From: Candidatus Woesearchaeota archaeon
GTDB lineage: Archaea > Nanobdellota > Nanobdellia > Woesearchaeales > GCA-2686295
Reading direction: 5' to 3'
Length of the DNA stretch: 64,000 bases
NCBI GenBank assembly: GCA_013202845.1
Contig: JABMPT010000005.1
Coordinates: 135,308-199,307, forward strand
Notes under the pieces: generated by a model
Told to the model about the DNA's origin: nothing
Databases searched by the model: none
What the model saw: the letters and a program-made list of their open reading frames with translations, nothing else
Translations under genes and position numbers: made by a program
Part shown: piece after piece, positions 1 to 64,000 of the stretch
Layout: each line of letters begins with the position of its first letter
Position numbering within the stretch: position 1 is the stretch's first letter

Positions 1-1
1 A

Positions 2-466
2 AAAGATTCTAGAATAATAAGATGTATGCCAAACATAGGTATGAATTACGGAACAGGAGTTGTTGCTTACTCTTCAAATGAAGCATGCAGGGAATATGAC
101 ATAAGAACATTTGAAGAATTGTTCCAAGGAAAGGCAACTTGTTTTAAAACAGACGAAGCAAATATGAATTTAGTTACAGCGAGTGCCAGTTTCATGGGAA
201 ACATAGGCTCAATGCTTGATACATTTACAAAATCTCTTGTTAAAGGAGGACTATCAGAATCAGAAGCCAAGCTTCTTACCAGGAGTATTCTAGAAACAAA
301 TAATTATTATATTAGTAACGGAGGAGGCAACATATATGAAAAAGTTGCTTCAAAAGGAGGCACAACTGAAGCTGCGGAAAAACATGCTATCACACAAGGA
401 TTGCACAGAATAATAGAAGAGATGGTGTTAGTTTCTATTAAAAGATGTGAAGAATTAGAAAAGTAA
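2..466 (+). CDS. proC: Pyrroline-5-carboxylate reductase, C-terminal part (truncated by window edge)
   Basis: Frame stays open to the left edge (KDSRIIRCMPNIGMNYGTG...); MPN motif and C-terminal dimerisation-domain pattern of P5CR. Confidence 0.75.
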   Translation, partial: KDSRIIRCMPNIGMNYGTGVVAYSSNEACREYDIRTFEELFQGKATCFKTDEANMNLVTASASFMGNIGSMLDTFTKSLVKGGLSESEAKLLTRSILETNNYYISNGGGNIYEKVASKGGTTEAAEKHAITQGLHRIIEEMVLVSIKRCEELEK

Positions 467-576
467 TACGTGCTCCCTAGTTACTTCCTTTCCTCATAGG
501 CAAAGCCTCGGCGGGTGTTCACTCGGTCATTGCACGCACTATATCATAATTCTTGCTCATTTAAAAATATTTAGAA

Positions 577-1716
577 CTATCCATACATCCTGAAGTACTC
601 TGAACCATGTTTTTCTTCTTCTTTCTTGACTTTCTTTATCGCTTTCAAGACATCTTCTTCAATAATCTTTTTTCTGTTACTTCTTATGGCAAAATATCCT
701 GATTCTGTACACACAGCTTTAATCTCTGCACCTGAGAATTCTTTCATCTTTCTGAGCATTTTATCTACATCAATCTTCCTATCCAAAGTCATGTTCTTTG
801 AGTGTATCTTGAATATTTCTTTTAATCCTTCTGCATCAGGATTTGGAACTTCTATTAATCTATCTAGTCTTCCAGGTCTTATCACTGCAGGATCCAAAAT
901 ATCTTCTCTGTTTGAACATCCTATGATTTTAACATTGTCCAGAGGTTTGAAACCGTCTATCTCTGCCAAGAACTGCATAAATGTTCTTTGAACTTCTCTT
1001 TCACCAGAAGTGCCAACATCAACCCTTTTTGAGGCCAAAGCATCTAATTCATCAATAAAAACTATTGACGGAGCCTTATGTCTTGCTAACTGAAATATCT
1101 CCTTTACTAATTTAGCCCCTTCACCTATGAATTTCTGCACTAATTCAGAACCGACTATTTCTATGAATGTGGAATGTGTTGATGAAGCTACTGCTTTTGC
1201 AAGCAAAGTTTTTCCTGTTCCCGGAGGACCATACAACAATATGCCTTTAGGTGGTTGGATTCCAACTTGTTTGAATAATTCTGGTTTCTTCAATGGCAAC
1301 TCTATTACTTCCTTTATATCCTCTATTTGTTCATGTAAACCGCCTATGTCTTTCCAAGAAACTTTTGGTTTTTCAACAATTACAAACTGTTCAACATTGA
1401 ATTTCTTTGACACATTTACTTTGTCAACAATTGTAAGGTTTTTTTGCTCTAGGAGAATAGAGTCTCCTGGTTTCAAGTTTTTAACAGAACTTGCAATCTC
1501 AACCAAGAAGCTATTCCCATTTGGCAATCTGATAACTGCTTGCTCTTCGAATACATCCATTAATTCACCAATCAAGAGAGCAGGCGTTCTGAATTTCTCC
1601 AATTCTGATCTTAATTTTGAAATAGTCTCCTTCAATACTCTGTTTTCATCTCCCAAATCATTAGAACTCGTGGTATAAGAAAACATTGCTTTCTTCAAAC
1701 TCTCTTTTGAAACCAT
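577..1716 (-). CDS. pan: Proteasome-activating nucleotidase (PAN-type AAA ATPase)
   Basis: N-terminal coiled coil, OB region, GPPGTGKT Walker A, FIDELDAL Walker B, C-terminal MYG (HbYX-type). Confidence 0.9.
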   Translation of the reverse strand: MVSKESLKKAMFSYTTSSNDLGDENRVLKETISKLRSELEKFRTPALLIGELMDVFEEQAVIRLPNGNSFLVEIASSVKNLKPGDSILLEQKNLTIVDKVNVSKKFNVEQFVIVEKPKVSWKDIGGLHEQIEDIKEVIELPLKKPELFKQVGIQPPKGILLYGPPGTGKTLLAKAVASSTHSTFIEIVGSELVQKFIGEGAKLVKEIFQLARHKAPSIVFIDELDALASKRVDVGTSGEREVQRTFMQFLAEIDGFKPLDNVKIIGCSNREDILDPAVIRPGRLDRLIEVPNPDAEGLKEIFKIHSKNMTLDRKIDVDKMLRKMKEFSGAEIKAVCTESGYFAIRSNRKKIIEEDVLKAIKKVKKEEEKHGSEYFRMYG

Positions 1717-1740
1717 TATAAAAGAACTGTTTGCGTATTT

Positions 1741-2766
1741 TTAAACCTTTGGGATTATTATGAGTTCCTTAGGGAATTTCGTTAATAACCTATGACCTTT
1801 AGAAGTCACCAGAACATCATCTTCTATTCTTATGCCATAACTAGAATAAATTCCTGGTTCTATGGTTATGACTGTCCCTTCTTCTAGCTTTTCTTTTGAT
1901 TTAGCATTCACTGCGGGTTGCTCATGAACTTCTATTCCCAAACCATGACCCAAGTTATGAATAAAATATTTTTCATCTTTTTTTAGCTCATTCCTGACTG
2001 TTTTTTCTAGTTCTTTTATGTCAAAACCTGTTTTAATATAGCTCACTACTTTTTTCTGTATTTTTAGAAGGGTATTATAAATATCTAATTCTTCTTCTCT
2101 AGGATTTCCAAAATAGATTGTTCTTGTTATGTCAGCACAGTAACCCTTGTACTTTAAGCCCATATCTATAACTAAAAATCCTTTTTTTATTCTTTGGTTG
2201 CCAGAATAGTGAGGGGTGGATGCATTTTTTCCTGAAGCAACTATTGGTTCAAAAGAAAGTTCACAATCAAGCTTTATGGCTTCTATTTTGATAAAGTCTT
2301 TAACCTCTTTCTCTGTCTTGAAATAAAAGTTCTTGATAATCTTCTTCAGGACTTTTTCTGTAAGAGAGCATGCTTTCTTAATCTTTTCAATTTCTTCCTT
2401 TGTTTTTGTTTTTCTCAAACCCAGAATTATCTTTTCAACATCCTTTGTTTTAACAAATCTTGACAATTTTCTCTTTTGTGCAATACTTACTTTTGATTCA
2501 TTAATTCCAACTTTTTTCACTTTTTGAGATTTTAAGAATTCTTTGAGATTTTTGTAAGGATCTTTATAAACTATTTTTTTCATTGAAGATTTGATGTCAT
2601 CAAGCTTACTTATAAAAATCGTTGATTTCCTTCTGGATGGTATAAACAGAATGCTATTATCCACTTCTTGCTGTGCAAAATAGAAGAAGTTAGGATCTTT
2701 AAAGAATAATACTGCTCCATCAAGCTTATTCTTTATTAGTTCCCTCTGGAATTCTTTCAGTTTCAT
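1741..2766 (-). CDS. M24 family metallopeptidase (Xaa-Pro aminopeptidase/dipeptidase-like)
   Basis: Creatinase/M24 metal-ligand motifs: VIDMGLKYKGYCADITRT, HNLGHGLGIEVHEQP, TIEPGIY, IRIEDDVLVT. Confidence 0.9.
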   Translation of the reverse strand: MKLKEFQRELIKNKLDGAVLFFKDPNFFYFAQQEVDNSILFIPSRRKSTIFISKLDDIKSSMKKIVYKDPYKNLKEFLKSQKVKKVGINESKVSIAQKRKLSRFVKTKDVEKIILGLRKTKTKEEIEKIKKACSLTEKVLKKIIKNFYFKTEKEVKDFIKIEAIKLDCELSFEPIVASGKNASTPHYSGNQRIKKGFLVIDMGLKYKGYCADITRTIYFGNPREEELDIYNTLLKIQKKVVSYIKTGFDIKELEKTVRNELKKDEKYFIHNLGHGLGIEVHEQPAVNAKSKEKLEEGTVITIEPGIYSSYGIRIEDDVLVTSKGHRLLTKFPKELIIIPKV

Positions 2767-2804
2767 AAGAAATCAGATTAGAACCATGTTTTTATTGTTT
2801 TTCA

Positions 2805-3455
2805 TTAATTACTATGAAAAATTGCTGTTCCTATCCTAATCATGTTGGCTCCTTCTTCAACAGCTACTTTGTAATCGTTAGTCATTCCCATACTCAAATA
2901 CTTCATCTGAATGTATGGTATCTTCTCTTTCTTCAGTTTTTGAAAGAGTAATTTCATTTTATGGAAGTATGCTCTTGTTTTTTCTGGTTCTACAAAAGGA
3001 GCCATCGCCATCAAACCCAGAACTTGTATGTTTTTTAAGCCACTCAACTCTTCCAGGAAAAACTCCAAATCCTCTTCTAATACTCCGTGTTTCTCTGCTT
3101 CTCTGGAAATATTCACTTGAATGAGCACACTCATTCTCTTGTTTTTAGAAGCGCAAACAGAATCTATCTTCTTTGCCAATTTTAACGAGTCAACACTTTG
3201 AATCATATCAAACAATTCAACCGCTTTCTTGACTTTGTTTGTTTGCAGATGACCTATCAGATGCCATTTAGCAGTTCCTTTTACCAAAGGCTTTTTTTCT
3301 TTTGCCTCCTGAACCTTGCTTTCTCCAATATCACCCACATCTAGAAACAATGCTTGATTTATTTCTCTGATTGAACAATTCTTTGTAACCACAACTAATT
3401 TTACATCTCTGCCGATTTCGCTTCTTATTCTTTTAAGGTTTTTTAGAATGCTCAT
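2805..3455 (-). CDS. YggS/PROSC-family PLP-binding protein
   Basis: LVVVTKN, DIGESKVQEAKEK, WHLIGHLQTNKVK, LSMGMTNDY..A. Confidence 0.9.
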   Translation of the reverse strand: MSILKNLKRIRSEIGRDVKLVVVTKNCSIREINQALFLDVGDIGESKVQEAKEKKPLVKGTAKWHLIGHLQTNKVKKAVELFDMIQSVDSLKLAKKIDSVCASKNKRMSVLIQVNISREAEKHGVLEEDLEFFLEELSGLKNIQVLGLMAMAPFVEPEKTRAYFHKMKLLFQKLKKEKIPYIQMKYLSMGMTNDYKVAVEEGANMIRIGTAIFHSN

Positions 3456-3470
3456 TATTGTTTGTGTGTG

Positions 3471-4502
3471 CTAGTTCTTTATTAAATTATACTTTTCGTC
3501 TAAACAGTGATATTGATCCTTTATTTCAATTATGCTTTTCATAACTATATAACTGTTCTTGCTGTTTGCTATTTGATCTCTCTTTCTTTCGTGACTCCAT
3601 GTGTCAAAAGGAATCAATATTCCTTTCAAATCAGCATTTATGGCCGGTTCTATGTCTGAGCCTTTGCTATTTCCGACAACAATTATTTGGGTTTTATCTA
3701 ATCCTTTGACTAATTCTTCTGGAAATTCATCTCTCTTTTCAGGCACTATAAGTATATTATCATTAGAAAACCATTTCTTAAGTTTGTTAACTTCGATCTT
3801 TCTTCTTTGAAGTTTTAGATCACCTTTACTGTAAAGCTTTATAATATCATTATTTTCAAGCAAAAAATTAAGCACTTCAGGAACTTCCGGCATAACATCA
3901 TATTCTATATTGCAAAATTCCTTTCCCAATTTATAGAGTCTTATTCTATCTTTTTCTGTCACCTCTTTTCCTTGCTCATTAGCAAAAAATTCAAATGTTT
4001 GAATAAAAGTTGTTGGCTGTCTTTCAGTTGAATAACCATTGCCTTGTTTTGCAAATAATTTCACGTTCGCTCTGTTAGTTTTTTCAAAATGAGTTATTAT
4101 TCTTGTTTCTAACAATTCATCAGGCAACTTCTTTCCATAAAAAGAAGCCATGTGAAGACCTATTGACCTAACAGTTAATTTGTCTTCTCCAAAAAAATCT
4201 AGTCCCACCAGATCATAAAAATGCTCGGTTGTGTCAACCATTGCGTCTGTAAGTGCTTTGAAAGGTTCTTCCCAAGAAAACTGTTTTCTTCTTTCTTCAA
4301 TTTCCCGGACATATCTATCCAAAGAAAAAGCCTGCTTATCAAGTTTGGAAACAAGAAATTTTATGTATGTAGCTATTAGTGAAGTTTTTTCAAAAATTCT
4401 TTTTATCAAAAAATCCACGAAATCTGCTGCAGGTTTCTTATATCTGTAAGAATTATAAATTAAGGTATCATCCATGTCAAAAACCCAAACTCTTTCTGTC
4501 AT
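3471..4502 (-). CDS. HAD-superfamily hydrolase
   Basis: N-terminal FDMDDTL motif; VGNSKGSDIEPAINA late HAD motif. Confidence 0.75.
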   Translation of the reverse strand: MTERVWVFDMDDTLIYNSYRYKKPAADFVDFLIKRIFEKTSLIATYIKFLVSKLDKQAFSLDRYVREIEERRKQFSWEEPFKALTDAMVDTTEHFYDLVGLDFFGEDKLTVRSIGLHMASFYGKKLPDELLETRIITHFEKTNRANVKLFAKQGNGYSTERQPTTFIQTFEFFANEQGKEVTEKDRIRLYKLGKEFCNIEYDVMPEVPEVLNFLLENNDIIKLYSKGDLKLQRRKIEVNKLKKWFSNDNILIVPEKRDEFPEELVKGLDKTQIIVVGNSKGSDIEPAINADLKGILIPFDTWSHERKRDQIANSKNSYIVMKSIIEIKDQYHCLDEKYNLIKN

Positions 4503-4603
4503 AAACTGCTAAAAAATCTGCTAGTTATATAAATATTTAGATTGTATCTATCCCTCGATAGTGATCTTCAGAAAACTTTAAATAAACTCTGAAATACTCT
4601 TCT

Positions 4604-5332
4604 ATGGGGATGGTTGAATACAAGCTTTTTAAGATATGGCCTGAGCATCTTAAGGAAATGAGAATGCCTGGCAGGAAAGTAATAGATATTCGAGTTCAGG
4701 ATCCTAAAGACAAGGAAAAAGACTTCTCAAAACTAGAACCTGGAGACATCCTTTATTTCAAGGATACAAATGGTGAAGTGTTGAAAGCAGCTGTTATGAA
4801 AGACAAAAATAAAAAAGCGTATGTTCGTCATTATCGTTCTGCAGAGGAATTATTGATTCATGAAGGTGTTGAGAATGTCTGGCCTAATGTGAAGGACTTT
4901 GATGAAGCTGTAAGGAAATGCTTGCAATTCCCTGGTTACAGAGAACGTGTAAAGAAGCAAGGAATATTTGCAATTGGTTTTGAAAAACTTCAGATATATG
5001 TTGCAGGTCCATACACTGCCAAAACAAGGTTTGGATTAAGAAAGAATATTATGAGGGCTATAAAAACCGGTATTGAAATCTCAAAGCTTGGATACATTCC
5101 TTTTGTGCCACACTCGGCACTTGCTAACTGGGAGAAATTAGGATTAAGCGAGAATGAATGCATTGCTTTGGAAAACGATCAAGTAAGAAAAGCAGATGCT
5201 TTCTTTTTCATAGCGCCCTCTCCTGGCACAAATAATGAAAGGAAACTGGCGTTGGAGTTGGATTTGGATATATTCACTTCTCTTGATAGATTAAAGTTCT
5301 GGAAACCTGTAAATAGAAAGTCTGATGTGTAA
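4604..5332 (+). CDS. ASCH domain fused to a DUF4406/nucleoside 2-deoxyribosyltransferase-like domain
   Basis: N-terminal ASCH-like pattern (LEPGDILYF...); C-terminal IYVAGPYTAKT...GYIPFVPHSALANWEKLG...APSPGTNNERKLALEL. Confidence 0.6.
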   Translation: MGMVEYKLFKIWPEHLKEMRMPGRKVIDIRVQDPKDKEKDFSKLEPGDILYFKDTNGEVLKAAVMKDKNKKAYVRHYRSAEELLIHEGVENVWPNVKDFDEAVRKCLQFPGYRERVKKQGIFAIGFEKLQIYVAGPYTAKTRFGLRKNIMRAIKTGIEISKLGYIPFVPHSALANWEKLGLSENECIALENDQVRKADAFFFIAPSPGTNNERKLALELDLDIFTSLDRLKFWKPVNRKSDV

Positions 5333-5334
5333 AA

Positions 5335-5988
5335 ATGGACGATGGAAAACTAACCATTATTTATGGAACTATGTTTAGTGGAAAGACTGAGGAATTGCAC
5401 AGAATAAAACGCAGAGCTGAAAGTGTTGGTTTTACTACCCAGCTTTTCAAACCAAAAATAGATAGAAGGTTTAGTGAAACAGATAGTGTGAGTCACAGTA
5501 AAAGTTTTGTAGAGGCAATTCCTATCGGTTCATTAGATGAACTAGAGAAACGTCTTGACAGAAAAGCATATTTATACCTATTTGATGAATGGCAATTTTT
5601 TACTGCAGAATTCAATGAGTTCATAATTTCTCTCGTTTTTGAAGAACAAAAAAACGTGGCTGTTGCTGGATTAAATGTTGATTACAGAGGAGAACTTTTT
5701 CTTATGAAAAACCTAGAAGGAAAAATCACTACTAAATCGATTTATGATCTTGAGAATATTGCTCATGAACCAATACACATTCATGCACTCTGCACCTATC
5801 CTGTAACTCTCGCACAACGATGTGGTAAACAAGCTGATTACTGCCAGAGATTTCTTGATGAAGAAAAAACAAAAATAGCTCCTTTTGATGCCGAAACAGT
5901 TGAATTGGGCGCAAAAGAAAAATATGAGCCCAGATGCCCTGAACATTTTGTTTACTATGAAGAAAGTAGATTGTGGTTACATAAATAA
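5335..5988 (+). CDS. tdk: Thymidine kinase (type II)
   Basis: GTMFSGKTEEL Walker A; LFDEWQFF motif. Confidence 0.8.
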   Translation: MDDGKLTIIYGTMFSGKTEELHRIKRRAESVGFTTQLFKPKIDRRFSETDSVSHSKSFVEAIPIGSLDELEKRLDRKAYLYLFDEWQFFTAEFNEFIISLVFEEQKNVAVAGLNVDYRGELFLMKNLEGKITTKSIYDLENIAHEPIHIHALCTYPVTLAQRCGKQADYCQRFLDEEKTKIAPFDAETVELGAKEKYEPRCPEHFVYYEESRLWLHK

Positions 5989-6070
5989 AAACTCAGCAGA
6001 CACCCTCTTTAAAAAGTTTTCTAAAACCACCAGTTAGGTTTTTAAATACAACTACTATTCTTGCTATGGG

Positions 6071-6502
6071 ATGCAAAAATTGAAGATTAACAGCATTGTA
6101 AAATTGCATACTTTATGCCTTCTTAGTAAAGGTCCAAAGCACGGATATGAAATAATTAAGGAGTTAGAAAACACTATGGACCAGAGTATTAGTGCAAGCC
6201 ATGTCTATCCTTTTCTTAAATCATTGGAGAAGAACAAATTCATTGCTTGCAAGATTGTTGAAGAAAGAGATAAAAAGAGATATGACTTGACAAAGAACGG
6301 TCAACAATTTGTAAATCTTGTTCTTGAAAATCTTGGAAGTATTATTGAATCAGTTATCGAAAAAAGACTTTCTACATGCACCCACTGCAGATGCAAGGTT
6401 TACAACAGCGGTCATAAAGAAACCATCAAAAATCACAAACGAATATTCTGTTGTGAGCATTGTGCAGACGCATTCAAAGAAAAGATGCTACTTAATGTTT
6501 AG
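6071..6502 (+). CDS. PadR-family transcriptional regulator with C-terminal Cys-rich zinc-binding module
   Basis: PadR winged helix (GPKHGYEIIKELE...SHVYPFLKSLEKNKFI...KRYDLTKNG) followed by CTHCRCKVYN...FCCEHCADAFKEK. Confidence 0.75.
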   Translation: MQKLKINSIVKLHTLCLLSKGPKHGYEIIKELENTMDQSISASHVYPFLKSLEKNKFIACKIVEERDKKRYDLTKNGQQFVNLVLENLGSIIESVIEKRLSTCTHCRCKVYNSGHKETIKNHKRIFCCEHCADAFKEKMLLNV

Positions 6503-9022
6503 CTTTTTCTTAACAGCAGTTATATCTTCTAAGAATCTTTTCACTGTTTTTGAAAGATGTTCTGGTTGAGTCCTGAGAATTTCACAAGTTTTACCAACAA
6601 TATCTCCTGAGAATTTCTTTTTAGAAGTTAATTCCAATTCTTTTGCAGTCAAAGCCTTGTTTTTCTTGAGAGATTTCCTTGCTTTCTTCCATTTCAAGAA
6701 CAATTCTTCTGTTCTGAAAACTATCTCCTCTTCTTTGCAATTCAAAATCTTTGAAAGTTCCTTGAGCAGAGTTCCTTGTTGTTCGATTTGTTTATAAGCA
6801 GCATTTCCACACACAAACTCTATTCTGATTATGCCATCCTGAACCTTGTTTGTCTTTAGAATCTTTAGAACCTTACATTCTCCTGTGAGATTCAGATGTG
6901 TTCCTCCACAGGCTTCAGTGTCAAAACCTTTTACATCTACTATTCTCAGTTTCTTTCCTGGAACCGCTCCTCCTTGATATATTGTGAATCCAAACATTGC
7001 TTCTGCTATACCCCTTGGCATGAATGATTTATACACTGGAAGGTTCTGTTTTATGACATTGTTTGCTATCTCTTCTATCTTTTTTACTTCTTCATCTGTC
7101 AATTGCTCATAATGGGTTATGTCAAGTCTTGCCTTATCAAGGAATTTTGCAGCTCCTGCCTGCCACACATGGTTTCCTAATAATTGTTTTGCAGAACCAT
7201 TCAATATATGTGTTCCTGTGTGATGCTGTGCTAATTGCACCCTCCTTTCTATATCTATCTTTCCGCGAACAATATCTCCTCTCTTGAAAGAAGGTATGTC
7301 TTTCATTGCGTGGATTATAACGCTTCCTTGCTTAAACACATCTACCACTTCATTACCAGTAATCTTTCCTTTATCATGTATCTGCCCGCCTGATGTCGGG
7401 TAGAAAGCTGTTTTGTCAAGAACAACATGTTTATCAATCACTTTAAGAGCTATCGCTTTGAAATCTGTGAAATCATAATGTTCAAAGTACAATGGCTCTG
7501 TGTCAGGTATTCCTTTCAAATCCAAATGAGTTTCTTTTTTTGTCTGTGTTTTCTGTTCTGCTTTTTCATGCCTTTCTGCAACTTTGGCATAGAAATTCTC
7601 AGGAACAACTATTTTCTTGTTCTCTTTATTCGCCTCTTCTGTGATCTGATCAGGCGTTATCCCGTGACTATCATATAATTCAACTAATTTACTCTCCGAA
7701 ACATCTTTTTTTATTATCTGTGAAATCATTTGCTTGTTTCTTTTCTTAGTTTCAGTGTATTTTCTTTTTTCAACTTCTAATATATCATTGACTTCTGACA
7801 AATTTTCAGAAAGTTCTGGAAAGATCTTCTTTAGGTAAGCCGCATGCCATTCACAAACATCAGAAAGAGATACATTCCAATCATACTTATTGATAAAAGA
7901 TAGGGCTCTCCTCAATATCATCCTCAGATTGTATCCTCCCCCAACATTGCTTGGTAAAGCGCTATCTGATAATGCAACCAACAAAGATCTTGAATGCTCT
8001 GCTACTGAGTACAAAGCAGAAATTGGAAGCATCGTTTTCTTCAACTCACTAACACCCATCCCTACTTTTCCTGCAACTGTTTTCCAAGCAACACCTATAT
8101 TTTTAGTTTCATCAAGATTTAATAATCCTGAATAAGGAACATATTTCTTCATTAAATTTGAATCTATTTTTATTCCTGTTTTTGCTTTCAATTTTTCTAT
8201 GATTGTTGGGAAAGTAGCATCATACATTGTATTTGTTCCTTGTGTAAACCAAGCATTTCTCTCCTGTCCCATACCCATATCGAGTACTTTTATGTTAAGC
8301 TCTTTATGTCCACCATTTGTTTGTTCATACAACATATAGACTTGGTTTCCTAATTCACAACCTCTTGAAAAGAATTCCATACAGCAACCAAAGTTTCCTC
8401 CACCAGCCCAAGCATCCTCATGATAAGTGACTTCATTATTTGGCAATCCAATGCCTTTGTTAACCCAAGTATGAATATGTCTAAAAACTTCGTTCTGATT
8501 CCATTTTTCTGGAGGCACAAACATGTGCTGACCTATCATTACAAATCCTGTGTTGTGACTGCCAGTAATACCAACATTATCAACATCTCCGAATCTCAAG
8601 CAGAATTGAGGAATAACCAATGGATTTGCAGGAGGCTTTATCTCTCCTGATATAACATACGGCTGAAAAGCAGCTATAGAAGCATTTGTATACTCCATTG
8701 TCGCATTCCATCTAGCAACGACCGGATAGCGTTTAATAGGCGTATATCCAAACTTTTTGAACATTTTTGCAAACTCTGTCCAAACTTCAATATAACTCAA
8801 CTGTTTTTTTGCAGGACTTTTACCAATAAACTCGAATTCCTTACTGCAAGCAGGATCTCCACAAACAGTCCTATCAGTAGTTGTCCAAAATGGTTTTTTG
8901 CAGGAAAGACAAATCTTTCTAGAGAAACATTCACTTTTCAATACTTCTGTTGGATAGTATTTCTCAGGATTTTTCCAGAATATTGGTCGAAATTTCTTCT
9001 TTATTTCTTTATCCGGTAACAT
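6488..9022 (-). CDS. alaS: Alanyl-tRNA synthetase, archaeal type
   Basis: Class II catalytic core, editing-domain HHTGTHIL, ACGGTHLNLTGE motif, 844 aa. Confidence 0.95.
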   Translation of the reverse strand: MLPDKEIKKKFRPIFWKNPEKYYPTEVLKSECFSRKICLSCKKPFWTTTDRTVCGDPACSKEFEFIGKSPAKKQLSYIEVWTEFAKMFKKFGYTPIKRYPVVARWNATMEYTNASIAAFQPYVISGEIKPPANPLVIPQFCLRFGDVDNVGITGSHNTGFVMIGQHMFVPPEKWNQNEVFRHIHTWVNKGIGLPNNEVTYHEDAWAGGGNFGCCMEFFSRGCELGNQVYMLYEQTNGGHKELNIKVLDMGMGQERNAWFTQGTNTMYDATFPTIIEKLKAKTGIKIDSNLMKKYVPYSGLLNLDETKNIGVAWKTVAGKVGMGVSELKKTMLPISALYSVAEHSRSLLVALSDSALPSNVGGGYNLRMILRRALSFINKYDWNVSLSDVCEWHAAYLKKIFPELSENLSEVNDILEVEKRKYTETKKRNKQMISQIIKKDVSESKLVELYDSHGITPDQITEEANKENKKIVVPENFYAKVAERHEKAEQKTQTKKETHLDLKGIPDTEPLYFEHYDFTDFKAIALKVIDKHVVLDKTAFYPTSGGQIHDKGKITGNEVVDVFKQGSVIIHAMKDIPSFKRGDIVRGKIDIERRVQLAQHHTGTHILNGSAKQLLGNHVWQAGAAKFLDKARLDITHYEQLTDEEVKKIEEIANNVIKQNLPVYKSFMPRGIAEAMFGFTIYQGGAVPGKKLRIVDVKGFDTEACGGTHLNLTGECKVLKILKTNKVQDGIIRIEFVCGNAAYKQIEQQGTLLKELSKILNCKEEEIVFRTEELFLKWKKARKSLKKNKALTAKELELTSKKKFSGDIVGKTCEILRTQPEHLSKTVKRFLEDITAVKKKLNIK

Positions 9023-9099
9023 GTAGTTTTATAAACTTGGTTGATATTTAAAGTTTTTGAACAAATTATTTAAATATCTCGTTATTTTTTGAGAACAAA

Positions 9100-9684
9100 A
9101 TGTTAAGAAGAATTGAAGCCAAAAAGGAACGGAGAAAGAAGTTTTGGATGGGTGCATTACTAGCTTTCCTTATGGTTTTCAGCATGCTCGGAATACTTGT
9201 TGGAAGCAGAGGCGGTGAGAAATGGGAATACAACGGATTCAAATTCACAAGAGCAGAAAACGCTTTTGTGACTAAAATAGATGACAAAAGAATTGGCTTC
9301 AATTATTTGCCACAATCACTTCTAGATATAAATGTTTCAGCAAATATTAAAGCAAAGCTATCAGCTCCTATGATCTATTTAACATTCAATCCTGATAATG
9401 ACATTCAAGATCTCCTCTACATAGATACTATAAGAAATGATCTACAGAGAAGTCTGAACACCATTGTTATTGATTCAATCACTAAAGAATCAGATACTTA
9501 TTTTCTTCCTGTAATCAGTTGTGATAATGCTACAGAGTATGTTCCTGTAATCTACTTCAGTGTTTCCAACCAAACTTCAATTGTTGATGATAATGGTTGT
9601 GTTGTCTTGAGTGGAAAAGGTGCTGATTTCTTCAGATTGAGAGATTTAGTCTTATATTATTATTATGGTGTCATGAATGGCTAG
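9100..9684 (+). CDS. Membrane-anchored protein of unknown function, paralog of downstream gene
   Basis: Single N-terminal TM (ALLAFLMVFSMLGILVG) then YNGFKFTRAENAFVTKID; shares pattern with 9677..10282. Confidence 0.6.
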   Translation: MLRRIEAKKERRKKFWMGALLAFLMVFSMLGILVGSRGGEKWEYNGFKFTRAENAFVTKIDDKRIGFNYLPQSLLDINVSANIKAKLSAPMIYLTFNPDNDIQDLLYIDTIRNDLQRSLNTIVIDSITKESDTYFLPVISCDNATEYVPVIYFSVSNQTSIVDDNGCVVLSGKGADFFRLRDLVLYYYYGVMNG

Positions 9685-10282
9685 AAAAAAGAAAGATTCT
9701 ATTTTGGAATTCCTTATGGCTGTAATTGTGATAGTTGTCTTGTTCGCAGGGGTCCTCTATGTTGGAAAATTCTTTAGTGAAAAAAATGAAACAGAAAACA
9801 ATTATAATGGATTTGAGTTCTACTATGAAGAAACTAGCAAGCTATGGTTTACACAAATACAGCTTGGTAGAACACCTTATACAATCCCATTTTATCATCA
9901 CCCAAAAGATTTGGAAGACATAGTTGTGGAAGAAAATGTTGAAGATATAATACTCAAAAAAATTCCTGCAAATATCATAATTGCTGTTCCTGGCGATAGC
10001 AGTGCTCAGATTGCTTTAGCAGGCATTGAAATCTCTAAAATCACTGGTGAAAGATTCCAAGTGTTCAATATTCCAACAACTAGCGCAGTAAATGAAGAAG
10101 TTGAAGGATTACCGCTAGCTACTTGTGCAAATGCAAATGAAAGAACAGTTATTATTTCCTTTGAAAGAAGCAATAAAAACTTGATAACTAGTAAAGGAAG
10201 ATGTATTATCTTGGAATTCAAAGAAGAAGATCCTATAAGAGTTGCAGATGCATTCACTTATAGTCTCATTAAAATAATGTAA
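9677..10282 (+). CDS. Membrane-anchored protein of unknown function, paralog of upstream gene
   Basis: Single N-terminal TM then YNGFEFYYEETSKLWFTQIQ; overlaps upstream gene by 8 nt. Confidence 0.6.
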   Translation: MARKKKDSILEFLMAVIVIVVLFAGVLYVGKFFSEKNETENNYNGFEFYYEETSKLWFTQIQLGRTPYTIPFYHHPKDLEDIVVEENVEDIILKKIPANIIIAVPGDSSAQIALAGIEISKITGERFQVFNIPTTSAVNEEVEGLPLATCANANERTVIISFERSNKNLITSKGRCIILEFKEEDPIRVADAFTYSLIKIM

Positions 10283-10283
10283 A

Positions 10284-10877
10284 ATGCCTCACTATTATTC
10301 AAAAGAACAACCTTCTGAACTAAGACCTTTTGAGATAACTATCAATGTGAAGAATGTTTCTTTCAAAATAATCTCTGGCTCAGGCGTTTTTTCAAAGAAA
10401 AAATTAGATAAAGGAACAGAAGTATTGTTGAAAGGAATGGTCATGGAAGATGGATGGAGTGCTCTTGACCTAGGATGTGGAACAGGAGTTGTAGGTATTT
10501 ATGTTAAGAAAATCTTTCCAAAAACCAACATTACTCTGAGTGATGTTAATCAAAGAGCCGTTTATCTGACTAAGCAGAACCTTAATAAAAACAATGTTGA
10601 AGGAAAAACAATTATATCCGATGGTTTTGAAAAAATAAAGGATTCTTTTGATGCTATTCTGCTGAATCCACCTCAAGTTGCAGGAAAAGATGTTTGTTTT
10701 AAGTTAATAGAAGATTCTTTTGAACATCTGAGCAAAAACGGGCTACTTGAATTGGTTGCAAGACATAATAAAGGAGGACAAACATTATCTAAAAAGATGA
10801 ATTCCGTTTTTGGAAATGTAAAAGACGCGGCTAAAGGTTCTGGTTATAGAATTTATATCAGTCAAAAAAAAAATTAA
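10284..10877 (+). CDS. Class I SAM-dependent methyltransferase (MTS/RsmC-like)
   Basis: ALDLGCGTGVVGIYVKK motif I and LLNPPQV NPPx motif. Confidence 0.8.
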   Translation: MPHYYSKEQPSELRPFEITINVKNVSFKIISGSGVFSKKKLDKGTEVLLKGMVMEDGWSALDLGCGTGVVGIYVKKIFPKTNITLSDVNQRAVYLTKQNLNKNNVEGKTIISDGFEKIKDSFDAILLNPPQVAGKDVCFKLIEDSFEHLSKNGLLELVARHNKGGQTLSKKMNSVFGNVKDAAKGSGYRIYISQKKN

Positions 10878-11235
10878 ACAGTTTGAGTTCTTCAACTTTG
10901 CCGTTCTTTGAAAAAACAAATCTTATTCCTAAACCAAGCTTCAGCAGTGCCGAAACCAAAGCCATATGCTCATTGCCTGCTCCTGAAGAAATATTTATAG
11001 CTACTTCTGTTCCAAGATTTTTTTTGTGTAATGCAGCAACTATTTCATCACGTAAGATATTTGGAGATTTATTCAAGTCAAGACAAATTAATTCGGCATT
11101 TTTTCCTTGAAATTTTTCTTTTCCAAATTCATTTGTTATGAGAAAAATAGAATCCCATTCTGCTCCGTTGATTATCTCATTCAATTGAGCCCATGTTCCT
11201 TTTCCAGTTGATAAACAAGCAATCAGGGAAGTCAT
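10858..11235 (-). CDS. Small Rossmann-like protein, possibly CARF-like
   Basis: TSLIACLSTGKGTW N-terminus; NISSGAGNEHMALVSALLKLGLGIRFVF. Confidence 0.5.
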   Translation of the reverse strand: MTSLIACLSTGKGTWAQLNEIINGAEWDSIFLITNEFGKEKFQGKNAELICLDLNKSPNILRDEIVAALHKKNLGTEVAINISSGAGNEHMALVSALLKLGLGIRFVFSKNGKVEELKLFNFFFD

Positions 11236-11379
11236 AATTAAAAATCATAGCTTGTTTTTTATAAATCTTTTGTGAAATCAGTTGTGATATATTCGATATT
11301 CTGGTCTTAAAAACAAAAGTTTTAAATAGTTGTTATCCCTCAACAATGTTGTAAAAAATTATAATTATCGGGTGGTTAA

Positions 11380-11643
11380 ATGGCTGAAGAAGAAAAAAAA
11401 TTTTCAAAACAACTGATTGGTAAAACTGTTGTTTCAAAAACCGGAAAAAAATTCGGAGAAGTCGGAGACATCGTTTTTGAAACAAGTTCTGGTGAGCTAA
11501 TACATCTAGTTCTATCAAACCCAACATCTTACACAGAGAAGCTAGAACTTGAAAAAACAAAGGATAATGAGATACTAATCCCATTCAGCGCAGTTATTGC
11601 AATGGGAGATTTTCTAGTTGTAGCAGAAGAGGACATAGTTTAA
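11380..11643 (+). CDS. PRC-barrel domain protein
   Basis: LIGKTVVSKTGKKFGEVGDIVFETSSGELIHLVL; ends with IPFSAVIAMGDFLVV pattern. Confidence 0.85.
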   Translation: MAEEEKKFSKQLIGKTVVSKTGKKFGEVGDIVFETSSGELIHLVLSNPTSYTEKLELEKTKDNEILIPFSAVIAMGDFLVVAEEDIV

Positions 11644-11683
11644 TTCAACAACTTTTATAAATGCCCTTTTATTCTCGAGAGCT

Positions 11684-12637
11684 ATGGATACTGCTATCTG
11701 GACTGAAAAATATAGACCACAAACCTTCTCAGAAGTCAAGGGTCAGGAAGATGTTGTAAAGAGGACAGAAGCTTTTGTTAAACAAAAGAATATGCCCCAT
11801 CTTATGTTTGCAGGTCCTGCGGGAACAGGAAAAACAACATTATCTTTAGTTATTGGCAGACAGCTCTTTAAGGATAACTGGAGAGAGAATCTTCTTGAAT
11901 TAAACGCTTCTGACGAAAGAGGAATTGATGTTATAAGAGTCAAAGTTAAGGATTTTGCCAGAACAAGATCTATTGGAAATGTTCCTTTCAAAATAATCTA
12001 TCTTGATGAATGTGATGCCTTGACAAAAGAGGCACAGCAAGCACTAAGAAGAACAATGGAGAATTACACTCAAACCTGCAGATTCATATTGTCGTGTAAT
12101 TACTCTTCAAAAATAATAGATCCCATCCAATCAAGATGCACTGTGTTTCGTTTTAAACCTTTATCACAGAAGGATTTGTTCAATATAATGGACAAAATAG
12201 CTAAAAATGAAAACATAAAGATTGATTCTGGTGCAAAAGATGCTCTTTATGAACTTTCTGGTGGGGATTGCAGAAGAGTCGAGAATGTCTTGCAAGCCTC
12301 AGCAGCTATAAGCAATAATATTACTGAAACCTTGATTTTTGAGATGGCCAGTGTTGCTAGACCAAAAGAAGTTAAGGAAGTGCTTGATCATTGCGTAAAG
12401 AAGGATTTTCTAAAAGCAAAGTCTGAACTTCTGAAAACAATGCTTGAATACGGCTTGTCAGGACTCGATATAATTAAACAGCTTCAGAAAGAGATTTGGA
12501 ATCTTGAGATTGATGATAAGAAAAAGCTTGAAATGATTAAAGAATGTGGAGAAGCAGAGTTCAGGATGGTTGAAGGCAGTGATGAATTTATTCAATTAGA
12601 AGCATTGCTAAGTAAGTTTGTTCTTATAAATAATTAA
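11684..12637 (+). CDS. rfcS: Replication factor C small subunit
   Basis: WTEKYRPQTFSEVKGQE, AGPAGTGKTTL, IYLDECDAL, SCNYSSKIIDPIQSRC. Confidence 0.95.
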   Translation: MDTAIWTEKYRPQTFSEVKGQEDVVKRTEAFVKQKNMPHLMFAGPAGTGKTTLSLVIGRQLFKDNWRENLLELNASDERGIDVIRVKVKDFARTRSIGNVPFKIIYLDECDALTKEAQQALRRTMENYTQTCRFILSCNYSSKIIDPIQSRCTVFRFKPLSQKDLFNIMDKIAKNENIKIDSGAKDALYELSGGDCRRVENVLQASAAISNNITETLIFEMASVARPKEVKEVLDHCVKKDFLKAKSELLKTMLEYGLSGLDIIKQLQKEIWNLEIDDKKKLEMIKECGEAEFRMVEGSDEFIQLEALLSKFVLINN

Positions 12638-12656
12638 AACTAAAAGAAAAAAAATT

Positions 12657-13604
12657 CTATATGTGCTTCACTAAGACATTTGTATTTGTTGATTCCTCAT
12701 AGTCGTAATCAACCAGAAGATCTACAATCATAACTTTATCTGTCTTATCTGACTCACTTAACTGCTGAGTGCATCTAACCTGTCTTGTTCCTAGAGAGAG
12801 TTTAACTTCTCCTGAATAAGCTGTTCCTGATGTTGCAGTATTTGATAAACCACTACAGGTTAAGCCAGACAAACGTGAATCAACAGTAATCTTCAGATAA
12901 TCTTTGTTAGAAGGGTCGTCCTCACAAGTTGTTCCTTGTCTTGATAACAAACCATTTCCAACATTCTTTATCTTAAATGAGAAAGACACTGCATTCTGAC
13001 CTGCAGAGAACTCTTCAAATTCTGTTATCTGTATCGGTGCTCCCGAATTTTGCACATTCTTTGCTCCGGTTACTGTACAAACATCTTGGTTTGTTGAATC
13101 TAATAAATCTTCTTTTATACAGAGTTGTGAAGTTGCCATTGTTTGATATTTATAGCAAACATCAACTACAAATGGGAAAGGTTGATTGCCTGACAATGAC
13201 TCTCCAAAATTTAGCTGCGGAAAAGTATAATAAACAGGCGGAGAATCTATTGCATCTCCAGTGTCAGGATTAATATCATTTTTTAATATATCCTCTGCAG
13301 GGTGTTGGTTCACAATATCAGAATTTGCCACACCAAAAGTTGGTGCATCAATTCCTTTAAGTGTTAATGAAACATCTGAAGCTACCACTCCTGTCTCTCC
13401 TTTGTTTTGGAGTTTAATCGAAACTGTGAAAGGTGTTGCTCCACCGTCAGTGACTTCTATTGGCGGTTCTCCATCTACAAAATCAATCTCTAAACCTTCT
13501 GTACCACCTAGAAAACTTCTTTGATTCGTAGGACTTGTTGTACCATCTTCACAAGAAGCTAATACAAATAATAATGCTAAAAGGAAAATAAATGCTTTTC
13601 TCAT
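12657..13604 (-). CDS. Surface lipoprotein paralog A
   Basis: Signal peptide with lipobox-like LLFVLASC; FLGGTEGLEIDFVDGEPP; CYKYQT...CIKED...DVC...GAPIQIT; C-terminal VDYDYEESTNTNVLVKHI. Confidence 0.7.
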   Translation of the reverse strand: MRKAFIFLLALLFVLASCEDGTTSPTNQRSFLGGTEGLEIDFVDGEPPIEVTDGGATPFTVSIKLQNKGETGVVASDVSLTLKGIDAPTFGVANSDIVNQHPAEDILKNDINPDTGDAIDSPPVYYTFPQLNFGESLSGNQPFPFVVDVCYKYQTMATSQLCIKEDLLDSTNQDVCTVTGAKNVQNSGAPIQITEFEEFSAGQNAVSFSFKIKNVGNGLLSRQGTTCEDDPSNKDYLKITVDSRLSGLTCSGLSNTATSGTAYSGEVKLSLGTRQVRCTQQLSESDKTDKVMIVDLLVDYDYEESTNTNVLVKHI

Positions 13605-13668
13605 TTTTCATGCCTCCTAATTAAACTATTCAATACTAATTATATAAATTTTTTTATTTTAGTAGCTG

Positions 13669-14976
13669 TTAACTAACCCTTTTTATGTTAATATTCCTTC
13701 TCTGACTCTCTCTGTAACCATACCACAGCTCAACAACTAAAGGTGCTTTATACGCTGATTTGGCAGTAGCATACTCTAAATCATAAGTACAACTTATTTG
13801 TCCTCTACCATCTCTTAATCTTATTAGGTTGTTATCAGGTACACATCTTAACCGTTGTTGACTACCGGATAATCTTATATCTCCTAATATCACCAAATCC
13901 ATGTCTTGTGGACTTAATCTGCCTGGATAATATGGGCTGCAAAGTTCCATATATCCTGCGTTTATTACTTCCCCTCTTCCAACATTTTGCACCACTATTG
14001 TGAATATAACACTTCTAGGGGTGTTTTCCTGTATAACACGTGAAACTGCAACAGGTGCTCCTTGACTTCCTTTTAGATCTATTTGACCTGGGTAGCAGAC
14101 CTTTTCATCTTGTGAGAAAGGAGCAGGATCAATGCACACAACAGGTGTTGCATAAGTTGTGTAGATATAGCAAGAGCTCACCAAGAATGTCACATCTGTT
14201 TCGTCAAGTCCTGAAGGCCATGAATCCTTTATATGTCCCTGAAATGCTAATAATGTTGATTCGCCGCCAGGGTAATTATAATTATCAGGTGCTAGAATAA
14301 AGGACTTTCCGTTGAATCTGTCAAAGCTCAAACTGTCTAGGATAACTATTAAAGCCTGACCATGATGAAGCAAGTCCAAATCCAAGCCAAATGCTGAAAA
14401 GTCAAAATTAAAGTTAAAATGTTCTGTTCCTCTGTCCCAATTAACATCAACTTCCGGACAGCTGTCACAACCAAATAACTGGAATATATTGTTTATTCGT
14501 GTACCATCAATCAATTGTCCTGTTGTAGGATCCCCCATTATCTCAAATCCGGTTCCACTTGGAGTCCTGCAGCTTAAGAACCCTCCAATGTTATCCCAAC
14601 TTAAATCCTTTAAGTCTAAATCCACTCTACAATTATCAAACAAACCAGTATTAGTTTTAGGAATATTAATATCATCAAAGAATATCAGAGAAGGATCATA
14701 ACCTGAAACATACAAACCACCTTTAGTCCAAGAAGCCCCCTCATTTTGAAGCTCAACATCAACACTGAAAGTATTATATTCTTCTGAAGGTGCATCACCA
14801 TAGTAGTACATTCTTGGAGGTGGTGCTCCAGGATCGATAAGCATTCTAACTCCTTCTGTACCTACATAGTATCTATCTCTCTCCGGATTACTGGGATAAT
14901 CAGGTCCTCGTCCAGAACATGAAGATACTAATAAGAAAGTCAATAGTAAGATGGTTATTAAAATCCTCCTTTTCAT
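13669..14976 (-). CDS. Surface lipoprotein paralog B
   Basis: TFLLVSSC lipobox-like; YYVGTEGVRMLIDPGAPPP; CYIYTT...CIDPA...KVC...GSQGAPVAVS. Confidence 0.7.
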   Translation of the reverse strand: MKRRILITILLLTFLLVSSCSGRGPDYPSNPERDRYYVGTEGVRMLIDPGAPPPRMYYYGDAPSEEYNTFSVDVELQNEGASWTKGGLYVSGYDPSLIFFDDINIPKTNTGLFDNCRVDLDLKDLSWDNIGGFLSCRTPSGTGFEIMGDPTTGQLIDGTRINNIFQLFGCDSCPEVDVNWDRGTEHFNFNFDFSAFGLDLDLLHHGQALIVILDSLSFDRFNGKSFILAPDNYNYPGGESTLLAFQGHIKDSWPSGLDETDVTFLVSSCYIYTTYATPVVCIDPAPFSQDEKVCYPGQIDLKGSQGAPVAVSRVIQENTPRSVIFTIVVQNVGRGEVINAGYMELCSPYYPGRLSPQDMDLVILGDIRLSGSQQRLRCVPDNNLIRLRDGRGQISCTYDLEYATAKSAYKAPLVVELWYGYRESQRRNINIKRVS

Positions 14977-15010
14977 ACAACAACCTTTCTGTCCCTTTTA
15001 ATATTTAAAC

Positions 15011-16258
15011 TTATTGTTTTACACAACAAAACTTTCCTAATTCACAGAGTCCAGGACCAAAAATACAATTTCCAGATTTCAAATTCAAAGGTTCTAATAA
15101 GTTTGATATTGTGCTGGCTGTAACTTGAGTCACACATTCCTCTGCATTGCAATCACAACCCCATCCTGCATCTGCGATTGTTCCACAGAATGAGAAACCA
15201 ACTCCTCGAGCACATAAATCACAATTACTAACACACTCTCCATTAAAATCTGTCTCCCAATATTTACAACTACTTCCTGGAAGAGGTTCAAGAGGTGGAA
15301 GTCCTGATCTAATAATCTCAATCTCTTTAGATATACTAGTTAGGTAAACATAATCTAAATCAATAACCATGGTTGCATGATAATTCAATGATCCTCCGTA
15401 GAATTCTGTATTTGCTGGCAAAGTACATCTCGTGAAGCCTTTCTCATCTCTTAAGTTCACAGTTTCTGGAAAACATGAAAGTTTACTGTTTGATAAATGT
15501 GCAGTTACTTTTACTTGGTTCCAGTTCCCTTTTTTATCTGTGTCTTTCTGTAATTCACAAGCTTTTGGTAATTCTAATTCTGTTACTGGAGCAAGAACCA
15601 TGCCAGATCCTTTATTTTCAATTTTTATCAGCAATGAGGGTTGCATTACTTGTCTTGTTGCTTGCATCTCCACTTCAACATTCGTAACAGCGACAGGTGC
15701 TCCCTGACCTGTGTAAAGCTTGTCCTGGGTTTCGCACACCCTCTCTCTTGCGTCCTGCGTTAAATGGGAAGTGTCTATACAAACCTCGTCTGTTAGTTTT
15801 GTTCTGTATGGATAACAAACACTTACAAACAACTCTGTTCTTGGACTTTCTCTTTGCCCTTCAATTGGTTTAACACGAAAAATTGGCAAGATTTTTGTTT
15901 CAAAGAAACCATCTGGAGCAAGATATGACTTACCTTCTAAAGCAAACTCTAATTCATCAGAAGAAGATGTTCCTTCAGTTGGTCTAAAGTAAAAAGGATC
16001 ATAAGTATAGCTCAATAGCCCTTTGTAAGTTTCTCCATCTAGAGAAAATGTTCCTTTGTTTGAAATAAAAACTGCTAATGGAAAGTCTGTGTTTTCATAA
16101 ACCTCTCTTGGCGGTGAATCACCAATAAACTCTATTTCAACGCCCTTTGTACCAACATAAACATTTATCCTTTCAGGGTTATAAGTGCCTGAGGAGCAAG
16201 AAGTTAGAATTAACAAAAGAAGTGCTAAAAAAAAATGTGTTTTCTTTATAGATTCCAT
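15011..16258 (-). CDS. Surface lipoprotein paralog C with Cys-rich C-terminal extension
   Basis: LLLILTSC lipobox-like; YVGTKGVEIEFIGDSPP; CYPYRT...CIDTS...RVC...GQGAPVAVT; Cys-rich tail (CKYWETDFNGECVSNCDLC...CCVKQ). Confidence 0.7.
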   Translation of the reverse strand: MESIKKTHFFLALLLLILTSCSSGTYNPERINVYVGTKGVEIEFIGDSPPREVYENTDFPLAVFISNKGTFSLDGETYKGLLSYTYDPFYFRPTEGTSSSDELEFALEGKSYLAPDGFFETKILPIFRVKPIEGQRESPRTELFVSVCYPYRTKLTDEVCIDTSHLTQDARERVCETQDKLYTGQGAPVAVTNVEVEMQATRQVMQPSLLIKIENKGSGMVLAPVTELELPKACELQKDTDKKGNWNQVKVTAHLSNSKLSCFPETVNLRDEKGFTRCTLPANTEFYGGSLNYHATMVIDLDYVYLTSISKEIEIIRSGLPPLEPLPGSSCKYWETDFNGECVSNCDLCARGVGFSFCGTIADAGWGCDCNAEECVTQVTASTISNLLEPLNLKSGNCIFGPGLCELGKFCCVKQ

Positions 16259-16261
16259 TTT

Positions 16262-17965
16262 TTAATACTTTTTAATTCTTATGTTTGTTGATTTTGTTAA
16301 ACTATAATCATACTCTACTTCAACTGCAAAAGTTTTTGTCAGTTTAAGATTTGTTCCCAAGAAGTTTGCAGGGTCTCTTAGCTTCATAGGACAAGTGATT
16401 GTTTTGAATGAACCAACTAGTCCATCTGGATCAAACTCATAAATATCATATTCATCAACCCTTTGAACAGGCTCTTCAAAATTCAACGGATAACATCTAT
16501 CAAACATTATTTCTTTAGGAACCCTTATTTCTAAAGTTTGAATTTTTTCAACTTTCCCCTGCGACCAAGCATCCATAAGAGTCATGCCAAAGGTTAAGAT
16601 GTAAGGATTATCTGGATACACAATTATAGGCATATCCAAAGAATTCATTCCTATTGCAGCAGGACCACTTGTATAAATGGCTTCTGCAGTGTTTGGAATA
16701 TCAAGTTCTTGATTGATATTTTTTTTCTGGGTATAATAAGCTATTTGAGTGTCTTTGTCAACAAAGGTATATGCTATATAACCCCAAGTTGGAAAAGCAA
16801 ATTTTGACTCAAAAGTAACTGAATAAGTTCCTTCTTCAAATTGGTCAAGATTTTCTTCAAATATACATTCCAAAGTTCTTGAATCATCAAAATATAAAAA
16901 TAACTCTGTCGGATGAACCTTACCAAAGATAGAATGACTTCCTTTTCTTGCATAACATCTGTTATTGACAGTTATGGCTCCTTCAAAACTCTTTCCTCTG
17001 ATATTAGCCCACACGACTATCGGATAACCTCCTGTGAATTCTTCTTCTGTAGCACGTAAATCTTCTAGATAAACACCTAAGGGTGCATCTTTATTTCGTT
17101 CAACCTGCCCTGTAAAATAATTTGTTGATAGAGATTGATTTATCTTAAGTTCAATCTTTCCCGGCAGCATTAAAATATCTTTAACAATCTCTTTTGTATT
17201 ATCTCCAAAGGTTTCTTTTATGGTTCTCCAGGATTCTCCAACATTTGCTTGTTGAAGTCCTCCTTGAACATCCAATAATTCTGATGAAACAGCACCATAA
17301 AATCCTAGAATTACAACCACTATCAAGTACCATGTTCCAAAGTTTCTGGTACTTTCTGTTGAGTATTGACCAAACATTAAATACAAACCCCAAACAGGAA
17401 TAAAGCAGAGTGTTGCATGTACCCAAACAGGATAATCAAGAGCAAATTCTATATATCTAGGCGCCATTATAGCTAAAAGTGATATTAAAATAAGCTTGCC
17501 AGATAATTTAAGAGCTGCTTTAAAAATTCCTGCTATTGCAACAATAGTAGCGATGAAATAAATTCCTATAGTGATATTGTCTGGCATAAGAAAAAAAGAT
17601 CCTTTTGTTACGGAAGGAAAACCCATTGACCAATCTATAATATGCAAAATCCACATAAATATCAGGAACTTTCCGATTCCTGTAGGATCAGATGATTGTT
17701 TCCAACTGCCATAATATGGGTCGGTTTCTTTGTCTCTAATCTTGCTAATAGCATTTCCAAAAAACTTCATTCCTCTTGAAAAACGACCCGGAGACTTAGC
17801 TCTGTAAACACCATTAGTATCATATCCTCCAGAAGCTTTTCTTTCTTTAGAATTCTCTCTCCAGTCCTTAACCTTATTAACAACTTTATTATTAAGCAGT
17901 TTGCTATTAGAAGCTTTACTTTTTAATGTACCTAACCCCTTTTTCAATGCACCAAGAAAAGCCAT
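16262..17965 (-). CDS. Polytopic membrane protein with large extracytoplasmic C-terminal region
   Basis: Several hydrophobic segments between about residues 100 and 230, then beta-rich region ending FAVEVEYDYSLTKSTNIRIKKY, matching the lipoprotein C-terminal pattern. Confidence 0.65.
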   Translation of the reverse strand: MAFLGALKKGLGTLKSKASNSKLLNNKVVNKVKDWRENSKERKASGGYDTNGVYRAKSPGRFSRGMKFFGNAISKIRDKETDPYYGSWKQSSDPTGIGKFLIFMWILHIIDWSMGFPSVTKGSFFLMPDNITIGIYFIATIVAIAGIFKAALKLSGKLILISLLAIMAPRYIEFALDYPVWVHATLCFIPVWGLYLMFGQYSTESTRNFGTWYLIVVVILGFYGAVSSELLDVQGGLQQANVGESWRTIKETFGDNTKEIVKDILMLPGKIELKINQSLSTNYFTGQVERNKDAPLGVYLEDLRATEEEFTGGYPIVVWANIRGKSFEGAITVNNRCYARKGSHSIFGKVHPTELFLYFDDSRTLECIFEENLDQFEEGTYSVTFESKFAFPTWGYIAYTFVDKDTQIAYYTQKKNINQELDIPNTAEAIYTSGPAAIGMNSLDMPIIVYPDNPYILTFGMTLMDAWSQGKVEKIQTLEIRVPKEIMFDRCYPLNFEEPVQRVDEYDIYEFDPDGLVGSFKTITCPMKLRDPANFLGTNLKLTKTFAVEVEYDYSLTKSTNIRIKKY

Positions 17966-17967
17966 TT

Positions 17968-19155
17968 TCAGTCTTCATCCAATATCACTTTTAGTTCTGC
18001 AATGTCAACAACAGTCTGAGGCACTAATTCTAAAGAGTTTGTTCCTGAAATAACATAATCATCTAACTTCGCATCGAACTTCAACTCATCAGTTCGTATA
18101 TGCCTTCTGATTCCGTTTATATTATATTCCAACCTCTTCTCGTCATCATTGACAAATCTCAAAAACATAGTGACATTGAAGTCCTCATCTAATTCATCAT
18201 CAATAAATAATTCATCTTCAATTTCAAAATAATAAACAGGATAAAGAATCTCTTCTAACTCAGTTCTTACAGAAACCCTGTCCATAAGATAGGAACCTTC
18301 AGTGGCTACAAACTCCAATTCATTCCTATCTTCAAAAATTACTTTCTTATCCAAGAACAAGGAATTATAAATTCCACAATCAGCAACTCCGGAGAAGACT
18401 TCCTCGCCATTCAAATAAATCAACATCGGTCCGACTTCTCTTGAATCACAGTTTGGATAATACTTTAACTTAACAGCATCTAAGTTGAGTTTTTCAACAT
18501 CTGATATATAAAAGAATTGTCTGCTCCTACTGTGGGTAACATCCAAAACATCTCCTGTTATAAGAACGTTCTCCAATAAATATTCATTTGTTCTCCAGAA
18601 TGCAACTCCCGGACTAGAAACTTTGAATGCGAGAGTGTTCTGCCTGTCCAAAAACGCTTCTGGCAACTCAATAGGTGCTGGAGTTCCTTCTCTTAAAACA
18701 CCATTAAATATCTCTCTTCCATTCAAATATAGCTCTAATCTTCCTCTAGATCTTTTTACATTAAATGATAAAACAATGTTGGAAGTGTACTTTGTATCAA
18801 CCTGAAAAGTTGTGTTATAAAACTTCTTATTTCCTAAATTACTGCTAACATACAAGGAGCTTACAGATTTCAAAGCAGTTCCCTCTTTCTCAGAATAAAC
18901 CCTGAAAGAAGGAATATCATGTTCTCGATAATCAAATCTTAAATAATCCAACCTACCAATCTTTTCTTTGAGCAGAGTCTTGTTATATCCTGATTCTGTT
19001 TCATCATCATCACTATCTGTTTCGTTTTCTTCTCCTAATAACTCTGCTCTTTCCTCAGGTGGTAAGAATAATATGTATAAAACCAAGATGGCAGCTATTA
19101 TTATAATTAATATTGCTGCGCTGCCTGCACCCACTTGTTCTCCTCTTTTCTGCAT
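17968..19155 (-). CDS. Membrane-anchored surface protein with pilin-like N-terminal hydrophobic segment
   Basis: QVGAGSAAILIIIIAAILVLYILFLPP then Asp/Glu-rich linker and repeated LELYLNGREIFNG / LIYLNGEEVFSG units. Confidence 0.6.
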   Translation of the reverse strand: MQKRGEQVGAGSAAILIIIIAAILVLYILFLPPEERAELLGEENETDSDDDETESGYNKTLLKEKIGRLDYLRFDYREHDIPSFRVYSEKEGTALKSVSSLYVSSNLGNKKFYNTTFQVDTKYTSNIVLSFNVKRSRGRLELYLNGREIFNGVLREGTPAPIELPEAFLDRQNTLAFKVSSPGVAFWRTNEYLLENVLITGDVLDVTHSRSRQFFYISDVEKLNLDAVKLKYYPNCDSREVGPMLIYLNGEEVFSGVADCGIYNSLFLDKKVIFEDRNELEFVATEGSYLMDRVSVRTELEEILYPVYYFEIEDELFIDDELDEDFNVTMFLRFVNDDEKRLEYNINGIRRHIRTDELKFDAKLDDYVISGTNSLELVPQTVVDIAELKVILDED

Positions 19156-19241
19156 ATACTGAAATACTGCACACAGAATATATAAATTTATTGGTTTTTA
19201 CAATAAAACATTTAAAGCGTATCCTCTAACATTTTTTAACA

Positions 19242-20291
19242 ATGAAAATAATCAAAAAAGACCTGAAAAAGCAGGAATTAACTCTTAAAATAGAGAATCT
19301 TGATGATATCTGGACACTTAACCAAATAGTGGAAGTAGGTGATACTATAAAAGGAAAAACAGAGAGAAAAATAAAGATTGGGTCTTCAGATGATAGAAAC
19401 ATAAAAGTTGTCAGAAAACATGTTTTTCTTTCAATAAAGGTTGAAAAAGCAGAAATATCAACTGATTCAAAAATACTCAAGGTTCTTGGAATTATAACTG
19501 GCGGTCCAGATGATGTACCAAGAGGAGAGCATCACAGTTTCAATCTGGAAGCAAACTCTGTTTTCACAATAATAAAAAACAAATGGCTAAATTTTCAAAT
19601 TGAAAAAATTGTAGAAGCATCAAAAGCAGCTCCATTAAAAATTCTAATGACTGTGTTTGACAGAGAAGAAGCTTACTTTGCAAAACTAAAAGGACAAGGC
19701 TATGAAATGCTTGGAAAGATAATAGGCGACGTTCAGAAAAAAGAGGAAAAACATGTTTCAAAAGATAACTTTTACAAAGAAATCAGTAAAAAAATAGAAG
19801 AGTATGAAAAATCTGGAGACATAAACAACATAATTCTTGGTAGCCCTGGTTTCTGGAAAGAAAACCTTATGAAGGTGCTGCCTGATGAAATAAAAAAGAA
19901 GTCTGTTCTAGCAACTGTTTCCTATGTAAGTGAAAGAGCCATGTCTGAGTTATTGAAAAGGGATGAATTACAAAAAGTATTGGAGAAAAACATGGGTTCA
20001 CAAGAGATAAAACTCATGGATAAATTGCTTCAGAACATATCAAAAGATACTGCTTGCTACGGATTTAAAGAAACCAAAGAAAAAGTTGAAGCGGGGGCCG
20101 TCAGTGAACTCTTGGTTAGTTATTCTTTCTTACAGCAAGCGAAAGAGAAAAATAATTACGAAGAATTAGAGAAACTCATGATTGCTTGCGAGCAAATGGA
20201 TGGAAAAATCCACATTATTAGTTCTGAAGAAGCAAAAAAGAGTCTTGACTCTCTTTCAGGTATTGCAGGAATTCTAAGATGGAAAGCTTAG
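19242..20291 (+). CDS. pelA: mRNA surveillance protein pelota (Dom34)
   Basis: MKIIKKDLKKQELTLKIENLDDIWTLNQIVEVGD; full-length pelota/aRF1-like architecture. Confidence 0.92.
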   Translation: MKIIKKDLKKQELTLKIENLDDIWTLNQIVEVGDTIKGKTERKIKIGSSDDRNIKVVRKHVFLSIKVEKAEISTDSKILKVLGIITGGPDDVPRGEHHSFNLEANSVFTIIKNKWLNFQIEKIVEASKAAPLKILMTVFDREEAYFAKLKGQGYEMLGKIIGDVQKKEEKHVSKDNFYKEISKKIEEYEKSGDINNIILGSPGFWKENLMKVLPDEIKKKSVLATVSYVSERAMSELLKRDELQKVLEKNMGSQEIKLMDKLLQNISKDTACYGFKETKEKVEAGAVSELLVSYSFLQQAKEKNNYEELEKLMIACEQMDGKIHIISSEEAKKSLDSLSGIAGILRWKA

Positions 20292-21148
20292 TACAAGATA
20301 TACTTTCAAAAAAGGAATTGAAAAATCTAGATAAAAAACTAGTTGAAGAAGAACTGGAGAAATATTTTGAAAGAAACAGGAAGATGAGAGCTGTTCTTGT
20401 AAATAAGGGTTTCAATAAGAGAAGTAAGGAGTATAAAACAGTTACCAAAGATATCAGAAAAACATTAAGAGAGATATATGGTGTTTTCATCCAAAAAAAC
20501 TATTCTAGAAGAGAGAAACTGTTATCAAAAATCAAAAAAGAGAACAAAGAAGAAACAATAAAACAAATATTGCTTCTACACCAGTCAACAAAGGAGAGAC
20601 TGCAATATTACAAAGAAATCTACAAAAAATTGTTTAAGATTACAGGAAAGCAAAAAACAATTCTAGATTTGGCTTGCGGACTTAATCCTCTAAGCTATTT
20701 TTGGCTTGGATACAAACCAAAATACATTGCTTCAGAGATTTCTTCAAAAGATCTTGAATTCATACAAGAATTCTTCAAAAAAACAGCTATTTCAGGAAAA
20801 ACCATTCAGATAGATCTTGTCACAGAGCAAAAAAAACTTAAAAGTGTCAAAGCAGATATTTGTTTCCTCTTCAAAGCACTTGATTCCTTGGAAGCAAGAA
20901 AAAAGAACATCTCCAAAACCTTGATTGAAGAAGTTAATGCCAAGTGGATTGTTATATCTTTTTCAAAAATCAGTTTGGGTGGTAAGAAAAACATCCAAAA
21001 ATCAAAGAGAAACTGGATTACAAACTTTCTAAAAAGCAAAAACTATTACTACCGTGAATTCGAAGTACCTAATGAACACTTCTTAGTTGTTAAAAAAAAG
21101 TTCTCGACGAGAAAAAACCATAAAGTTTTTAAAAGAGATAACTTTTGA
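20279..21148 (+). CDS. ArmA/Rmt (FmrO)-family-like 16S rRNA (guanine-N7) methyltransferase homolog
   Basis: LHQSTKERLQYYKEIYKKLFKITGKQKTILDLACGLNPLSYFWL and WIVISFSKISLGGKKN...NWITNFL resemble ArmA/Rmt motifs. Confidence 0.65.
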   Translation: MESLVQDILSKKELKNLDKKLVEEELEKYFERNRKMRAVLVNKGFNKRSKEYKTVTKDIRKTLREIYGVFIQKNYSRREKLLSKIKKENKEETIKQILLLHQSTKERLQYYKEIYKKLFKITGKQKTILDLACGLNPLSYFWLGYKPKYIASEISSKDLEFIQEFFKKTAISGKTIQIDLVTEQKKLKSVKADICFLFKALDSLEARKKNISKTLIEEVNAKWIVISFSKISLGGKKNIQKSKRNWITNFLKSKNYYYREFEVPNEHFLVVKKKFSTRKNHKVFKRDNF

Positions 21149-21248
21149 CTATTGTGAAGACGTAAAAAACAGTAACATATATATAGTAGTTATGCGTTTT
21201 CAATATTAAAAAGGGGTGATTAATCCTACTTTTTAGGAGGCATGGGGA

Positions 21249-22055
21249 ATGATAGTTAAAGAAGAATTTCTGAGCAAACTGAGAAGGTATTTCTCACTTA
21301 ATCTGTATGAGGTTAAGATTTGGACTGCTCTTCTTTCACGAGGGGTGAGCACCGCGGGTGAGTTGAGTGACATAGCAAATGTACCAAGAAGCAGAAGCTA
21401 CGACGTTCTAGAAAGCCTAGAAAAAAAAGGCTTTGTAGTGATGAAGATTGGCAAACCAATAAAATATTTGGCAGTACCGCCAAAAGAGGTTGTAGAGAGA
21501 GTCAAAAAGAATGTAAAATCAGCTGCAGATAAACAAGTTGATAGACTTGAAAACTTAAAAAACACTGATGTTGTAACAGAGCTTAACTCTTTGCATACAC
21601 AAGGTGTTGAACTTATAGAACCTTCAGATCTTTCAGGATCTTTAAGAGGAAGACATAATCTATACAACCATTTGGAGTTGACGATAAAGAATGCAGAGAA
21701 AACAGTTACTATAATGACTACTTCTCAAGGATTGATGAGAAAAGTGGAAGGTTTAATGCCTGTATTTGAAGAAGTTAAAAAAAGAGGCGTTAAGATAAGA
21801 ATTGCTGCGCCTTTAACCAAAGAGTCTATGGAAGCTGCAAAAGCAGTCAAAGGGGTGGCTGAAGTACGAAATACAGATAAAAAGGCCAGATTCACAGTTG
21901 TTGATGGAAAAGAAGTGGTGTTCATGGTTATGGACGATTCAGAAGTACATCCAACTTATGACATAGGTATCTGGATAAACACGCCTTTCTTTGCTTCTGC
22001 ACTTGAAGATTTATTCGAGCTTGCATGGGCTGCTATGAAGCCTATTAAGGCTTAA
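21249..22055 (+). CDS. TrmB-family transcriptional regulator, copy 1
   Basis: wHTH (YEVKIWTALLSRGVSTAGELSDIANVPRSRSYDVLESLEKKGFV) plus C-terminal PLD-like sensor domain; AGGAGG SD upstream. Confidence 0.85.
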   Translation: MIVKEEFLSKLRRYFSLNLYEVKIWTALLSRGVSTAGELSDIANVPRSRSYDVLESLEKKGFVVMKIGKPIKYLAVPPKEVVERVKKNVKSAADKQVDRLENLKNTDVVTELNSLHTQGVELIEPSDLSGSLRGRHNLYNHLELTIKNAEKTVTIMTTSQGLMRKVEGLMPVFEEVKKRGVKIRIAAPLTKESMEAAKAVKGVAEVRNTDKKARFTVVDGKEVVFMVMDDSEVHPTYDIGIWINTPFFASALEDLFELAWAAMKPIKA

Positions 22056-22117
22056 TTTTTTTCTTTTTCTATTATTAATAAAATTTATATACTATTCTCA
22101 ATAATCAAATAAGGAAT

Positions 22118-23638
22118 ATGGATATTAACAATTTACTGGCCAAATTACACTCATTTGAAAGAAAAGCTCTGCCAAACATAACAAAAGAGATAATTCTTTC
22201 TGAATTAGCTAAAAAATCTTCCTTAAAAGAGATTGAAGCAACGAGAGCCATACAATGGCTTTATAATAAAAAGCTAGTTGAAATAAAAAGCGAGACAAAA
22301 GAACTAATATCTCTTGATGTAAACGGGAAAAAATATGTTAACGAGGGGCTTCCTGAAAGAAGGTTTCTGCAAGCCGCTTCAAGAGAAAGCAATATAAATG
22401 AGATTCAAAAACTAGCAAATCTTGAGACTGATGAAGTCAATATTTGCATTGGATCTCTAAAAAAGAAAGCAGCCATAGATGTTGAAAAAGATGGTGGCTT
22501 AAAGATTAAATTAACAGACCAAGGGGGAAAACTTCTGGAGAAAGAGTTTTTAGAAGAACAATTTCTGAAGAAAGACTTTCCAATAACTGCCTCAGAACTG
22601 AGTTCTGAAGAAAAATTCTCATTTGACAATTTGATAAAGAGAAAAAAGATTCTCAAAAAGGAAACAAAGAAAATCAAAAAAGTTACTATTACAAAACTTG
22701 GAAAAGAAGTTTTGAAAAAAGGAGTTTCTGAAAATGACTACATAGACAGGCTGACTCATGAAATGCTGAAAAAAGGCTCTTGGAAAGGAAAACAATTCAG
22801 ATCATATGATGTGTCTATAAATGTTCCAAAGATATTCGCTGGAAAAAGACAACCATACTCTGAATTCATAGAGAAAGTCAGAGAAAAGGTTGTTTCTATG
22901 GGTTTTGTTGAGATGAACGGTCCGATTATAGAACTGGAATTATACAACTTTGATGCATTGTACCAACCCCAAAATCATCCTGCAAGAACCTGGTCTGCTA
23001 CTTATAAGATAAAAGAGCCTAAGACAGGAAGTTTACCAGAAAAAAAGATCTTGCAAGCCATTAAATCAGCTCATGAGAATGGCGGTTCAACAGGTTCAAC
23101 CGGTTGGAAATATGAATGGAGTGAGAAAATAGCTTCACAATTAGTTCCAAGAGCCCATGACACAGCTATATCTCCAAGATTCCTTGCAAAAAGGGTTAAG
23201 ATACCTGGTAAATACTTCAGCCTGGTTAGATGTTACAGACCTGATGTCATTGACTCAACCCATGCTGTTGAATTCAACCAATTAGGAGGATTCGTGGTTG
23301 GAAAAGATCTCTCGTTTAGAGATTTACTCGGCTTACTCAAGGATTTCACAATTGAGATGACTGGAGCAAAAGAAGTAAAGTTCTTCCCTGATTATTTTCC
23401 GTTCACAGAGCCTTCTGTTCAGATATCTGCAAAACATCCTGAATTTGGATGGATGGAACTAGCAGGAGCAGGAGTGTTCAGACCTGAAATGACAGAACCT
23501 TTAGGAATAAAAGAACCTGTCATTGCATGGGGCTTTGGAATAGATAGATTAGCCATGCTCAAACTAGGTATTGAAGATATAAGGGATTTATTCAGTCAAA
23601 AACTTGATTTTTTAAGATTTTGCAAAAAGGTGTTATGA
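22118..23638 (+). CDS. pheS: Phenylalanyl-tRNA synthetase alpha subunit
   Basis: Archaeal PheS: HPARTWSATYKI, RCYRPDVIDSTHAVEFNQLGG, GFGIDRLAMLKLGI. Confidence 0.95.
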   Translation: MDINNLLAKLHSFERKALPNITKEIILSELAKKSSLKEIEATRAIQWLYNKKLVEIKSETKELISLDVNGKKYVNEGLPERRFLQAASRESNINEIQKLANLETDEVNICIGSLKKKAAIDVEKDGGLKIKLTDQGGKLLEKEFLEEQFLKKDFPITASELSSEEKFSFDNLIKRKKILKKETKKIKKVTITKLGKEVLKKGVSENDYIDRLTHEMLKKGSWKGKQFRSYDVSINVPKIFAGKRQPYSEFIEKVREKVVSMGFVEMNGPIIELELYNFDALYQPQNHPARTWSATYKIKEPKTGSLPEKKILQAIKSAHENGGSTGSTGWKYEWSEKIASQLVPRAHDTAISPRFLAKRVKIPGKYFSLVRCYRPDVIDSTHAVEFNQLGGFVVGKDLSFRDLLGLLKDFTIEMTGAKEVKFFPDYFPFTEPSVQISAKHPEFGWMELAGAGVFRPEMTEPLGIKEPVIAWGFGIDRLAMLKLGIEDIRDLFSQKLDFLRFCKKVL

Positions 23639-25302
23639 TGCCGACAATCGAAATTTCAAAAAAAGATTTTTTCAATTTGATAGGTAAAAAACTGTCAAAT
23701 AAAGAATTAGAAGAAGATTTAATGTTGGTAAAAGGCGAACTAGAAAGTGTTGAAGGAGATGTGTTGAAAATAGAAATAGCAGATACCAATCGCCCTGATC
23801 TATGGTCTACGGAAGGTATTGCAAGAGAGATAAGAACCAAGTATAAAAAATCAAAAGGAATATCTTTTGAAAAACTGAAAAGTTCTGGATTAACTGTTAA
23901 AGTTAACAAGAATCTCCAGAAGATAAGACCTATGACTGTTTGTGCAGTTATCAGAAATCTAAAAGCAACTCCTGAAGTTCTATCGCAATTAATACAGTTA
24001 CAGGAAAAGGTTTGTGAAACATTCGGAAACAAAAGAAGAGAAGCAGCTATAGGGGTATATGACCTTCACAAGATAAAAGGGCCTATTGATTATAAGGCAT
24101 TTAAACCAAACGATATTAAATTTATTCCATTAGAGTTCACAAAGAAACTAAATCTGAACCAGATTCTAAGAATGCATCCAAAAGGAAAGGAATATGCTCA
24201 TCTTTTAGAAGGATGCACTAAATACCCTATTTTTATAGATTCTGCTGGAGAGGTTTTATCAATGCCTCCCGTCATTAATTCTGATTACACTGGTAAGGTT
24301 ACTGAAAAAACCAGAGATGTCTTTATTGAATGCAGTGGTTTCAGCTTGAAGTACTTAATGCCTGCTCTAAATATTATTGTAACAGCTCTTGTTGACAGAG
24401 GTGGACAATTAGAAACAGTTGAAGTTGTCTATTCAAATAAAAAAATAATCACTCCCAACCTAAAACTAAAGAAAATCAAGGTTGATTGGAAATATATTGA
24501 AAAAAGAATGGGCCTTTCAATCGGTAAAAAAAAGATTGTTGAGCTATTGAAGCAAGCTAATTACTCTATTAAGGACAAAGGAAATGTCTTGGAACTAGAA
24601 TATTCTTCTATAAGGCAAGATATAATGCATCCTGTGGATGTTGTTGAGGATGTAACCATTAGGTATGGATACAACAACATAGAGCCAAGAAGTCCTGAAT
24701 TAATAACAGAACAAAAAATGAACAAGATAAACTCTTTCAGTAAAGAAATAGCTAATATCTTAGTTGGAGCCAACTCTCAAGAGATTCTTTCATATACATT
24801 AATTAATAAGAACAATCTTATCAAAAAAATGAATCTAAAAAAAATGAAAGTTATTGAAGTGGACAATCCTGTATCAAAGAACTGGTCTGTGTTTAGAACA
24901 GGGATAACTCCTTGCTTAATGGAATTTCTGAGTAAGAATACAAATAAGGAATATCCACAACAGATTTTTGAAATAGGAGAAGTGGTTCTGTTTGATAAGA
25001 ATGCAGAGACCAGAACAAAAAACCCTACAAGAGTTGCCTGGGCAAAGGCAGGTAAAACCTCTGATTTCACAGAAGCAAAACAGGTTCTTGATTTCTTGAT
25101 GAGAACTCTTGGATTAGATTATTCAATTGAAGAGACGAAGCATGATTCTTTCATAAAAGGAAGAGTTGGTCGTGTTTTTGTCAAAAATAAAGCAGTAGCA
25201 TACATCGGTGAAATAAACCCTGAAGTATTAAGTAATTTCGGTATAGACATGCCTGTCTGTACTTTTGAACTCAATCTCACAAATATATTAAATGAGGTGT
25301 AA
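23620..25302 (+). CDS. pheT: Phenylalanyl-tRNA synthetase beta subunit
   Basis: Starts in pheS 3' end; B3/B4 and B5 patterns, 560 aa archaeal PheT. Confidence 0.93.
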   Translation: MQKGVMMPTIEISKKDFFNLIGKKLSNKELEEDLMLVKGELESVEGDVLKIEIADTNRPDLWSTEGIAREIRTKYKKSKGISFEKLKSSGLTVKVNKNLQKIRPMTVCAVIRNLKATPEVLSQLIQLQEKVCETFGNKRREAAIGVYDLHKIKGPIDYKAFKPNDIKFIPLEFTKKLNLNQILRMHPKGKEYAHLLEGCTKYPIFIDSAGEVLSMPPVINSDYTGKVTEKTRDVFIECSGFSLKYLMPALNIIVTALVDRGGQLETVEVVYSNKKIITPNLKLKKIKVDWKYIEKRMGLSIGKKKIVELLKQANYSIKDKGNVLELEYSSIRQDIMHPVDVVEDVTIRYGYNNIEPRSPELITEQKMNKINSFSKEIANILVGANSQEILSYTLINKNNLIKKMNLKKMKVIEVDNPVSKNWSVFRTGITPCLMEFLSKNTNKEYPQQIFEIGEVVLFDKNAETRTKNPTRVAWAKAGKTSDFTEAKQVLDFLMRTLGLDYSIEETKHDSFIKGRVGRVFVKNKAVAYIGEINPEVLSNFGIDMPVCTFELNLTNILNEV

Positions 25303-25304
25303 AT

Positions 25305-25925
25305 ATGACTAAGAGAACACAAATAGTGGTGATAGGGTCAAGTAAATCAATTTGCACAAAAAAAGCATATGATATTGCCGTAGAAGTTGGAGAAGAATTA
25401 GCAAAAAGAAACTGCATCACACTTACGGGTGGCGGAATGGGTGTCATGGAAGCCGCTTTAAAAGGTGCAAAAAAAGAAAAAGGATTAACTGTAGGAATTA
25501 TCCCTTGGGAAAGCATAAAGAAAGTTAATAAATACGCAGATGTGACTATTGCAACAGGAATTGGTTGGAGTAGAGATGCCATTAATGTTAATTCTTGTGA
25601 TGGTGCAATTATCATCCATGGAGGTGCAGGAACCCTTAATGAAGCTACATATGGCTACATAAGACTAAAACCAATGGTGGCTATAAGAACTAGTGGAGGA
25701 ATTGCAAAGCAATTTGCTGGTAAACATTTAGATGTTAGAAAAACCGCTAAAATTGAATCAGCTGACTCTGCTAAAGAAGCAGTTAGAAAAGTTCTGAGTC
25801 TTATCGAAAAAAATAGAAAAAAGAAAACTATTATTACAGAGTTTGATAAAGATATGCTCCACCTAGATGATAAACAAGACTGGAAGCAAGTGATAAAACA
25901 ATTAAAGAAGAAAAGTCAAGAATAA
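25305..25925 (+). CDS. TIGR00725/LOG-like Rossmann nucleotide-binding protein
   Basis: LTGGGMGVMEAALKGA; IIIHGGAGTLNEATYGY. Confidence 0.8.
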   Translation: MTKRTQIVVIGSSKSICTKKAYDIAVEVGEELAKRNCITLTGGGMGVMEAALKGAKKEKGLTVGIIPWESIKKVNKYADVTIATGIGWSRDAINVNSCDGAIIIHGGAGTLNEATYGYIRLKPMVAIRTSGGIAKQFAGKHLDVRKTAKIESADSAKEAVRKVLSLIEKNRKKKTIITEFDKDMLHLDDKQDWKQVIKQLKKKSQE

Positions 25926-25935
25926 AAAAATAAAT

Positions 25936-26364
25936 TTACTTTTTAGCTTCTTTTGTGTCTTTTTTAACTTCCTTCTTTTTTTCAGAAGGTTTCTTAGGTT
26001 CTGTTTTTTTAATCTCTTCTTCTGCTAATTTTGTTTTCTCTTTCTTCACTTTCTTAGGTCTTTCTGCTGTTTTCTTTGGTTTTGTCTCTTTCGTTTCTAT
26101 CTTTAGCTTCTTAAAAGCAGCAACAACATCTTTATGAGCTGCATTCTTCTTTATCTTAATGGTTTCTTTCAAAGGCTCTAAATGCTTCAGATTACATTTT
26201 CTTCTTCTGGTTTGACCATCAATCAAAACTGTGTTTTTGTCAAGCAGATCAATCACTACACATTTCAATCCAGCATCTCTGCCTGCTATCTTAATACAAA
26301 TTCTTCCTATCTCGAACATTTTCTTGCCTCCAATCTTAAGAATAGTGTTTGTCGCCATTAACAC
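25936..26364 (-). CDS. rpl14e: Ribosomal protein L14e with Lys-rich tail
   Basis: FEIGRICIKIAGRDAGLKCVVIDLLDKNTVLIDG; K/E-rich C-terminus. The annotated start may be 5' of the true start. Confidence 0.85.
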   Translation of the reverse strand: MLMATNTILKIGGKKMFEIGRICIKIAGRDAGLKCVVIDLLDKNTVLIDGQTRRRKCNLKHLEPLKETIKIKKNAAHKDVVAAFKKLKIETKETKPKKTAERPKKVKKEKTKLAEEEIKKTEPKKPSEKKKEVKKDTKEAKK

Positions 26365-26631
26365 TTAAGATCTTGATTCTGAAGTTATTTTCTTTCTTGT
26401 GCAAGCGCTGCACAAAATTCCACCATAAGGTCTCTCAGGTCTTTTCTTTGTTTTAGGTGTGTTCTGCATCTTAACAGGACTCAGTCTAGGAATACCTATT
26501 AGTTTCTTCCCACAACTAGCGCAAGAATGTTGTTTTGGTTTTTTCTTTTTGTAATGAACAACTGTCTTGCCGCCCGATGCTTTCCTAAAAACTTTCCTGA
26601 AAGTTCCTGATTTTTTATTTCCTGCTGGCAT
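26365..26631 (-). CDS. rpl34e: Ribosomal protein L34e
   Basis: HSCASCGKKLIGIPRL...RPYGGILCSACTRKKI. Confidence 0.9.
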   Translation of the reverse strand: MPAGNKKSGTFRKVFRKASGGKTVVHYKKKKPKQHSCASCGKKLIGIPRLSPVKMQNTPKTKKRPERPYGGILCSACTRKKITSESRS

Positions 26632-26664
26632 TTTATCACGAAAAAATTTCCTGTTTATAAAAGT

Positions 26665-27417
26665 TTAGCTTATCTTCAAAAATTTTCTTAAAGCGAAGCT
26701 AAAAATTAATGAAAATATAATATAAGTTCCCAACCATCCTGGTTTCCAGCCAAATATAGCGAAATTTCCTATAGGAAGAACTTTTTCATTATGGATCTCT
26801 ATTTTTGAGATCTCTGAATCTTTTATTACTTTAATTGGTTGAGCATAATTCTCGGTTGAGATTATTAAGTCCTTTTCAAATTCTCTGCTACCAAAAACGA
26901 ATTTCATCTGATATTCTCCTTCTGCACCACTTAAAGTCCAAGAGGCTACGCTGTTTTCTAGTGTCTGAATTCTATTTGATGTGAAAGTTAAATCTGGAAG
27001 AACATCCAAACTGACTTCTCCAAAAGTTCCTTCTTTGAATTGCGCAGAAACAATGAAATCAGTATCAGGAGTAAGTGGTAGAAAAGCCAAGTTACTATTC
27101 AACCAACCAAAGATTATAATTATAGGGACGAAAGTGTATAATGTTGGTTTGAAAGAATGCTTCATATACTTCATGTTTTTTTGCATCATCTTTTTCTGAT
27201 GAACCATTGCTTTCTGGGGATTATCTTTTAATCTCTTCATCTCTTTCTGAAGCTCTTTCATCTCTGCCTTTAGTTTTTTCATCAAAGTTTGATCAGTGGC
27301 ATATTTGTAGACCAGAGTTATAATTAAAGTAAGTACAAATGAAATTATCAAAATCGCCCAAAAGAATCCTAAATCTAATAAAGGCCTAAATATTGGATCA
27401 AGTACTTTTTCAAACAT
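26665..27417 (-). CDS. EMC3/TMCO1 (DUF106) family membrane protein
   Basis: Downstream of secY; TM-coiled coil (MKELQKEMKRLKDNPQKAMVHQKKMMQKNMKYMKHSFKPTLYTFVPI)-TM topology. Confidence 0.85.
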   Translation of the reverse strand: MFEKVLDPIFRPLLDLGFFWAILIISFVLTLIITLVYKYATDQTLMKKLKAEMKELQKEMKRLKDNPQKAMVHQKKMMQKNMKYMKHSFKPTLYTFVPIIIIFGWLNSNLAFLPLTPDTDFIVSAQFKEGTFGEVSLDVLPDLTFTSNRIQTLENSVASWTLSGAEGEYQMKFVFGSREFEKDLIISTENYAQPIKVIKDSEISKIEIHNEKVLPIGNFAIFGWKPGWLGTYIIFSLIFSFALRKFLKIS

Positions 27418-27418
27418 T

Positions 27419-28786
27419 TTATCCCCCCATGAATCTTCTCATCATTGGATTCATATCCATCATGTGCTGTTGAGCTATTTCTTCGTATAGTCTATATACT
27501 ATCATAACTGTTAGTAGAATGCCTGTTCCGCTTCCAAAGGCTCCTGTTAAATCAGCAGTTGCTGCTAGCAAACCTACTGCCAAACCACCCATTATTGTTA
27601 ATGGTCCAATATATCTTTGTAGTAATCTTTCAAGAACTCTCTGATCCTTTCTAAAACCAGGTATTTGAAGCCCTGAGGCCATTATCTGTTTGGCTTGTGA
27701 TCTGGCATCCAATCCTGCTGTCTGAACCCAGAAGTAGCTGAATAATACTGCTCCTCCCATGAAGAACAATAAATATACTAGTGCCTGTCCTATCATTGCA
27801 AACCTAAAAGAACCTGTGATTATATTATCAACCATGTTCGGGGCATAAAGCCATGCAGCTAAGCCTGAAACAGGCGTGTTTCCTGCGAATCTGCCAAATA
27901 TTGGAAAACCCCAATTATACAACAACCTTGCAAATAACTGAATATTTGCAACCAGTGCTGCTGTTAAAATAACAGGTATGTTGCTTGTGTAGAAAAAATT
28001 CAGAGGCCATCTTATTCCGTGTCCTCTTACCCTACCAAAGCTCAAAGGTATCTCTACTTTCATTGATTGTGTGTAAACAACTATTAAAAAAACTAATACT
28101 GTTGCTAATATGTGTGCTAAATTTAAACCTGCTTCTTGAGGAAGTCCTCTGCTCAAGCTCTGGAAAAGAGCTGGTAAAGCTCCTGAAGAGATTGAAGGAT
28201 TATTTGGACTTGGTAAAGGATTTAGTGTTCTGATAAATATAGTTTGACTAACTCCTGCTGCTATGAAAAGACTTATTCCAGATCCAAAGCCCCATTTGCT
28301 AACAACTTCATCCATAAACATAATCAAAATTCCACCCAAGAATAATTGAAAAATTAATATGCTTGGCGGTATTCCTGCTGCGGGTGATAATCCTCCCATA
28401 AGAACATATATTGCTCCTTCAAGAATTATAAACCCTATTGAAAGAAGCTTCTGTATTCCTTGGAATCTTTGTTTGCCTTCGTGCGTTGTTAGGTCAAATT
28501 TGACTATTCCTGAACCATTCAATAATTGCAAAACAATGGATGCTGTAACTATTGGTCCTATTCCCAGACTAATTATACTTCCGAAACTGGCACCTAATAT
28601 GACTGATAAGAATTCAAATTGCTGTAATGAATTCTGACCGAGACCATACAAAGGTATAAGTCCTAATACAAAAAAAAGAACAAGAGTTATTATTGTCCAT
28701 TTAAGTTTTTCTTTAAAAGACAGTCTTTTCTGTTTAGGGGCCTCTACTTCAGGAAGGTTATATAGTATTTTATCAAAAAATGACAT
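27419..28786 (-). CDS. secY: Preprotein translocase subunit SecY
   Basis: 10-TM SecY family; FGSGISLFI, LEVPLS-like VEIPLSFGRVRGHGIRWPLNFFYTSNIPVIL. Confidence 0.95.
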   Translation of the reverse strand: MSFFDKILYNLPEVEAPKQKRLSFKEKLKWTIITLVLFFVLGLIPLYGLGQNSLQQFEFLSVILGASFGSIISLGIGPIVTASIVLQLLNGSGIVKFDLTTHEGKQRFQGIQKLLSIGFIILEGAIYVLMGGLSPAAGIPPSILIFQLFLGGILIMFMDEVVSKWGFGSGISLFIAAGVSQTIFIRTLNPLPSPNNPSISSGALPALFQSLSRGLPQEAGLNLAHILATVLVFLIVVYTQSMKVEIPLSFGRVRGHGIRWPLNFFYTSNIPVILTAALVANIQLFARLLYNWGFPIFGRFAGNTPVSGLAAWLYAPNMVDNIITGSFRFAMIGQALVYLLFFMGGAVLFSYFWVQTAGLDARSQAKQIMASGLQIPGFRKDQRVLERLLQRYIGPLTIMGGLAVGLLAATADLTGAFGSGTGILLTVMIVYRLYEEIAQQHMMDMNPMMRRFMGG

Positions 28787-28787
28787 T

Positions 28788-29363
28788 TTACTCTTCTTTG
28801 GTTTCAGAATCTTCTTTTTCTTCCTTTACAGTCTCTTCTTCAGAAACTTCTAGTTCGACTTCTTCCTCGACAACCTTTGCTGGTTCACTTGAAAGATTTT
28901 CTTTTGGTGCGCCCGGAGCTTTGCTTCCTTGCGTTTCTGAAACCTCTTTTTTCTCCTTTTTTGGTTTTGGTTTAACTAAACCAGAAACCTTTCCGCCTGC
29001 TTTTGTTATTTTTTCAATTGCTGTTTTTGAAGCGTATGAAACAATTATTTCATATTTTTGATTTGGAGTTCCTTGACTTAATAGTTTATTAAATCCTTCT
29101 TTGTTAAGATCTATTTTTGTATCTTCAAATTTATTTAAGTCTGATATGTTTAATGTTTTTAGAGCTTTTCTTAATGATTTGAATCCTTTGCTTTTATAAT
29201 ATGATTTGTCTTTCCAGAAACTTGGTTTCTTGGCATCTCCTCTCTTTCCAGAACCCGCGTTCCCTCTTCCACCGCGGTTTCCTGCTCCTCTATGTTTCTT
29301 TTTTGAGCCCCAACCATGTGTGTGCGAACCTCTTTGCCTGGTGTTCTTTTTTCTTTTTATCAT
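28788..29363 (-). CDS. rpl15: Ribosomal protein L15 (uL15)
   Basis: RKKNTRQRGSHTHGWGSKKKHRGAGNRGGRGNAGSGKR; acidic/Lys-rich tail. Confidence 0.92.
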   Translation of the reverse strand: MIKRKKNTRQRGSHTHGWGSKKKHRGAGNRGGRGNAGSGKRGDAKKPSFWKDKSYYKSKGFKSLRKALKTLNISDLNKFEDTKIDLNKEGFNKLLSQGTPNQKYEIIVSYASKTAIEKITKAGGKVSGLVKPKPKKEKKEVSETQGSKAPGAPKENLSSEPAKVVEEEVELEVSEEETVKEEKEDSETKEE

Positions 29364-29785
29364 TACAACATCCTCTTTATCAGATCATTTATTTTATTTC
29401 CTCTGTAACCAAGCGCTCCTCCGTTCTTGAAGCCTTTCTTTGTTCCTTTTCTTTCAAAGCCTCCTTTTGGTGGAGCTAATTCGAAGAATGGTTTGGTTCT
29501 TCCTTCTTTTTTTGGATTCTTTTTTCCTCTTTTTGAAATCAAGGACTTCAGAGTTTCATCATTTATTTCTCCATAAGTAACATAGTCTTTTACCTTTTTA
29601 ATCATACCTCTATTTGATTCTGTATTCTCAACAACAACACAAGTATGTTTCTTTCTTAATCTTAAAAGGAAAAGTGTATCCTTAACAGTTTGATTTACAC
29701 CTATTAATCCTCTGATTAGAATGACTGCTATCTTTTCCTTCTTGGTTTTTGGTTCTGTTTTGGTTTCTTTTGATTCTGATTTCAT
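29363..29785 (-). CDS. rpl30: Ribosomal protein L30 (uL30)
   Basis: IAVILIRGLIGVNQTVKDTLFLLRLRKKHTCVVV. Confidence 0.92.
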   Translation of the reverse strand: MKSESKETKTEPKTKKEKIAVILIRGLIGVNQTVKDTLFLLRLRKKHTCVVVENTESNRGMIKKVKDYVTYGEINDETLKSLISKRGKKNPKKEGRTKPFFELAPPKGGFERKGTKKGFKNGGALGYRGNKINDLIKRML

Positions 29786-30573
29786 TTTTTACCTTCTTTA
29801 GAAGCTTTTTTTGTGGTCTTTTTCTCTTTTTTAACTTCTTTTTTTTCTGGTTTCGCTTTTTCTTCTTCAAACTCTTTCTTTGCAATCTCTTCTGACCCTT
29901 GAAGCATTGATAACGATTCTTCATATTTTGGTTGAACTTTTGTTCTGACTAATTGCCTTAAAGCAGTTTCCAAAGCTTTCAATAGATTAATTTTGTTCTT
30001 TGTCTGACCAAAGGTTTTTGACCAAACATCTTCTATCCCTGCTAATTCCAGAACTTTAGCACATTCTTTTTCGATGCACAACCCTGTTCCTTTTGGTGCA
30101 GGCATCAATTGCATAATTACTGAACCACACTTTCCTTCTACTGCAAAGGGTATAGAATGTGGATCTGCAGATCTTGACTCCCATGAACCTGAACCTCTTT
30201 TTATTATGAAAAGGTTTAATTTTGCTTTTCTAATGGCTTTTTCTCTTGCTAGAACTGTTTCTTTTGATTTACCATATCCTATTCCAACATGCCCATTCTT
30301 ATCTCCAACAACCGCCATCGTGGTGAATCGTGGTTTGTTTCCTTCTCTTGTTTTCTTCTGTGTTTGTCTAAAGACTCTTCTTTGTCCTCCACCAAACTTT
30401 CCTTTTGATTGTCCAACAAGAAGTAGTTCTGTTTCTAAATCAAGCAAATGGTCAACTATTTGTTCTTCTAGAATTATTTTTCCTTTATTCAGTATCTCAT
30501 CAACATCTTTGATTTCTTTATCCAAAACTTGTTGTCCTAATTCTGTTTTTGGGTTCCAGTTTTCTTCTTTCAT
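29782..30573 (-). CDS. rps5: Ribosomal protein S5 (uS5)
   Basis: TRFTTMAVVGDKNGHVGIGYGKSKE; IEDVWSKTFGQTKNKINLLKA. Confidence 0.93.
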   Translation of the reverse strand: MKEENWNPKTELGQQVLDKEIKDVDEILNKGKIILEEQIVDHLLDLETELLLVGQSKGKFGGGQRRVFRQTQKKTREGNKPRFTTMAVVGDKNGHVGIGYGKSKETVLAREKAIRKAKLNLFIIKRGSGSWESRSADPHSIPFAVEGKCGSVIMQLMPAPKGTGLCIEKECAKVLELAGIEDVWSKTFGQTKNKINLLKALETALRQLVRTKVQPKYEESLSMLQGSEEIAKKEFEEEKAKPEKKEVKKEKKTTKKASKEGKK

Positions 30574-30574
30574 T

Positions 30575-31069
30575 TTATTTCATTATTTTGTTTTTTGTTA
30601 ATTCGAAATCTTTAACTATTTTATCTGATATGTGTTTTCCTTGTATTCTTTCATTAACAGGAAATATTTGTTCTGATGAAGGCACATTCAGACCTAAATC
30701 AATCAACCCTTTCAACGCTGCAAACAGTTTTGAACCTTTTATTGGTGTTTGAAGACCTATGTCTAATATTGCCTCTTTCAAGCCTTTTTCTTTTGCTTTC
30801 TTTCCCAAAAGCAGACCTGTTAAATAACATGCAGGAATATTCTTACAAGAGTTTTTCCACCCTAGTTTCACTAATTCTTTTGAATTTGTTGAAACAACTA
30901 CTCTATCTCCTTTAGCTTCATATTTCACCATTTGAATTATCAAATACTTGTTTGTTTTCCTAATCACTAGTCTGTCTTTTCTGCTCTTAAGTAATTCTAA
31001 TCTCTTTTTGTAATTAGTCTTGCCTGATTTCTTTCTGTGAAATTGTATTCTTGATTTTGTTCTATTCAT
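30575..31069 (-). CDS. rpl18: Ribosomal protein L18 (uL18)
   Basis: FHRKKSGKTNYKKRLELLKSRKDRLVIRKTNKYLIIQ. Confidence 0.92.
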   Translation of the reverse strand: MNRTKSRIQFHRKKSGKTNYKKRLELLKSRKDRLVIRKTNKYLIIQMVKYEAKGDRVVVSTNSKELVKLGWKNSCKNIPACYLTGLLLGKKAKEKGLKEAILDIGLQTPIKGSKLFAALKGLIDLGLNVPSSEQIFPVNERIQGKHISDKIVKDFELTKNKIMK

Positions 31070-31515
31070 TTTTTAGTTAGTTTATGTTCATCCAAATAAA
31101 TCTTGATATGTCTTTTGCTTCTGAAAAAATTTCCTTTTGCTTTCAAGTATAAATCAGAAAATGTTTTGTTTGTTATGATTTTTTTATCTCTTAGTTCTCT
31201 TAGGAAAATTCTTTGGATTCTTATCTTTTTCATCCATGCTTCTTTCTTGCTTATTCTGGCTGTTTTCTTTCCTTTTCTTGTAGAAGCTCCTTTTCTCAAA
31301 CCTTTCTTTCTTTGATTCTTATTTTTTCGCACTCTAACTTTTGAAACTCCTCTTTTCTGTATTCTCTTTATTGCTTTGTCTGAAATCAATCCTCTGATGT
31401 CTGTCTTTGTTATAGCTTCTTTAATATCTTCTAATCTCTCAGGATCAAAAACTACTTTCTTTCTGGATGTCTTGAAGACACCCGCTGCCAATTTCTTTTG
31501 GGTTTTTAATTTCAT
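31066..31515 (-). CDS. rpl19e: Ribosomal protein L19e
   Basis: LKTQKKLAAGVFK...VWFDPE-like VVFDPERLEDIKEAITKTDIRGLI. Confidence 0.93.
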   Translation of the reverse strand: MKLKTQKKLAAGVFKTSRKKVVFDPERLEDIKEAITKTDIRGLISDKAIKRIQKRGVSKVRVRKNKNQRKKGLRKGASTRKGKKTARISKKEAWMKKIRIQRIFLRELRDKKIITNKTFSDLYLKAKGNFFRSKRHIKIYLDEHKLTKK

Positions 31516-31525
31516 TTTTCAAATA

Positions 31526-32155
31526 TTATTGTTTTTTTGTTAGTAATTTATCAAAATCTTTTTTCTCTTTCGATGTTTCTCCTTCATCTTCTTCAGTTTT
31601 CTCGGTCTTTGACTGAGATTCAGAATCTTTTGATTCTGTTTCCTCTTCTTTGACAGACTCTTCTATGGTTTTTTCCTTTTCTTTTTTCTTTTTCTTATCT
31701 TCTTCCTTTTTCTTGTCTACTTTTTCTTTTTCTTTGATTTCTTTCTGTTTTTTCTTTGATTCCATTAAATCTGTTATTTGCTTGATTTTCTTTTCAACAT
31801 CAAAGTTAATTACTTGTATTCCTTTCTTTTTTGCTTCTTGGATTATTGTTAATCTTTTTTTGATTCCAACATTTGAAGATATAATAACTGATTGAGAGTT
31901 CTTATCAAGCACTTCTAGTTTTGAAACATTATCAATCCAAACTATAGACAATCCTTTTTTTGAGATTCCTCTATCTTTGTTTGATGTTCTATATCCTGTT
32001 TTTACAACTGGCAAATATCCTCTTTTTCTTAATCTTCTTTTGTTTTGCAATCCTTTTGGTTTTCTCCATTTAAAGCCAAGTCTTTTCTTTTTGTGAGCAT
32101 CAGTTCTAATAAAATTTGGCTTCGCTTTCCTTTCAGTTTTGTTTTCTGATTTCAT
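31526..32155 (-). CDS. rpl32e: Ribosomal protein L32e with long charged tail
   Basis: PNFIRTDAHKKKRLGFKWRKPKGLQNKRRLRKRGYLPVVKTGYRTS; about 75-residue K/E/S-rich tail. Confidence 0.92.
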   Translation of the reverse strand: MKSENKTERKAKPNFIRTDAHKKKRLGFKWRKPKGLQNKRRLRKRGYLPVVKTGYRTSNKDRGISKKGLSIVWIDNVSKLEVLDKNSQSVIISSNVGIKKRLTIIQEAKKKGIQVINFDVEKKIKQITDLMESKKKQKEIKEKEKVDKKKEEDKKKKKEKEKTIEESVKEEETESKDSESQSKTEKTEEDEGETSKEKKDFDKLLTKKQ

Positions 32156-32700
32156 TCTATTGGTTTTCCGTCTTTTTCTGTTAAGTATATACCGTCTTGA
32201 AATATTCTCTTGTCAAAACCAGGTCTCCTTGTTAATTGTTCTATTGAAGCTGCCATTTGTCCTGCTTTTTCCTTATTCACACTTTTAACTATTACTTCTG
32301 CTCCGTCAACTTTCACTTCTGTTCCTTCAAGAATCTCTAATTGTCTTGGAACTTTTTCTCCAATGAAATTCTTTATTTCAAAAAGATTGTCTTTTACGCC
32401 AACTGTCATTGGAAAATGTCCTGAACATATTTTTAATTTGTAAATATGACTCTCTGTTGCTCCTTTGATTAAATTCTTTATGTGTGCTTTGTAGGTGTTC
32501 AGCATTTTTTTGTTTCTTTTATTATTGTTTCTTGTTGTAATAATTATTTTGTTACCTTCTGATTTGAAGGCGACTGCAGGATCAAACAGTTTTCTGTCTG
32601 CTTCTCCTTTCTCTCCATGTATCTTTATTGTTTTATTTTCAAAACTAACTTGACATCCTTCTGGCAGTTCTATTTCGTCTTGAAAACCTTTATTTGTCAT
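32152..32700 (-). CDS. rpl6: Ribosomal protein L6 (uL6)
   Basis: IELPEGCQVSFENKTIKIHGEKGE...YKLKICSGHFPMTV...RRPGFDKRIFQDGIYLT. Confidence 0.93.
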   Translation of the reverse strand: MTNKGFQDEIELPEGCQVSFENKTIKIHGEKGEADRKLFDPAVAFKSEGNKIIITTRNNNKRNKKMLNTYKAHIKNLIKGATESHIYKLKICSGHFPMTVGVKDNLFEIKNFIGEKVPRQLEILEGTEVKVDGAEVIVKSVNKEKAGQMAASIEQLTRRPGFDKRIFQDGIYLTEKDGKPIE

Positions 32701-32701
32701 T

Positions 32702-33094
32702 TTAGTAACAGTAAGCTATTAACTTCCCCCCAATGTTTTTTTCTTTTGCTTCTTTGTGTGTTAGCAATCCTTCATTTGTTGATAATATAATTATTCCAAA
32801 ATCTTTTGCTGGCAGATATCTTTTTTCAAACTTCTCGAATTCTGACATTTTGATTTGAAATTGCGGTCTTATGACGTTTGTCTTGTTTATGTTTCCTAAT
32901 AAATTTATTTTCAAAGAATTTCCTTTGCTGTCTCGGATCTCTTCATAGCTACCAACGTATCCTTCACGTTGCATTATTTCCAAAACTTTCTTTATCAATT
33001 TGGAATTATCTTTCGTTATAACTTCATTCTTACCTAGTTTTTCATAGTTTTGAATAAAAGACAACACGTTTGCTAATGGATTGTTTAAACTCAT
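32702..33094 (-). CDS. rps8: Ribosomal protein S8 (uS8)
   Basis: NNPLANVLSFIQNYEKLGKNEVI...GIIILSTNEGLLTHKEAKEKNIGGKLIAYCY. Confidence 0.93.
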   Translation of the reverse strand: MSLNNPLANVLSFIQNYEKLGKNEVITKDNSKLIKKVLEIMQREGYVGSYEEIRDSKGNSLKINLLGNINKTNVIRPQFQIKMSEFEKFEKRYLPAKDFGIIILSTNEGLLTHKEAKEKNIGGKLIAYCY

Positions 33095-33103
33095 TTTTTC
33101 ACC

Positions 33104-33334
33104 TTAACTATATTTTTTGAAGCCTAAGTTCAAGGCTATTTCTCTAAAGCATTGTCTGCACAAAACTAAACCATATTTACTTATGTGAGCACCCGTTCTT
33201 CCACATCTCCTACATTTCTTGGTTGCTTTTCCAAATTTCCTTTTATTCGGAAGATTATGTTTCTGAAACTTAATATACTTTGCAGGTTTTGTTTTTATTT
33301 GCTTCAATACTTTCTTTGCGTCTGAAGTAGTCAT
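33104..33334 (-). CDS. rps14: Ribosomal protein S14 (uS14), zinc type
   Basis: [37 protein letters not shown]. Confidence 0.92.
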
Positions 33335-33846
33335 TCTTCTTCACCTATTTTGATCTTGAATTCTTTTTTCAAATATTCAGCAGCATCTTCTTTTGAGATT
33401 TTGTGAGATATTGGAATTCTTCTCTTCATTACTTTTCTTCTCTTTATTCTAAATCCCGGTCTTTCAAGGGTCACACTTACTTGTAGGCCCATTATTCCTA
33501 TCTCAGGATCATACTTTGCTTCAGGAATGTCTATATATTCTGGTATTCCAAAAGAGATATTTCCAGAATCATCTAGTGAGCTTGGTAGTAATTTATTCTC
33601 TTTTGCTTGTAATAATCTCACTAGCATTGTTTTTGCTTTTTCTTTTCTTAAAGTTAGTTTACAACCTATTGGTAAACCAGGTCTTAGTCCCCATCCTGCT
33701 ATTCTTTTTTGGGTTATGGTCTTTACAGGATTTATTCCAGTCAGATGCTTAAGTAACTCAACAGATTTCTTTAACTTAATCTGATCTTTCCCTGCACCTA
33801 TGTTTAGGGTGACTTTCTCTATTTTGATTTCTTTCATAAGATTCAT
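33331..33846 (-). CDS. rpl5: Ribosomal protein L5 (uL5)
   Basis: [13 protein letters not shown]...[22 protein letters not shown]. Confidence 0.93.
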
Positions 33847-34532
33847 TTTACTTTCATAATTGGTTTGTCTTTTTCTATAACAATCGCATATACTTTTTTG
33901 GTTTCAAATTCTTTTGAATCTTTGTTGAATGTTAGAATTCCGTTCTTAACTTCTGAAACAGTTGCTATTGTTCCCGTATATTTTCCTCTGTAAAGAGTTA
34001 TGGTTGCTCCTTTCTCAAGTTTCAAGACAGACTTTATTTCCTGCTTTGGCAAAGACACTAATACACTATCTCCTACTTGATATTCATCTTTCTTCACTAA
34101 AAAAGTTCTTCCATCATGAGTTTTGAGTTGTGTAGCTCCTTTCTTCACAATTTTCTTTCCTGTGATTTTTGATATTTTTTGATTAGAATCTTTTTTATCA
34201 ATTGGTTGTAAGAAAAGCTTATTTTGCTCATTAAGCAGCATTACGAAGTGCTTGTTTATCTTAGGAATTGAAAGAACATCCATTAAACCGATTGAGAATT
34301 TATAATCCTTTCTTCTTTTTCCATCAATCAATACTTCTTGGTCATGTAAAATTTTCTTTACTTCTTTATTAGTATTTGCTACTCCAAGCAAGTTTCTAAG
34401 TACTATATTTATTGGCATAGATAACTCTATTCTGTGGGCTCCCGCGTTCGGTCTTGTGACAAATCTCGTATTTTTCCTTTTAATTGTCCATGTTTTTGGA
34501 GCTTTTTGTGGTTTCAAATGGTTTTTTGTCAT
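33843..34532 (-). CDS. rps4e: Ribosomal protein S4e
   Basis: HLKPQKAPKTWTIKRKNTRFVTRPNAGAHRIELSMPI. Confidence 0.93.
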   Translation of the reverse strand: MTKNHLKPQKAPKTWTIKRKNTRFVTRPNAGAHRIELSMPINIVLRNLLGVANTNKEVKKILHDQEVLIDGKRRKDYKFSIGLMDVLSIPKINKHFVMLLNEQNKLFLQPIDKKDSNQKISKITGKKIVKKGATQLKTHDGRTFLVKKDEYQVGDSVLVSLPKQEIKSVLKLEKGATITLYRGKYTGTIATVSEVKNGILTFNKDSKEFETKKVYAIVIEKDKPIMKVK

Positions 34533-34924
34533 TATGTTTCACCTTTGAGTTTCTGCATTCTTTTTTTATCATCTGTATTTAGAGATGTTATAACCATATT
34601 TGATGGATGAAATGGTCTTGTTGATTTTGAACCGTCCTTTTTTGTAAATTCAATTTTTTCAAGGTACACCTTTTGATTCTTTATGTTGATTCTTTCAACT
34701 TTTTGTTCTTCTCCTTTATGACTTCCTCTTAATAACTTGACTTTATCTCCCACTCTTAGTCTAATTGATCTCTTACCATGTTTTTTCTTGAGTTCTTTAC
34801 TTAAATGGACTCCTAAGAGTTTTCCTTTTATGTGTAATGGAGCTTTTGCAACATATTTCCTTTGCTTTCTAGGTTGTTTGCTCCTAACCCATGTTTTTGA
34901 AAAAGTCGATTTCATTTTACACAA
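34532..34924 (-). CDS. rpl24: Ribosomal protein L24 (uL24)
   Basis: KQPRKQRKYVAKAPLHIKGKLLGVHLSKELKKKHGKRSIRLRVGDKVKLLRGSHKG. Confidence 0.93.
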   Translation of the reverse strand: MCKMKSTFSKTWVRSKQPRKQRKYVAKAPLHIKGKLLGVHLSKELKKKHGKRSIRLRVGDKVKLLRGSHKGEEQKVERINIKNQKVYLEKIEFTKKDGSKSTRPFHPSNMVITSLNTDDKKRMQKLKGET

Positions 34925-35318
34925 TTATGCTTGCTATCTTTGCTATTCCGGGCCATCGATCACATGCTTCTTTTGCTATTGGGCCTTTGAATATTGTTCC
35001 TTTTGGATTTCCTTTATCATCTTTCAAAACAACAGCTGCGTTGTCTTCAAATTTGATTCTTTCTCCTGATGGTCTTCTATATTCTTTTTTCTGCCTGACT
35101 ATGACTGCAAACACCACTTGCTTTCTCATCTCAGGTTTTCCTTTCTTTACTGAAGCTTGAACTAAATGACTAATTCCTGCTGCAGGCAATCTTCCTTTTA
35201 CTGTTTTACTTCCTTTTACACTTATGATCTTAAGCATTTTAGCTCCTGAATTATCACAAGTCTCAACATGTGATCCTACATTCAATCCTTTTGTGATTCT
35301 GGCTTTAACTGGTTTCAT
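34917..35318 (-). CDS. rpl14: Ribosomal protein L14 (uL14)
   Basis: ITKGLNVGSHVETCDNSGAKMLKIISVKG; GPIAKEACDRWPGIAKIASIIV. Confidence 0.94.
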   Translation of the reverse strand: MKPVKARITKGLNVGSHVETCDNSGAKMLKIISVKGSKTVKGRLPAAGISHLVQASVKKGKPEMRKQVVFAVIVRQKKEYRRPSGERIKFEDNAAVVLKDDKGNPKGTIFKGPIAKEACDRWPGIAKIASIIV

Positions 35319-35622
35319 TTTCTTTTGATTCTTCTGTTTTTTTCACTTCTATAACAATGAAATGCTTTGTTTTTGAAAGAGGTCTTGTTTCCATTATTTT
35401 CACAATATCTCCTTCTTTAGCATTTATTTCTTCTGGATTGTGTGCTTTAACTCTACTTCTTCTTTTTTCATAACGTTCATACTTAGGAACAAACTTCTTC
35501 CTATTCCATTCTACTGTGACTGTTTTATGCATTTTATCAGAGATTACTTTGCCTTCAAAGACTCTTCCTCTGAGTCTTACATTTCCTTTGCTTGACTTTT
35601 TGCTTTTTTGTTCTTTATTCAT
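35305..35622 (-). CDS. rps17: Ribosomal protein S17 (uS17)
   Basis: LRGRVFEGKVISDKMHKTVTVEWNRKKFVPKYERYEKRRSRVKAHNP. Confidence 0.93.
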   Translation of the reverse strand: MNKEQKSKKSSKGNVRLRGRVFEGKVISDKMHKTVTVEWNRKKFVPKYERYEKRRSRVKAHNPEEINAKEGDIVKIMETRPLSKTKHFIVIEVKKTEESKENETS

Positions 35623-35867
35623 CTTCCACCTTTCATCTTTATTCTGTCTTGAGGTTTTTTTGTGATTTTGTTTCCGTCAATGATTTCATTGTTAATTTTG
35701 AATTTTGATGAATTTTTTAAAATTGTTTTTGTTCCTTTTTTAGTATTTATTTTGAATGTGTTTTTTGTTTCATCAATCACTTTTCCTTTCAAACCGGTCA
35801 ATGATTGGTTTTTACTTTCTATTATTGTTATATTCAACCCTATGTATTCTCGTTTGAGTTCATTCAT
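35619..35867 (-). CDS. rnp1: RNase P protein component 1 (Rpp29/Pop4)
   Basis: KREYIGLNITIIESKNQSLTGLKGKVIDETKNTFKI; between rps17 and aIF1 as in archaeal operons. Confidence 0.87.
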   Translation of the reverse strand: MNELKREYIGLNITIIESKNQSLTGLKGKVIDETKNTFKINTKKGTKTILKNSSKFKINNEIIDGNKITKKPQDRIKMKGGR

Positions 35868-35877
35868 TCCTTTTTTC

Positions 35878-36192
35878 CTATCTTTGTTTTATTTCGATTG
35901 TTTCTGGAGCAAAGCCCAATGATACCAGTTCTTCCCTTATGCGCTTTAGATGGTCTCCTTGTAATTCAACTATTCCATCTTTTGCTGTTCCACCGCAAGC
36001 AAATTTGGTTTTCAATTTTTTAGCCAAATCTTTCAAATCAATTTCATTTTCATTGATTCCTTGTATAATGGTGTACTTCTTTCCAAATTTCTTCTTCACT
36101 ATTTTTGCTGTTATCTTTTGACTTTCCTTTGCGATTGTCTCACAAACGCAAAGATCCTTAGGCAACCCACATGTGGTGCATATATCACTCAT
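35878..36192 (-). CDS. Translation initiation factor aIF1 (SUI1)
   Basis: CTTCGLPKDLCVCE zinc knuckle; KYTIIQGI...LKTKFACGGTAKDGIVELQGDH. Confidence 0.92.
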   Translation of the reverse strand: MSDICTTCGLPKDLCVCETIAKESQKITAKIVKKKFGKKYTIIQGINENEIDLKDLAKKLKTKFACGGTAKDGIVELQGDHLKRIREELVSLGFAPETIEIKQR

Positions 36193-36373
36193 TTTGTTTT
36201 TGTCTTGTTTTTATTTTTGCAATTGTTTTTTTCAATTGTTTTATCTGACCAGGACTCTTAATTGTTATTCCTGTAGCAACTTGGGAATTCAATTTAATTA
36301 ATTCCATTTTTGCTTCTTCCAATCTTTTTTCCAAGTCTTCATTGCTTAAAGGTTCTAGTTCTTTAAATTTCAT
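36185..36373 (-). CDS. rpl29: Ribosomal protein L29 (uL29)
   Basis: LSNEDLEKRLEEAKMELIKLNSQVATG; operon position. Confidence 0.9.
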   Translation of the reverse strand: MKFKELEPLSNEDLEKRLEEAKMELIKLNSQVATGITIKSPGQIKQLKKTIAKIKTRQKQNE

Positions 36374-36465
36374 AAATACACCTCTGTGAATTTATGGAAT
36401 ACAGAACTTTTTAGGTTCTGAATGCAAAAATCCTGTTTTTGCAACCCAAAAATTTTCAATTTTTG
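36371..36465 (-). promoter_or_regulatory. Cluster of four short inverted repeats in the rps3-rpl29 intergenic region
   Basis: CATAAAT/ATTTATG (36371-36377, 36390-36396) enclosing the rpl29 start with GAGGTG in the loop; CAGAAC/GTTCTG (36402-36420); TGCAAAAA/TTTTTGCA (36423-36443); CAAAAATT/AATTTTTG (36447-36465). Confidence 0.6.
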
Positions 36466-36470
36466 TTGTT

Positions 36471-37313
36471 TCATTTTTTCTTCCTTGTTGCAGTTTTCTT
36501 GGTCTTCCTTGTTTTTTTCTTGACTTCTTCTTTCTTCTCTGCTCTTTTTGTTGGAGTTTTCTTTGCTATCTTTTTTTTCACAGGCTTCTCTTTCTTCTCT
36601 GTTTTTATTTCTTTTTTCTCTTTTGATTTACTTTCTTTCTCTTCAACTTCTTCCTTAATTTCCTCTTGTATCTCTTCTGCTTCTTCACCTGTAACTTCTT
36701 CTATAACTTCTTGTACTTCTGATATTAATGTGATCTTATCAGGCAATTTCAATGTTGAAGGCATAATACTAACTCTAATTCCTACAACACCTGTTTTTAG
36801 TTTAGCTATTGCATATGCTTTGAGAACTCCTTCTACAGAAACATCTCCACATTTCTTCAAATATCCTTTATAGAATCTCCAACTTTTAGCTCTACTACTT
36901 GGTATTTTTCCTGAAATTATTATTTCTACACCAAGTGCACCCGCACCAACAACATCTGACATTGCTTTATGACCTATCCCTTTGAATCTTGCTGATCCAT
37001 ATCTTTCCAAAGATCCTGCTATTAGTTCTCCTATAATGTTTGCATCCAAACCAATTTCCTTTACTTCTTCTATTTCTATTTGCGGATTCTCTAATTTAAA
37101 TGCTGATTTTAACTGATTTGTTATTTTAGTAATATTTGCTCCTGCTCTTCCAACAACCAATCCTGGTCTGGAAGCGGCTATGATTATCTTTTCCCCTAGA
37201 GGAGTCTTTTGTAACTTAACATCACTAAGTCCCACTCTTCCAAGATTTTTCTTTACAAATTCCTTTATCTGAAACTCTTTTATGTTGTCTGCCACGAATT
37301 TCCTTTCTATCAT
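36471..37313 (-). CDS. rps3: Ribosomal protein S3 (uS3) with long Lys/Glu tail
   Basis: IERKFVADNIKEFQIKEFVKKNLGRVGLSDVKLQKTPLGEKIIIAASRPGLVVGRAG. Confidence 0.94.
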   Translation of the reverse strand: MIERKFVADNIKEFQIKEFVKKNLGRVGLSDVKLQKTPLGEKIIIAASRPGLVVGRAGANITKITNQLKSAFKLENPQIEIEEVKEIGLDANIIGELIAGSLERYGSARFKGIGHKAMSDVVGAGALGVEIIISGKIPSSRAKSWRFYKGYLKKCGDVSVEGVLKAYAIAKLKTGVVGIRVSIMPSTLKLPDKITLISEVQEVIEEVTGEEAEEIQEEIKEEVEEKESKSKEKKEIKTEKKEKPVKKKIAKKTPTKRAEKKEEVKKKTRKTKKTATRKKK

Positions 37314-37858
37314 TTTTCTTCTTTTTTCTCCTTCACTTCTTTCAGTGATTTTTCTTGTGATTCTTTTTGAACTTGTTTTTCTTCTACTTCAGGTTTTGAT
37401 TCTGTTTTAACAGGTTGTTTTTTCTTCTGTTCAAATTCTTTAACAATAACTTCAATATGCGTTCTTTTCATCTTGATTCTTCTTTGCCTTCCATAATGCC
37501 ACGGTCTTGAAGCTCTGTTAGCAGATATACTTATTATCTTCAGATCTCTACTAAATCCTTTTATTTGAGCATTTGACTCGGCTGATTTCACAGCTTTCAA
37601 TATGTTTTCTGCTGCTTTAACAGGAAATTTTCCTGAACCTATTTTCCTCTTATGACCTGCCCCTTCTGTAAATCTTGTAAACTTCACTGGTTGTTCCATG
37701 TTTTTCACAGCTTCCAAATATTTTTTTGCTTCTTCAACAGTTTTGTTCTTGAGTCTTGAACATATTTCTATTGAGTGTTTTGCTGATATAGGTATCTCTT
37801 TCAAAGAAGCTCTAGCCGTATTTTCACTTCCTTTTTCCTGATTTACATTTTCTGTCAT
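37310..37858 (-). CDS. rpl22: Ribosomal protein L22 (uL22)
   Basis: ARASLKEIPISAKHSIEICSRLKNKTVEEAKKYLEAV...RPWHYGRQRRIKMKRTHIEVIV. Confidence 0.93.
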   Translation of the reverse strand: MTENVNQEKGSENTARASLKEIPISAKHSIEICSRLKNKTVEEAKKYLEAVKNMEQPVKFTRFTEGAGHKRKIGSGKFPVKAAENILKAVKSAESNAQIKGFSRDLKIISISANRASRPWHYGRQRRIKMKRTHIEVIVKEFEQKKKQPVKTESKPEVEEKQVQKESQEKSLKEVKEKKEEK

Positions 37859-37863
37859 TGTCG

Positions 37864-38241
37864 TTATCTCACAGAAACACTGGCACTCGATCTTGTTGCC
37901 CCAACTCCTGGAGCACTGTGTTCTGTTCTTTTTCTAGTAAGTATGAATTCGCCAATTATGTGACCTATCATTTCTTCTTGGATTATCACTGGCTGAAAAT
38001 CTTTTCCATTATGAACTCTTATTGTCTTCCCAACCATTGTTGGCAATACAACCATATCTCTTAAATGAGTTTTGACATTGTCTTTTTTCTCTAATTTAAT
38101 TACTAATTTCTTTTCTTCCTCTGTCAATCCTCTTTTGATCTTTCTTCTTTGTCTTGCAGGAAGTAATTCTGAAAGTTCATTTAATGATAACTCTTTCAAT
38201 TCATTCAAAGTTCTTCCTCGATAAAAAAATTCTTTTGCCAT
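37864..38241 (-). CDS. rps19: Ribosomal protein S19 (uS19)
   Basis: [48 protein letters not shown]. Confidence 0.94.
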
Positions 38242-38251
38242 TTAATCACCT

Positions 38252-38953
38252 TTATTTGTTTCTTCCTGTTTGCCTAGGTCTAATCATCCCTACTTTTCTT
38301 CCTGGAGGAGCATTTTTTGGAGCAATAGTTGGTCTCCCCTTTCTTGATGACCTTGCACCTCCTAATGGATGATCTACTGCATTCATGGATGCTCCTGAAA
38401 CTATTGGCCAGTATTTTCCTCTTGCAGCCATTACTTTCTTTTTAATTCCAGCTTTCAGATATGGTTTATCGGTTCTTCCTGAACCAGCAACTACTCCTAT
38501 GGAAGCTACGCATTTCAAATCAAACGCTTTTTGTTTTCCTGAGGGCAGCTTTACTGTTGCTTTATTTCTTGATTTTGAAACTATTCTTGCAGACGTCCCC
38601 GAGGTTCTCACTGCTCTACCACCATCTCCTGGTATTAATTCTATATTAAAGACTGAGACCCCTTCAGGAATTTTTCCCAGGGGCAAAGCGTTTCCTCTTT
38701 TTAAGTCTGCTTTATCTCCTCTTTCTAATAAATCTCCAACTCTGATCCCATCAGCAGCAATGACTAAATTAGTTTGTTTATCTTGATATTCTACTTTCAA
38801 GAGCGGAGCTGTATGTCCTGTAGAGTTTATTATATCCACAACTCTTCCTTTCTCTTGTTGTATTTGTGATGCATTTCCAACGAATTTGAAACTAGGTGCT
38901 TTGTATGTTGGGCTTCCTTTTCCTCGTTTTTGTTGTGTTAATCTTTTTCCCAT
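38252..38953 (-). CDS. rpl2: Ribosomal protein L2 (uL2)
   Basis: GKRLTQQKRGKGSPTYKAPSF...GVSMNAVDHP-like GASMNAVDHPLGGARSSRKGRPTIAPKNAPPGRKVG. Confidence 0.95.
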   Translation of the reverse strand: MGKRLTQQKRGKGSPTYKAPSFKFVGNASQIQQEKGRVVDIINSTGHTAPLLKVEYQDKQTNLVIAADGIRVGDLLERGDKADLKRGNALPLGKIPEGVSVFNIELIPGDGGRAVRTSGTSARIVSKSRNKATVKLPSGKQKAFDLKCVASIGVVAGSGRTDKPYLKAGIKKKVMAARGKYWPIVSGASMNAVDHPLGGARSSRKGRPTIAPKNAPPGRKVGMIRPRQTGRNK

Positions 38954-38954
38954 T

Positions 38955-39206
38955 TTACATAAGTCCTAATTTTGTTGCCAAATCTATGGCAGGTGTTTCA
39001 TCTGAAAATTTAACATATGCTTTTTTCTTTCCTTCTGGCGTTATCAATGTATTGATTCTTTCTATTTTAACCTTGAAAGTTTTTTCCAACTCATCTTTTA
39101 TGAGCTTTTTATTGGCTGTTCTATCAACAATAAAGATTAATTTGTTCTCTGCTTCCATCAATCTTATTGATTTCTCTGTTGATAAAGGATATTTTATTAC
39201 ATTCAT
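38955..39206 (-). CDS. rpl23: Ribosomal protein L23 (uL23)
   Basis: VIKYPLSTEKSIRLMEAENKLIFIVDRTANKK. Confidence 0.93.
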   Translation of the reverse strand: MNVIKYPLSTEKSIRLMEAENKLIFIVDRTANKKLIKDELEKTFKVKIERINTLITPEGKKKAYVKFSDETPAIDLATKLGLM

Positions 39207-40099
39207 TTTTTCTTAGTTTTGTTTGTTGTTATTTTTTTGACTGTTTTGATTGATTTAGTTGGTTTTGTTTTAACTAGTTGTTTTGATTCTTCTTTCTTCA
39301 CAGGTTTTTCTTCTTTTACTTCTTTTTCTGCTTTGAAATCATCTGTGAAGAATTGTTTTTTGTCTAATTCTTTTATAGCTGATTTTGTAAAAAGAGTTAT
39401 TCTTCCAGGAACCCCTCCAGGTGCCAATAATTCTGTGTTTAAGTTTGAAACTTTTTCTGCTTCAAAGCCAGGCAGATTAGAACTTGTCTTTTTCAAATTC
39501 TCATTTGAAGAAACTAGTAAAACTCCTCTGCTTTCTTTTTCCTTAGCTCTTTTTATCTCTTCTTTGAAGCCCAGTTTTTCAAGTGTGTCTATTAATTTCT
39601 TAGTTTGAGTTATTTCATCAATTTTATCGTCAATTATAAATGGATAGTTTTGTGGTGGTAAATGTCCTTTGTTCTTTACTAACTCAACATCGAGTGTTGC
39701 TGCCATTGCAGACCTTATGGCTTTTCTTCGCTCTTTCTTGTTGATTCTTTTGGGCCATTTTTTTTCTGCTTTTGGTGGGTGAGCTCTTCTTCCTCCAACT
39801 GTTCCTGGAGCTACTGCTCCAACCCAGTTCATTCTTGTTCCTCTTCTGGAAAGTATCTTTCTTGGAACTCTTGAAATACCTAAACCATATGATCCTCTGT
39901 ATTTTCTTCTTCTTCTGGAAAGTTCTGCTGAAGCTCTCTTTCCCGCTCTCGGATCTGCTCCGTATGGTTGTCTTTTGTTAGATTGTATTGATAAGAAGGA
40001 CCTCTTTATCAAATCTGTTCTCACAGGTTCATAGAATTGTTTAGGTAAATTAACTGATCCTGATTCTGTCTTTGTTAAATTTAATATTTTTAATTTCAT
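39203..40099 (-). CDS. rpl4: Ribosomal protein L4 (uL4) with Lys-rich tail
   Basis: QPYGADPRAGKRASAELSRRRRKYRGSYGLGISRVPRKILSRRGTRMNWVGAVAPGTVGGRRAHPPKAEK. Confidence 0.94.
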   Translation of the reverse strand: MKLKILNLTKTESGSVNLPKQFYEPVRTDLIKRSFLSIQSNKRQPYGADPRAGKRASAELSRRRRKYRGSYGLGISRVPRKILSRRGTRMNWVGAVAPGTVGGRRAHPPKAEKKWPKRINKKERRKAIRSAMAATLDVELVKNKGHLPPQNYPFIIDDKIDEITQTKKLIDTLEKLGFKEEIKRAKEKESRGVLLVSSNENLKKTSSNLPGFEAEKVSNLNTELLAPGGVPGRITLFTKSAIKELDKKQFFTDDFKAEKEVKEEKPVKKEESKQLVKTKPTKSIKTVKKITTNKTKKK

Positions 40100-40150
40100 A
40101 AATTTTCCTCCAAAAATTTATGTACATCAAAATTTTTCAAATTTTTATGT
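40097..40150 (-). promoter_or_regulatory. Two hairpins in the rpl3-rpl4 gap; the first contains the rpl4 start codon in its stem and its SD in the loop
   Basis: CATAAATTTT (40097-40106)/AAAATTTATG (40113-40122), loop cctcca (= TGGAGG on minus); ACATcAAAATTT/AAATTTTtATGT (40124-40150). Confidence 0.65.
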
Positions 40151-40151
40151 T

Positions 40152-41096
40152 TCATTGTATTGAAAGTTGATGTTTTTTGTTTTTTTCTCTTATAGGCTGA
40201 GTCATTATGATTGTTCTTTTCTTTGGTCCGGGGATTGATCCGTGTATTAGAAGATATGTTGATTTTATATTGCCATATTTATGGAAGTTCTTTCCTTCTT
40301 TTTCTGGTTCATTTGAAATTTCTAGAATTTGTTTATTGTAATCAACTCTCTGAAAAAAACCTGTTTGTCCTGCATGAGCTATTCTCCACATAATGTGTTG
40401 TTGCCTGTTCCAAGGGCCTAATGAACCAGGAGCTCTTCTTCCTTTCTCAGATTTATGACTTTTCAAGCCTATTCCGAATCTCTTAACAGGTCCTTGATAT
40501 CCTTGTCCTTTTGTTATAGCATGAATATCTACAAATTGATTTTCTGAGAAAACAGTATCGACAGTTATTTCCTTGTCAGAATTCTGCTTTATGAACTCAA
40601 ATTTGTCTTGATTTGATCCGCCGAGACCAATTTCAACTATTTCGGGTTTATTTTTTCCAACCCCTGTTTTTTCTGGCTGAGAATAAATATTAATTGTGAT
40701 TTTATCATATTCTTCAGGATTTATTTTTTCCAAGTCCTTTGAATTTTCTTTTGAAACTTTTGTTTTTCTTTTAACATTCTTTTCTGTTTTGAAGAAAATT
40801 TCTTTTTCAACTTGTAATTCTCCCTCATTTGTTTTGTAAAATCTTGCTGAAAAAACCCTTATTGGAGCACATTCGACTATAGTTACTGGAACAGACACTT
40901 CTTCATTCTTCAAGTGAGAATTCTTATTTTCATTAATAGCTATTTTGTGTGTCATCCCGACTTTGTAACCTATGAATGCTAAAGGTTTTACATCTTTTAC
41001 TTCTGGCCAAGACCTTACTCTAGCATAATGCTTTTTGGCCCTCTTTCTAGGCCAAAACTGCATGCTTCCTTTCCTTGGTTTTTTTATAGTTGGCAT
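40152..41096 (-). CDS. rpl3: Ribosomal protein L3 (uL3)
   Basis: KKPRKGSMQFWPRKRAKKHYARVRSWP...AITKGQGYQGPVKRFGI...GSLGPWNRQQHIMWRIAHAGQTGFFQR. Confidence 0.94.
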   Translation of the reverse strand: MPTIKKPRKGSMQFWPRKRAKKHYARVRSWPEVKDVKPLAFIGYKVGMTHKIAINENKNSHLKNEEVSVPVTIVECAPIRVFSARFYKTNEGELQVEKEIFFKTEKNVKRKTKVSKENSKDLEKINPEEYDKITINIYSQPEKTGVGKNKPEIVEIGLGGSNQDKFEFIKQNSDKEITVDTVFSENQFVDIHAITKGQGYQGPVKRFGIGLKSHKSEKGRRAPGSLGPWNRQQHIMWRIAHAGQTGFFQRVDYNKQILEISNEPEKEGKNFHKYGNIKSTYLLIHGSIPGPKKRTIIMTQPIREKNKKHQLSIQ

Positions 41097-41262
41097 TCTA
41101 TTATACTCTTTATTATCTGTTCAAAAACCCCTTAGAAACACATCTCTAAATTTGTGTCCTGAAAAAGGTTCTCTTCCAGGCTTCTTAAGTAAGATTTGAC
41201 TTTGTTAAGAGCTCAAATGTTCTGTTGAAAAAAGTTGCTTATTTATAAATCTTATGATAAAA

Positions 41263-42600
41263 CTAATTTGATTTCCTTTTTTTAGGCTTTTTTGATTGTT
41301 TTAGAAGTTCTTTTGCTTTTATTTTAGTATATTGTATAGGATTTTTTACTCTTTTGCAAATCTCGTCAGGATAACAAACCCCCACACTTTGATAATAACC
41401 AATATTCTCGCAGTTTGGAGGGGGTATCTTTTCTTTCTTGTATTTGCTGCTTTTTAATTGCCCTTGTATATATGCGCCCCTTAAAGGTTCTCTGTTATTT
41501 TTGTTCCATTCCTTCAATTTGTCTTCAATTTCATCCTTGTTCCAACCAACAGAACTCAAGAAATTTATCAATATGAATATAGATCTCTTCCTGCCATCCT
41601 CTAATCCTTTTAGAATCCTCTTTATACAAGGCGGGAAGAGTTGTTCAGGGAGCGCATCTGTTATATCTTCATACTCGACTTTCTTTTCTTTCTTCTCTTC
41701 AATCTCTTTTATTTCAAAATCAAATGCTTGAATAATCAGTTTAGAAGCTTCATTTGCTTCTGCATTTCTGTCTAAAAAAACTTCTTTCACAACCACATTT
41801 TCTGGCTTTGCATCTTCTTTCTTAAAAGACAATACTTTATTAGGATTCAAAGGCACTGAAACCAATTGTGATTTTTCATGAAAAGAGTAAGGCATTCTGA
41901 AGAGATGTCTTGAAGATATCAATATAGTATCTATATCTAAGAAAGGTTCTGCATCTAGTTTTTCAACCTGGTCTCCAAATTCATTTGTTTCCTTTCTTAT
42001 TATCTCTGAAGGTTTTTTTCCTGTTTTCTTAACTACTCTTTCAAAATCGTTCTTCTCTAATTTCAGTATGGCTTTACTGACTTTGTTTTTAATCAAGTGT
42101 TTTATGTAGCCCGCAATCCTTCTGGGCGCTTCAGGAAAAAGGTTTTTTGTTTCTTGACCCCCTATCTTCTTTGGAAATGCCTCAAAAGGAACAGCTATGT
42201 GAAAACCTTTATTACCTGAGAATTTGCACGTGATGGATTTGATATTATAATGTTTCAAAACCTCTATAGTGTAATAGGCTGCCATCTTAGAATAATCCAA
42301 GAGCTTACAATCAATATCCAAAACTAAATCCCACCCATTTCTTAGGTTATTGAACTCTTCTGTCTTCAGATCTCGTGTAATCTGAAGTGGATTATTCCAT
42401 GACTCTTCTGAACAATGAAAAGATGTTGCTCCTTTTTTTGCGTTTTCCAGTATATCGCCTTCATATTGCAAAACATCAGGTCTTTTTCCAAATCCTCTTT
42501 CACCATATATTACTGCAACTTCTTTATCTTCAGCTACTTTCAACATTGCTTCCTGAACATCCTTTCTTTTATAGAATTTAAGCGTCTTGCTAATAAACAT
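41263..42600 (-). CDS. Single-chain archaeal/eukaryotic-type DNA primase (PriS catalytic domain fused to PriL-like Fe-S C-terminal domain)
   Basis: PriS: DLVLDIDCK DxD, GNKGFHIAVPFEAFP, SSRHLFRMPYSFHEKS. PriL-CTD-like: FPPCIKRILKGLEDG..R..ILINFLSSVGW...PPNCENIGYYQSVGVCYPDEICKRVKNP. Confidence 0.82.
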   Translation of the reverse strand: MFISKTLKFYKRKDVQEAMLKVAEDKEVAVIYGERGFGKRPDVLQYEGDILENAKKGATSFHCSEESWNNPLQITRDLKTEEFNNLRNGWDLVLDIDCKLLDYSKMAAYYTIEVLKHYNIKSITCKFSGNKGFHIAVPFEAFPKKIGGQETKNLFPEAPRRIAGYIKHLIKNKVSKAILKLEKNDFERVVKKTGKKPSEIIRKETNEFGDQVEKLDAEPFLDIDTILISSRHLFRMPYSFHEKSQLVSVPLNPNKVLSFKKEDAKPENVVVKEVFLDRNAEANEASKLIIQAFDFEIKEIEEKKEKKVEYEDITDALPEQLFPPCIKRILKGLEDGRKRSIFILINFLSSVGWNKDEIEDKLKEWNKNNREPLRGAYIQGQLKSSKYKKEKIPPPNCENIGYYQSVGVCYPDEICKRVKNPIQYTKIKAKELLKQSKKPKKRKSN

Positions 42601-42703
42601 TGTAAAGTGAATTACTTTGCCATTTATATTTTTAATGCGAAATCAACACACCCTTCTACAAAGGAAAGAATTAAAAAGTTAAGAAGTTACACCCTCTAAT
42701 AGT

Positions 42704-42940
42704 ATGGAAACCAGTTATATATTAATAAAAACAATTCATGGAAAGCTTAAAATAGTTAGTTCTAAATTAAAGACTTATGAAGAAGCAGAAGAAGTCCACG
42801 AAATTTATGGCAGATATGATATAATAGCCAAAATAGTCGTTGAATCAAGAGATGAACTAAAAAAATTCATTCAAAATAAAATCTTAATTCTGGAAGGTAT
42901 TTCCAGCACAGAAAGCTTGGTTGTTTTCGACGACGAATAA
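42704..42940 (+). CDS. Stand-alone Lrp/AsnC ligand-binding (RAM) domain protein
   Basis: METSYILIKTIHGKLKIV...VHEIYGRYDIIAKIVVESRDELKKFIQNKI. Confidence 0.8.
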   Translation: METSYILIKTIHGKLKIVSSKLKTYEEAEEVHEIYGRYDIIAKIVVESRDELKKFIQNKILILEGISSTESLVVFDDE

Positions 42941-42942
42941 AA

Positions 42943-45150
42943 TTATTCTTTGTATTCTAAATCAAGTGTTTCTCTGATTTTCTTTGCTTTTTTCTCTCCA
43001 ATTAAAGCTATTTTTTTCAAAGAATATTCTTTTGCATTAACTATTTTTTTGACAGATTTGAATTTTTTCAACAAAGGTTTGGCCAATTTACCTCCTATTC
43101 CAGGAATAGAACTTACAATGTATTCTTGCTGTTCTTTCAGAGAAAGAGGTTTTGCTGTGTGCATCTGAAAAACTTTTTTTTCAGGATCCTGCTCTCTCTT
43201 GGCTATAACATATAACAATTCTGCTGTATCATGCTCGTTTTTAGTATATATTATTGGAATCCTATAAGAAACAGCTATTGTTGAAAGCATACCTCTTATA
43301 GCATTTTGATGTATATTTCTTTGAGAATAGATGTCTTCTTCTCCTTCAACTATTAACAAAGGTTTAACATAACTCGTTAATTCTCTAATTTGTTGAAGCA
43401 GACGACCATCTATTATTGAATTAACAAAATCTTTTTTCTTTTTATACTCTACAGCGACTTCTTCGCTTAAGAGATAATCTCCGACAGCTAACTGCTGTAA
43501 ATCAATAGTGACTCCTTTTTCAACAAGCTTTTTGATTATCTTTGACCCTCTTTCTCTTTGATCCACAACTATTTTTATTTTGAGTTCTTCAATAAAAGAA
43601 GTTAGTTTCTCCTCATTTTTTGTTTCCATAAATTCAATCTTACTGAACTTTTCTTTTAATTTTCTTAGATTATTGTGCATTTTTCTTTCTTTGTGATGAG
43701 AAGACCACCTATATGCTTCATCTCTTGTATTTTTTGTCATTAATACTATTACTCTCCCTTCTTTAAGTCTTCCTGTTCTTCCCCTTCTTTGAATACTTCT
43801 TATTGCGGAAGGAATCGGCTCATAAAAAACAACTAAGTCTACTTGAGGGATATCCAATCCCTCTTCACCTACAGATGTGCTTATTAAACAATTGAATTTT
43901 CCTTCTGAGAATTCTTCTATTATCTCCTTTTGCTCTTTTTGTGTTAAACCTGTTTCATCTTTCTTGTTTTGACCAATAAATATTTTACTCTTTAAAGAAC
44001 ATTCATTCAACACCTTTTTTATTTTCAAAGCACTACTTCTATATTGGGTAAAGATTATTGCCTTTATGTTTTCTTTCTTTTCAACTTCCTCTTTCATCAA
44101 TTTTTTCAAAGAGTCAATTTTTGGATGTTCCTCTCCTTCTTCTATTAATTTTAAAAGCCCTTGTTTTGCCTTCAAAAAAATAGCGTCATTCATAAGATTC
44201 TTAACTGCTTTGACTGTTCCTGTCTTTGCTTGAGTTTCCAGTTTTTCAATATATTTTTGTAAAGGCTCAAGTCCCTGTGTCTCTAATAATTCCAATGCGT
44301 GCTGAACTTTCATAACTTCTGCTAAAAGACTGATAGATCTCAAGATGTTAAAATCCTTTTCACCTGAAGAAATTCTCCCCCTCAAATCAGCTTGTAAACC
44401 TAAAAGAGCTTTTTTTGTATAATTAGAAACTTGTCCATATAAATAACCTAATTTTTTCACTTCATTTAGTTTATTCTTTACAAATTGCTCAAAAGCGCTT
44501 TTTATAAATTTTAAATTTTCTGGGAAAGTTATTTCAACCCATTTAACATCCATTTCCTGAACATAGGGTTTTATATCGCTGTCTTCTTCTGTTCTAATTT
44601 CGAGATTTTCAATGAAAAGGTTTTGACAGACTTCCTCTATATGTGCTTTTTCTGAACCCGGAGACGCTGTTAATCCAAGTATTTTTGTATGTTTTGATTG
44701 TTTTTCATATTGTTTTGCAACGAAAACATACGCATAATCACCTACTGCTCTGTGTGCTTCGTCAAAAACCAATAAAGACACATCTTCAAGAAAAATTCTT
44801 TTTGTTATAATGTCATTTTCTATTCCTTGTGGTGTACTAATCACAACTCTTGCTTGTTTCCATAGTTCTGCTCTTTTATCAGGTTTTATCAAACCTGTAA
44901 AAAGAACTATTTTTTCTTCTTTAATATTAAGATGTTTTTTAAATGTCTTCAAGTGTTGTTCAACAAGCGGCTTTGTCGGAGCTAAAACAAGAATTTTGGA
45001 TTTAGGATAATTTATCAGTCTGTGTGCTGTTAGAAGAAGAGAAATCATTGTTTTACCAAGACCTGTCGGAAGCACAACTAAAGTGTTCTTCTTAGTTGTT
45101 GTATTAAAAATAGATTCTTGATATGTTCTGGGTTTTACGTCTTTAAGCAT
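42943..45150 (-). CDS. hef: Hef-type helicase/XPF-family nuclease
   Basis: LPTGLGKTMISLLL, DEAH box, QRRGRTGR, then XPF-like VVDQRERGSKI...GDYLLSEEVAVEYKKKKDFVNSIIDGRL and C-terminal HhH. Confidence 0.92.
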   Translation of the reverse strand: MLKDVKPRTYQESIFNTTTKKNTLVVLPTGLGKTMISLLLTAHRLINYPKSKILVLAPTKPLVEQHLKTFKKHLNIKEEKIVLFTGLIKPDKRAELWKQARVVISTPQGIENDIITKRIFLEDVSLLVFDEAHRAVGDYAYVFVAKQYEKQSKHTKILGLTASPGSEKAHIEEVCQNLFIENLEIRTEEDSDIKPYVQEMDVKWVEITFPENLKFIKSAFEQFVKNKLNEVKKLGYLYGQVSNYTKKALLGLQADLRGRISSGEKDFNILRSISLLAEVMKVQHALELLETQGLEPLQKYIEKLETQAKTGTVKAVKNLMNDAIFLKAKQGLLKLIEEGEEHPKIDSLKKLMKEEVEKKENIKAIIFTQYRSSALKIKKVLNECSLKSKIFIGQNKKDETGLTQKEQKEIIEEFSEGKFNCLISTSVGEEGLDIPQVDLVVFYEPIPSAIRSIQRRGRTGRLKEGRVIVLMTKNTRDEAYRWSSHHKERKMHNNLRKLKEKFSKIEFMETKNEEKLTSFIEELKIKIVVDQRERGSKIIKKLVEKGVTIDLQQLAVGDYLLSEEVAVEYKKKKDFVNSIIDGRLLQQIRELTSYVKPLLIVEGEEDIYSQRNIHQNAIRGMLSTIAVSYRIPIIYTKNEHDTAELLYVIAKREQDPEKKVFQMHTAKPLSLKEQQEYIVSSIPGIGGKLAKPLLKKFKSVKKIVNAKEYSLKKIALIGEKKAKKIRETLDLEYKE

Positions 45151-45213
45151 AAATTAACGATTGAAGAAGTATTTATATGTGTTTTTCTAAAAAAGAAAAA
45201 AATAGAAGGAAAA

Positions 45214-45447
45214 TTATTTCCTTCCTCTGGCCATCTTGGCTCTAGAAACATCACCTGCCTTATCGACAAAGTACAGATATCCTGCTTGTTTCTTAACGCC
45301 TACTTTTGCAACTTTTTCAGTTGGTTGTTTTCCTTTCTTTCCACCGCCCCTTGACATCTTGGCTCTAGAAACATCACCTGCTTTGTCAACAAAGTATAGG
45401 TAGCCGTTTTGTTTTTTAACTCCTGCTTTCGCTACTTTTTCAGCCAT
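45214..45447 (-). CDS. Small basic protein made of two near-identical about 40-aa repeats
   Basis: KVAKAGVKKQNGYLYFVDKAGDVSRAKMSRG and KVAKVGVKKQAGYLYFVDKAGDVSRAKMARG; start reassigned to internal Met preceded by AGGGGGTG SD (listed ORF extends to 45480). Confidence 0.75.
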   Translation of the reverse strand: MAEKVAKAGVKKQNGYLYFVDKAGDVSRAKMSRGGGKKGKQPTEKVAKVGVKKQAGYLYFVDKAGDVSRAKMARGRK

Positions 45448-45569
45448 TTCGTTACACCCCCTTAATAGCTCAGAAGGCAAAAACCTTCTCGTCTATAAAT
45501 TATAGTGTTCTTAGTCTATAAAAAATTATTTATTATTTAAATGTTTCGAATTTTCCCGTCGAAAAACAA

Positions 45570-45890
45570 TTATTTTCTCGTCTCAGAATATCTTTCTAAC
45601 AACTTTTTTATTATAAGACCTGCAACGATACCTAAAAAGAACAAGATTAATATCCAAGATTTTTTACCTGATTTTGTAGCTATCAGATACCCTAAAAGAA
45701 AACCAACAACAAGTAAAACATATGGATAATTAAGATCTGCTTTTCTAAGAGCATGTGTTGCAGAAACAATCACGCCAAATAAAAATATTATTATTGCATG
45801 TAAAACAAAATTATTGAATGCAAAAGATAGAATAACTCCTAATACTAGAAAAACTAAAAAAGTAGTTTCAAAAACATATTTCATTCCCAT
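45570..45890 (-). CDS. Small multi-TM membrane protein
   Basis: Four hydrophobic segments, Lys/Arg-rich C-terminus. Confidence 0.5.
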   Translation of the reverse strand: MGMKYVFETTFLVFLVLGVILSFAFNNFVLHAIIIFLFGVIVSATHALRKADLNYPYVLLVVGFLLGYLIATKSGKKSWILILFFLGIVAGLIIKKLLERYSETRK

Positions 45891-45937
45891 ATAAAATCAT
45901 TATTCTTACAGTAAACTCATATTTAAAATGTTTGATT

Positions 45938-46732
45938 TTAGAATGGATAATTTATGTATTTTAGGAAGAAAAACATAACTGCTAAACCTACTAACATTGC
46001 CAATATTAGTAATGGAAAATTTCCAAATATTGTTATGGCAGAGATTATTAATAAAGAATAAATTATTAAGGAAGAAAATATGAAAACATAAAGTGGTCTT
46101 CCGAAAAAGAATATGTGTATTCCTGGTGTGGCTCCTGCGTGAAGTTTTAAACCACCAAACCTTGGTAAAGGCAACATTGAGAAGAAAGCATAAAGAAAGT
46201 TGAATTTGATAAACTGCATGACCCAATAATTCTCTGTTGCTAAATATATAAAACCAAACATCAGTGCTAAAAATACATTAGTAACAACCCCTGCAATAGA
46301 TCCGACTGCTAAATCTTTAGTATTTATTCCGTGTCTATATCTTCCCATACGGAGTCTCTTAACGTGCTCAAAAAAAGTTGTTCCAGGATAAATTATTGGT
46401 AAATAACCAACTGATATGAAAGTAATTAATAAACCCATCAATATTCCTTGAAGCCACCAAGAATAATGAAGTCTATAACCATCATTCAAAGCAAATATTT
46501 TCTGCATTGAAATGCTGGCCAGCATGACAAGAAGAATTAATATTGAAGAAAAAATCCAGTTTTTAAACCCTGAAGTCACATCAAAGTCTACAACACCCCA
46601 TTTTCTAAAAGACAATATGAATCCAAAAATCAATGAAGAAATAAACAATTCTCTCTGTTCTCTGGGAGAAAATCTGAATTCATCTCTTACTCTTGTTATG
46701 ATTTCGAGCACCATATAACTAAATACTGCCAA
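45938..46732 (-). CDS. Site-2 protease (M50)-like membrane protein, apparently lacking HExxH
   Basis: FFSMLPLPRFGGLKL resembles the M50 NLLPIPPLDG-type motif; no HExxH seen. Confidence 0.5.
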   Translation of the reverse strand: MAVFSYMVLEIITRVRDEFRFSPREQRELFISSLIFGFILSFRKWGVVDFDVTSGFKNWIFSSILILLVMLASISMQKIFALNDGYRLHYSWWLQGILMGLLITFISVGYLPIIYPGTTFFEHVKRLRMGRYRHGINTKDLAVGSIAGVVTNVFLALMFGFIYLATENYWVMQFIKFNFLYAFFSMLPLPRFGGLKLHAGATPGIHIFFFGRPLYVFIFSSLIIYSLLIISAITIFGNFPLLILAMLVGLAVMFFFLKYINYPF

Positions 46733-46762
46733 GATTATTATAAATAATTTGTTGTTTTGTTC

Positions 46763-47446
46763 TCAGAAAAAACTTATATTTGAATAATATAATTCCTTTA
46801 ATTCCTTTTTTAAACCTTCTTCATGACCTGCACCTATTACACATAAAATTTTTTTATCAACATTCTCTTTAGAAATTTTAAACAATTTTTTGGCCATGTA
46901 TTTGTTTCTTTCTTCTATTAAAACAGAATAGATGTTAGGATATCTATTTTTTAATTCGTTTAAAATTTTGTTTATTAATTCTTTTTTAGGAACTTTAGAG
47001 ATATCTATAAACATTTTTTTCTTTGAAAAAGGAGCTGAGAATAAATCTTTAAAGAGAGTTATTTTTTCTTTGAAAGAGAATTTTTGAGAAAATCTTTTCA
47101 AAGTTATTTCAATATCTCTATCTATTAATTCTAACGATATATTATTTTGTTTTGCTAATTCAACGGCCTTTTTCATGTCGGATCCTGGTTCAACCCCTAC
47201 TATAGACCCTAATTTTTTCTGAAGAAATTTTCCTATTATCAAAAATAGATATCCGGAAAGACCTATCTTAAAAATGTTTGGTAAACTTGAATTTTTTTGT
47301 TTTTCAAGAAGCAAAGAATAATATCTTCTTTTATCCAATTCCACAGCAATTATGTCTGGTTTGAATGATTCTATAGAATTATTTATTTCATTTATAGAAT
47401 CTCTAGATATGTGAGATGTTCCAATTATTTGTAAATTTTTTAACAT
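46763..47446 (-). CDS. TraB/PrgY-family domain protein
   Basis: LQIIGTSHISRDSINEI...PDIIAVELDKRRYYSLL; ILCVIGAGHEEGL. Confidence 0.8.
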   Translation of the reverse strand: MLKNLQIIGTSHISRDSINEINNSIESFKPDIIAVELDKRRYYSLLLEKQKNSSLPNIFKIGLSGYLFLIIGKFLQKKLGSIVGVEPGSDMKKAVELAKQNNISLELIDRDIEITLKRFSQKFSFKEKITLFKDLFSAPFSKKKMFIDISKVPKKELINKILNELKNRYPNIYSVLIEERNKYMAKKLFKISKENVDKKILCVIGAGHEEGLKKELKELYYSNISFF

Positions 47447-47548
47447 AATTTCAGAACAAATTTTTGTTATTTAAAAATTTAAGGAATTAAAACCCTGGAA
47501 GATTCCAAGAAAGTCGGAATCTTCCTGGGAAAAAGAGGTGAGGTTAAC

Positions 47549-48358
47549 TTAAGCAAAAACTTTCATATTCTCCCACGCTAGGTTGAATAATTCTAAAAGT
47601 GTTTGACTGAAAAAAGGGGTATTTACCCAAACACCCACATCATATGATGGGTGAACTTTCTCGTCGTCAAGAAGCATAAAAGTTATTTCTTTTTCATCAA
47701 CCAAACAAAATCTTCCTTTTGTTTTACAATCTCTGACTTCTGCAAATTTCTTTGCTTCTTTCAATAATTTTTTTGTATTTTCAGTCACAGGAGCAGCAAT
47801 TTTTATTTTAACTCCTTTTTTATGTGCTTTTTCTAAAGATCTTGACATCACTTCTAATTTTCTGATTATGCCTTGTTCAGTTGTCATTAATAAAATAGAG
47901 TTTTCCGCTTCTTTTATCATTAAATCAAAATGTGAATACAATCTGTCTCTTCCCTTTAAAGAGGCTGTAATGTCTGTTGGTTCAACCAGAGTAACACCTT
48001 CACTGTGAAGCACATTCAATTCATTTAAAACTTCTGAACATTCTAATTTTTCTAAAGAATTTATTTGATGATTAACATCTTCTTTTATTCTTTTTTTGAC
48101 TCTCTCTAAGACTTCATTTGGAGGAATCACTAAATATTTTATTGGCTTTCCTATTTTCATAATTATGAAACCTTTTTTTTCTAGACTTTCCAGAACATCA
48201 TAACTTCTGCTTCTAGGAACATTTGCTATATCGCTTAGTTCTCCTGCAGTGCTCACCCCTCTTGATAGTAACGCAGTCCATATCTTGGCCTCATATGTAT
48301 TCAAGCCAAAGTCTTTTATTTTTTTTAAAAATTCATTTTGAATAAGCACGTTTATCAC
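47549..48358 (-). CDS. TrmB-family transcriptional regulator, copy 2
   Basis: wHTH nearly identical to copy 1; plus C-terminal sensor domain; annotated GTG start uncertain. Confidence 0.82.
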   Translation of the reverse strand: MINVLIQNEFLKKIKDFGLNTYEAKIWTALLSRGVSTAGELSDIANVPRSRSYDVLESLEKKGFIIMKIGKPIKYLVIPPNEVLERVKKRIKEDVNHQINSLEKLECSEVLNELNVLHSEGVTLVEPTDITASLKGRDRLYSHFDLMIKEAENSILLMTTEQGIIRKLEVMSRSLEKAHKKGVKIKIAAPVTENTKKLLKEAKKFAEVRDCKTKGRFCLVDEKEITFMLLDDEKVHPSYDVGVWVNTPFFSQTLLELFNLAWENMKVFA

Positions 48359-48454
48359 CTTAATTACTACTAGTCAGGGAGAAAGGAATAGAACATTCTT
48401 TTTAAACCTTTTGTTTTTTTATCATCAAACAGTAGTTATTTATAATGTGGCTGT

Positions 48455-48480
48455 CACACCCCTATTTCCTGTAGAAATAT
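48455..48480 (-). promoter_or_regulatory. Origin recognition box (ORB) 1
   Basis: cacacccctatttcctgtagaaatat; reverse complement TTTCTACAGGAAATAGGGGTG resembles archaeal ORB with G-string. Confidence 0.75.
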
Positions 48481-48604
48481 AGTTCATCTAGAAATAACTT
48501 CTTTTATTAAAATAATTAATAAATAAATAATAAAATGTTTTCAATATTGAAAATAAATATATAATGATATATTAAAGAAAAACAATTTTTTTATTATAAA
48601 CATA

Positions 48605-48627
48605 TTCTCCACAGGAAATAAAGGGGT
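48605..48627 (+). promoter_or_regulatory. Origin recognition box (ORB) 2
   Basis: TTCTCCACAGGAAATAAAGGGGT. Confidence 0.85.
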
Positions 48628-48690
48628 AGGTCATATGTTCAGAATAATCTATTTTTAATAATATATTATGAGGACACAAAATCTTTATAA

Positions 48691-48714
48691 ACCTACGTTT
48701 CCTCTGGAAATTTT
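48691..48714 (-). promoter_or_regulatory. Mini-ORB-like site between cdc6 TATA box and start codon
   Basis: acctacgtttcctctggaaatttt; reverse complement TTCCAGAGGAAACGTAGGT; TATA-like ctttataaa at 48683-48691. Confidence 0.65.
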
Positions 48715-49944
48715 ATGCAGGAGAAAAAGTTAGGAAAATTTTTCAAGAATTATGTTGGAAAGAAATCTTTATTTGTAAATAAAAGTGTTCTTCAAGCATC
48801 TTATATGCCTAATGAGATAAATCACAGAGATGAACAAATAGAACAATTAGCTAGTATTTTGGCACCAACTTTAAGAGGGGATTTACCTTCTAATTTATTT
48901 GTTTACGGAAAAACAGGCACAGGAAAAACTTTAACTGTCAAATATGTTTCTGAACAATTAAATAAATCTGCTGAAGAAGAAAAGGTTTTAATGGAAGTAG
49001 TATATTTGAATTGTAAACTTAAAAAAATAGCAGATACAGAATACAGGCTTGTTGCTCAAATGGCAAGACATTTTGGAAAAGCCATACCTCCAACAGGATT
49101 ACCAACTGATGAAGTATACAATGTGTTCTATAAAGCATTAGATGAAGAAAAAAAATTTGTATTAATTATTTTGGACGAAATAGACCAATTAGTTAAGAAA
49201 ATAGGTGATGAACTAATATACAATTTAACTAGAATAAATTCCGAGTTAAAAAATTCAAATGTTTCGTTAATAGGTATAAGTAATGATTTAACTTTCGTCA
49301 ATAATTTAGACCCGCGTGTAAAATCTTCTTTAAGTGAAGAGGAAATCCTCTTTCCACCATATAATGCAATACAGATTCAAGATATCTTAAGGAAAAGATC
49401 TAAAATAGCCTTTCAGCCTAAAGTAATAAAAGAGGGTGTTATAGAGAAATGTGCTGCATATGCTGCTCGTGATCATGGCGATGCAAGAAGAGCTTTAGAA
49501 CTTTTAAGGGTGGCAGGAGAACTAGCTGAAAGAAAAAATAATAAAATAGTAAAAATTGAACATTTAGACTCTGCCGAAAATAAAATTGAAAAAGACAGAA
49601 TTCTAGAATTAGTCAGAAGTCAACCCAAACAATTCCAAATTACTTTGTATGCTATAATTTTAAAGAATTCTTTACAAAAAGAAAAGGTTTATACAGGAGA
49701 AATATATGATTATTATAAGAAAATTTGTAATGAAATAAGTTTAAGACCATTAACTCAGAGAAGGGTTTCAGATATTATTGCAGAGTTAGATATGTTAGGA
49801 GTCATCAACGGTAGAGTTCTTTCAAAAGGAAGATATGGTAGAACAAGAGAAATATCTCTTTCTGTTCCTAAGTTTATTGAACCAAAAATAATTGAGATTT
49901 TAGAGGAAAATCTTGAAATAGAAAGAAAAAATGAGTTATTCTGA
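48715..49944 (+). CDS. cdc6: ORC1-type DNA replication protein Cdc6/Orc1
   Basis: NLFVYGKTGTGKTLTVKYV, IILDEIDQLV, DLTFVNNLDPRVKSSL, wHTH C-terminus. Confidence 0.95.
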   Translation: MQEKKLGKFFKNYVGKKSLFVNKSVLQASYMPNEINHRDEQIEQLASILAPTLRGDLPSNLFVYGKTGTGKTLTVKYVSEQLNKSAEEEKVLMEVVYLNCKLKKIADTEYRLVAQMARHFGKAIPPTGLPTDEVYNVFYKALDEEKKFVLIILDEIDQLVKKIGDELIYNLTRINSELKNSNVSLIGISNDLTFVNNLDPRVKSSLSEEEILFPPYNAIQIQDILRKRSKIAFQPKVIKEGVIEKCAAYAARDHGDARRALELLRVAGELAERKNNKIVKIEHLDSAENKIEKDRILELVRSQPKQFQITLYAIILKNSLQKEKVYTGEIYDYYKKICNEISLRPLTQRRVSDIIAELDMLGVINGRVLSKGRYGRTREISLSVPKFIEPKIIEILEENLEIERKNELF

Positions 49945-51322
49945 AAAAGTAAATTCTTTGTTAGAGAAAGGGGTGTTGGTGGGTCCTGAATTTTTAGACA
50001 AAGAAAAAAAGAAATTTGTTTCTGAAAAAGAAACAGTAAATGTAGATGAAAAAAGTTCTGCAAAAGTTAAAGTCTTGTATAGTTATGATAAAAAGTCAAA
50101 AAAAAGGGTTGTAAATGATTTTGTTCAATTTTTTAATCATAGATTTAAATCTTTAGAAAGAATAATCAGACAAAGACCTGAAATGCAAGGTTTGATTTCT
50201 TTGAATAAACTCAGACTAAAGAGTGAGAAAGATAATGTATCTATTATAGGAATGATTAAAGAAAAGAATATAACTAAAAATAATAATGTGATACTGAAAG
50301 TTGAAGATTTATCAGGACAAATGACTGTTCTGATTCATAAAAATAATGTGGAGCTTCATGAAATAGCAAAGGATTTGGTTCTTGATGAGGTTATAGGTGT
50401 TGTTGGGGTATTGGGTAAAGATATTATTTTTGCTAATAATCTTGTTTTTCCAGAGATTTCATTAAATAAAGAGTTAAAAAAAGGACCGACTGAAACCTAT
50501 GCAGTTTTTATAAGTGATTTGCATTTTGGCTCAAAAGTATTTTTGAAAAAAGAGTTTGAAAAATTTATTTTTTGGCTAAATGGAGAAATAGGAACAGAAG
50601 AACAAAGAAACATGGCAAAAAAAACAAAATACATATTTTTAACAGGAGATTTAGTTGAAGGAGTTGGAATTTATCCAAGTCAAGAAGAAGATTTAGAAAT
50701 AAAAGATATTAAAGACCAATATAAAGAATTAGCCAAACATCTTTTAAAAATAAAAGGAGATAGAAAATTAATCATAACTCCTGGAAATCATGATGCTGGA
50801 AGAATAGCAGAACCACAACCACCTATGTACAATGATTTTGCTGAAGCTATTTGGAAAATACCAAATACAATAATTGTAAGTAATCCTGCACTTGTGAATA
50901 TAGATGCATCAAAAGATTTTTCAGGTTTAGATATATTACTATATCATGGTTTTTCTTTGATATATTATGCAAACAATGTTGTATCTTTAAGAAATGCTGG
51001 CGGTCAAAAAAGAGTTGACTTGATAATGAAATTTTTACTTCAAAGAAGGCATTTGGCACCAACTCATGAATCTAATTTATATATTCCTGATGCAGAAGAA
51101 GATCCTTTGGTTATAAGCACTGTTCCAGATGTTTTTGTAACAGGACACATCCATCGCGCAACAGCTTCTCAGTATAGAAATGTAACTATTTTAAACACTT
51201 CTTGTTGGGATAAAATAACAGAAGACCAAGAGAAAAGAGGGTTAGAACCTCAACCTGCCAGAGCTTTTGTGCTAAATATTCAAACAAGAAAAGTAAAACT
51301 CATAAATTTTTTAGGAGAATAA
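49931..51322 (+). CDS. polB: DNA polymerase D small subunit DP1
   Basis: OB fold; phosphoesterase motifs DLHFGS, TGDLVEGVG, GNHDAGR, GHIHRA. Confidence 0.94.
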   Translation: MSYSEKVNSLLEKGVLVGPEFLDKEKKKFVSEKETVNVDEKSSAKVKVLYSYDKKSKKRVVNDFVQFFNHRFKSLERIIRQRPEMQGLISLNKLRLKSEKDNVSIIGMIKEKNITKNNNVILKVEDLSGQMTVLIHKNNVELHEIAKDLVLDEVIGVVGVLGKDIIFANNLVFPEISLNKELKKGPTETYAVFISDLHFGSKVFLKKEFEKFIFWLNGEIGTEEQRNMAKKTKYIFLTGDLVEGVGIYPSQEEDLEIKDIKDQYKELAKHLLKIKGDRKLIITPGNHDAGRIAEPQPPMYNDFAEAIWKIPNTIIVSNPALVNIDASKDFSGLDILLYHGFSLIYYANNVVSLRNAGGQKRVDLIMKFLLQRRHLAPTHESNLYIPDAEEDPLVISTVPDVFVTGHIHRATASQYRNVTILNTSCWDKITEDQEKRGLEPQPARAFVLNIQTRKVKLINFLGE

Positions 51323-51323
51323 A

Positions 51324-54300
51324 ATGGCGTATTCAAAAGAAATGGGAGATTATTTTCAAGAACTAAAAAAAGATTGTCTAAAAGCTTATGAAACAGCCAA
51401 AGAAGCTAGAAAAAAAGGTTTTGATCCTTCAACAGATGTAGAAATCACTCTTACAGAAACAATGGCTGAAAGAGTTATAGCTTTGATGGGGGTTGTTGCT
51501 CCACAAATAAAAAACACAAGCGCTAAAAAAAGAATAGAGGAGCTAGAAAAAGAATATGGGTTTCTTGATATAAGAGTTGCTTTGAAAATAGCAGAAGAAG
51601 TTGCAAAAGAAAAGTTTTGTAAATTTAAAGATCAAAAAGAAGCAATAGAAATAGGTTTAAGAACAGGTTTTACATATGTTACTTTAGGAGTTGTTAGTAG
51701 TCCAATAGAAGGATTTACTCATTTAGATTTTAAAGATAGAAATGATGGAAAAGGAAAATATTTTTGTTTGTATTATTCAGGACCTATAAGAAATGCTGGT
51801 GGAACGGCAGCAGCATTGTCAGTAGTAATAGCTGATTATTTAAGAAAAAAGTTTGGTTTTGAAGAATATGATCCAACTGAAAAAGAAATTAAAAGATGTT
51901 ATGCAGAGTTAGAAGACTATCACGAATTTATTACTAATTTACAGTATTTTCCTTCTAAAGAAGAAGCAGATTTTTTGATGCAACATCTTCCTGTTGAAAT
52001 TTCAGGAGATCCTTCTGAAAAATATGAAGTTTCAAATATTAATTATAAAGATCTTCCAAGAGTAAACACAAACATTTTGAGAAGTGGATATTGTTTAATT
52101 CATAGTAGTTGCATACCTCTTAAAGCCCCAAAACTTTGGGCGAAAATTAGTAAACACATAAAAGATTTTGATCTCGAGCATTGGAGTTTTTTGGAAGAAT
52201 TTCTTAAAATACAAAAAAAGTCAAAAGCAGAAGGTAAAGGGGAAGAGAAATCAAAGATAACACCTGATTATACTTATATTAAAGATCTTGTTGCAGGAAG
52301 ACCTGTTTTAGCACACCCTATGAGACCAGGAGGTTTTAGATTAAGATATGGTAGATCGAGAGTTTCAGGTTATTCAGGACAATCTATTCATCCTGCAACA
52401 ATGCATACATTGAATGGTTATTTGGCGACGGCAACACAACTTAAAGTTGAGAGACCTGGAAAAGCATCCGCTTATACTGTTTGTGATAGTTTAGACGGAC
52501 CTATTGTTAAATTAAAGAGCGGGGAAGTAGTTTTTCTTGAAACAGAAGAATTAGCAATCAAATACAAAAAAGAGGTTGAAGAAATTCTTTTCTTAGGAGA
52601 TATGCTAATTAGTTATGGGGACTTCTTTGATAGAGCGCACCCATTGGTTCCTGCAGGATATTGTCAAGAATTTTGGATTCTAGAATTTGAGAAAACAGTT
52701 ATTGAAATATTTGGAACTTTTGATTTTGAAAAAATAAAAGAGTTAATTGACATATCAAAAAAAGATTTAGAAAAATTATTTTATAGACCGATAAAATCAA
52801 AAATTTCAATAAAGGCTGCAGCAGAAATATCAAAGGCGTTCGGAGTGCCTCTACATCCGAGACACATGTTTTATTGGAATAACATTTCTTTAGAACAATT
52901 CAAAGAACTTCTTTCTTGGCTCAAAACATTTGAAATAAGAGATGAAAAAATAGTTCTGAAAAATTCTGAAGAGAAAGACTTATTGGCTTCAATAGGCGTG
53001 CCTCACAAATTAGTAAATAATGAATTTATTGTTTTAAACAAAGAAAATAGTTTTGCACTTTTAATACAATTAGGAATAACTAAACCAAACGAAATTAAAA
53101 ATATTCTTGCTAGATTGGATGATAAAAAATTCTCTAAACCGCTTTCTTTGATAAGAAAAGTTTCTTTTGTGAAAATAAGGGATAAAGGCGGAACATTCAT
53201 AGGTGCGAGAATGGGCAGGCCTGAGAAAGCTAAAATGAGGAAAATGGTGGGTTCTCCTCACGGATTATTTCCTGTCGGAAGTGAAGGTGGAAAGTTCAGA
53301 TCATTTCAATCAGCTTTAAAAACAGGAACTGTTAAAGCAGATTTTGCTATTTTTTATTGTCCAAATTGCAAAAAAGAGGCTGTTTTTACAATTTGTGATG
53401 AATGTGGTAAGAAAACAGAAAAAATGTTATATTGTCATTCTTGTGGACTTACAAAAGGATGTGATCATGATCCAAAACCATTTGTAACAAAAGAAGTTAA
53501 TATAAAAAAAATATTTGATAATCTTTTGAAACATTTAAAGACACAAATTTTTCCCGATTTGATAAAAGGTGTAAGAGGAACATTTAATCCTGAACACATC
53601 CCAGAACATCTTACAAAAGCGATTCTAAGAGCTAAACATTCTGTAAATGTCAATAAAGACGGAACCACAAGGTATGATGCTTCAGAAGTGGCTATAACTC
53701 ATTTCAAACCAAAAGAAATTTTTGTATCTGTCAAAAAATTAAAGGAATTTGGTTATACAAAAGACATTTATGGTTTGCCTTTGGAAAAAAGTAGTCAAAC
53801 TATAGAATTAAAATGTCAAGATATCATTGTTCCTGCTTGTCCTGTTTCTCCAAATGAACCTGCCGACGAAATATTATTTAGAACTTCAAAGTTCATAGAT
53901 GAATTATTAGATAATCTCTATAATTTGAAACCGTTCTATAATCTTAAGAAGAAAGAAGATTTAGTGGGTCATTACATTGTTGGGTTGGCACCACACACCT
54001 CTGCAGGGATTCTTGGGAGAATAATTGGTTTTTCAAAAACCCAAGGATTTTTTGCTCATCCATTGTTTCATGCGGCAATGAGAAGAGATGTTGATGGAGA
54101 TGAATCATGTATGTTTTTGTTAATGGATGCTTTTTTGAATTTTTCACAAAAATATCTGCCTTCATCAAGAGGAAGCACTATGGATGCTCCTTTAGTTCTT
54201 ACTTATTTCTTAAATCCTGCAGAAGTGGACGATATGGTTTTTCACGTAGATGTCGATTGGAAATATCCTTTAAAATTCTATATGGCTGCTTTGGAATATA

Positions 54301-54839
54301 AGATGCCTTGGGAAGTTGATATAAGTCAAGTAGGAGATTATTTGAATACTCCTGCGCAATATGAAGGTTATGGATTTACACATACAACTTCAAATATAAA
54401 TGATGGGGTGCTTTGTTCTGCTTATAAAACACTGCCAAGTATGAAAGATAAATTAAAAGGACAAATGGATTTGGCTGAAAAAATAAAGGCAACAGACGCG
54501 ACAGATGTTGCTCGTTTGGTTATAGAAAAACATTTTTTAAAAGATACAAAAGGAAATCTGAGAAAATTCTCTTCTCAAAAATTCAGGTGTGTGAAATGTA
54601 ATGCAAAATATAGAAGACCCCCTTTAATAGGAAAATGTCTCGAATGTGATGGAAAAATAATGTTTACTGTTTCAGAAGGTTCTGTTGTGAAATATTTAGA
54701 ACCAAGCATAAGTCTTGCTATGAAGTATAATGTTTCTGCATATCTGAAACAATCCCTGGAATTAACCAAAAGAAGAGTTGAGGATGTCTTTGGAAGAGAT
54801 AGTGAAAAACAAGAAGCTTTAGGTAAGTGGTTTGATTAA
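51324..54839 (+). CDS. polC: DNA polymerase D large subunit DP2, no intein seen
   Basis: YYSGPIRNAGGTAAALSV, RRDVDGDE...LNFSQKYLPSSRGSTMDAPLVL, zinc clusters, C-terminal PIP-box-like QEALGKWF. Confidence 0.96.
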   Translation: MAYSKEMGDYFQELKKDCLKAYETAKEARKKGFDPSTDVEITLTETMAERVIALMGVVAPQIKNTSAKKRIEELEKEYGFLDIRVALKIAEEVAKEKFCKFKDQKEAIEIGLRTGFTYVTLGVVSSPIEGFTHLDFKDRNDGKGKYFCLYYSGPIRNAGGTAAALSVVIADYLRKKFGFEEYDPTEKEIKRCYAELEDYHEFITNLQYFPSKEEADFLMQHLPVEISGDPSEKYEVSNINYKDLPRVNTNILRSGYCLIHSSCIPLKAPKLWAKISKHIKDFDLEHWSFLEEFLKIQKKSKAEGKGEEKSKITPDYTYIKDLVAGRPVLAHPMRPGGFRLRYGRSRVSGYSGQSIHPATMHTLNGYLATATQLKVERPGKASAYTVCDSLDGPIVKLKSGEVVFLETEELAIKYKKEVEEILFLGDMLISYGDFFDRAHPLVPAGYCQEFWILEFEKTVIEIFGTFDFEKIKELIDISKKDLEKLFYRPIKSKISIKAAAEISKAFGVPLHPRHMFYWNNISLEQFKELLSWLKTFEIRDEKIVLKNSEEKDLLASIGVPHKLVNNEFIVLNKENSFALLIQLGITKPNEIKNILARLDDKKFSKPLSLIRKVSFVKIRDKGGTFIGARMGRPEKAKMRKMVGSPHGLFPVGSEGGKFRSFQSALKTGTVKADFAIFYCPNCKKEAVFTICDECGKKTEKMLYCHSCGLTKGCDHDPKPFVTKEVNIKKIFDNLLKHLKTQIFPDLIKGVRGTFNPEHIPEHLTKAILRAKHSVNVNKDGTTRYDASEVAITHFKPKEIFVSVKKLKEFGYTKDIYGLPLEKSSQTIELKCQDIIVPACPVSPNEPADEILFRTSKFIDELLDNLYNLKPFYNLKKKEDLVGHYIVGLAPHTSAGILGRIIGFSKTQGFFAHPLFHAAMRRDVDGDESCMFLLMDAFLNFSQKYLPSSRGSTMDAPLVLTYFLNPAEVDDMVFHVDVDWKYPLKFYMAALEYKMPWEVDISQVGDYLNTPAQYEGYGFTHTTSNINDGVLCSAYKTLPSMKDKLKGQMDLAEKIKATDATDVARLVIEKHFLKDTKGNLRKFSSQKFRCVKCNAKYRRPPLIGKCLECDGKIMFTVSEGSVVKYLEPSISLAMKYNVSAYLKQSLELTKRRVEDVFGRDSEKQEALGKWFD

Positions 54840-55135
54840 TCTTTTATAATTATTATTTGAGCATATGGGATTTTATTTATTTTTAAAAAAGAATCCACAA
54901 TTTTTTGTTTCTTAAGAAAGTTAACAATGTTTTTTCCGACGACGTTTAAGTGATTAGCATTTTTTATCATTTCAAGAACTTCTTTTTCAGTCTTTTTTTC
55001 GCCTTTGTAGAAATTAGAAGTCAGATCCAATACTTTCTTATCTTCTATTATTTTTTTCCCGAGAAGTTCTTTATCAATTATTGCAAGCATGACATTTGTT
55101 TTTTCTATATTGTGTTTTTTTACTATGAAAGACAT
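54836..55135 (-). CDS. DUF424-family protein
   Basis: VMLAIIDKELLGKKI...LDLTSNFYKGEKKTEKEVLEMIKNANHLNVVGKNIV. Confidence 0.7.
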   Translation of the reverse strand: MSFIVKKHNIEKTNVMLAIIDKELLGKKIIEDKKVLDLTSNFYKGEKKTEKEVLEMIKNANHLNVVGKNIVNFLKKQKIVDSFLKINKIPYAQIIIIKD

Positions 55136-55137
55136 TT

Positions 55138-55545
55138 TCAGATTTTAGCGTAGAATGATTGCTTTGCTCCACAAGCTTGACATTTTAAGAAGTAAACGCT
55201 TGTTTCTTTTGTAAGTTTCGTATCTGGTTTTCCGCACTCTTTGCACAAAACAAAGGTTTCTGCATATTGACTTATTTTTTCATTTATTTTTGAAGCAGAG
55301 AGTTTTGTTCCGAAAATAACGGCTTTTTTTCTCATATCACCAGGTGTTGCTAATTCTTTTAAGATGTATTTTAAAAGATGTTCTGTTTTTCTTCCTAAAG
55401 CTTTTGCTATCTCATCAAAATTACTAACTATTGTTTTATTACCTTCTACATGTCCTCTGACTTTTGGAATATTGAATCTTTCAATTTCAGACACTGCTTC
55501 AGGTAATTCTTTCTTTCCTTTGTCAAGCATTTGTTCATAATTCAT
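55138..55545 (-). CDS. Translation initiation factor aIF2 beta subunit
   Basis: VEGNKTIVSNFDEIAKALGRKTEHLLKYILKELAT; C-terminal zinc ribbon CKECGKPDT...CQACGAK. Confidence 0.93.
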   Translation of the reverse strand: MNYEQMLDKGKKELPEAVSEIERFNIPKVRGHVEGNKTIVSNFDEIAKALGRKTEHLLKYILKELATPGDMRKKAVIFGTKLSASKINEKISQYAETFVLCKECGKPDTKLTKETSVYFLKCQACGAKQSFYAKI

Positions 55546-55624
55546 GTTTTGCAGAAAGGGTGTCTGTTATTTAAAGGTTTTCTATTTAGAAAACTTTTTA
55601 AAGACGAGAAACAGAAATCATTTC

Positions 55625-56476
55625 ATGGTTTTAGAGTCATTAATAAGTCCCTTCAAAGCAGAGAATCGTCCCGGAAGATTAGTATTATTAGGTTTTGTAT
55701 ATTCTTCTGTCGCGATATTCTTGAGTTTATGGATTTTTAAGTCTTATTCTAGTTTGATCATGGTTTTTCTAACGGTGATGGCTTGTATTCCTCTGCTTTA
55801 TAATACTATAAAGATGGAAGAAGAAAAGGATTTACAAGACATGGGTGAACGTTGGTTGCTGAAAGAACATGCAAAAGCTTTGATGGCTTTTATGGCTTTA
55901 TTTTTTGGAATAGCTCTTTCCTGTGTTCTGTGGTATGTTGTGCTCCCATCAGAAACAGTTTCAGTTCTTTTTGAAACACAAACAGTGACAATCCAAAACA
56001 TCAACCCCCACATTACAGGTCAGATATCCGGGAACACGAGTTCTTTTGTCAGAATATTTTTGAACAACATCAAGGTTTTGATCTTCTGCGTTTTGTTTTC
56101 ATTTTTATATGGCTCAGGAGCCATCTTCATACTAACTTGGAATGCTTCTGTGATAGGAGCCGCGATTGGAAACTTTATAAGATCTAATTTGGCTTATTAC
56201 TCTTCTCTTGTTGGTTTTGAAAAGACAGCACAATATTTTCAAATAATATCTATAGGTCTTTTGAAATATATAATTCATGGCATACCAGAGATTTTGGCTT
56301 ATTTTGTTGCAGGTTTAGCAGGTGGAATAATATCTGTTGCAATCATAAGACATGATTTTGGAACTAGAAAATTTGAGCACATATTATTGGACTCTGCAGA
56401 TTTAATTCTATTAAGTATCTTTCTTCTTTTCATAGCAGGATTATTAGAAGTGTGGGTTACACCGATATTATTTTAG
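55625..56476 (+). CDS. SpoIIM/DUF95-family membrane protein
   Basis: Hydrophobic protein with FLNNIKVLIFCVLFSFLYGSGAIFILTWNASVIGAAIG; internal ATG at 55625 preferred over 55544, which overlaps the aIF2 beta start. Confidence 0.75.
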   Translation: MVLESLISPFKAENRPGRLVLLGFVYSSVAIFLSLWIFKSYSSLIMVFLTVMACIPLLYNTIKMEEEKDLQDMGERWLLKEHAKALMAFMALFFGIALSCVLWYVVLPSETVSVLFETQTVTIQNINPHITGQISGNTSSFVRIFLNNIKVLIFCVLFSFLYGSGAIFILTWNASVIGAAIGNFIRSNLAYYSSLVGFEKTAQYFQIISIGLLKYIIHGIPEILAYFVAGLAGGIISVAIIRHDFGTRKFEHILLDSADLILLSIFLLFIAGLLEVWVTPILF

Positions 56477-57075
56477 ATTATTTTTACTATTCCTGGTTTT
56501 ATTTCGAATATCTCTCCCTGCTCTATTAATTGATTCATTGTCTTATTTGCGCCTATCGGATCGAATTCTTTTATGGCTTCTTCAATTTTGACTCCAAAAC
56601 CATTATCCAGTTCAGAAATCTTTTTTATCAAATCATCTGCTATAGTAACAATTTCTTTTTTTTCAGAAACTATTTCTTCCTTATTTGTTGGTTGTGTGTC
56701 AATTTTTTTTAATTCTAGAGAACGGAGTTCAACCCATCTTTTGTTGTCAATAGTTTTTACTATTTCAGTCACAATGTATTTTTCTTCGTTAAACACTCTT
56801 GGTTTTCCAATAATGAGAACTATTTCGCCAACCTTGTTTTTTGTAAATGGTTTTTCCTTTTCAAAAGTTCTGAGTTGAATCTTCCCAGTTCCATCGTCGA
56901 CAGTTATTGATTCTTCATCAGCAGAAATTACAACACCTAAAATATTTGCTCTAGAAATCTTTCCTAAAGAAGTTTCAAAATAATTTGGTTCCCAACCCTC
57001 TCTTTTTACATATCTTCCTTCAAGTATATCTTTTATTCTACATTTCTTGGCTGTTTGCCTTCTGATGGTTGCCAT
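56473..57075 (-). CDS. RPA32-like OB-fold protein with C-terminal winged helix
   Basis: ISRANILGVVISADEESITVDDGTGKIQLRTF OB fold; C-terminal wHTH-like segment; adjacent to mcm. Confidence 0.75.
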   Translation of the reverse strand: MATIRRQTAKKCRIKDILEGRYVKREGWEPNYFETSLGKISRANILGVVISADEESITVDDGTGKIQLRTFEKEKPFTKNKVGEIVLIIGKPRVFNEEKYIVTEIVKTIDNKRWVELRSLELKKIDTQPTNKEEIVSEKKEIVTIADDLIKKISELDNGFGVKIEEAIKEFDPIGANKTMNQLIEQGEIFEIKPGIVKII

Positions 57076-57083
57076 TTTCAGAA

Positions 57084-59093
57084 CTATATCTTTGAAATCA
57101 ATCCGTGTCTTGGACTAAATATGTCTCCAGATCTCTTTAGCTTTTCAATAACTTCCTCTACTTTCTTGGAATCCACTCCTTTTATCTCTGCTTCTCTGAC
57201 AACGTCTTCTACAGGGATTGTTTTTCCAATTGTTTTTTCAAGATCGTTTATTATTTCTCTAACAATAACAATTTGTGACCTTTCGCTGGCAGTTATACCA
57301 GTGGTGATTCTATCAATATCTATCTTCCCTGTTTCAGGGTCAAGACCTATTTGTGATAAGCAGAAATGGACCAATTCTATTGCTCTCTGTGAATCTTTTT
57401 TTGTAACTTTATCTGACAATCTAGTTCTTGCAGATGCTTCTGCTAATCTGACAAGGCCTTCCAATTGTCTTGGTGAGATAGGGATTGCTACAATACCTTC
57501 TTCTGATGAAGCAGTGTTTCTCATTTTTACATAGAAAGCCTTGATTTCATTCAGAGCTATAGTTGTTAATTCTGGCTTAACATTTTGCCTGCTGTATGCA
57601 ACATATTTTTTTATCAAGTTAGAATCTATTGCTTCCTTTATTTTAGTATCTTGATGTAGGGCAAGTATAAATTCAGCCATTTTTTCGTCTCTTACAGAAT
57701 CAGGCAAGTCCCTTATAGGAAATATCAAATCAAATCTGTTAATAAGTGTTGATGGAAGATTAATTTGTTTTGCCAATAATTCATATGGATCAAACCTTCC
57801 GAATTTGGGGTTAGCTGCCGCCAGCACAGTTGTTTCTGCTCTTAAAGTGGCCTGTATGTTTGCTTTTGAGATTGTTATTGTTTGTTGCTCTAGCGCTTCA
57901 TGCATTGCACTGCTATCTTCTGTGGTCATCTTATCCAATTCATCTATACAGCAGAGACCTTTATTTGTCAAGACTAAAGCACCTGCTTCCAGGGCATAAC
58001 CTCTTAAGAATTCATCTTTGACTACTGATGCTGTTAAACCCGCCCCCGATGCTCCCTTTCCACTCACATATCGTGCTTTTGGAGCTATTTGGCTCATTCT
58101 TTTTAGCATCTGACTTTTTCCAGATCCAGGGTCCCCTATTAAGAGTATGTGCATGTCTCCTCTAATCACCCCTTGTTTTCTTTGTTTCTTTGAACCGCCC
58201 ATTAATTGTAAAAGGAGAGCTTCTTTAACTTTTTCATGACCAAAAATTGTGGGTATTAGTGAAGAAACAAGTTTTTCATACACTTTTGGATCCTCGCTCA
58301 ATTTTTTTATTTCTTTTATTTCTTTCTTTGAAATATCTATCTCTGTAAAATCTTCTTGTACTGGTTCTAAATAATTCGCTTCAATCATCAGATCAAATCT
58401 AGTTGATAAACCTCCCGAGGCAAGAACTATGGGAACTTCTTTTATTTCTCCAACAATTTTTAGTTTGCTTCCGGGGTTGGTCTTCTTTTCCGTAATTGGA
58501 GAAACTAAATCTTTTTTCAAGAAGATGTTTATCCTTTTTGGTTGTTCTCCACCTATAAGATCTTCAGGTGCTTCTTCTAAAACAAGTTTTTGTGCATCTA
58601 CTAATTCTTTGCTTATAAGTCGGAATTTTCCTTTTCTTCCACAAGAGCATCTGCTAGGTTCTTTGAACTTTGTATCTATTTGCAGAATATTTATCAAATT
58701 GCCACAGCTAGGACATTCAAACTTTCCACTTGTCACTTGAGGTCTGACATCTGATTTTTGTCTGACAATTCCATCAATTTGAATGAATTTTTTTAAATGC
58801 TTACTTCTTATGTTTCTTATCCTGATGTAATGGGATTCAGGTATGTTTTTTATCCTGATGCTGAATTCTTTGAGTTCCTCCCCTATTATTTTTCTTGCAG
58901 ATAATTCTCCAACCTTAATTATTTCTTCAGGTGTTTCAAGCAAAGCCTCTGCAAGATCAGGACTGAACTTTGATAGATTTGTAAAATCTACTATTAAGAA
59001 GTCTTTTCCTTGTTGGGAATTTTCAAGAAGTTCATTATGGTAACTTGACTCCAGGAACTCTTGAAACTTGTTTATCTGCTCTGTGATGTCCAT
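57084..59093 (-). CDS. mcm: Replicative helicase MCM
   Basis: GDPGSGKSQMLKRM, GLTASVVKDEF, CIDELDKM, NRFDLIF arginine finger, zinc motif CPSCGN...CSCG. Confidence 0.96.
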   Translation of the reverse strand: MDITEQINKFQEFLESSYHNELLENSQQGKDFLIVDFTNLSKFSPDLAEALLETPEEIIKVGELSARKIIGEELKEFSIRIKNIPESHYIRIRNIRSKHLKKFIQIDGIVRQKSDVRPQVTSGKFECPSCGNLINILQIDTKFKEPSRCSCGRKGKFRLISKELVDAQKLVLEEAPEDLIGGEQPKRINIFLKKDLVSPITEKKTNPGSKLKIVGEIKEVPIVLASGGLSTRFDLMIEANYLEPVQEDFTEIDISKKEIKEIKKLSEDPKVYEKLVSSLIPTIFGHEKVKEALLLQLMGGSKKQRKQGVIRGDMHILLIGDPGSGKSQMLKRMSQIAPKARYVSGKGASGAGLTASVVKDEFLRGYALEAGALVLTNKGLCCIDELDKMTTEDSSAMHEALEQQTITISKANIQATLRAETTVLAAANPKFGRFDPYELLAKQINLPSTLINRFDLIFPIRDLPDSVRDEKMAEFILALHQDTKIKEAIDSNLIKKYVAYSRQNVKPELTTIALNEIKAFYVKMRNTASSEEGIVAIPISPRQLEGLVRLAEASARTRLSDKVTKKDSQRAIELVHFCLSQIGLDPETGKIDIDRITTGITASERSQIVIVREIINDLEKTIGKTIPVEDVVREAEIKGVDSKKVEEVIEKLKRSGDIFSPRHGLISKI

Positions 59094-59094
59094 T

Positions 59095-59664
59095 CTACTT
59101 TACTTTTTTTAGTATTTCAACCAGTTTATCAAGAGCGGCGTGTACTTCCTCTTCAGATTTTGTTCCTGTGCACACAACTTTTCCGTTGCTGAATAGTAGG
59201 AATGTTGCTTTTGCTTCCATTAATTTGAATACAAGACCTGGAAATTGTTCAGGTTCGTATTCTGTGTTGTCAAGTTTCATGGCTAAAACGTTCAGATTGA
59301 GATCCATTCCTATGCTACCGCTTGCAACGATGTTTTGAATTTTTATCACAGGTTTTATCTTAATCTTTATGTTTATTTTTTCCAAACTCTCTATGATCTT
59401 CTGTATGGATTCCCTCACTTTTGTCATGCTTCTGGCACCAGTACAAACTACTTTTCCAGAACTGAAGATTAATGCAGAAGTTTTTGGCTCTTTGATTCTG
59501 ATAACTAATCCTGGGAATTGTTCAGGATTATATTCTGTGTTACTTAGAACTGCCGCCATTTTTTCCAGCGGAATATCGTGTTCCAGACTTGTTGACACAA
59601 CTATATTTACAACTTGTATGTTTATTGGTGATTTTCCTTGCATGTTTATTGGTGATTTTTTCAT
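59095..59664 (-). CDS. tbp: TATA-box-binding protein
   Basis: Two direct TBP repeats: YNPEQFPGLVIRI...FSSGKVVCTGARS and YEPEQFPGLVFKL...FSNGKVVCTGTKS. Confidence 0.96.
   Translation of the reverse strand: MKKSPINMQGKSPINIQVVNIVVSTSLEHDIPLEKMAAVLSNTEYNPEQFPGLVIRIKEPKTSALIFSSGKVVCTGARSMTKVRESIQKIIESLEKINIKIKIKPVIKIQNIVASGSIGMDLNLNVLAMKLDNTEYEPEQFPGLVFKLMEAKATFLLFSNGKVVCTGTKSEEEVHAALDKLVEILKKVK
59613..59659 (-). repeat. 23-bp tandem duplication, period 24 bp, in the 5' end of tbp
   Basis: cttg[t/c]atgtttattggtgatttt at 59613-59635 and 59637-59659; encodes (K)KSPINMQ GKSPINIQ. Confidence 0.9.
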
Positions 59665-59776
59665 TTTAGTTCCCCCAAAAGTATTTCTCGTCTAAAAATA
59701 ACTTTTTATTTATAAATGAAATCTTGTCTTCTTTATAAAGGCTTTCGTTATCTAAAATAATCTTTAGAAAGAATAT

Positions 59777-59800
59777 GCCCCCTTTGTTTCCTGTGGAGAA
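59777..59800 (-). promoter_or_regulatory. Distant ORB element, nearly identical to ORB 2
   Basis: gccccctttgtttcctgtggagaa; reverse complement TTCTCCACAGGAAACAAAGGGGGC. Confidence 0.8.
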
Positions 59801-59803
59801 TTT

Positions 59804-60103
59804 TTAATAAAAAAAATAATTAAAATTAAAAATTGTTCTGAACGATTTTGATAGTTCAGGGGCTCTTATTTTTAGCCAGTCAAAGATATGGATAGTGTAA
59901 CAATAAGTGCATACAGACATCCAGTTATGACATAGGATACAGCTTGTTTCTCCAAAACCGGAATCTATCTCTTCAGTCTTTGTATATAGCTCTTCCACTA
60001 ATTCTGGCTTTACTTCGCAAAGCCAAGCCTTTATTTCTTCCTCTACACAACCCATGCAAACAGGGTTTGTTATGGCCTCGTTGCACACAATGCATTCACT
60101 CAT
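59804..60103 (-). CDS. Small Cys-rich (probable zinc-binding) protein
   Basis: CIVCNEAITNPVCMGC...CILCHNWMSVCTYCYTIHI; SD AGGAGG upstream of ATG. Confidence 0.65.
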   Translation of the reverse strand: MSECIVCNEAITNPVCMGCVEEEIKAWLCEVKPELVEELYTKTEEIDSGFGETSCILCHNWMSVCTYCYTIHIFDWLKIRAPELSKSFRTIFNFNYFFY

Positions 60104-60130
60104 TTTTTACACCTCCTAACTTTATTTATG

Positions 60131-60289
60131 GTGTTTAGACCAGGTTCCTTATAGTTCTTTAGAAGAAGTTGCCCAAAGAATCGTCCAGAACCCGGTCAAA
60201 CACACGAGCTCTCAACAAATCCTAGGCTTGTTTACAGTAAACATAGAGCCCACTAACCAAAACAGATACAGATTGTTGTTGTGGTTAGT
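60131..60289 (-). ncRNA. Candidate structured RNA or leader of unknown family (three successive stem-loops)
   Basis: Stems 60282-60289/60252-60259, 60245-60251/60206-60212, 60188-60203/60131-60147; both stem mismatches become G-U pairs only on the minus strand; TATA-like box at 60323-60334. Confidence 0.55.
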
Positions 60290-60396
60290 TAGATTCATCG
60301 TTTTTCTTTCTAATGACATACATTATATATAAATCTTTTTGTGAATTATATTCTTTTTAGAATATATTTATAAAAAAACAGGTTTTTTGTTAATGT

Positions 60397-60591
60397 ATGA
60401 AGATATTCATTGAAAAACAGAATAAGAATATTGAAAAGAAGTTTTCAGGCAAAATTAAAGATTTGTTGAAAGATTTAAAGATTAATTCTGATACTGTTTT
60501 AGTTGTTAAGGATAAAGAGTTGATTACTGAAGAAGATCTTGTTAGTGATAAAGATTCTGTTAAAATATTGAGTGTTATTTCTGGAGGTTGA
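60397..60591 (+). CDS. Ubiquitin-like sulfur carrier (ThiS/MoaD/TtuB-like), C-terminal GG
   Basis: 64 aa, beta-grasp-like, ends VKILSVISGG; directly upstream of ttuA. Confidence 0.75.
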   Translation: MKIFIEKQNKNIEKKFSGKIKDLLKDLKINSDTVLVVKDKELITEEDLVSDKDSVKILSVISGG

Positions 60592-60592
60592 G

Positions 60593-61456
60593 ATGATTTG
60601 CTCTAAATGTTCTGAAAAAGCTGTTTTTCTTGAACCTAAACTTTGCAAGAAACATTTTATTGATTATTTTGAGAAGAAAGTTTTAGATACAATTAAGAAA
60701 TTTAAATTGTTGAATAAAAAAGACAGAGTTGTTGTTGCTTGCTCAGGAGGAAAAGATTCTACCACAGTTCTTTATTTGTTGAAAAAGTTTCATGGTAATG
60801 TTGTTGCATTGGCCATTGATGAAGGAATTAAAGGGTATAGAGATAAGACTTTGGTTGATTTGAAGAAGTTTTGTAAAGATAATGATATTAAGTTACAGAT
60901 TTATTTTTTTGAGAAAGAGTTTGGGAAGACTCTGGATATAATGTTAAAGAAGAAAAACTATCCCTGCTCTGTTTGTGGAACCTTCAGAAGGTATTTGTTG
61001 AATAAATGCGCAAAAGGCTTTCACAAGATTGCAACAGGGCATAACATGGATGATGAGGCACAAGCTGTTCTGATGAATTTGTTGAAAAGTAACACTGATT
61101 TGTTATTGCACTCTGTTCCTATAACTTCTAAAAGGAAAGGTTTTGTCCAGAGGATGAAACCACTTTATTTTTGTTCTGAAAAAGAAGTTGCCGCCTATGC
61201 TTTGTTGAAAGGATTCGATGTTGGCTTTACAGAATGTCCTTATATGGAAGAATCGTTTAGGAATGTTGTTAGGAATTCCTTAAATAATTATGAAAAAGAG
61301 AAAAAAGGCAGCAAGAGAAATATTTTGGAAAAACATTTGAAATTAATTAATGATATTAAAATTTCTAGAAAAAGTTTTCAATATTGTTCTATTTGTGGAG
61401 AACCATCTCAAAGTGATGTTTGTAAAGCTTGCGAACTCATAAAAAGCTTTAAATAA
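60593..61456 (+). CDS. ttuA: TtuA/Ncs6-family tRNA 2-thiolation ATP-pyrophosphatase
   Basis: N-terminal CSKCSEKAV zinc finger, VVACSGGKDSTTVLYLL PP-loop, YPCSVCGTFRR, C-terminal CSICGEPSQSDVCKAC; start at internal ATG 60593. Confidence 0.88.
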   Translation: MICSKCSEKAVFLEPKLCKKHFIDYFEKKVLDTIKKFKLLNKKDRVVVACSGGKDSTTVLYLLKKFHGNVVALAIDEGIKGYRDKTLVDLKKFCKDNDIKLQIYFFEKEFGKTLDIMLKKKNYPCSVCGTFRRYLLNKCAKGFHKIATGHNMDDEAQAVLMNLLKSNTDLLLHSVPITSKRKGFVQRMKPLYFCSEKEVAAYALLKGFDVGFTECPYMEESFRNVVRNSLNNYEKEKKGSKRNILEKHLKLINDIKISRKSFQYCSICGEPSQSDVCKACELIKSFK

Positions 61457-61471
61457 ATACTTCTATTATTT

Positions 61472-62059
61472 TTGAATATGTTTGTAGATATAGTTTTTCC
61501 AAAAGGAAATGAGAAGGAATTCATTGAGAAAGCCAGAGTTTTAGGTAGTTCTGGAATCATATTTTTGTATGAGAAAGATGATAAGAAGATTTTTGAAAAA
61601 GTTAAGAAATTAAATCCTAAAAATTTCAAAGTTTATACAGGAATAGTTGGTAAAATAAGTAAGAAATATGATCATGTTTTTTCAAAAGGTTCAAGACAGG
61701 ATTTTGAAAACAAAAATGTTGATATAGTGTTTGATTTGGAAAAAAATCCTAGGAAAGACAGTTTTCATTTCAGAAGTTCTGGTCTGAATCAAGTGCTTTG
61801 CTCTTTAGCAAAAGAAAATAAGATTTTTGTTGGTTTTAGTTTTAATTCTGTTTTGAAAGCAAAAGATAAAGGTTTAGTGTTAGGTCGCATGGTTCAGAAT
61901 GTTTCTTTATGTAAAAAGTATAAGGTTAAAATGATTCTAGCCAGTTTCGCTAGTAAACCTTCTGAGTTAAGATACTGGAAAGACTTAGTTTCTTTTGGAG
62001 TAACAATTGGTATGAACCCTGAAGAAGCTAAAGTCGCTGTTATGAATAGAAAAGTTTAA
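61472..62059 (+). CDS. rnp3: RNase P protein component 3 (Rpp30)
   Basis: MFVDIVFPKGNEKEFIEKARVLGSSGIIF; ...SFNSVLKAKDKGLVLGRMVQNVSLCKKYKVKMILASFASKPSELR. Confidence 0.85.
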   Translation: MNMFVDIVFPKGNEKEFIEKARVLGSSGIIFLYEKDDKKIFEKVKKLNPKNFKVYTGIVGKISKKYDHVFSKGSRQDFENKNVDIVFDLEKNPRKDSFHFRSSGLNQVLCSLAKENKIFVGFSFNSVLKAKDKGLVLGRMVQNVSLCKKYKVKMILASFASKPSELRYWKDLVSFGVTIGMNPEEAKVAVMNRKV

Positions 62060-62107
62060 ATAACTAAACTTCTGTGTTAAAGCTATGAATGGGAGAAGAG
62101 GTTTGGT
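62044..62107 (+). repeat. 64-bp direct repeat, copy 1 (spans rnp3 3' end, promoter region and start of secreted-protein gene)
   Basis: gaatagaaaagtttaaataactaaacttctgtgttaaagctatgaatgggagaagaggtttggt; 60/64 identical to copy 2. Confidence 0.9.
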
Positions 62108-63767
62108 TATATCATTCTTATTTTTGTTTAGCTTATTTTCTCTTCCTGTATCTGGTGTTATTTGGGGAACAAGATTAGAGTATGCTCAGGGGGATAGCGA
62201 GGGCTTTGATGCTGACGACCCTTGCCAATCTAGTGAATCTTTTGTGTTAGGTCACGTTGTTGATAGTAGAATTGCTTCTTTTGAGGGCGATTCTGAAACG
62301 ACAGTCGATACTTATATTAAAAATACTTTTCTTCCTTTAAATGATATTTTTTCTGCAGATTATCCTTTTGAGCCTTATGATTATGATGTTGCTGAATATT
62401 CTCATTATGATTTTGCTGATTTTACTGAAAAAGCGTGTGTTGATGGCAATTGGAATATTTATAGTTTATATACTAATCCTGCCTATGTTCAATATGGCTT
62501 TCTTTATTTGGAAAGTTCTCCAGATACATTATCGATACGAACTTGTGCTGATGGAGATGATCCTGATGAGGACGCAAATTCTTATGGAAATATAATTATA
62601 TACAAGGCAGATAACCCAGAAACATTCTCTATGGTAGATCTTCTATCATCTGATCCTGTTGTTTATCTTTATAAACACGAAAAAGATGGCGATGGTGATG
62701 GAACTTGGGACTGTAGTAGTTATTCTGAAACTTTAAGTGGTGATGATGTATTAGAACCTGGTTTGTATGTTGTTTTTTTTGGTTTAAGTTGCGATGCCGA
62801 AGAAGGCACATTTGACAATGCAGAGGAGTGCAAGGCTAATCTTGGAATAAACGGCAATTTAATTCCAGATTCTGCTAGCGGAGATATTTTCTTCTTTTCA
62901 AAGACAATTTTACCTATAGACGATTCTGAATTAAGAAATCATTTTCCTGAGGGCGATGATAATAATTTCTCTTGTTATGTGCACTCAGGCCATTATGATG
63001 ACAGTTTTGTGCCTGAATTTGCTAATGAGTCTTATCGTTGTTGCGGAGATATCGACACCCCCTACGGAACTTTTTATGAGCATTCTGAGGCAGCTTATCT
63101 TTGTACTGAAGCAAATGGTTGGACTAGTGAGACAGACCCAAATGAACTTTGTTCTAGTCAAACAACAGAAGGAGATGGTGACTATGAATTAGAAATCGGT
63201 GCCAGTTTATTTGATATAATTACTCTAGATGATGGTTCTGATGGTTGCTGTGGAGATGATGATCTTATTATTCTCGAAGACTCTTGTTTTGGAAGCATTC
63301 CGTGCACTGATTTTTCATCTTCTGATTGCCCAAATAGTTGTTTAGATGCCGAAACTTTTTGCACTCAAGAAAAAACAAATTGTATTTATGGGTGTAATCT
63401 TATTGATTGTTCCATTTATACAGGAGAAAGCTATAGTTATTGTCTGCAAGGAAGGGGCGCGTGTATGAGTGCTTGTAATTCGATACATTCAACTTGTTTA
63501 ATTAACACAGAATGTGAGGGAGATAATTATGCTTGCTCTTCCTTGACAGAGGAAGATTCTTGTGGACTTCTCAATTCGTATGGTTGTTTTTGGATGACAA
63601 AAGGTTTTCAAGATTATGCTTTTTTTGATGATAGTAAGCAGTATTTTTGTAGTAATGATTTTGGTGTTGATAATAATGATATTACTCCTGATGTTCCTGC
63701 TGATTGGCATTGGTGGGATGCTCAGGGTGTTAATGCTTACAAGATACACACAATAACTTTTGAATAG
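62085..63767 (+). CDS. Secreted Asp- and Cys-rich protein
   Basis: Signal peptide MNGRRGLVISFLFLFSLFSLPVSG; Cys-rich C-terminal half (CTDFSSSDCPNSCLDAETFCTQEKTNCIYGCNLIDC...). Confidence 0.7.
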   Translation: MNGRRGLVISFLFLFSLFSLPVSGVIWGTRLEYAQGDSEGFDADDPCQSSESFVLGHVVDSRIASFEGDSETTVDTYIKNTFLPLNDIFSADYPFEPYDYDVAEYSHYDFADFTEKACVDGNWNIYSLYTNPAYVQYGFLYLESSPDTLSIRTCADGDDPDEDANSYGNIIIYKADNPETFSMVDLLSSDPVVYLYKHEKDGDGDGTWDCSSYSETLSGDDVLEPGLYVVFFGLSCDAEEGTFDNAEECKANLGINGNLIPDSASGDIFFFSKTILPIDDSELRNHFPEGDDNNFSCYVHSGHYDDSFVPEFANESYRCCGDIDTPYGTFYEHSEAAYLCTEANGWTSETDPNELCSSQTTEGDGDYELEIGASLFDIITLDDGSDGCCGDDDLIILEDSCFGSIPCTDFSSSDCPNSCLDAETFCTQEKTNCIYGCNLIDCSIYTGESYSYCLQGRGACMSACNSIHSTCLINTECEGDNYACSSLTEEDSCGLLNSYGCFWMTKGFQDYAFFDDSKQYFCSNDFGVDNNDITPDVPADWHWWDAQGVNAYKIHTITFE

Positions 63768-63825
63768 AAAAGTATAAATAACAAAACTTCTGTGTTAAAG
63801 CTATGAGTGGAAGAAGAGGTTTGGT
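63762..63825 (+). repeat. 64-bp direct repeat, copy 2
   Basis: gaatagaaaagtataaataacaaaacttctgtgttaaagctatgagtggaagaagaggtttggt. Confidence 0.9.
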
Positions 63826-64000
63826 ATTTGTAGTATTATTTGTTATTCTAAGTTTATTTGTGGGTGCAGATAAGACTTCTTGTAATGATGAAGGAGGTAT
63901 TTGGTGTGATAATCTTCTATCAGATGAAAAATGTAAATATCCAGAAGATTTGATTTCTGAGAACAGTATTGATTGTGTTATTAGTTCAGGTCAATATGTA
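63803..64000 (+). CDS. Second secreted Cys-containing protein, truncated by window edge (not in ORF track)
   Basis: MSGRRGLVFVVLFVILSLFVGADKTSCNDEGGIWCDNLLSDEKCKY...; open to the end of the window. Confidence 0.65.
   Translation, partial: MSGRRGLVFVVLFVILSLFVGADKTSCNDEGGIWCDNLLSDEKCKYPEDLISENSIDCVISSGQYV

What the first reader, a model, noticed from the sequence alone, without database searches (positions are those of the whole stretch)
20279..21148. Archaeal homolog of ArmA/Rmt aminoglycoside-resistance 16S rRNA methyltransferases, overlapping pelota
The protein has LHQSTKERL...ILDLACGLNPLSYF and WIVISFSKISLGGKK, very like the STxER, ILDxxCGxNPL and ISFPxKSLxGK segments I recall from ArmA/Rmt (FmrO family, m7G1405 of 16S rRNA). 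The N-terminal V.DIL..K..KNLD..LVE pattern also fits. It overlaps the 3' end of pelA by 13 nt, so it is probably co-expressed with a ribosome-rescue factor. Possible roles are constitutive decoding-centre modification, ribosome quality control, or an ancient source of the resistance family.
Basis: partly seen in the sequence, partly recalled or inferred. Interest (0 to 1): 0.72.

Follow-up and report, generated by a model that had tools for sequence, protein, structure and literature searches.

The report
Archaeal decoding-site rRNA methyltransferase next to pelota
A DPANN archaeon carries, as an ordinary chromosomal gene, a relative of the enzymes that make hospital bacteria resistant to aminoglycosides by methylating the ribosome; about half of its phylum has it, often among ribosome-related genes, so it looks like routine ribosome maintenance rather than drug resistance.

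Summary
ORF 20279-21148 (+, 289 aa) belongs to the FmrO/Arm superfamily of 16S rRNA m7G1405 methyltransferases: Pfam FmrO 89.9 bits (cut-off 27), profile-profile probability 100% with plasmid Rmt proteins over the whole length, and a confident predicted fold whose 16 best PDB matches are all G1405 enzymes. Cofactor and catalytic columns are shared. It overlaps pelota by 13 nt; pelota is directly upstream in all 8 genomes of its family and in several further families. It does not meet the NCBIfam cut-off for named Rmt resistance proteins, and in the tree it belongs to an archaea-only group, so it is neither a relocated resistance gene nor a visible source of one. About half of the near-complete genomes of its phylum have it, normally one copy; in some lineages the neighbour is a Pno1/Dim2-type KH gene with aIF1A. 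Bacterial chromosomal relatives sit beside tgt, ThrRS or an RsmB/F-type 16S methyltransferase. Best reading: a constitutive decoding-centre methyltransferase acting in small-subunit maturation; activity and target are inferred. Homologs in two nanoarchaea were already reported in 2013 (Podar et al.), so it is a new member of a known kind. I did not find the breadth or the linkages in the papers searched.

The parts
20279..21148 (+). FmrO/Arm-superfamily 16S rRNA methyltransferase gene (289 aa)
19242..20291 (+). pelota (archaeal Dom34) gene, ribosome rescue factor; 3' end overlaps the methyltransferase gene
   Evidence: eRF1_1, eRF1_2 and eRF1_3 over Pfam cut-offs
20279..20291 (+). 13-nt overlap of pelota and the methyltransferase gene; the same 13-nt overlap in 9 of 26 distinct loci with pelota upstream
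20579..20602 (+). motif HQSTKERL (aa 101-108); its arginine aligns with Sgm R108, recalled as a SAM contact
20660..20689 (+). SAM-binding motif ILDLACGLNP (aa 128-137)
   Evidence: D130, G134, N136 and P137 invariant in the 27-row archaeal alignment and matched in bacteria
20954..20989 (+). motif ISFSKISLGGKK (aa 226-237); S227 and F228 nearly invariant
21249..22055 (+). TrmB-type transcription regulator, a frequent downstream neighbour in pelota-linked loci; probably a separate unit
   Evidence: Pfam TrmB; TrmBL2-like relative downstream on the same strand in 21 of 133 distinct loci

Best explanation
The gene encodes a constitutive, SAM-dependent methyltransferase of the archaeal small ribosomal subunit. 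Shown: it has the complete two-part architecture (N-terminal helical domain of the kind that binds 30S in the bacterial enzymes, plus a Rossmann methyltransferase domain) and the shared cofactor and catalytic columns of the m7G1405 family; it is a widespread, chromosomal, normally single-copy gene; and it sits in two different translation or ribosome-maturation neighbourhoods. Inferred: during late 30S maturation it binds helix 44 through its N-terminal domain and methylates N7 of G1405 (E. coli numbering) in the decoding centre, tuning or checking that site before the subunit enters translation. Co-expression with pelota (own family) or with a Pno1/Dim2-type KH protein and aIF1A (other lineages) would match its supply to subunit maturation and recycling. 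Resistance to 4,6-linked aminoglycosides may be a by-product.
For: Family: top 16 PDB matches are all G1405 methyltransferases; probability 100, E=1.6e-45 over residues 4-271. Conserved residues across archaea and bacteria. Predicted fold pLDDT 92.3, pTM 0.87. Prevalence: 173 of 371 genomes with Pfam, about 141 of 277 near-complete genomes with the archaeal profile when only matches below 1e-20 are counted; 8 of 8 in its family. Neighbourhoods among 133 distinct loci: pelota directly upstream in 24, KH directly upstream in 14, with aIF1A, NMD3-like and Top6B around it. Bacterial relatives next to tgt in at least 29 of 38, ThrRS in 6, RsmB/F in 2. Target base G1405 present in all 30 class-level 16S genes read. 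Pno1 and Dom34 both act in yeast 40S maturation and its surveillance (PMC11045238).
Against: No activity or modification data exist. About half of the phylum lacks the gene, so it is not universally needed. G1405 is also present in genomes without the gene, so the target gives no discrimination. The window's own 16S gene is cut before helix 44 in this assembly. Many archaeal loci (about 95 of 133) have neither the pelota nor the KH gene directly upstream. Bacterial enzymes do not methylate yeast 40S despite a nearly identical site (PMC2791848), so substrate specificity cannot be assumed. The archaeal group differs from bacteria at some positions, for example R or H at residue 64 where bacteria have H, and R244 and W246.
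Confidence: 0.7

Rival explanations
1. It is an rRNA methyltransferase of this fold, but the archaeal branch has moved to another nucleotide or another RNA, such as a neighbouring helix 44 base or another 16S guanosine.
For: Archaea-specific conserved residues (R244, W246, D202, loss of strict H64) and deep separation from the bacterial branch.
Against: All cofactor and catalytic columns are shared, the N-terminal domain is retained, and every characterised member known to me modifies G1405.
Confidence: 0.15
2. It is an intrinsic antibiotic-resistance gene that protects the archaeon against aminoglycoside-like compounds made by neighbours.
For: Closest characterised relatives are resistance enzymes from producers (Sgm) and plasmids (Rmt, ArmA). 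About half of the phylum lacks it.
Against: No mobile or antibiotic-cluster context at the loci examined; fixed in whole families and overlapping ribosome-related genes; below the NCBIfam cut-off for named Rmt proteins.
Confidence: 0.1
3. It is a ribosome quality-control enzyme working with pelota, marking or repairing stalled small subunits.
For: 13-nt overlap with pelota; pelota directly upstream in 8 of 8 family genomes and in further families. Dom34 splits defective and pre-40S particles in yeast (PMC11045238).
Against: Most carriers lack the pelota linkage; in other lineages the partner is the KH/aIF1A group.
Confidence: 0.05

Closest known systems
Arm/Rmt acquired 16S rRNA (guanine1405-N7)-methyltransferases (ArmA, RmtA to RmtH)
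   Same: Fold, N-terminal domain, STxER, DxxCGxNP, SF and NE motifs, SAM-contact columns
   Different: 20-30% identity, below NCBIfam cut-offs, chromosomal, separate branch
Sgm/FmrO-type self-protection methyltransferases of aminoglycoside-producing actinomycetes
   Same: Best single PDB match by sequence and by structure
   Different: No antibiotic-synthesis context; archaeal branch
rRNA (guanine1405-N7)-methyltransferase homolog of Nanoarchaeum equitans and nanoarchaeon Nst1 (Podar et al. 2013, PMC3655853)
   Same: Related archaea and the same assigned family
   Different: That paper found it only in two nanoarchaea; here it is in about half of the phylum with described neighbourhoods. Direct sequence comparison with those two proteins was not made.
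Chromosomal FmrO relatives of Chloroflexota and Gemmatimonadota
   Same: Same Pfam family; next to RNA-modification or translation genes
   Different: Neighbour is tgt rather than pelota or KH; patchier (51 of 251 and 6 of 64 genomes)

Membership tests
FmrO/Arm superfamily (Pfam PF07091) | Profile score over the curated cut-off | tested here: met
   89.9 bits against 27
FmrO/Arm superfamily (Pfam PF07091) | N-terminal helical domain plus Rossmann methyltransferase domain with the G1405-enzyme fold | tested here: met
   Prediction pLDDT 92.3; top 16 PDB matches are Sgm, RmtC, RmtF, RmtB and ArmA; hhalign covers residues 4-271
FmrO/Arm superfamily (Pfam PF07091) | Conserved SAM-binding and catalytic columns | tested here: met
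   R107, D130, G134, N136, P137, D179, K199, S227, F228 and E266 match the dominant residues of bacterial and plasmid enzymes; residue 153 is E where bacteria have D (D and E both common in archaea)
FmrO/Arm superfamily (Pfam PF07091) | Substrate base G1405 present in the 16S rRNA of carriers | tested here: inconclusive
   Present in all 30 class-level 16S genes read; own 16S gene truncated before helix 44
FmrO/Arm superfamily (Pfam PF07091) | Methylation of N7 of G1405 | not testable with these tools
   Needs biochemistry or mass spectrometry
Acquired Rmt resistance proteins (NCBIfam NF000466 and exception models) | Curated equivalog cut-off | tested here: not met
   148.6 bits against 250; named Rmt models 46-67 bits against 500 or more
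Acquired Rmt resistance proteins (NCBIfam NF000466 and exception models) | Mobile or resistance-island context | tested here: not met
   Chromosomal, overlapping pelota, present in 8 of 8 family genomes
Acquired Rmt resistance proteins (NCBIfam NF000466 and exception models) | High-level aminoglycoside resistance | not testable with these tools
   Needs a bench test

The most novel reading that the evidence does not exclude
m7G1405, known as an antibiotic-resistance mark, is a normal constituent of the decoding centre in a large group of DPANN archaea and in some Chloroflexota and Gemmatimonadota; the family is at root a ribosome-maturation family and the clinical resistance genes are derived from its bacterial chromosomal branch.
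Probability: 0.5. Interest if true: 0.68.

Novelty: new member of a known kind. Interest (0 to 1): 0.46.

Why it matters
If the mark is constitutive in these archaea, a modification treated as a drug-resistance device would have a housekeeping role in the decoding centre. The origin of ArmA/Rmt genes could then be studied in their chromosomal relatives. It also marks a likely lineage-specific step in small-subunit maturation in DPANN archaea, whose ribosome biology is little known.

Tried and rejected
Single-sequence scan of genome contigs found no relatives; the alignment-based scan worked. Archaeal origin of clinical Rmt genes: not supported by the tree or by tgt synteny. Loss of the target base in genomes without the gene: rejected, G1405 is kept. 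Presence in another archaeal phylum through a record labelled Parvarchaeota: it gave the same group of genomes as the window's phylum. Other archaeal phyla could not be used as search centres; the three well-known archaea among the control genomes were negative. RNA families near the locus: none. Sigma-70-type promoter scan: no clear excess over shuffles and not meaningful for archaea. Weak matches (1e-3 to 1e-6) were treated as other methyltransferases and not counted. A first version of the neighbour count had a sign error and was replaced. Structure papers on Sgm and RmtC were not held, so residue roles from them are recalled, not checked.

Full report
OBSERVATION. The window holds an ATG-started ORF of 289 aa at 20279-21148 (+), directly after and overlapping by 13 nt the pelota ORF 19242-20291. 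The pelota call is secure: eRF1_1, eRF1_2 and eRF1_3 all exceed Pfam cut-offs. The next gene, 21249-22055, is a TrmB-type regulator.

FAMILY. Pfam FmrO (PF07091) matches with 89.9 bits against a cut-off of 27. Among NCBIfam models the general Rmt model gives 148.6 bits (E=2e-43), yet its cut-off is 250, so it is not a named Rmt protein. In the PDB by sequence the best match is Sgm (3.2e-22), followed by RmtF, RmtC, ArmA and RmtB. A prediction from 27 archaeal sequences is confident (pLDDT 92.3, pTM 0.87), and its sixteen best Foldseek matches are all G1405 methyltransferases, with a clear gap to the next methyltransferase (1.9e-10 to 2.1e-7). A profile comparison with five plasmid enzymes gives probability 100 and E=1.6e-45 over residues 4-271, so the N-terminal domain is included.

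RESIDUES. In the 27-row archaeal alignment K57, R107, D130, G134, N136, P137, Y149, K199 and E266 are invariant. The same columns are dominant in bacterial and plasmid enzymes. By the alignment with Sgm, and allowing for a 7-residue offset of the PDB chain that I infer, R107, E153, D179 and K199 correspond to Sgm R108, D156, D182 and K199, which I recall as cofactor or catalytic residues; that recollection could not be checked because the papers were not held. Differences also exist: bacteria have an invariant H where archaea have R or H (residue 64), P where archaea have D (residue 202), and archaea have their own R244 and W246.

DISTRIBUTION. The own genome has one copy. Pfam finds the family in 173 of 371 genomes of the phylum and in 8 of 8 of its family. 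With the archaeal profile, 162 of 277 near-complete genomes match at 1e-3; leaving out 21 weak matches gives about 141 (51%). Presence follows clades: family f1 8 of 8, most of f10 and f65, while none of the listed members of f4, f32 or f63 has a strong match. Well-known control genomes, including three archaea, are negative. A pattern scan of 85,000 species genomes returned 77 archaeal loci, nearly all labelled Nanoarchaeota, Woesearchaeota or a related DPANN group, among its best 80, and three bacterial ones.

NEIGHBOURHOOD IN ARCHAEA. Among 133 distinct loci, pelota lies on the same strand within 300 nt upstream in 24; 18 overlap, nine of them by exactly 13 nt. In 14 others the gene directly upstream is a KH protein of the universal archaeal type (TIGR03665/arCOG04150, with KRR1 and PNO1 KH domains), often preceded by aIF1A and an NMD3-like gene and followed by topoisomerase VI B and A. 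So in different lineages the gene keeps company with small-subunit maturation, initiation or ribosome-splitting factors; the remaining loci, about 95, have neither partner directly upstream. In yeast, Pno1 and Dom34 both act in 40S maturation and its surveillance (PMC11045238). Shared ancestry means the loci are not independent, so no probability is attached.

BACTERIAL RELATIVES. The family occurs in 51 of 251 Chloroflexota and 6 of 64 Gemmatimonadota genomes. At least 29 of 38 loci have a tgt gene upstream, mostly directly adjacent; the six Gemmatimonadota loci have ThrRS downstream; two Anaerolineaceae loci carry two tandem copies followed by an RsmB/F-type 16S methyltransferase. The plasmid genes rmtD2 and rmtG still have tgt upstream. 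This is the synteny of a chromosomal RNA-modification unit from which those resistance genes were probably taken.

TREE. In a 111-row tree all 74 archaeal proteins are one side of a branch with support 99/89, and all six resistance proteins lie on the other side with the bacterial chromosomal proteins. Many inner branches are weak, the bootstrap had not settled, and the root is unknown, so the direction of the ancient split cannot be told. A recent transfer in either direction between archaea and the clinical genes is not supported.

TARGET. Thirty full 16S genes from the class, from carriers and non-carriers, all keep G1405 and A1408; a few have C1400U or C1404U. This permits the proposed target but does not discriminate. 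The window's own 16S gene ends before helix 44 in this assembly.

MECHANISM. The most likely role is constitutive N7 methylation of G1405 during small-subunit maturation (0.7). The fold, residues and neighbourhoods are shown; the reaction, the target and its timing are inferred. Bacterial Sgm and KgmB fail on yeast 40S subunits despite a near-identical site (PMC2791848), so activity on archaeal 30S has to be tested. In bacteria G1405 methylation interferes with the housekeeping methylations at C1402 and C1407 (PMC12406665); a lineage that carries the enzyme constitutively would have to be adapted to it.

PRIOR WORK. Podar et al. 2013 (PMC3655853) reported that N. equitans and Nst1 encode an rRNA (guanine1405-N7)-methyltransferase not seen in other archaea at the time. 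The gene is therefore a new member of a known kind. The spread through the phylum and the pelota and KH/aIF1A neighbourhoods were not found in the papers searched, which is a limited library.

Noticed in passing
L195:6902-11082 and L193: Anaerolineaceae chromosomes carry tgt, two tandem FmrO genes and an RsmB/F-type 16S rRNA methyltransferase in one run of genes.
   Followed up: partly
L196:1-1145 and L200:1-1055: Plasmid rmtD2 and rmtG are preceded by tgt, as in chromosomal Chloroflexota and Gemmatimonadota relatives, pointing to their source.
   Followed up: partly
L037:8624-9406 (genome G035) and L011 (genome G247): A second FmrO copy branches between the archaeal and bacterial groups; in G035 it lies next to a RuBisCO large-chain gene.
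   Followed up: no
L067:5392-6774: FmrO domain fused to a second SAM-dependent methyltransferase domain (Methyltransf_11), just after pelota.
   Followed up: no
L212, L219 (C1404U); L213, L219, L228, L230 (C1400U): Unusual bases in the otherwise highly conserved helix 44 decoding region of some archaea of this class.
   Followed up: no
window 13669-19155, - strand: Four consecutive large ORFs, several with signal-like or membrane-like N-termini, with no Pfam family over its cut-off; relatives of the last one lie opposite pelota in other genomes.
   Followed up: no
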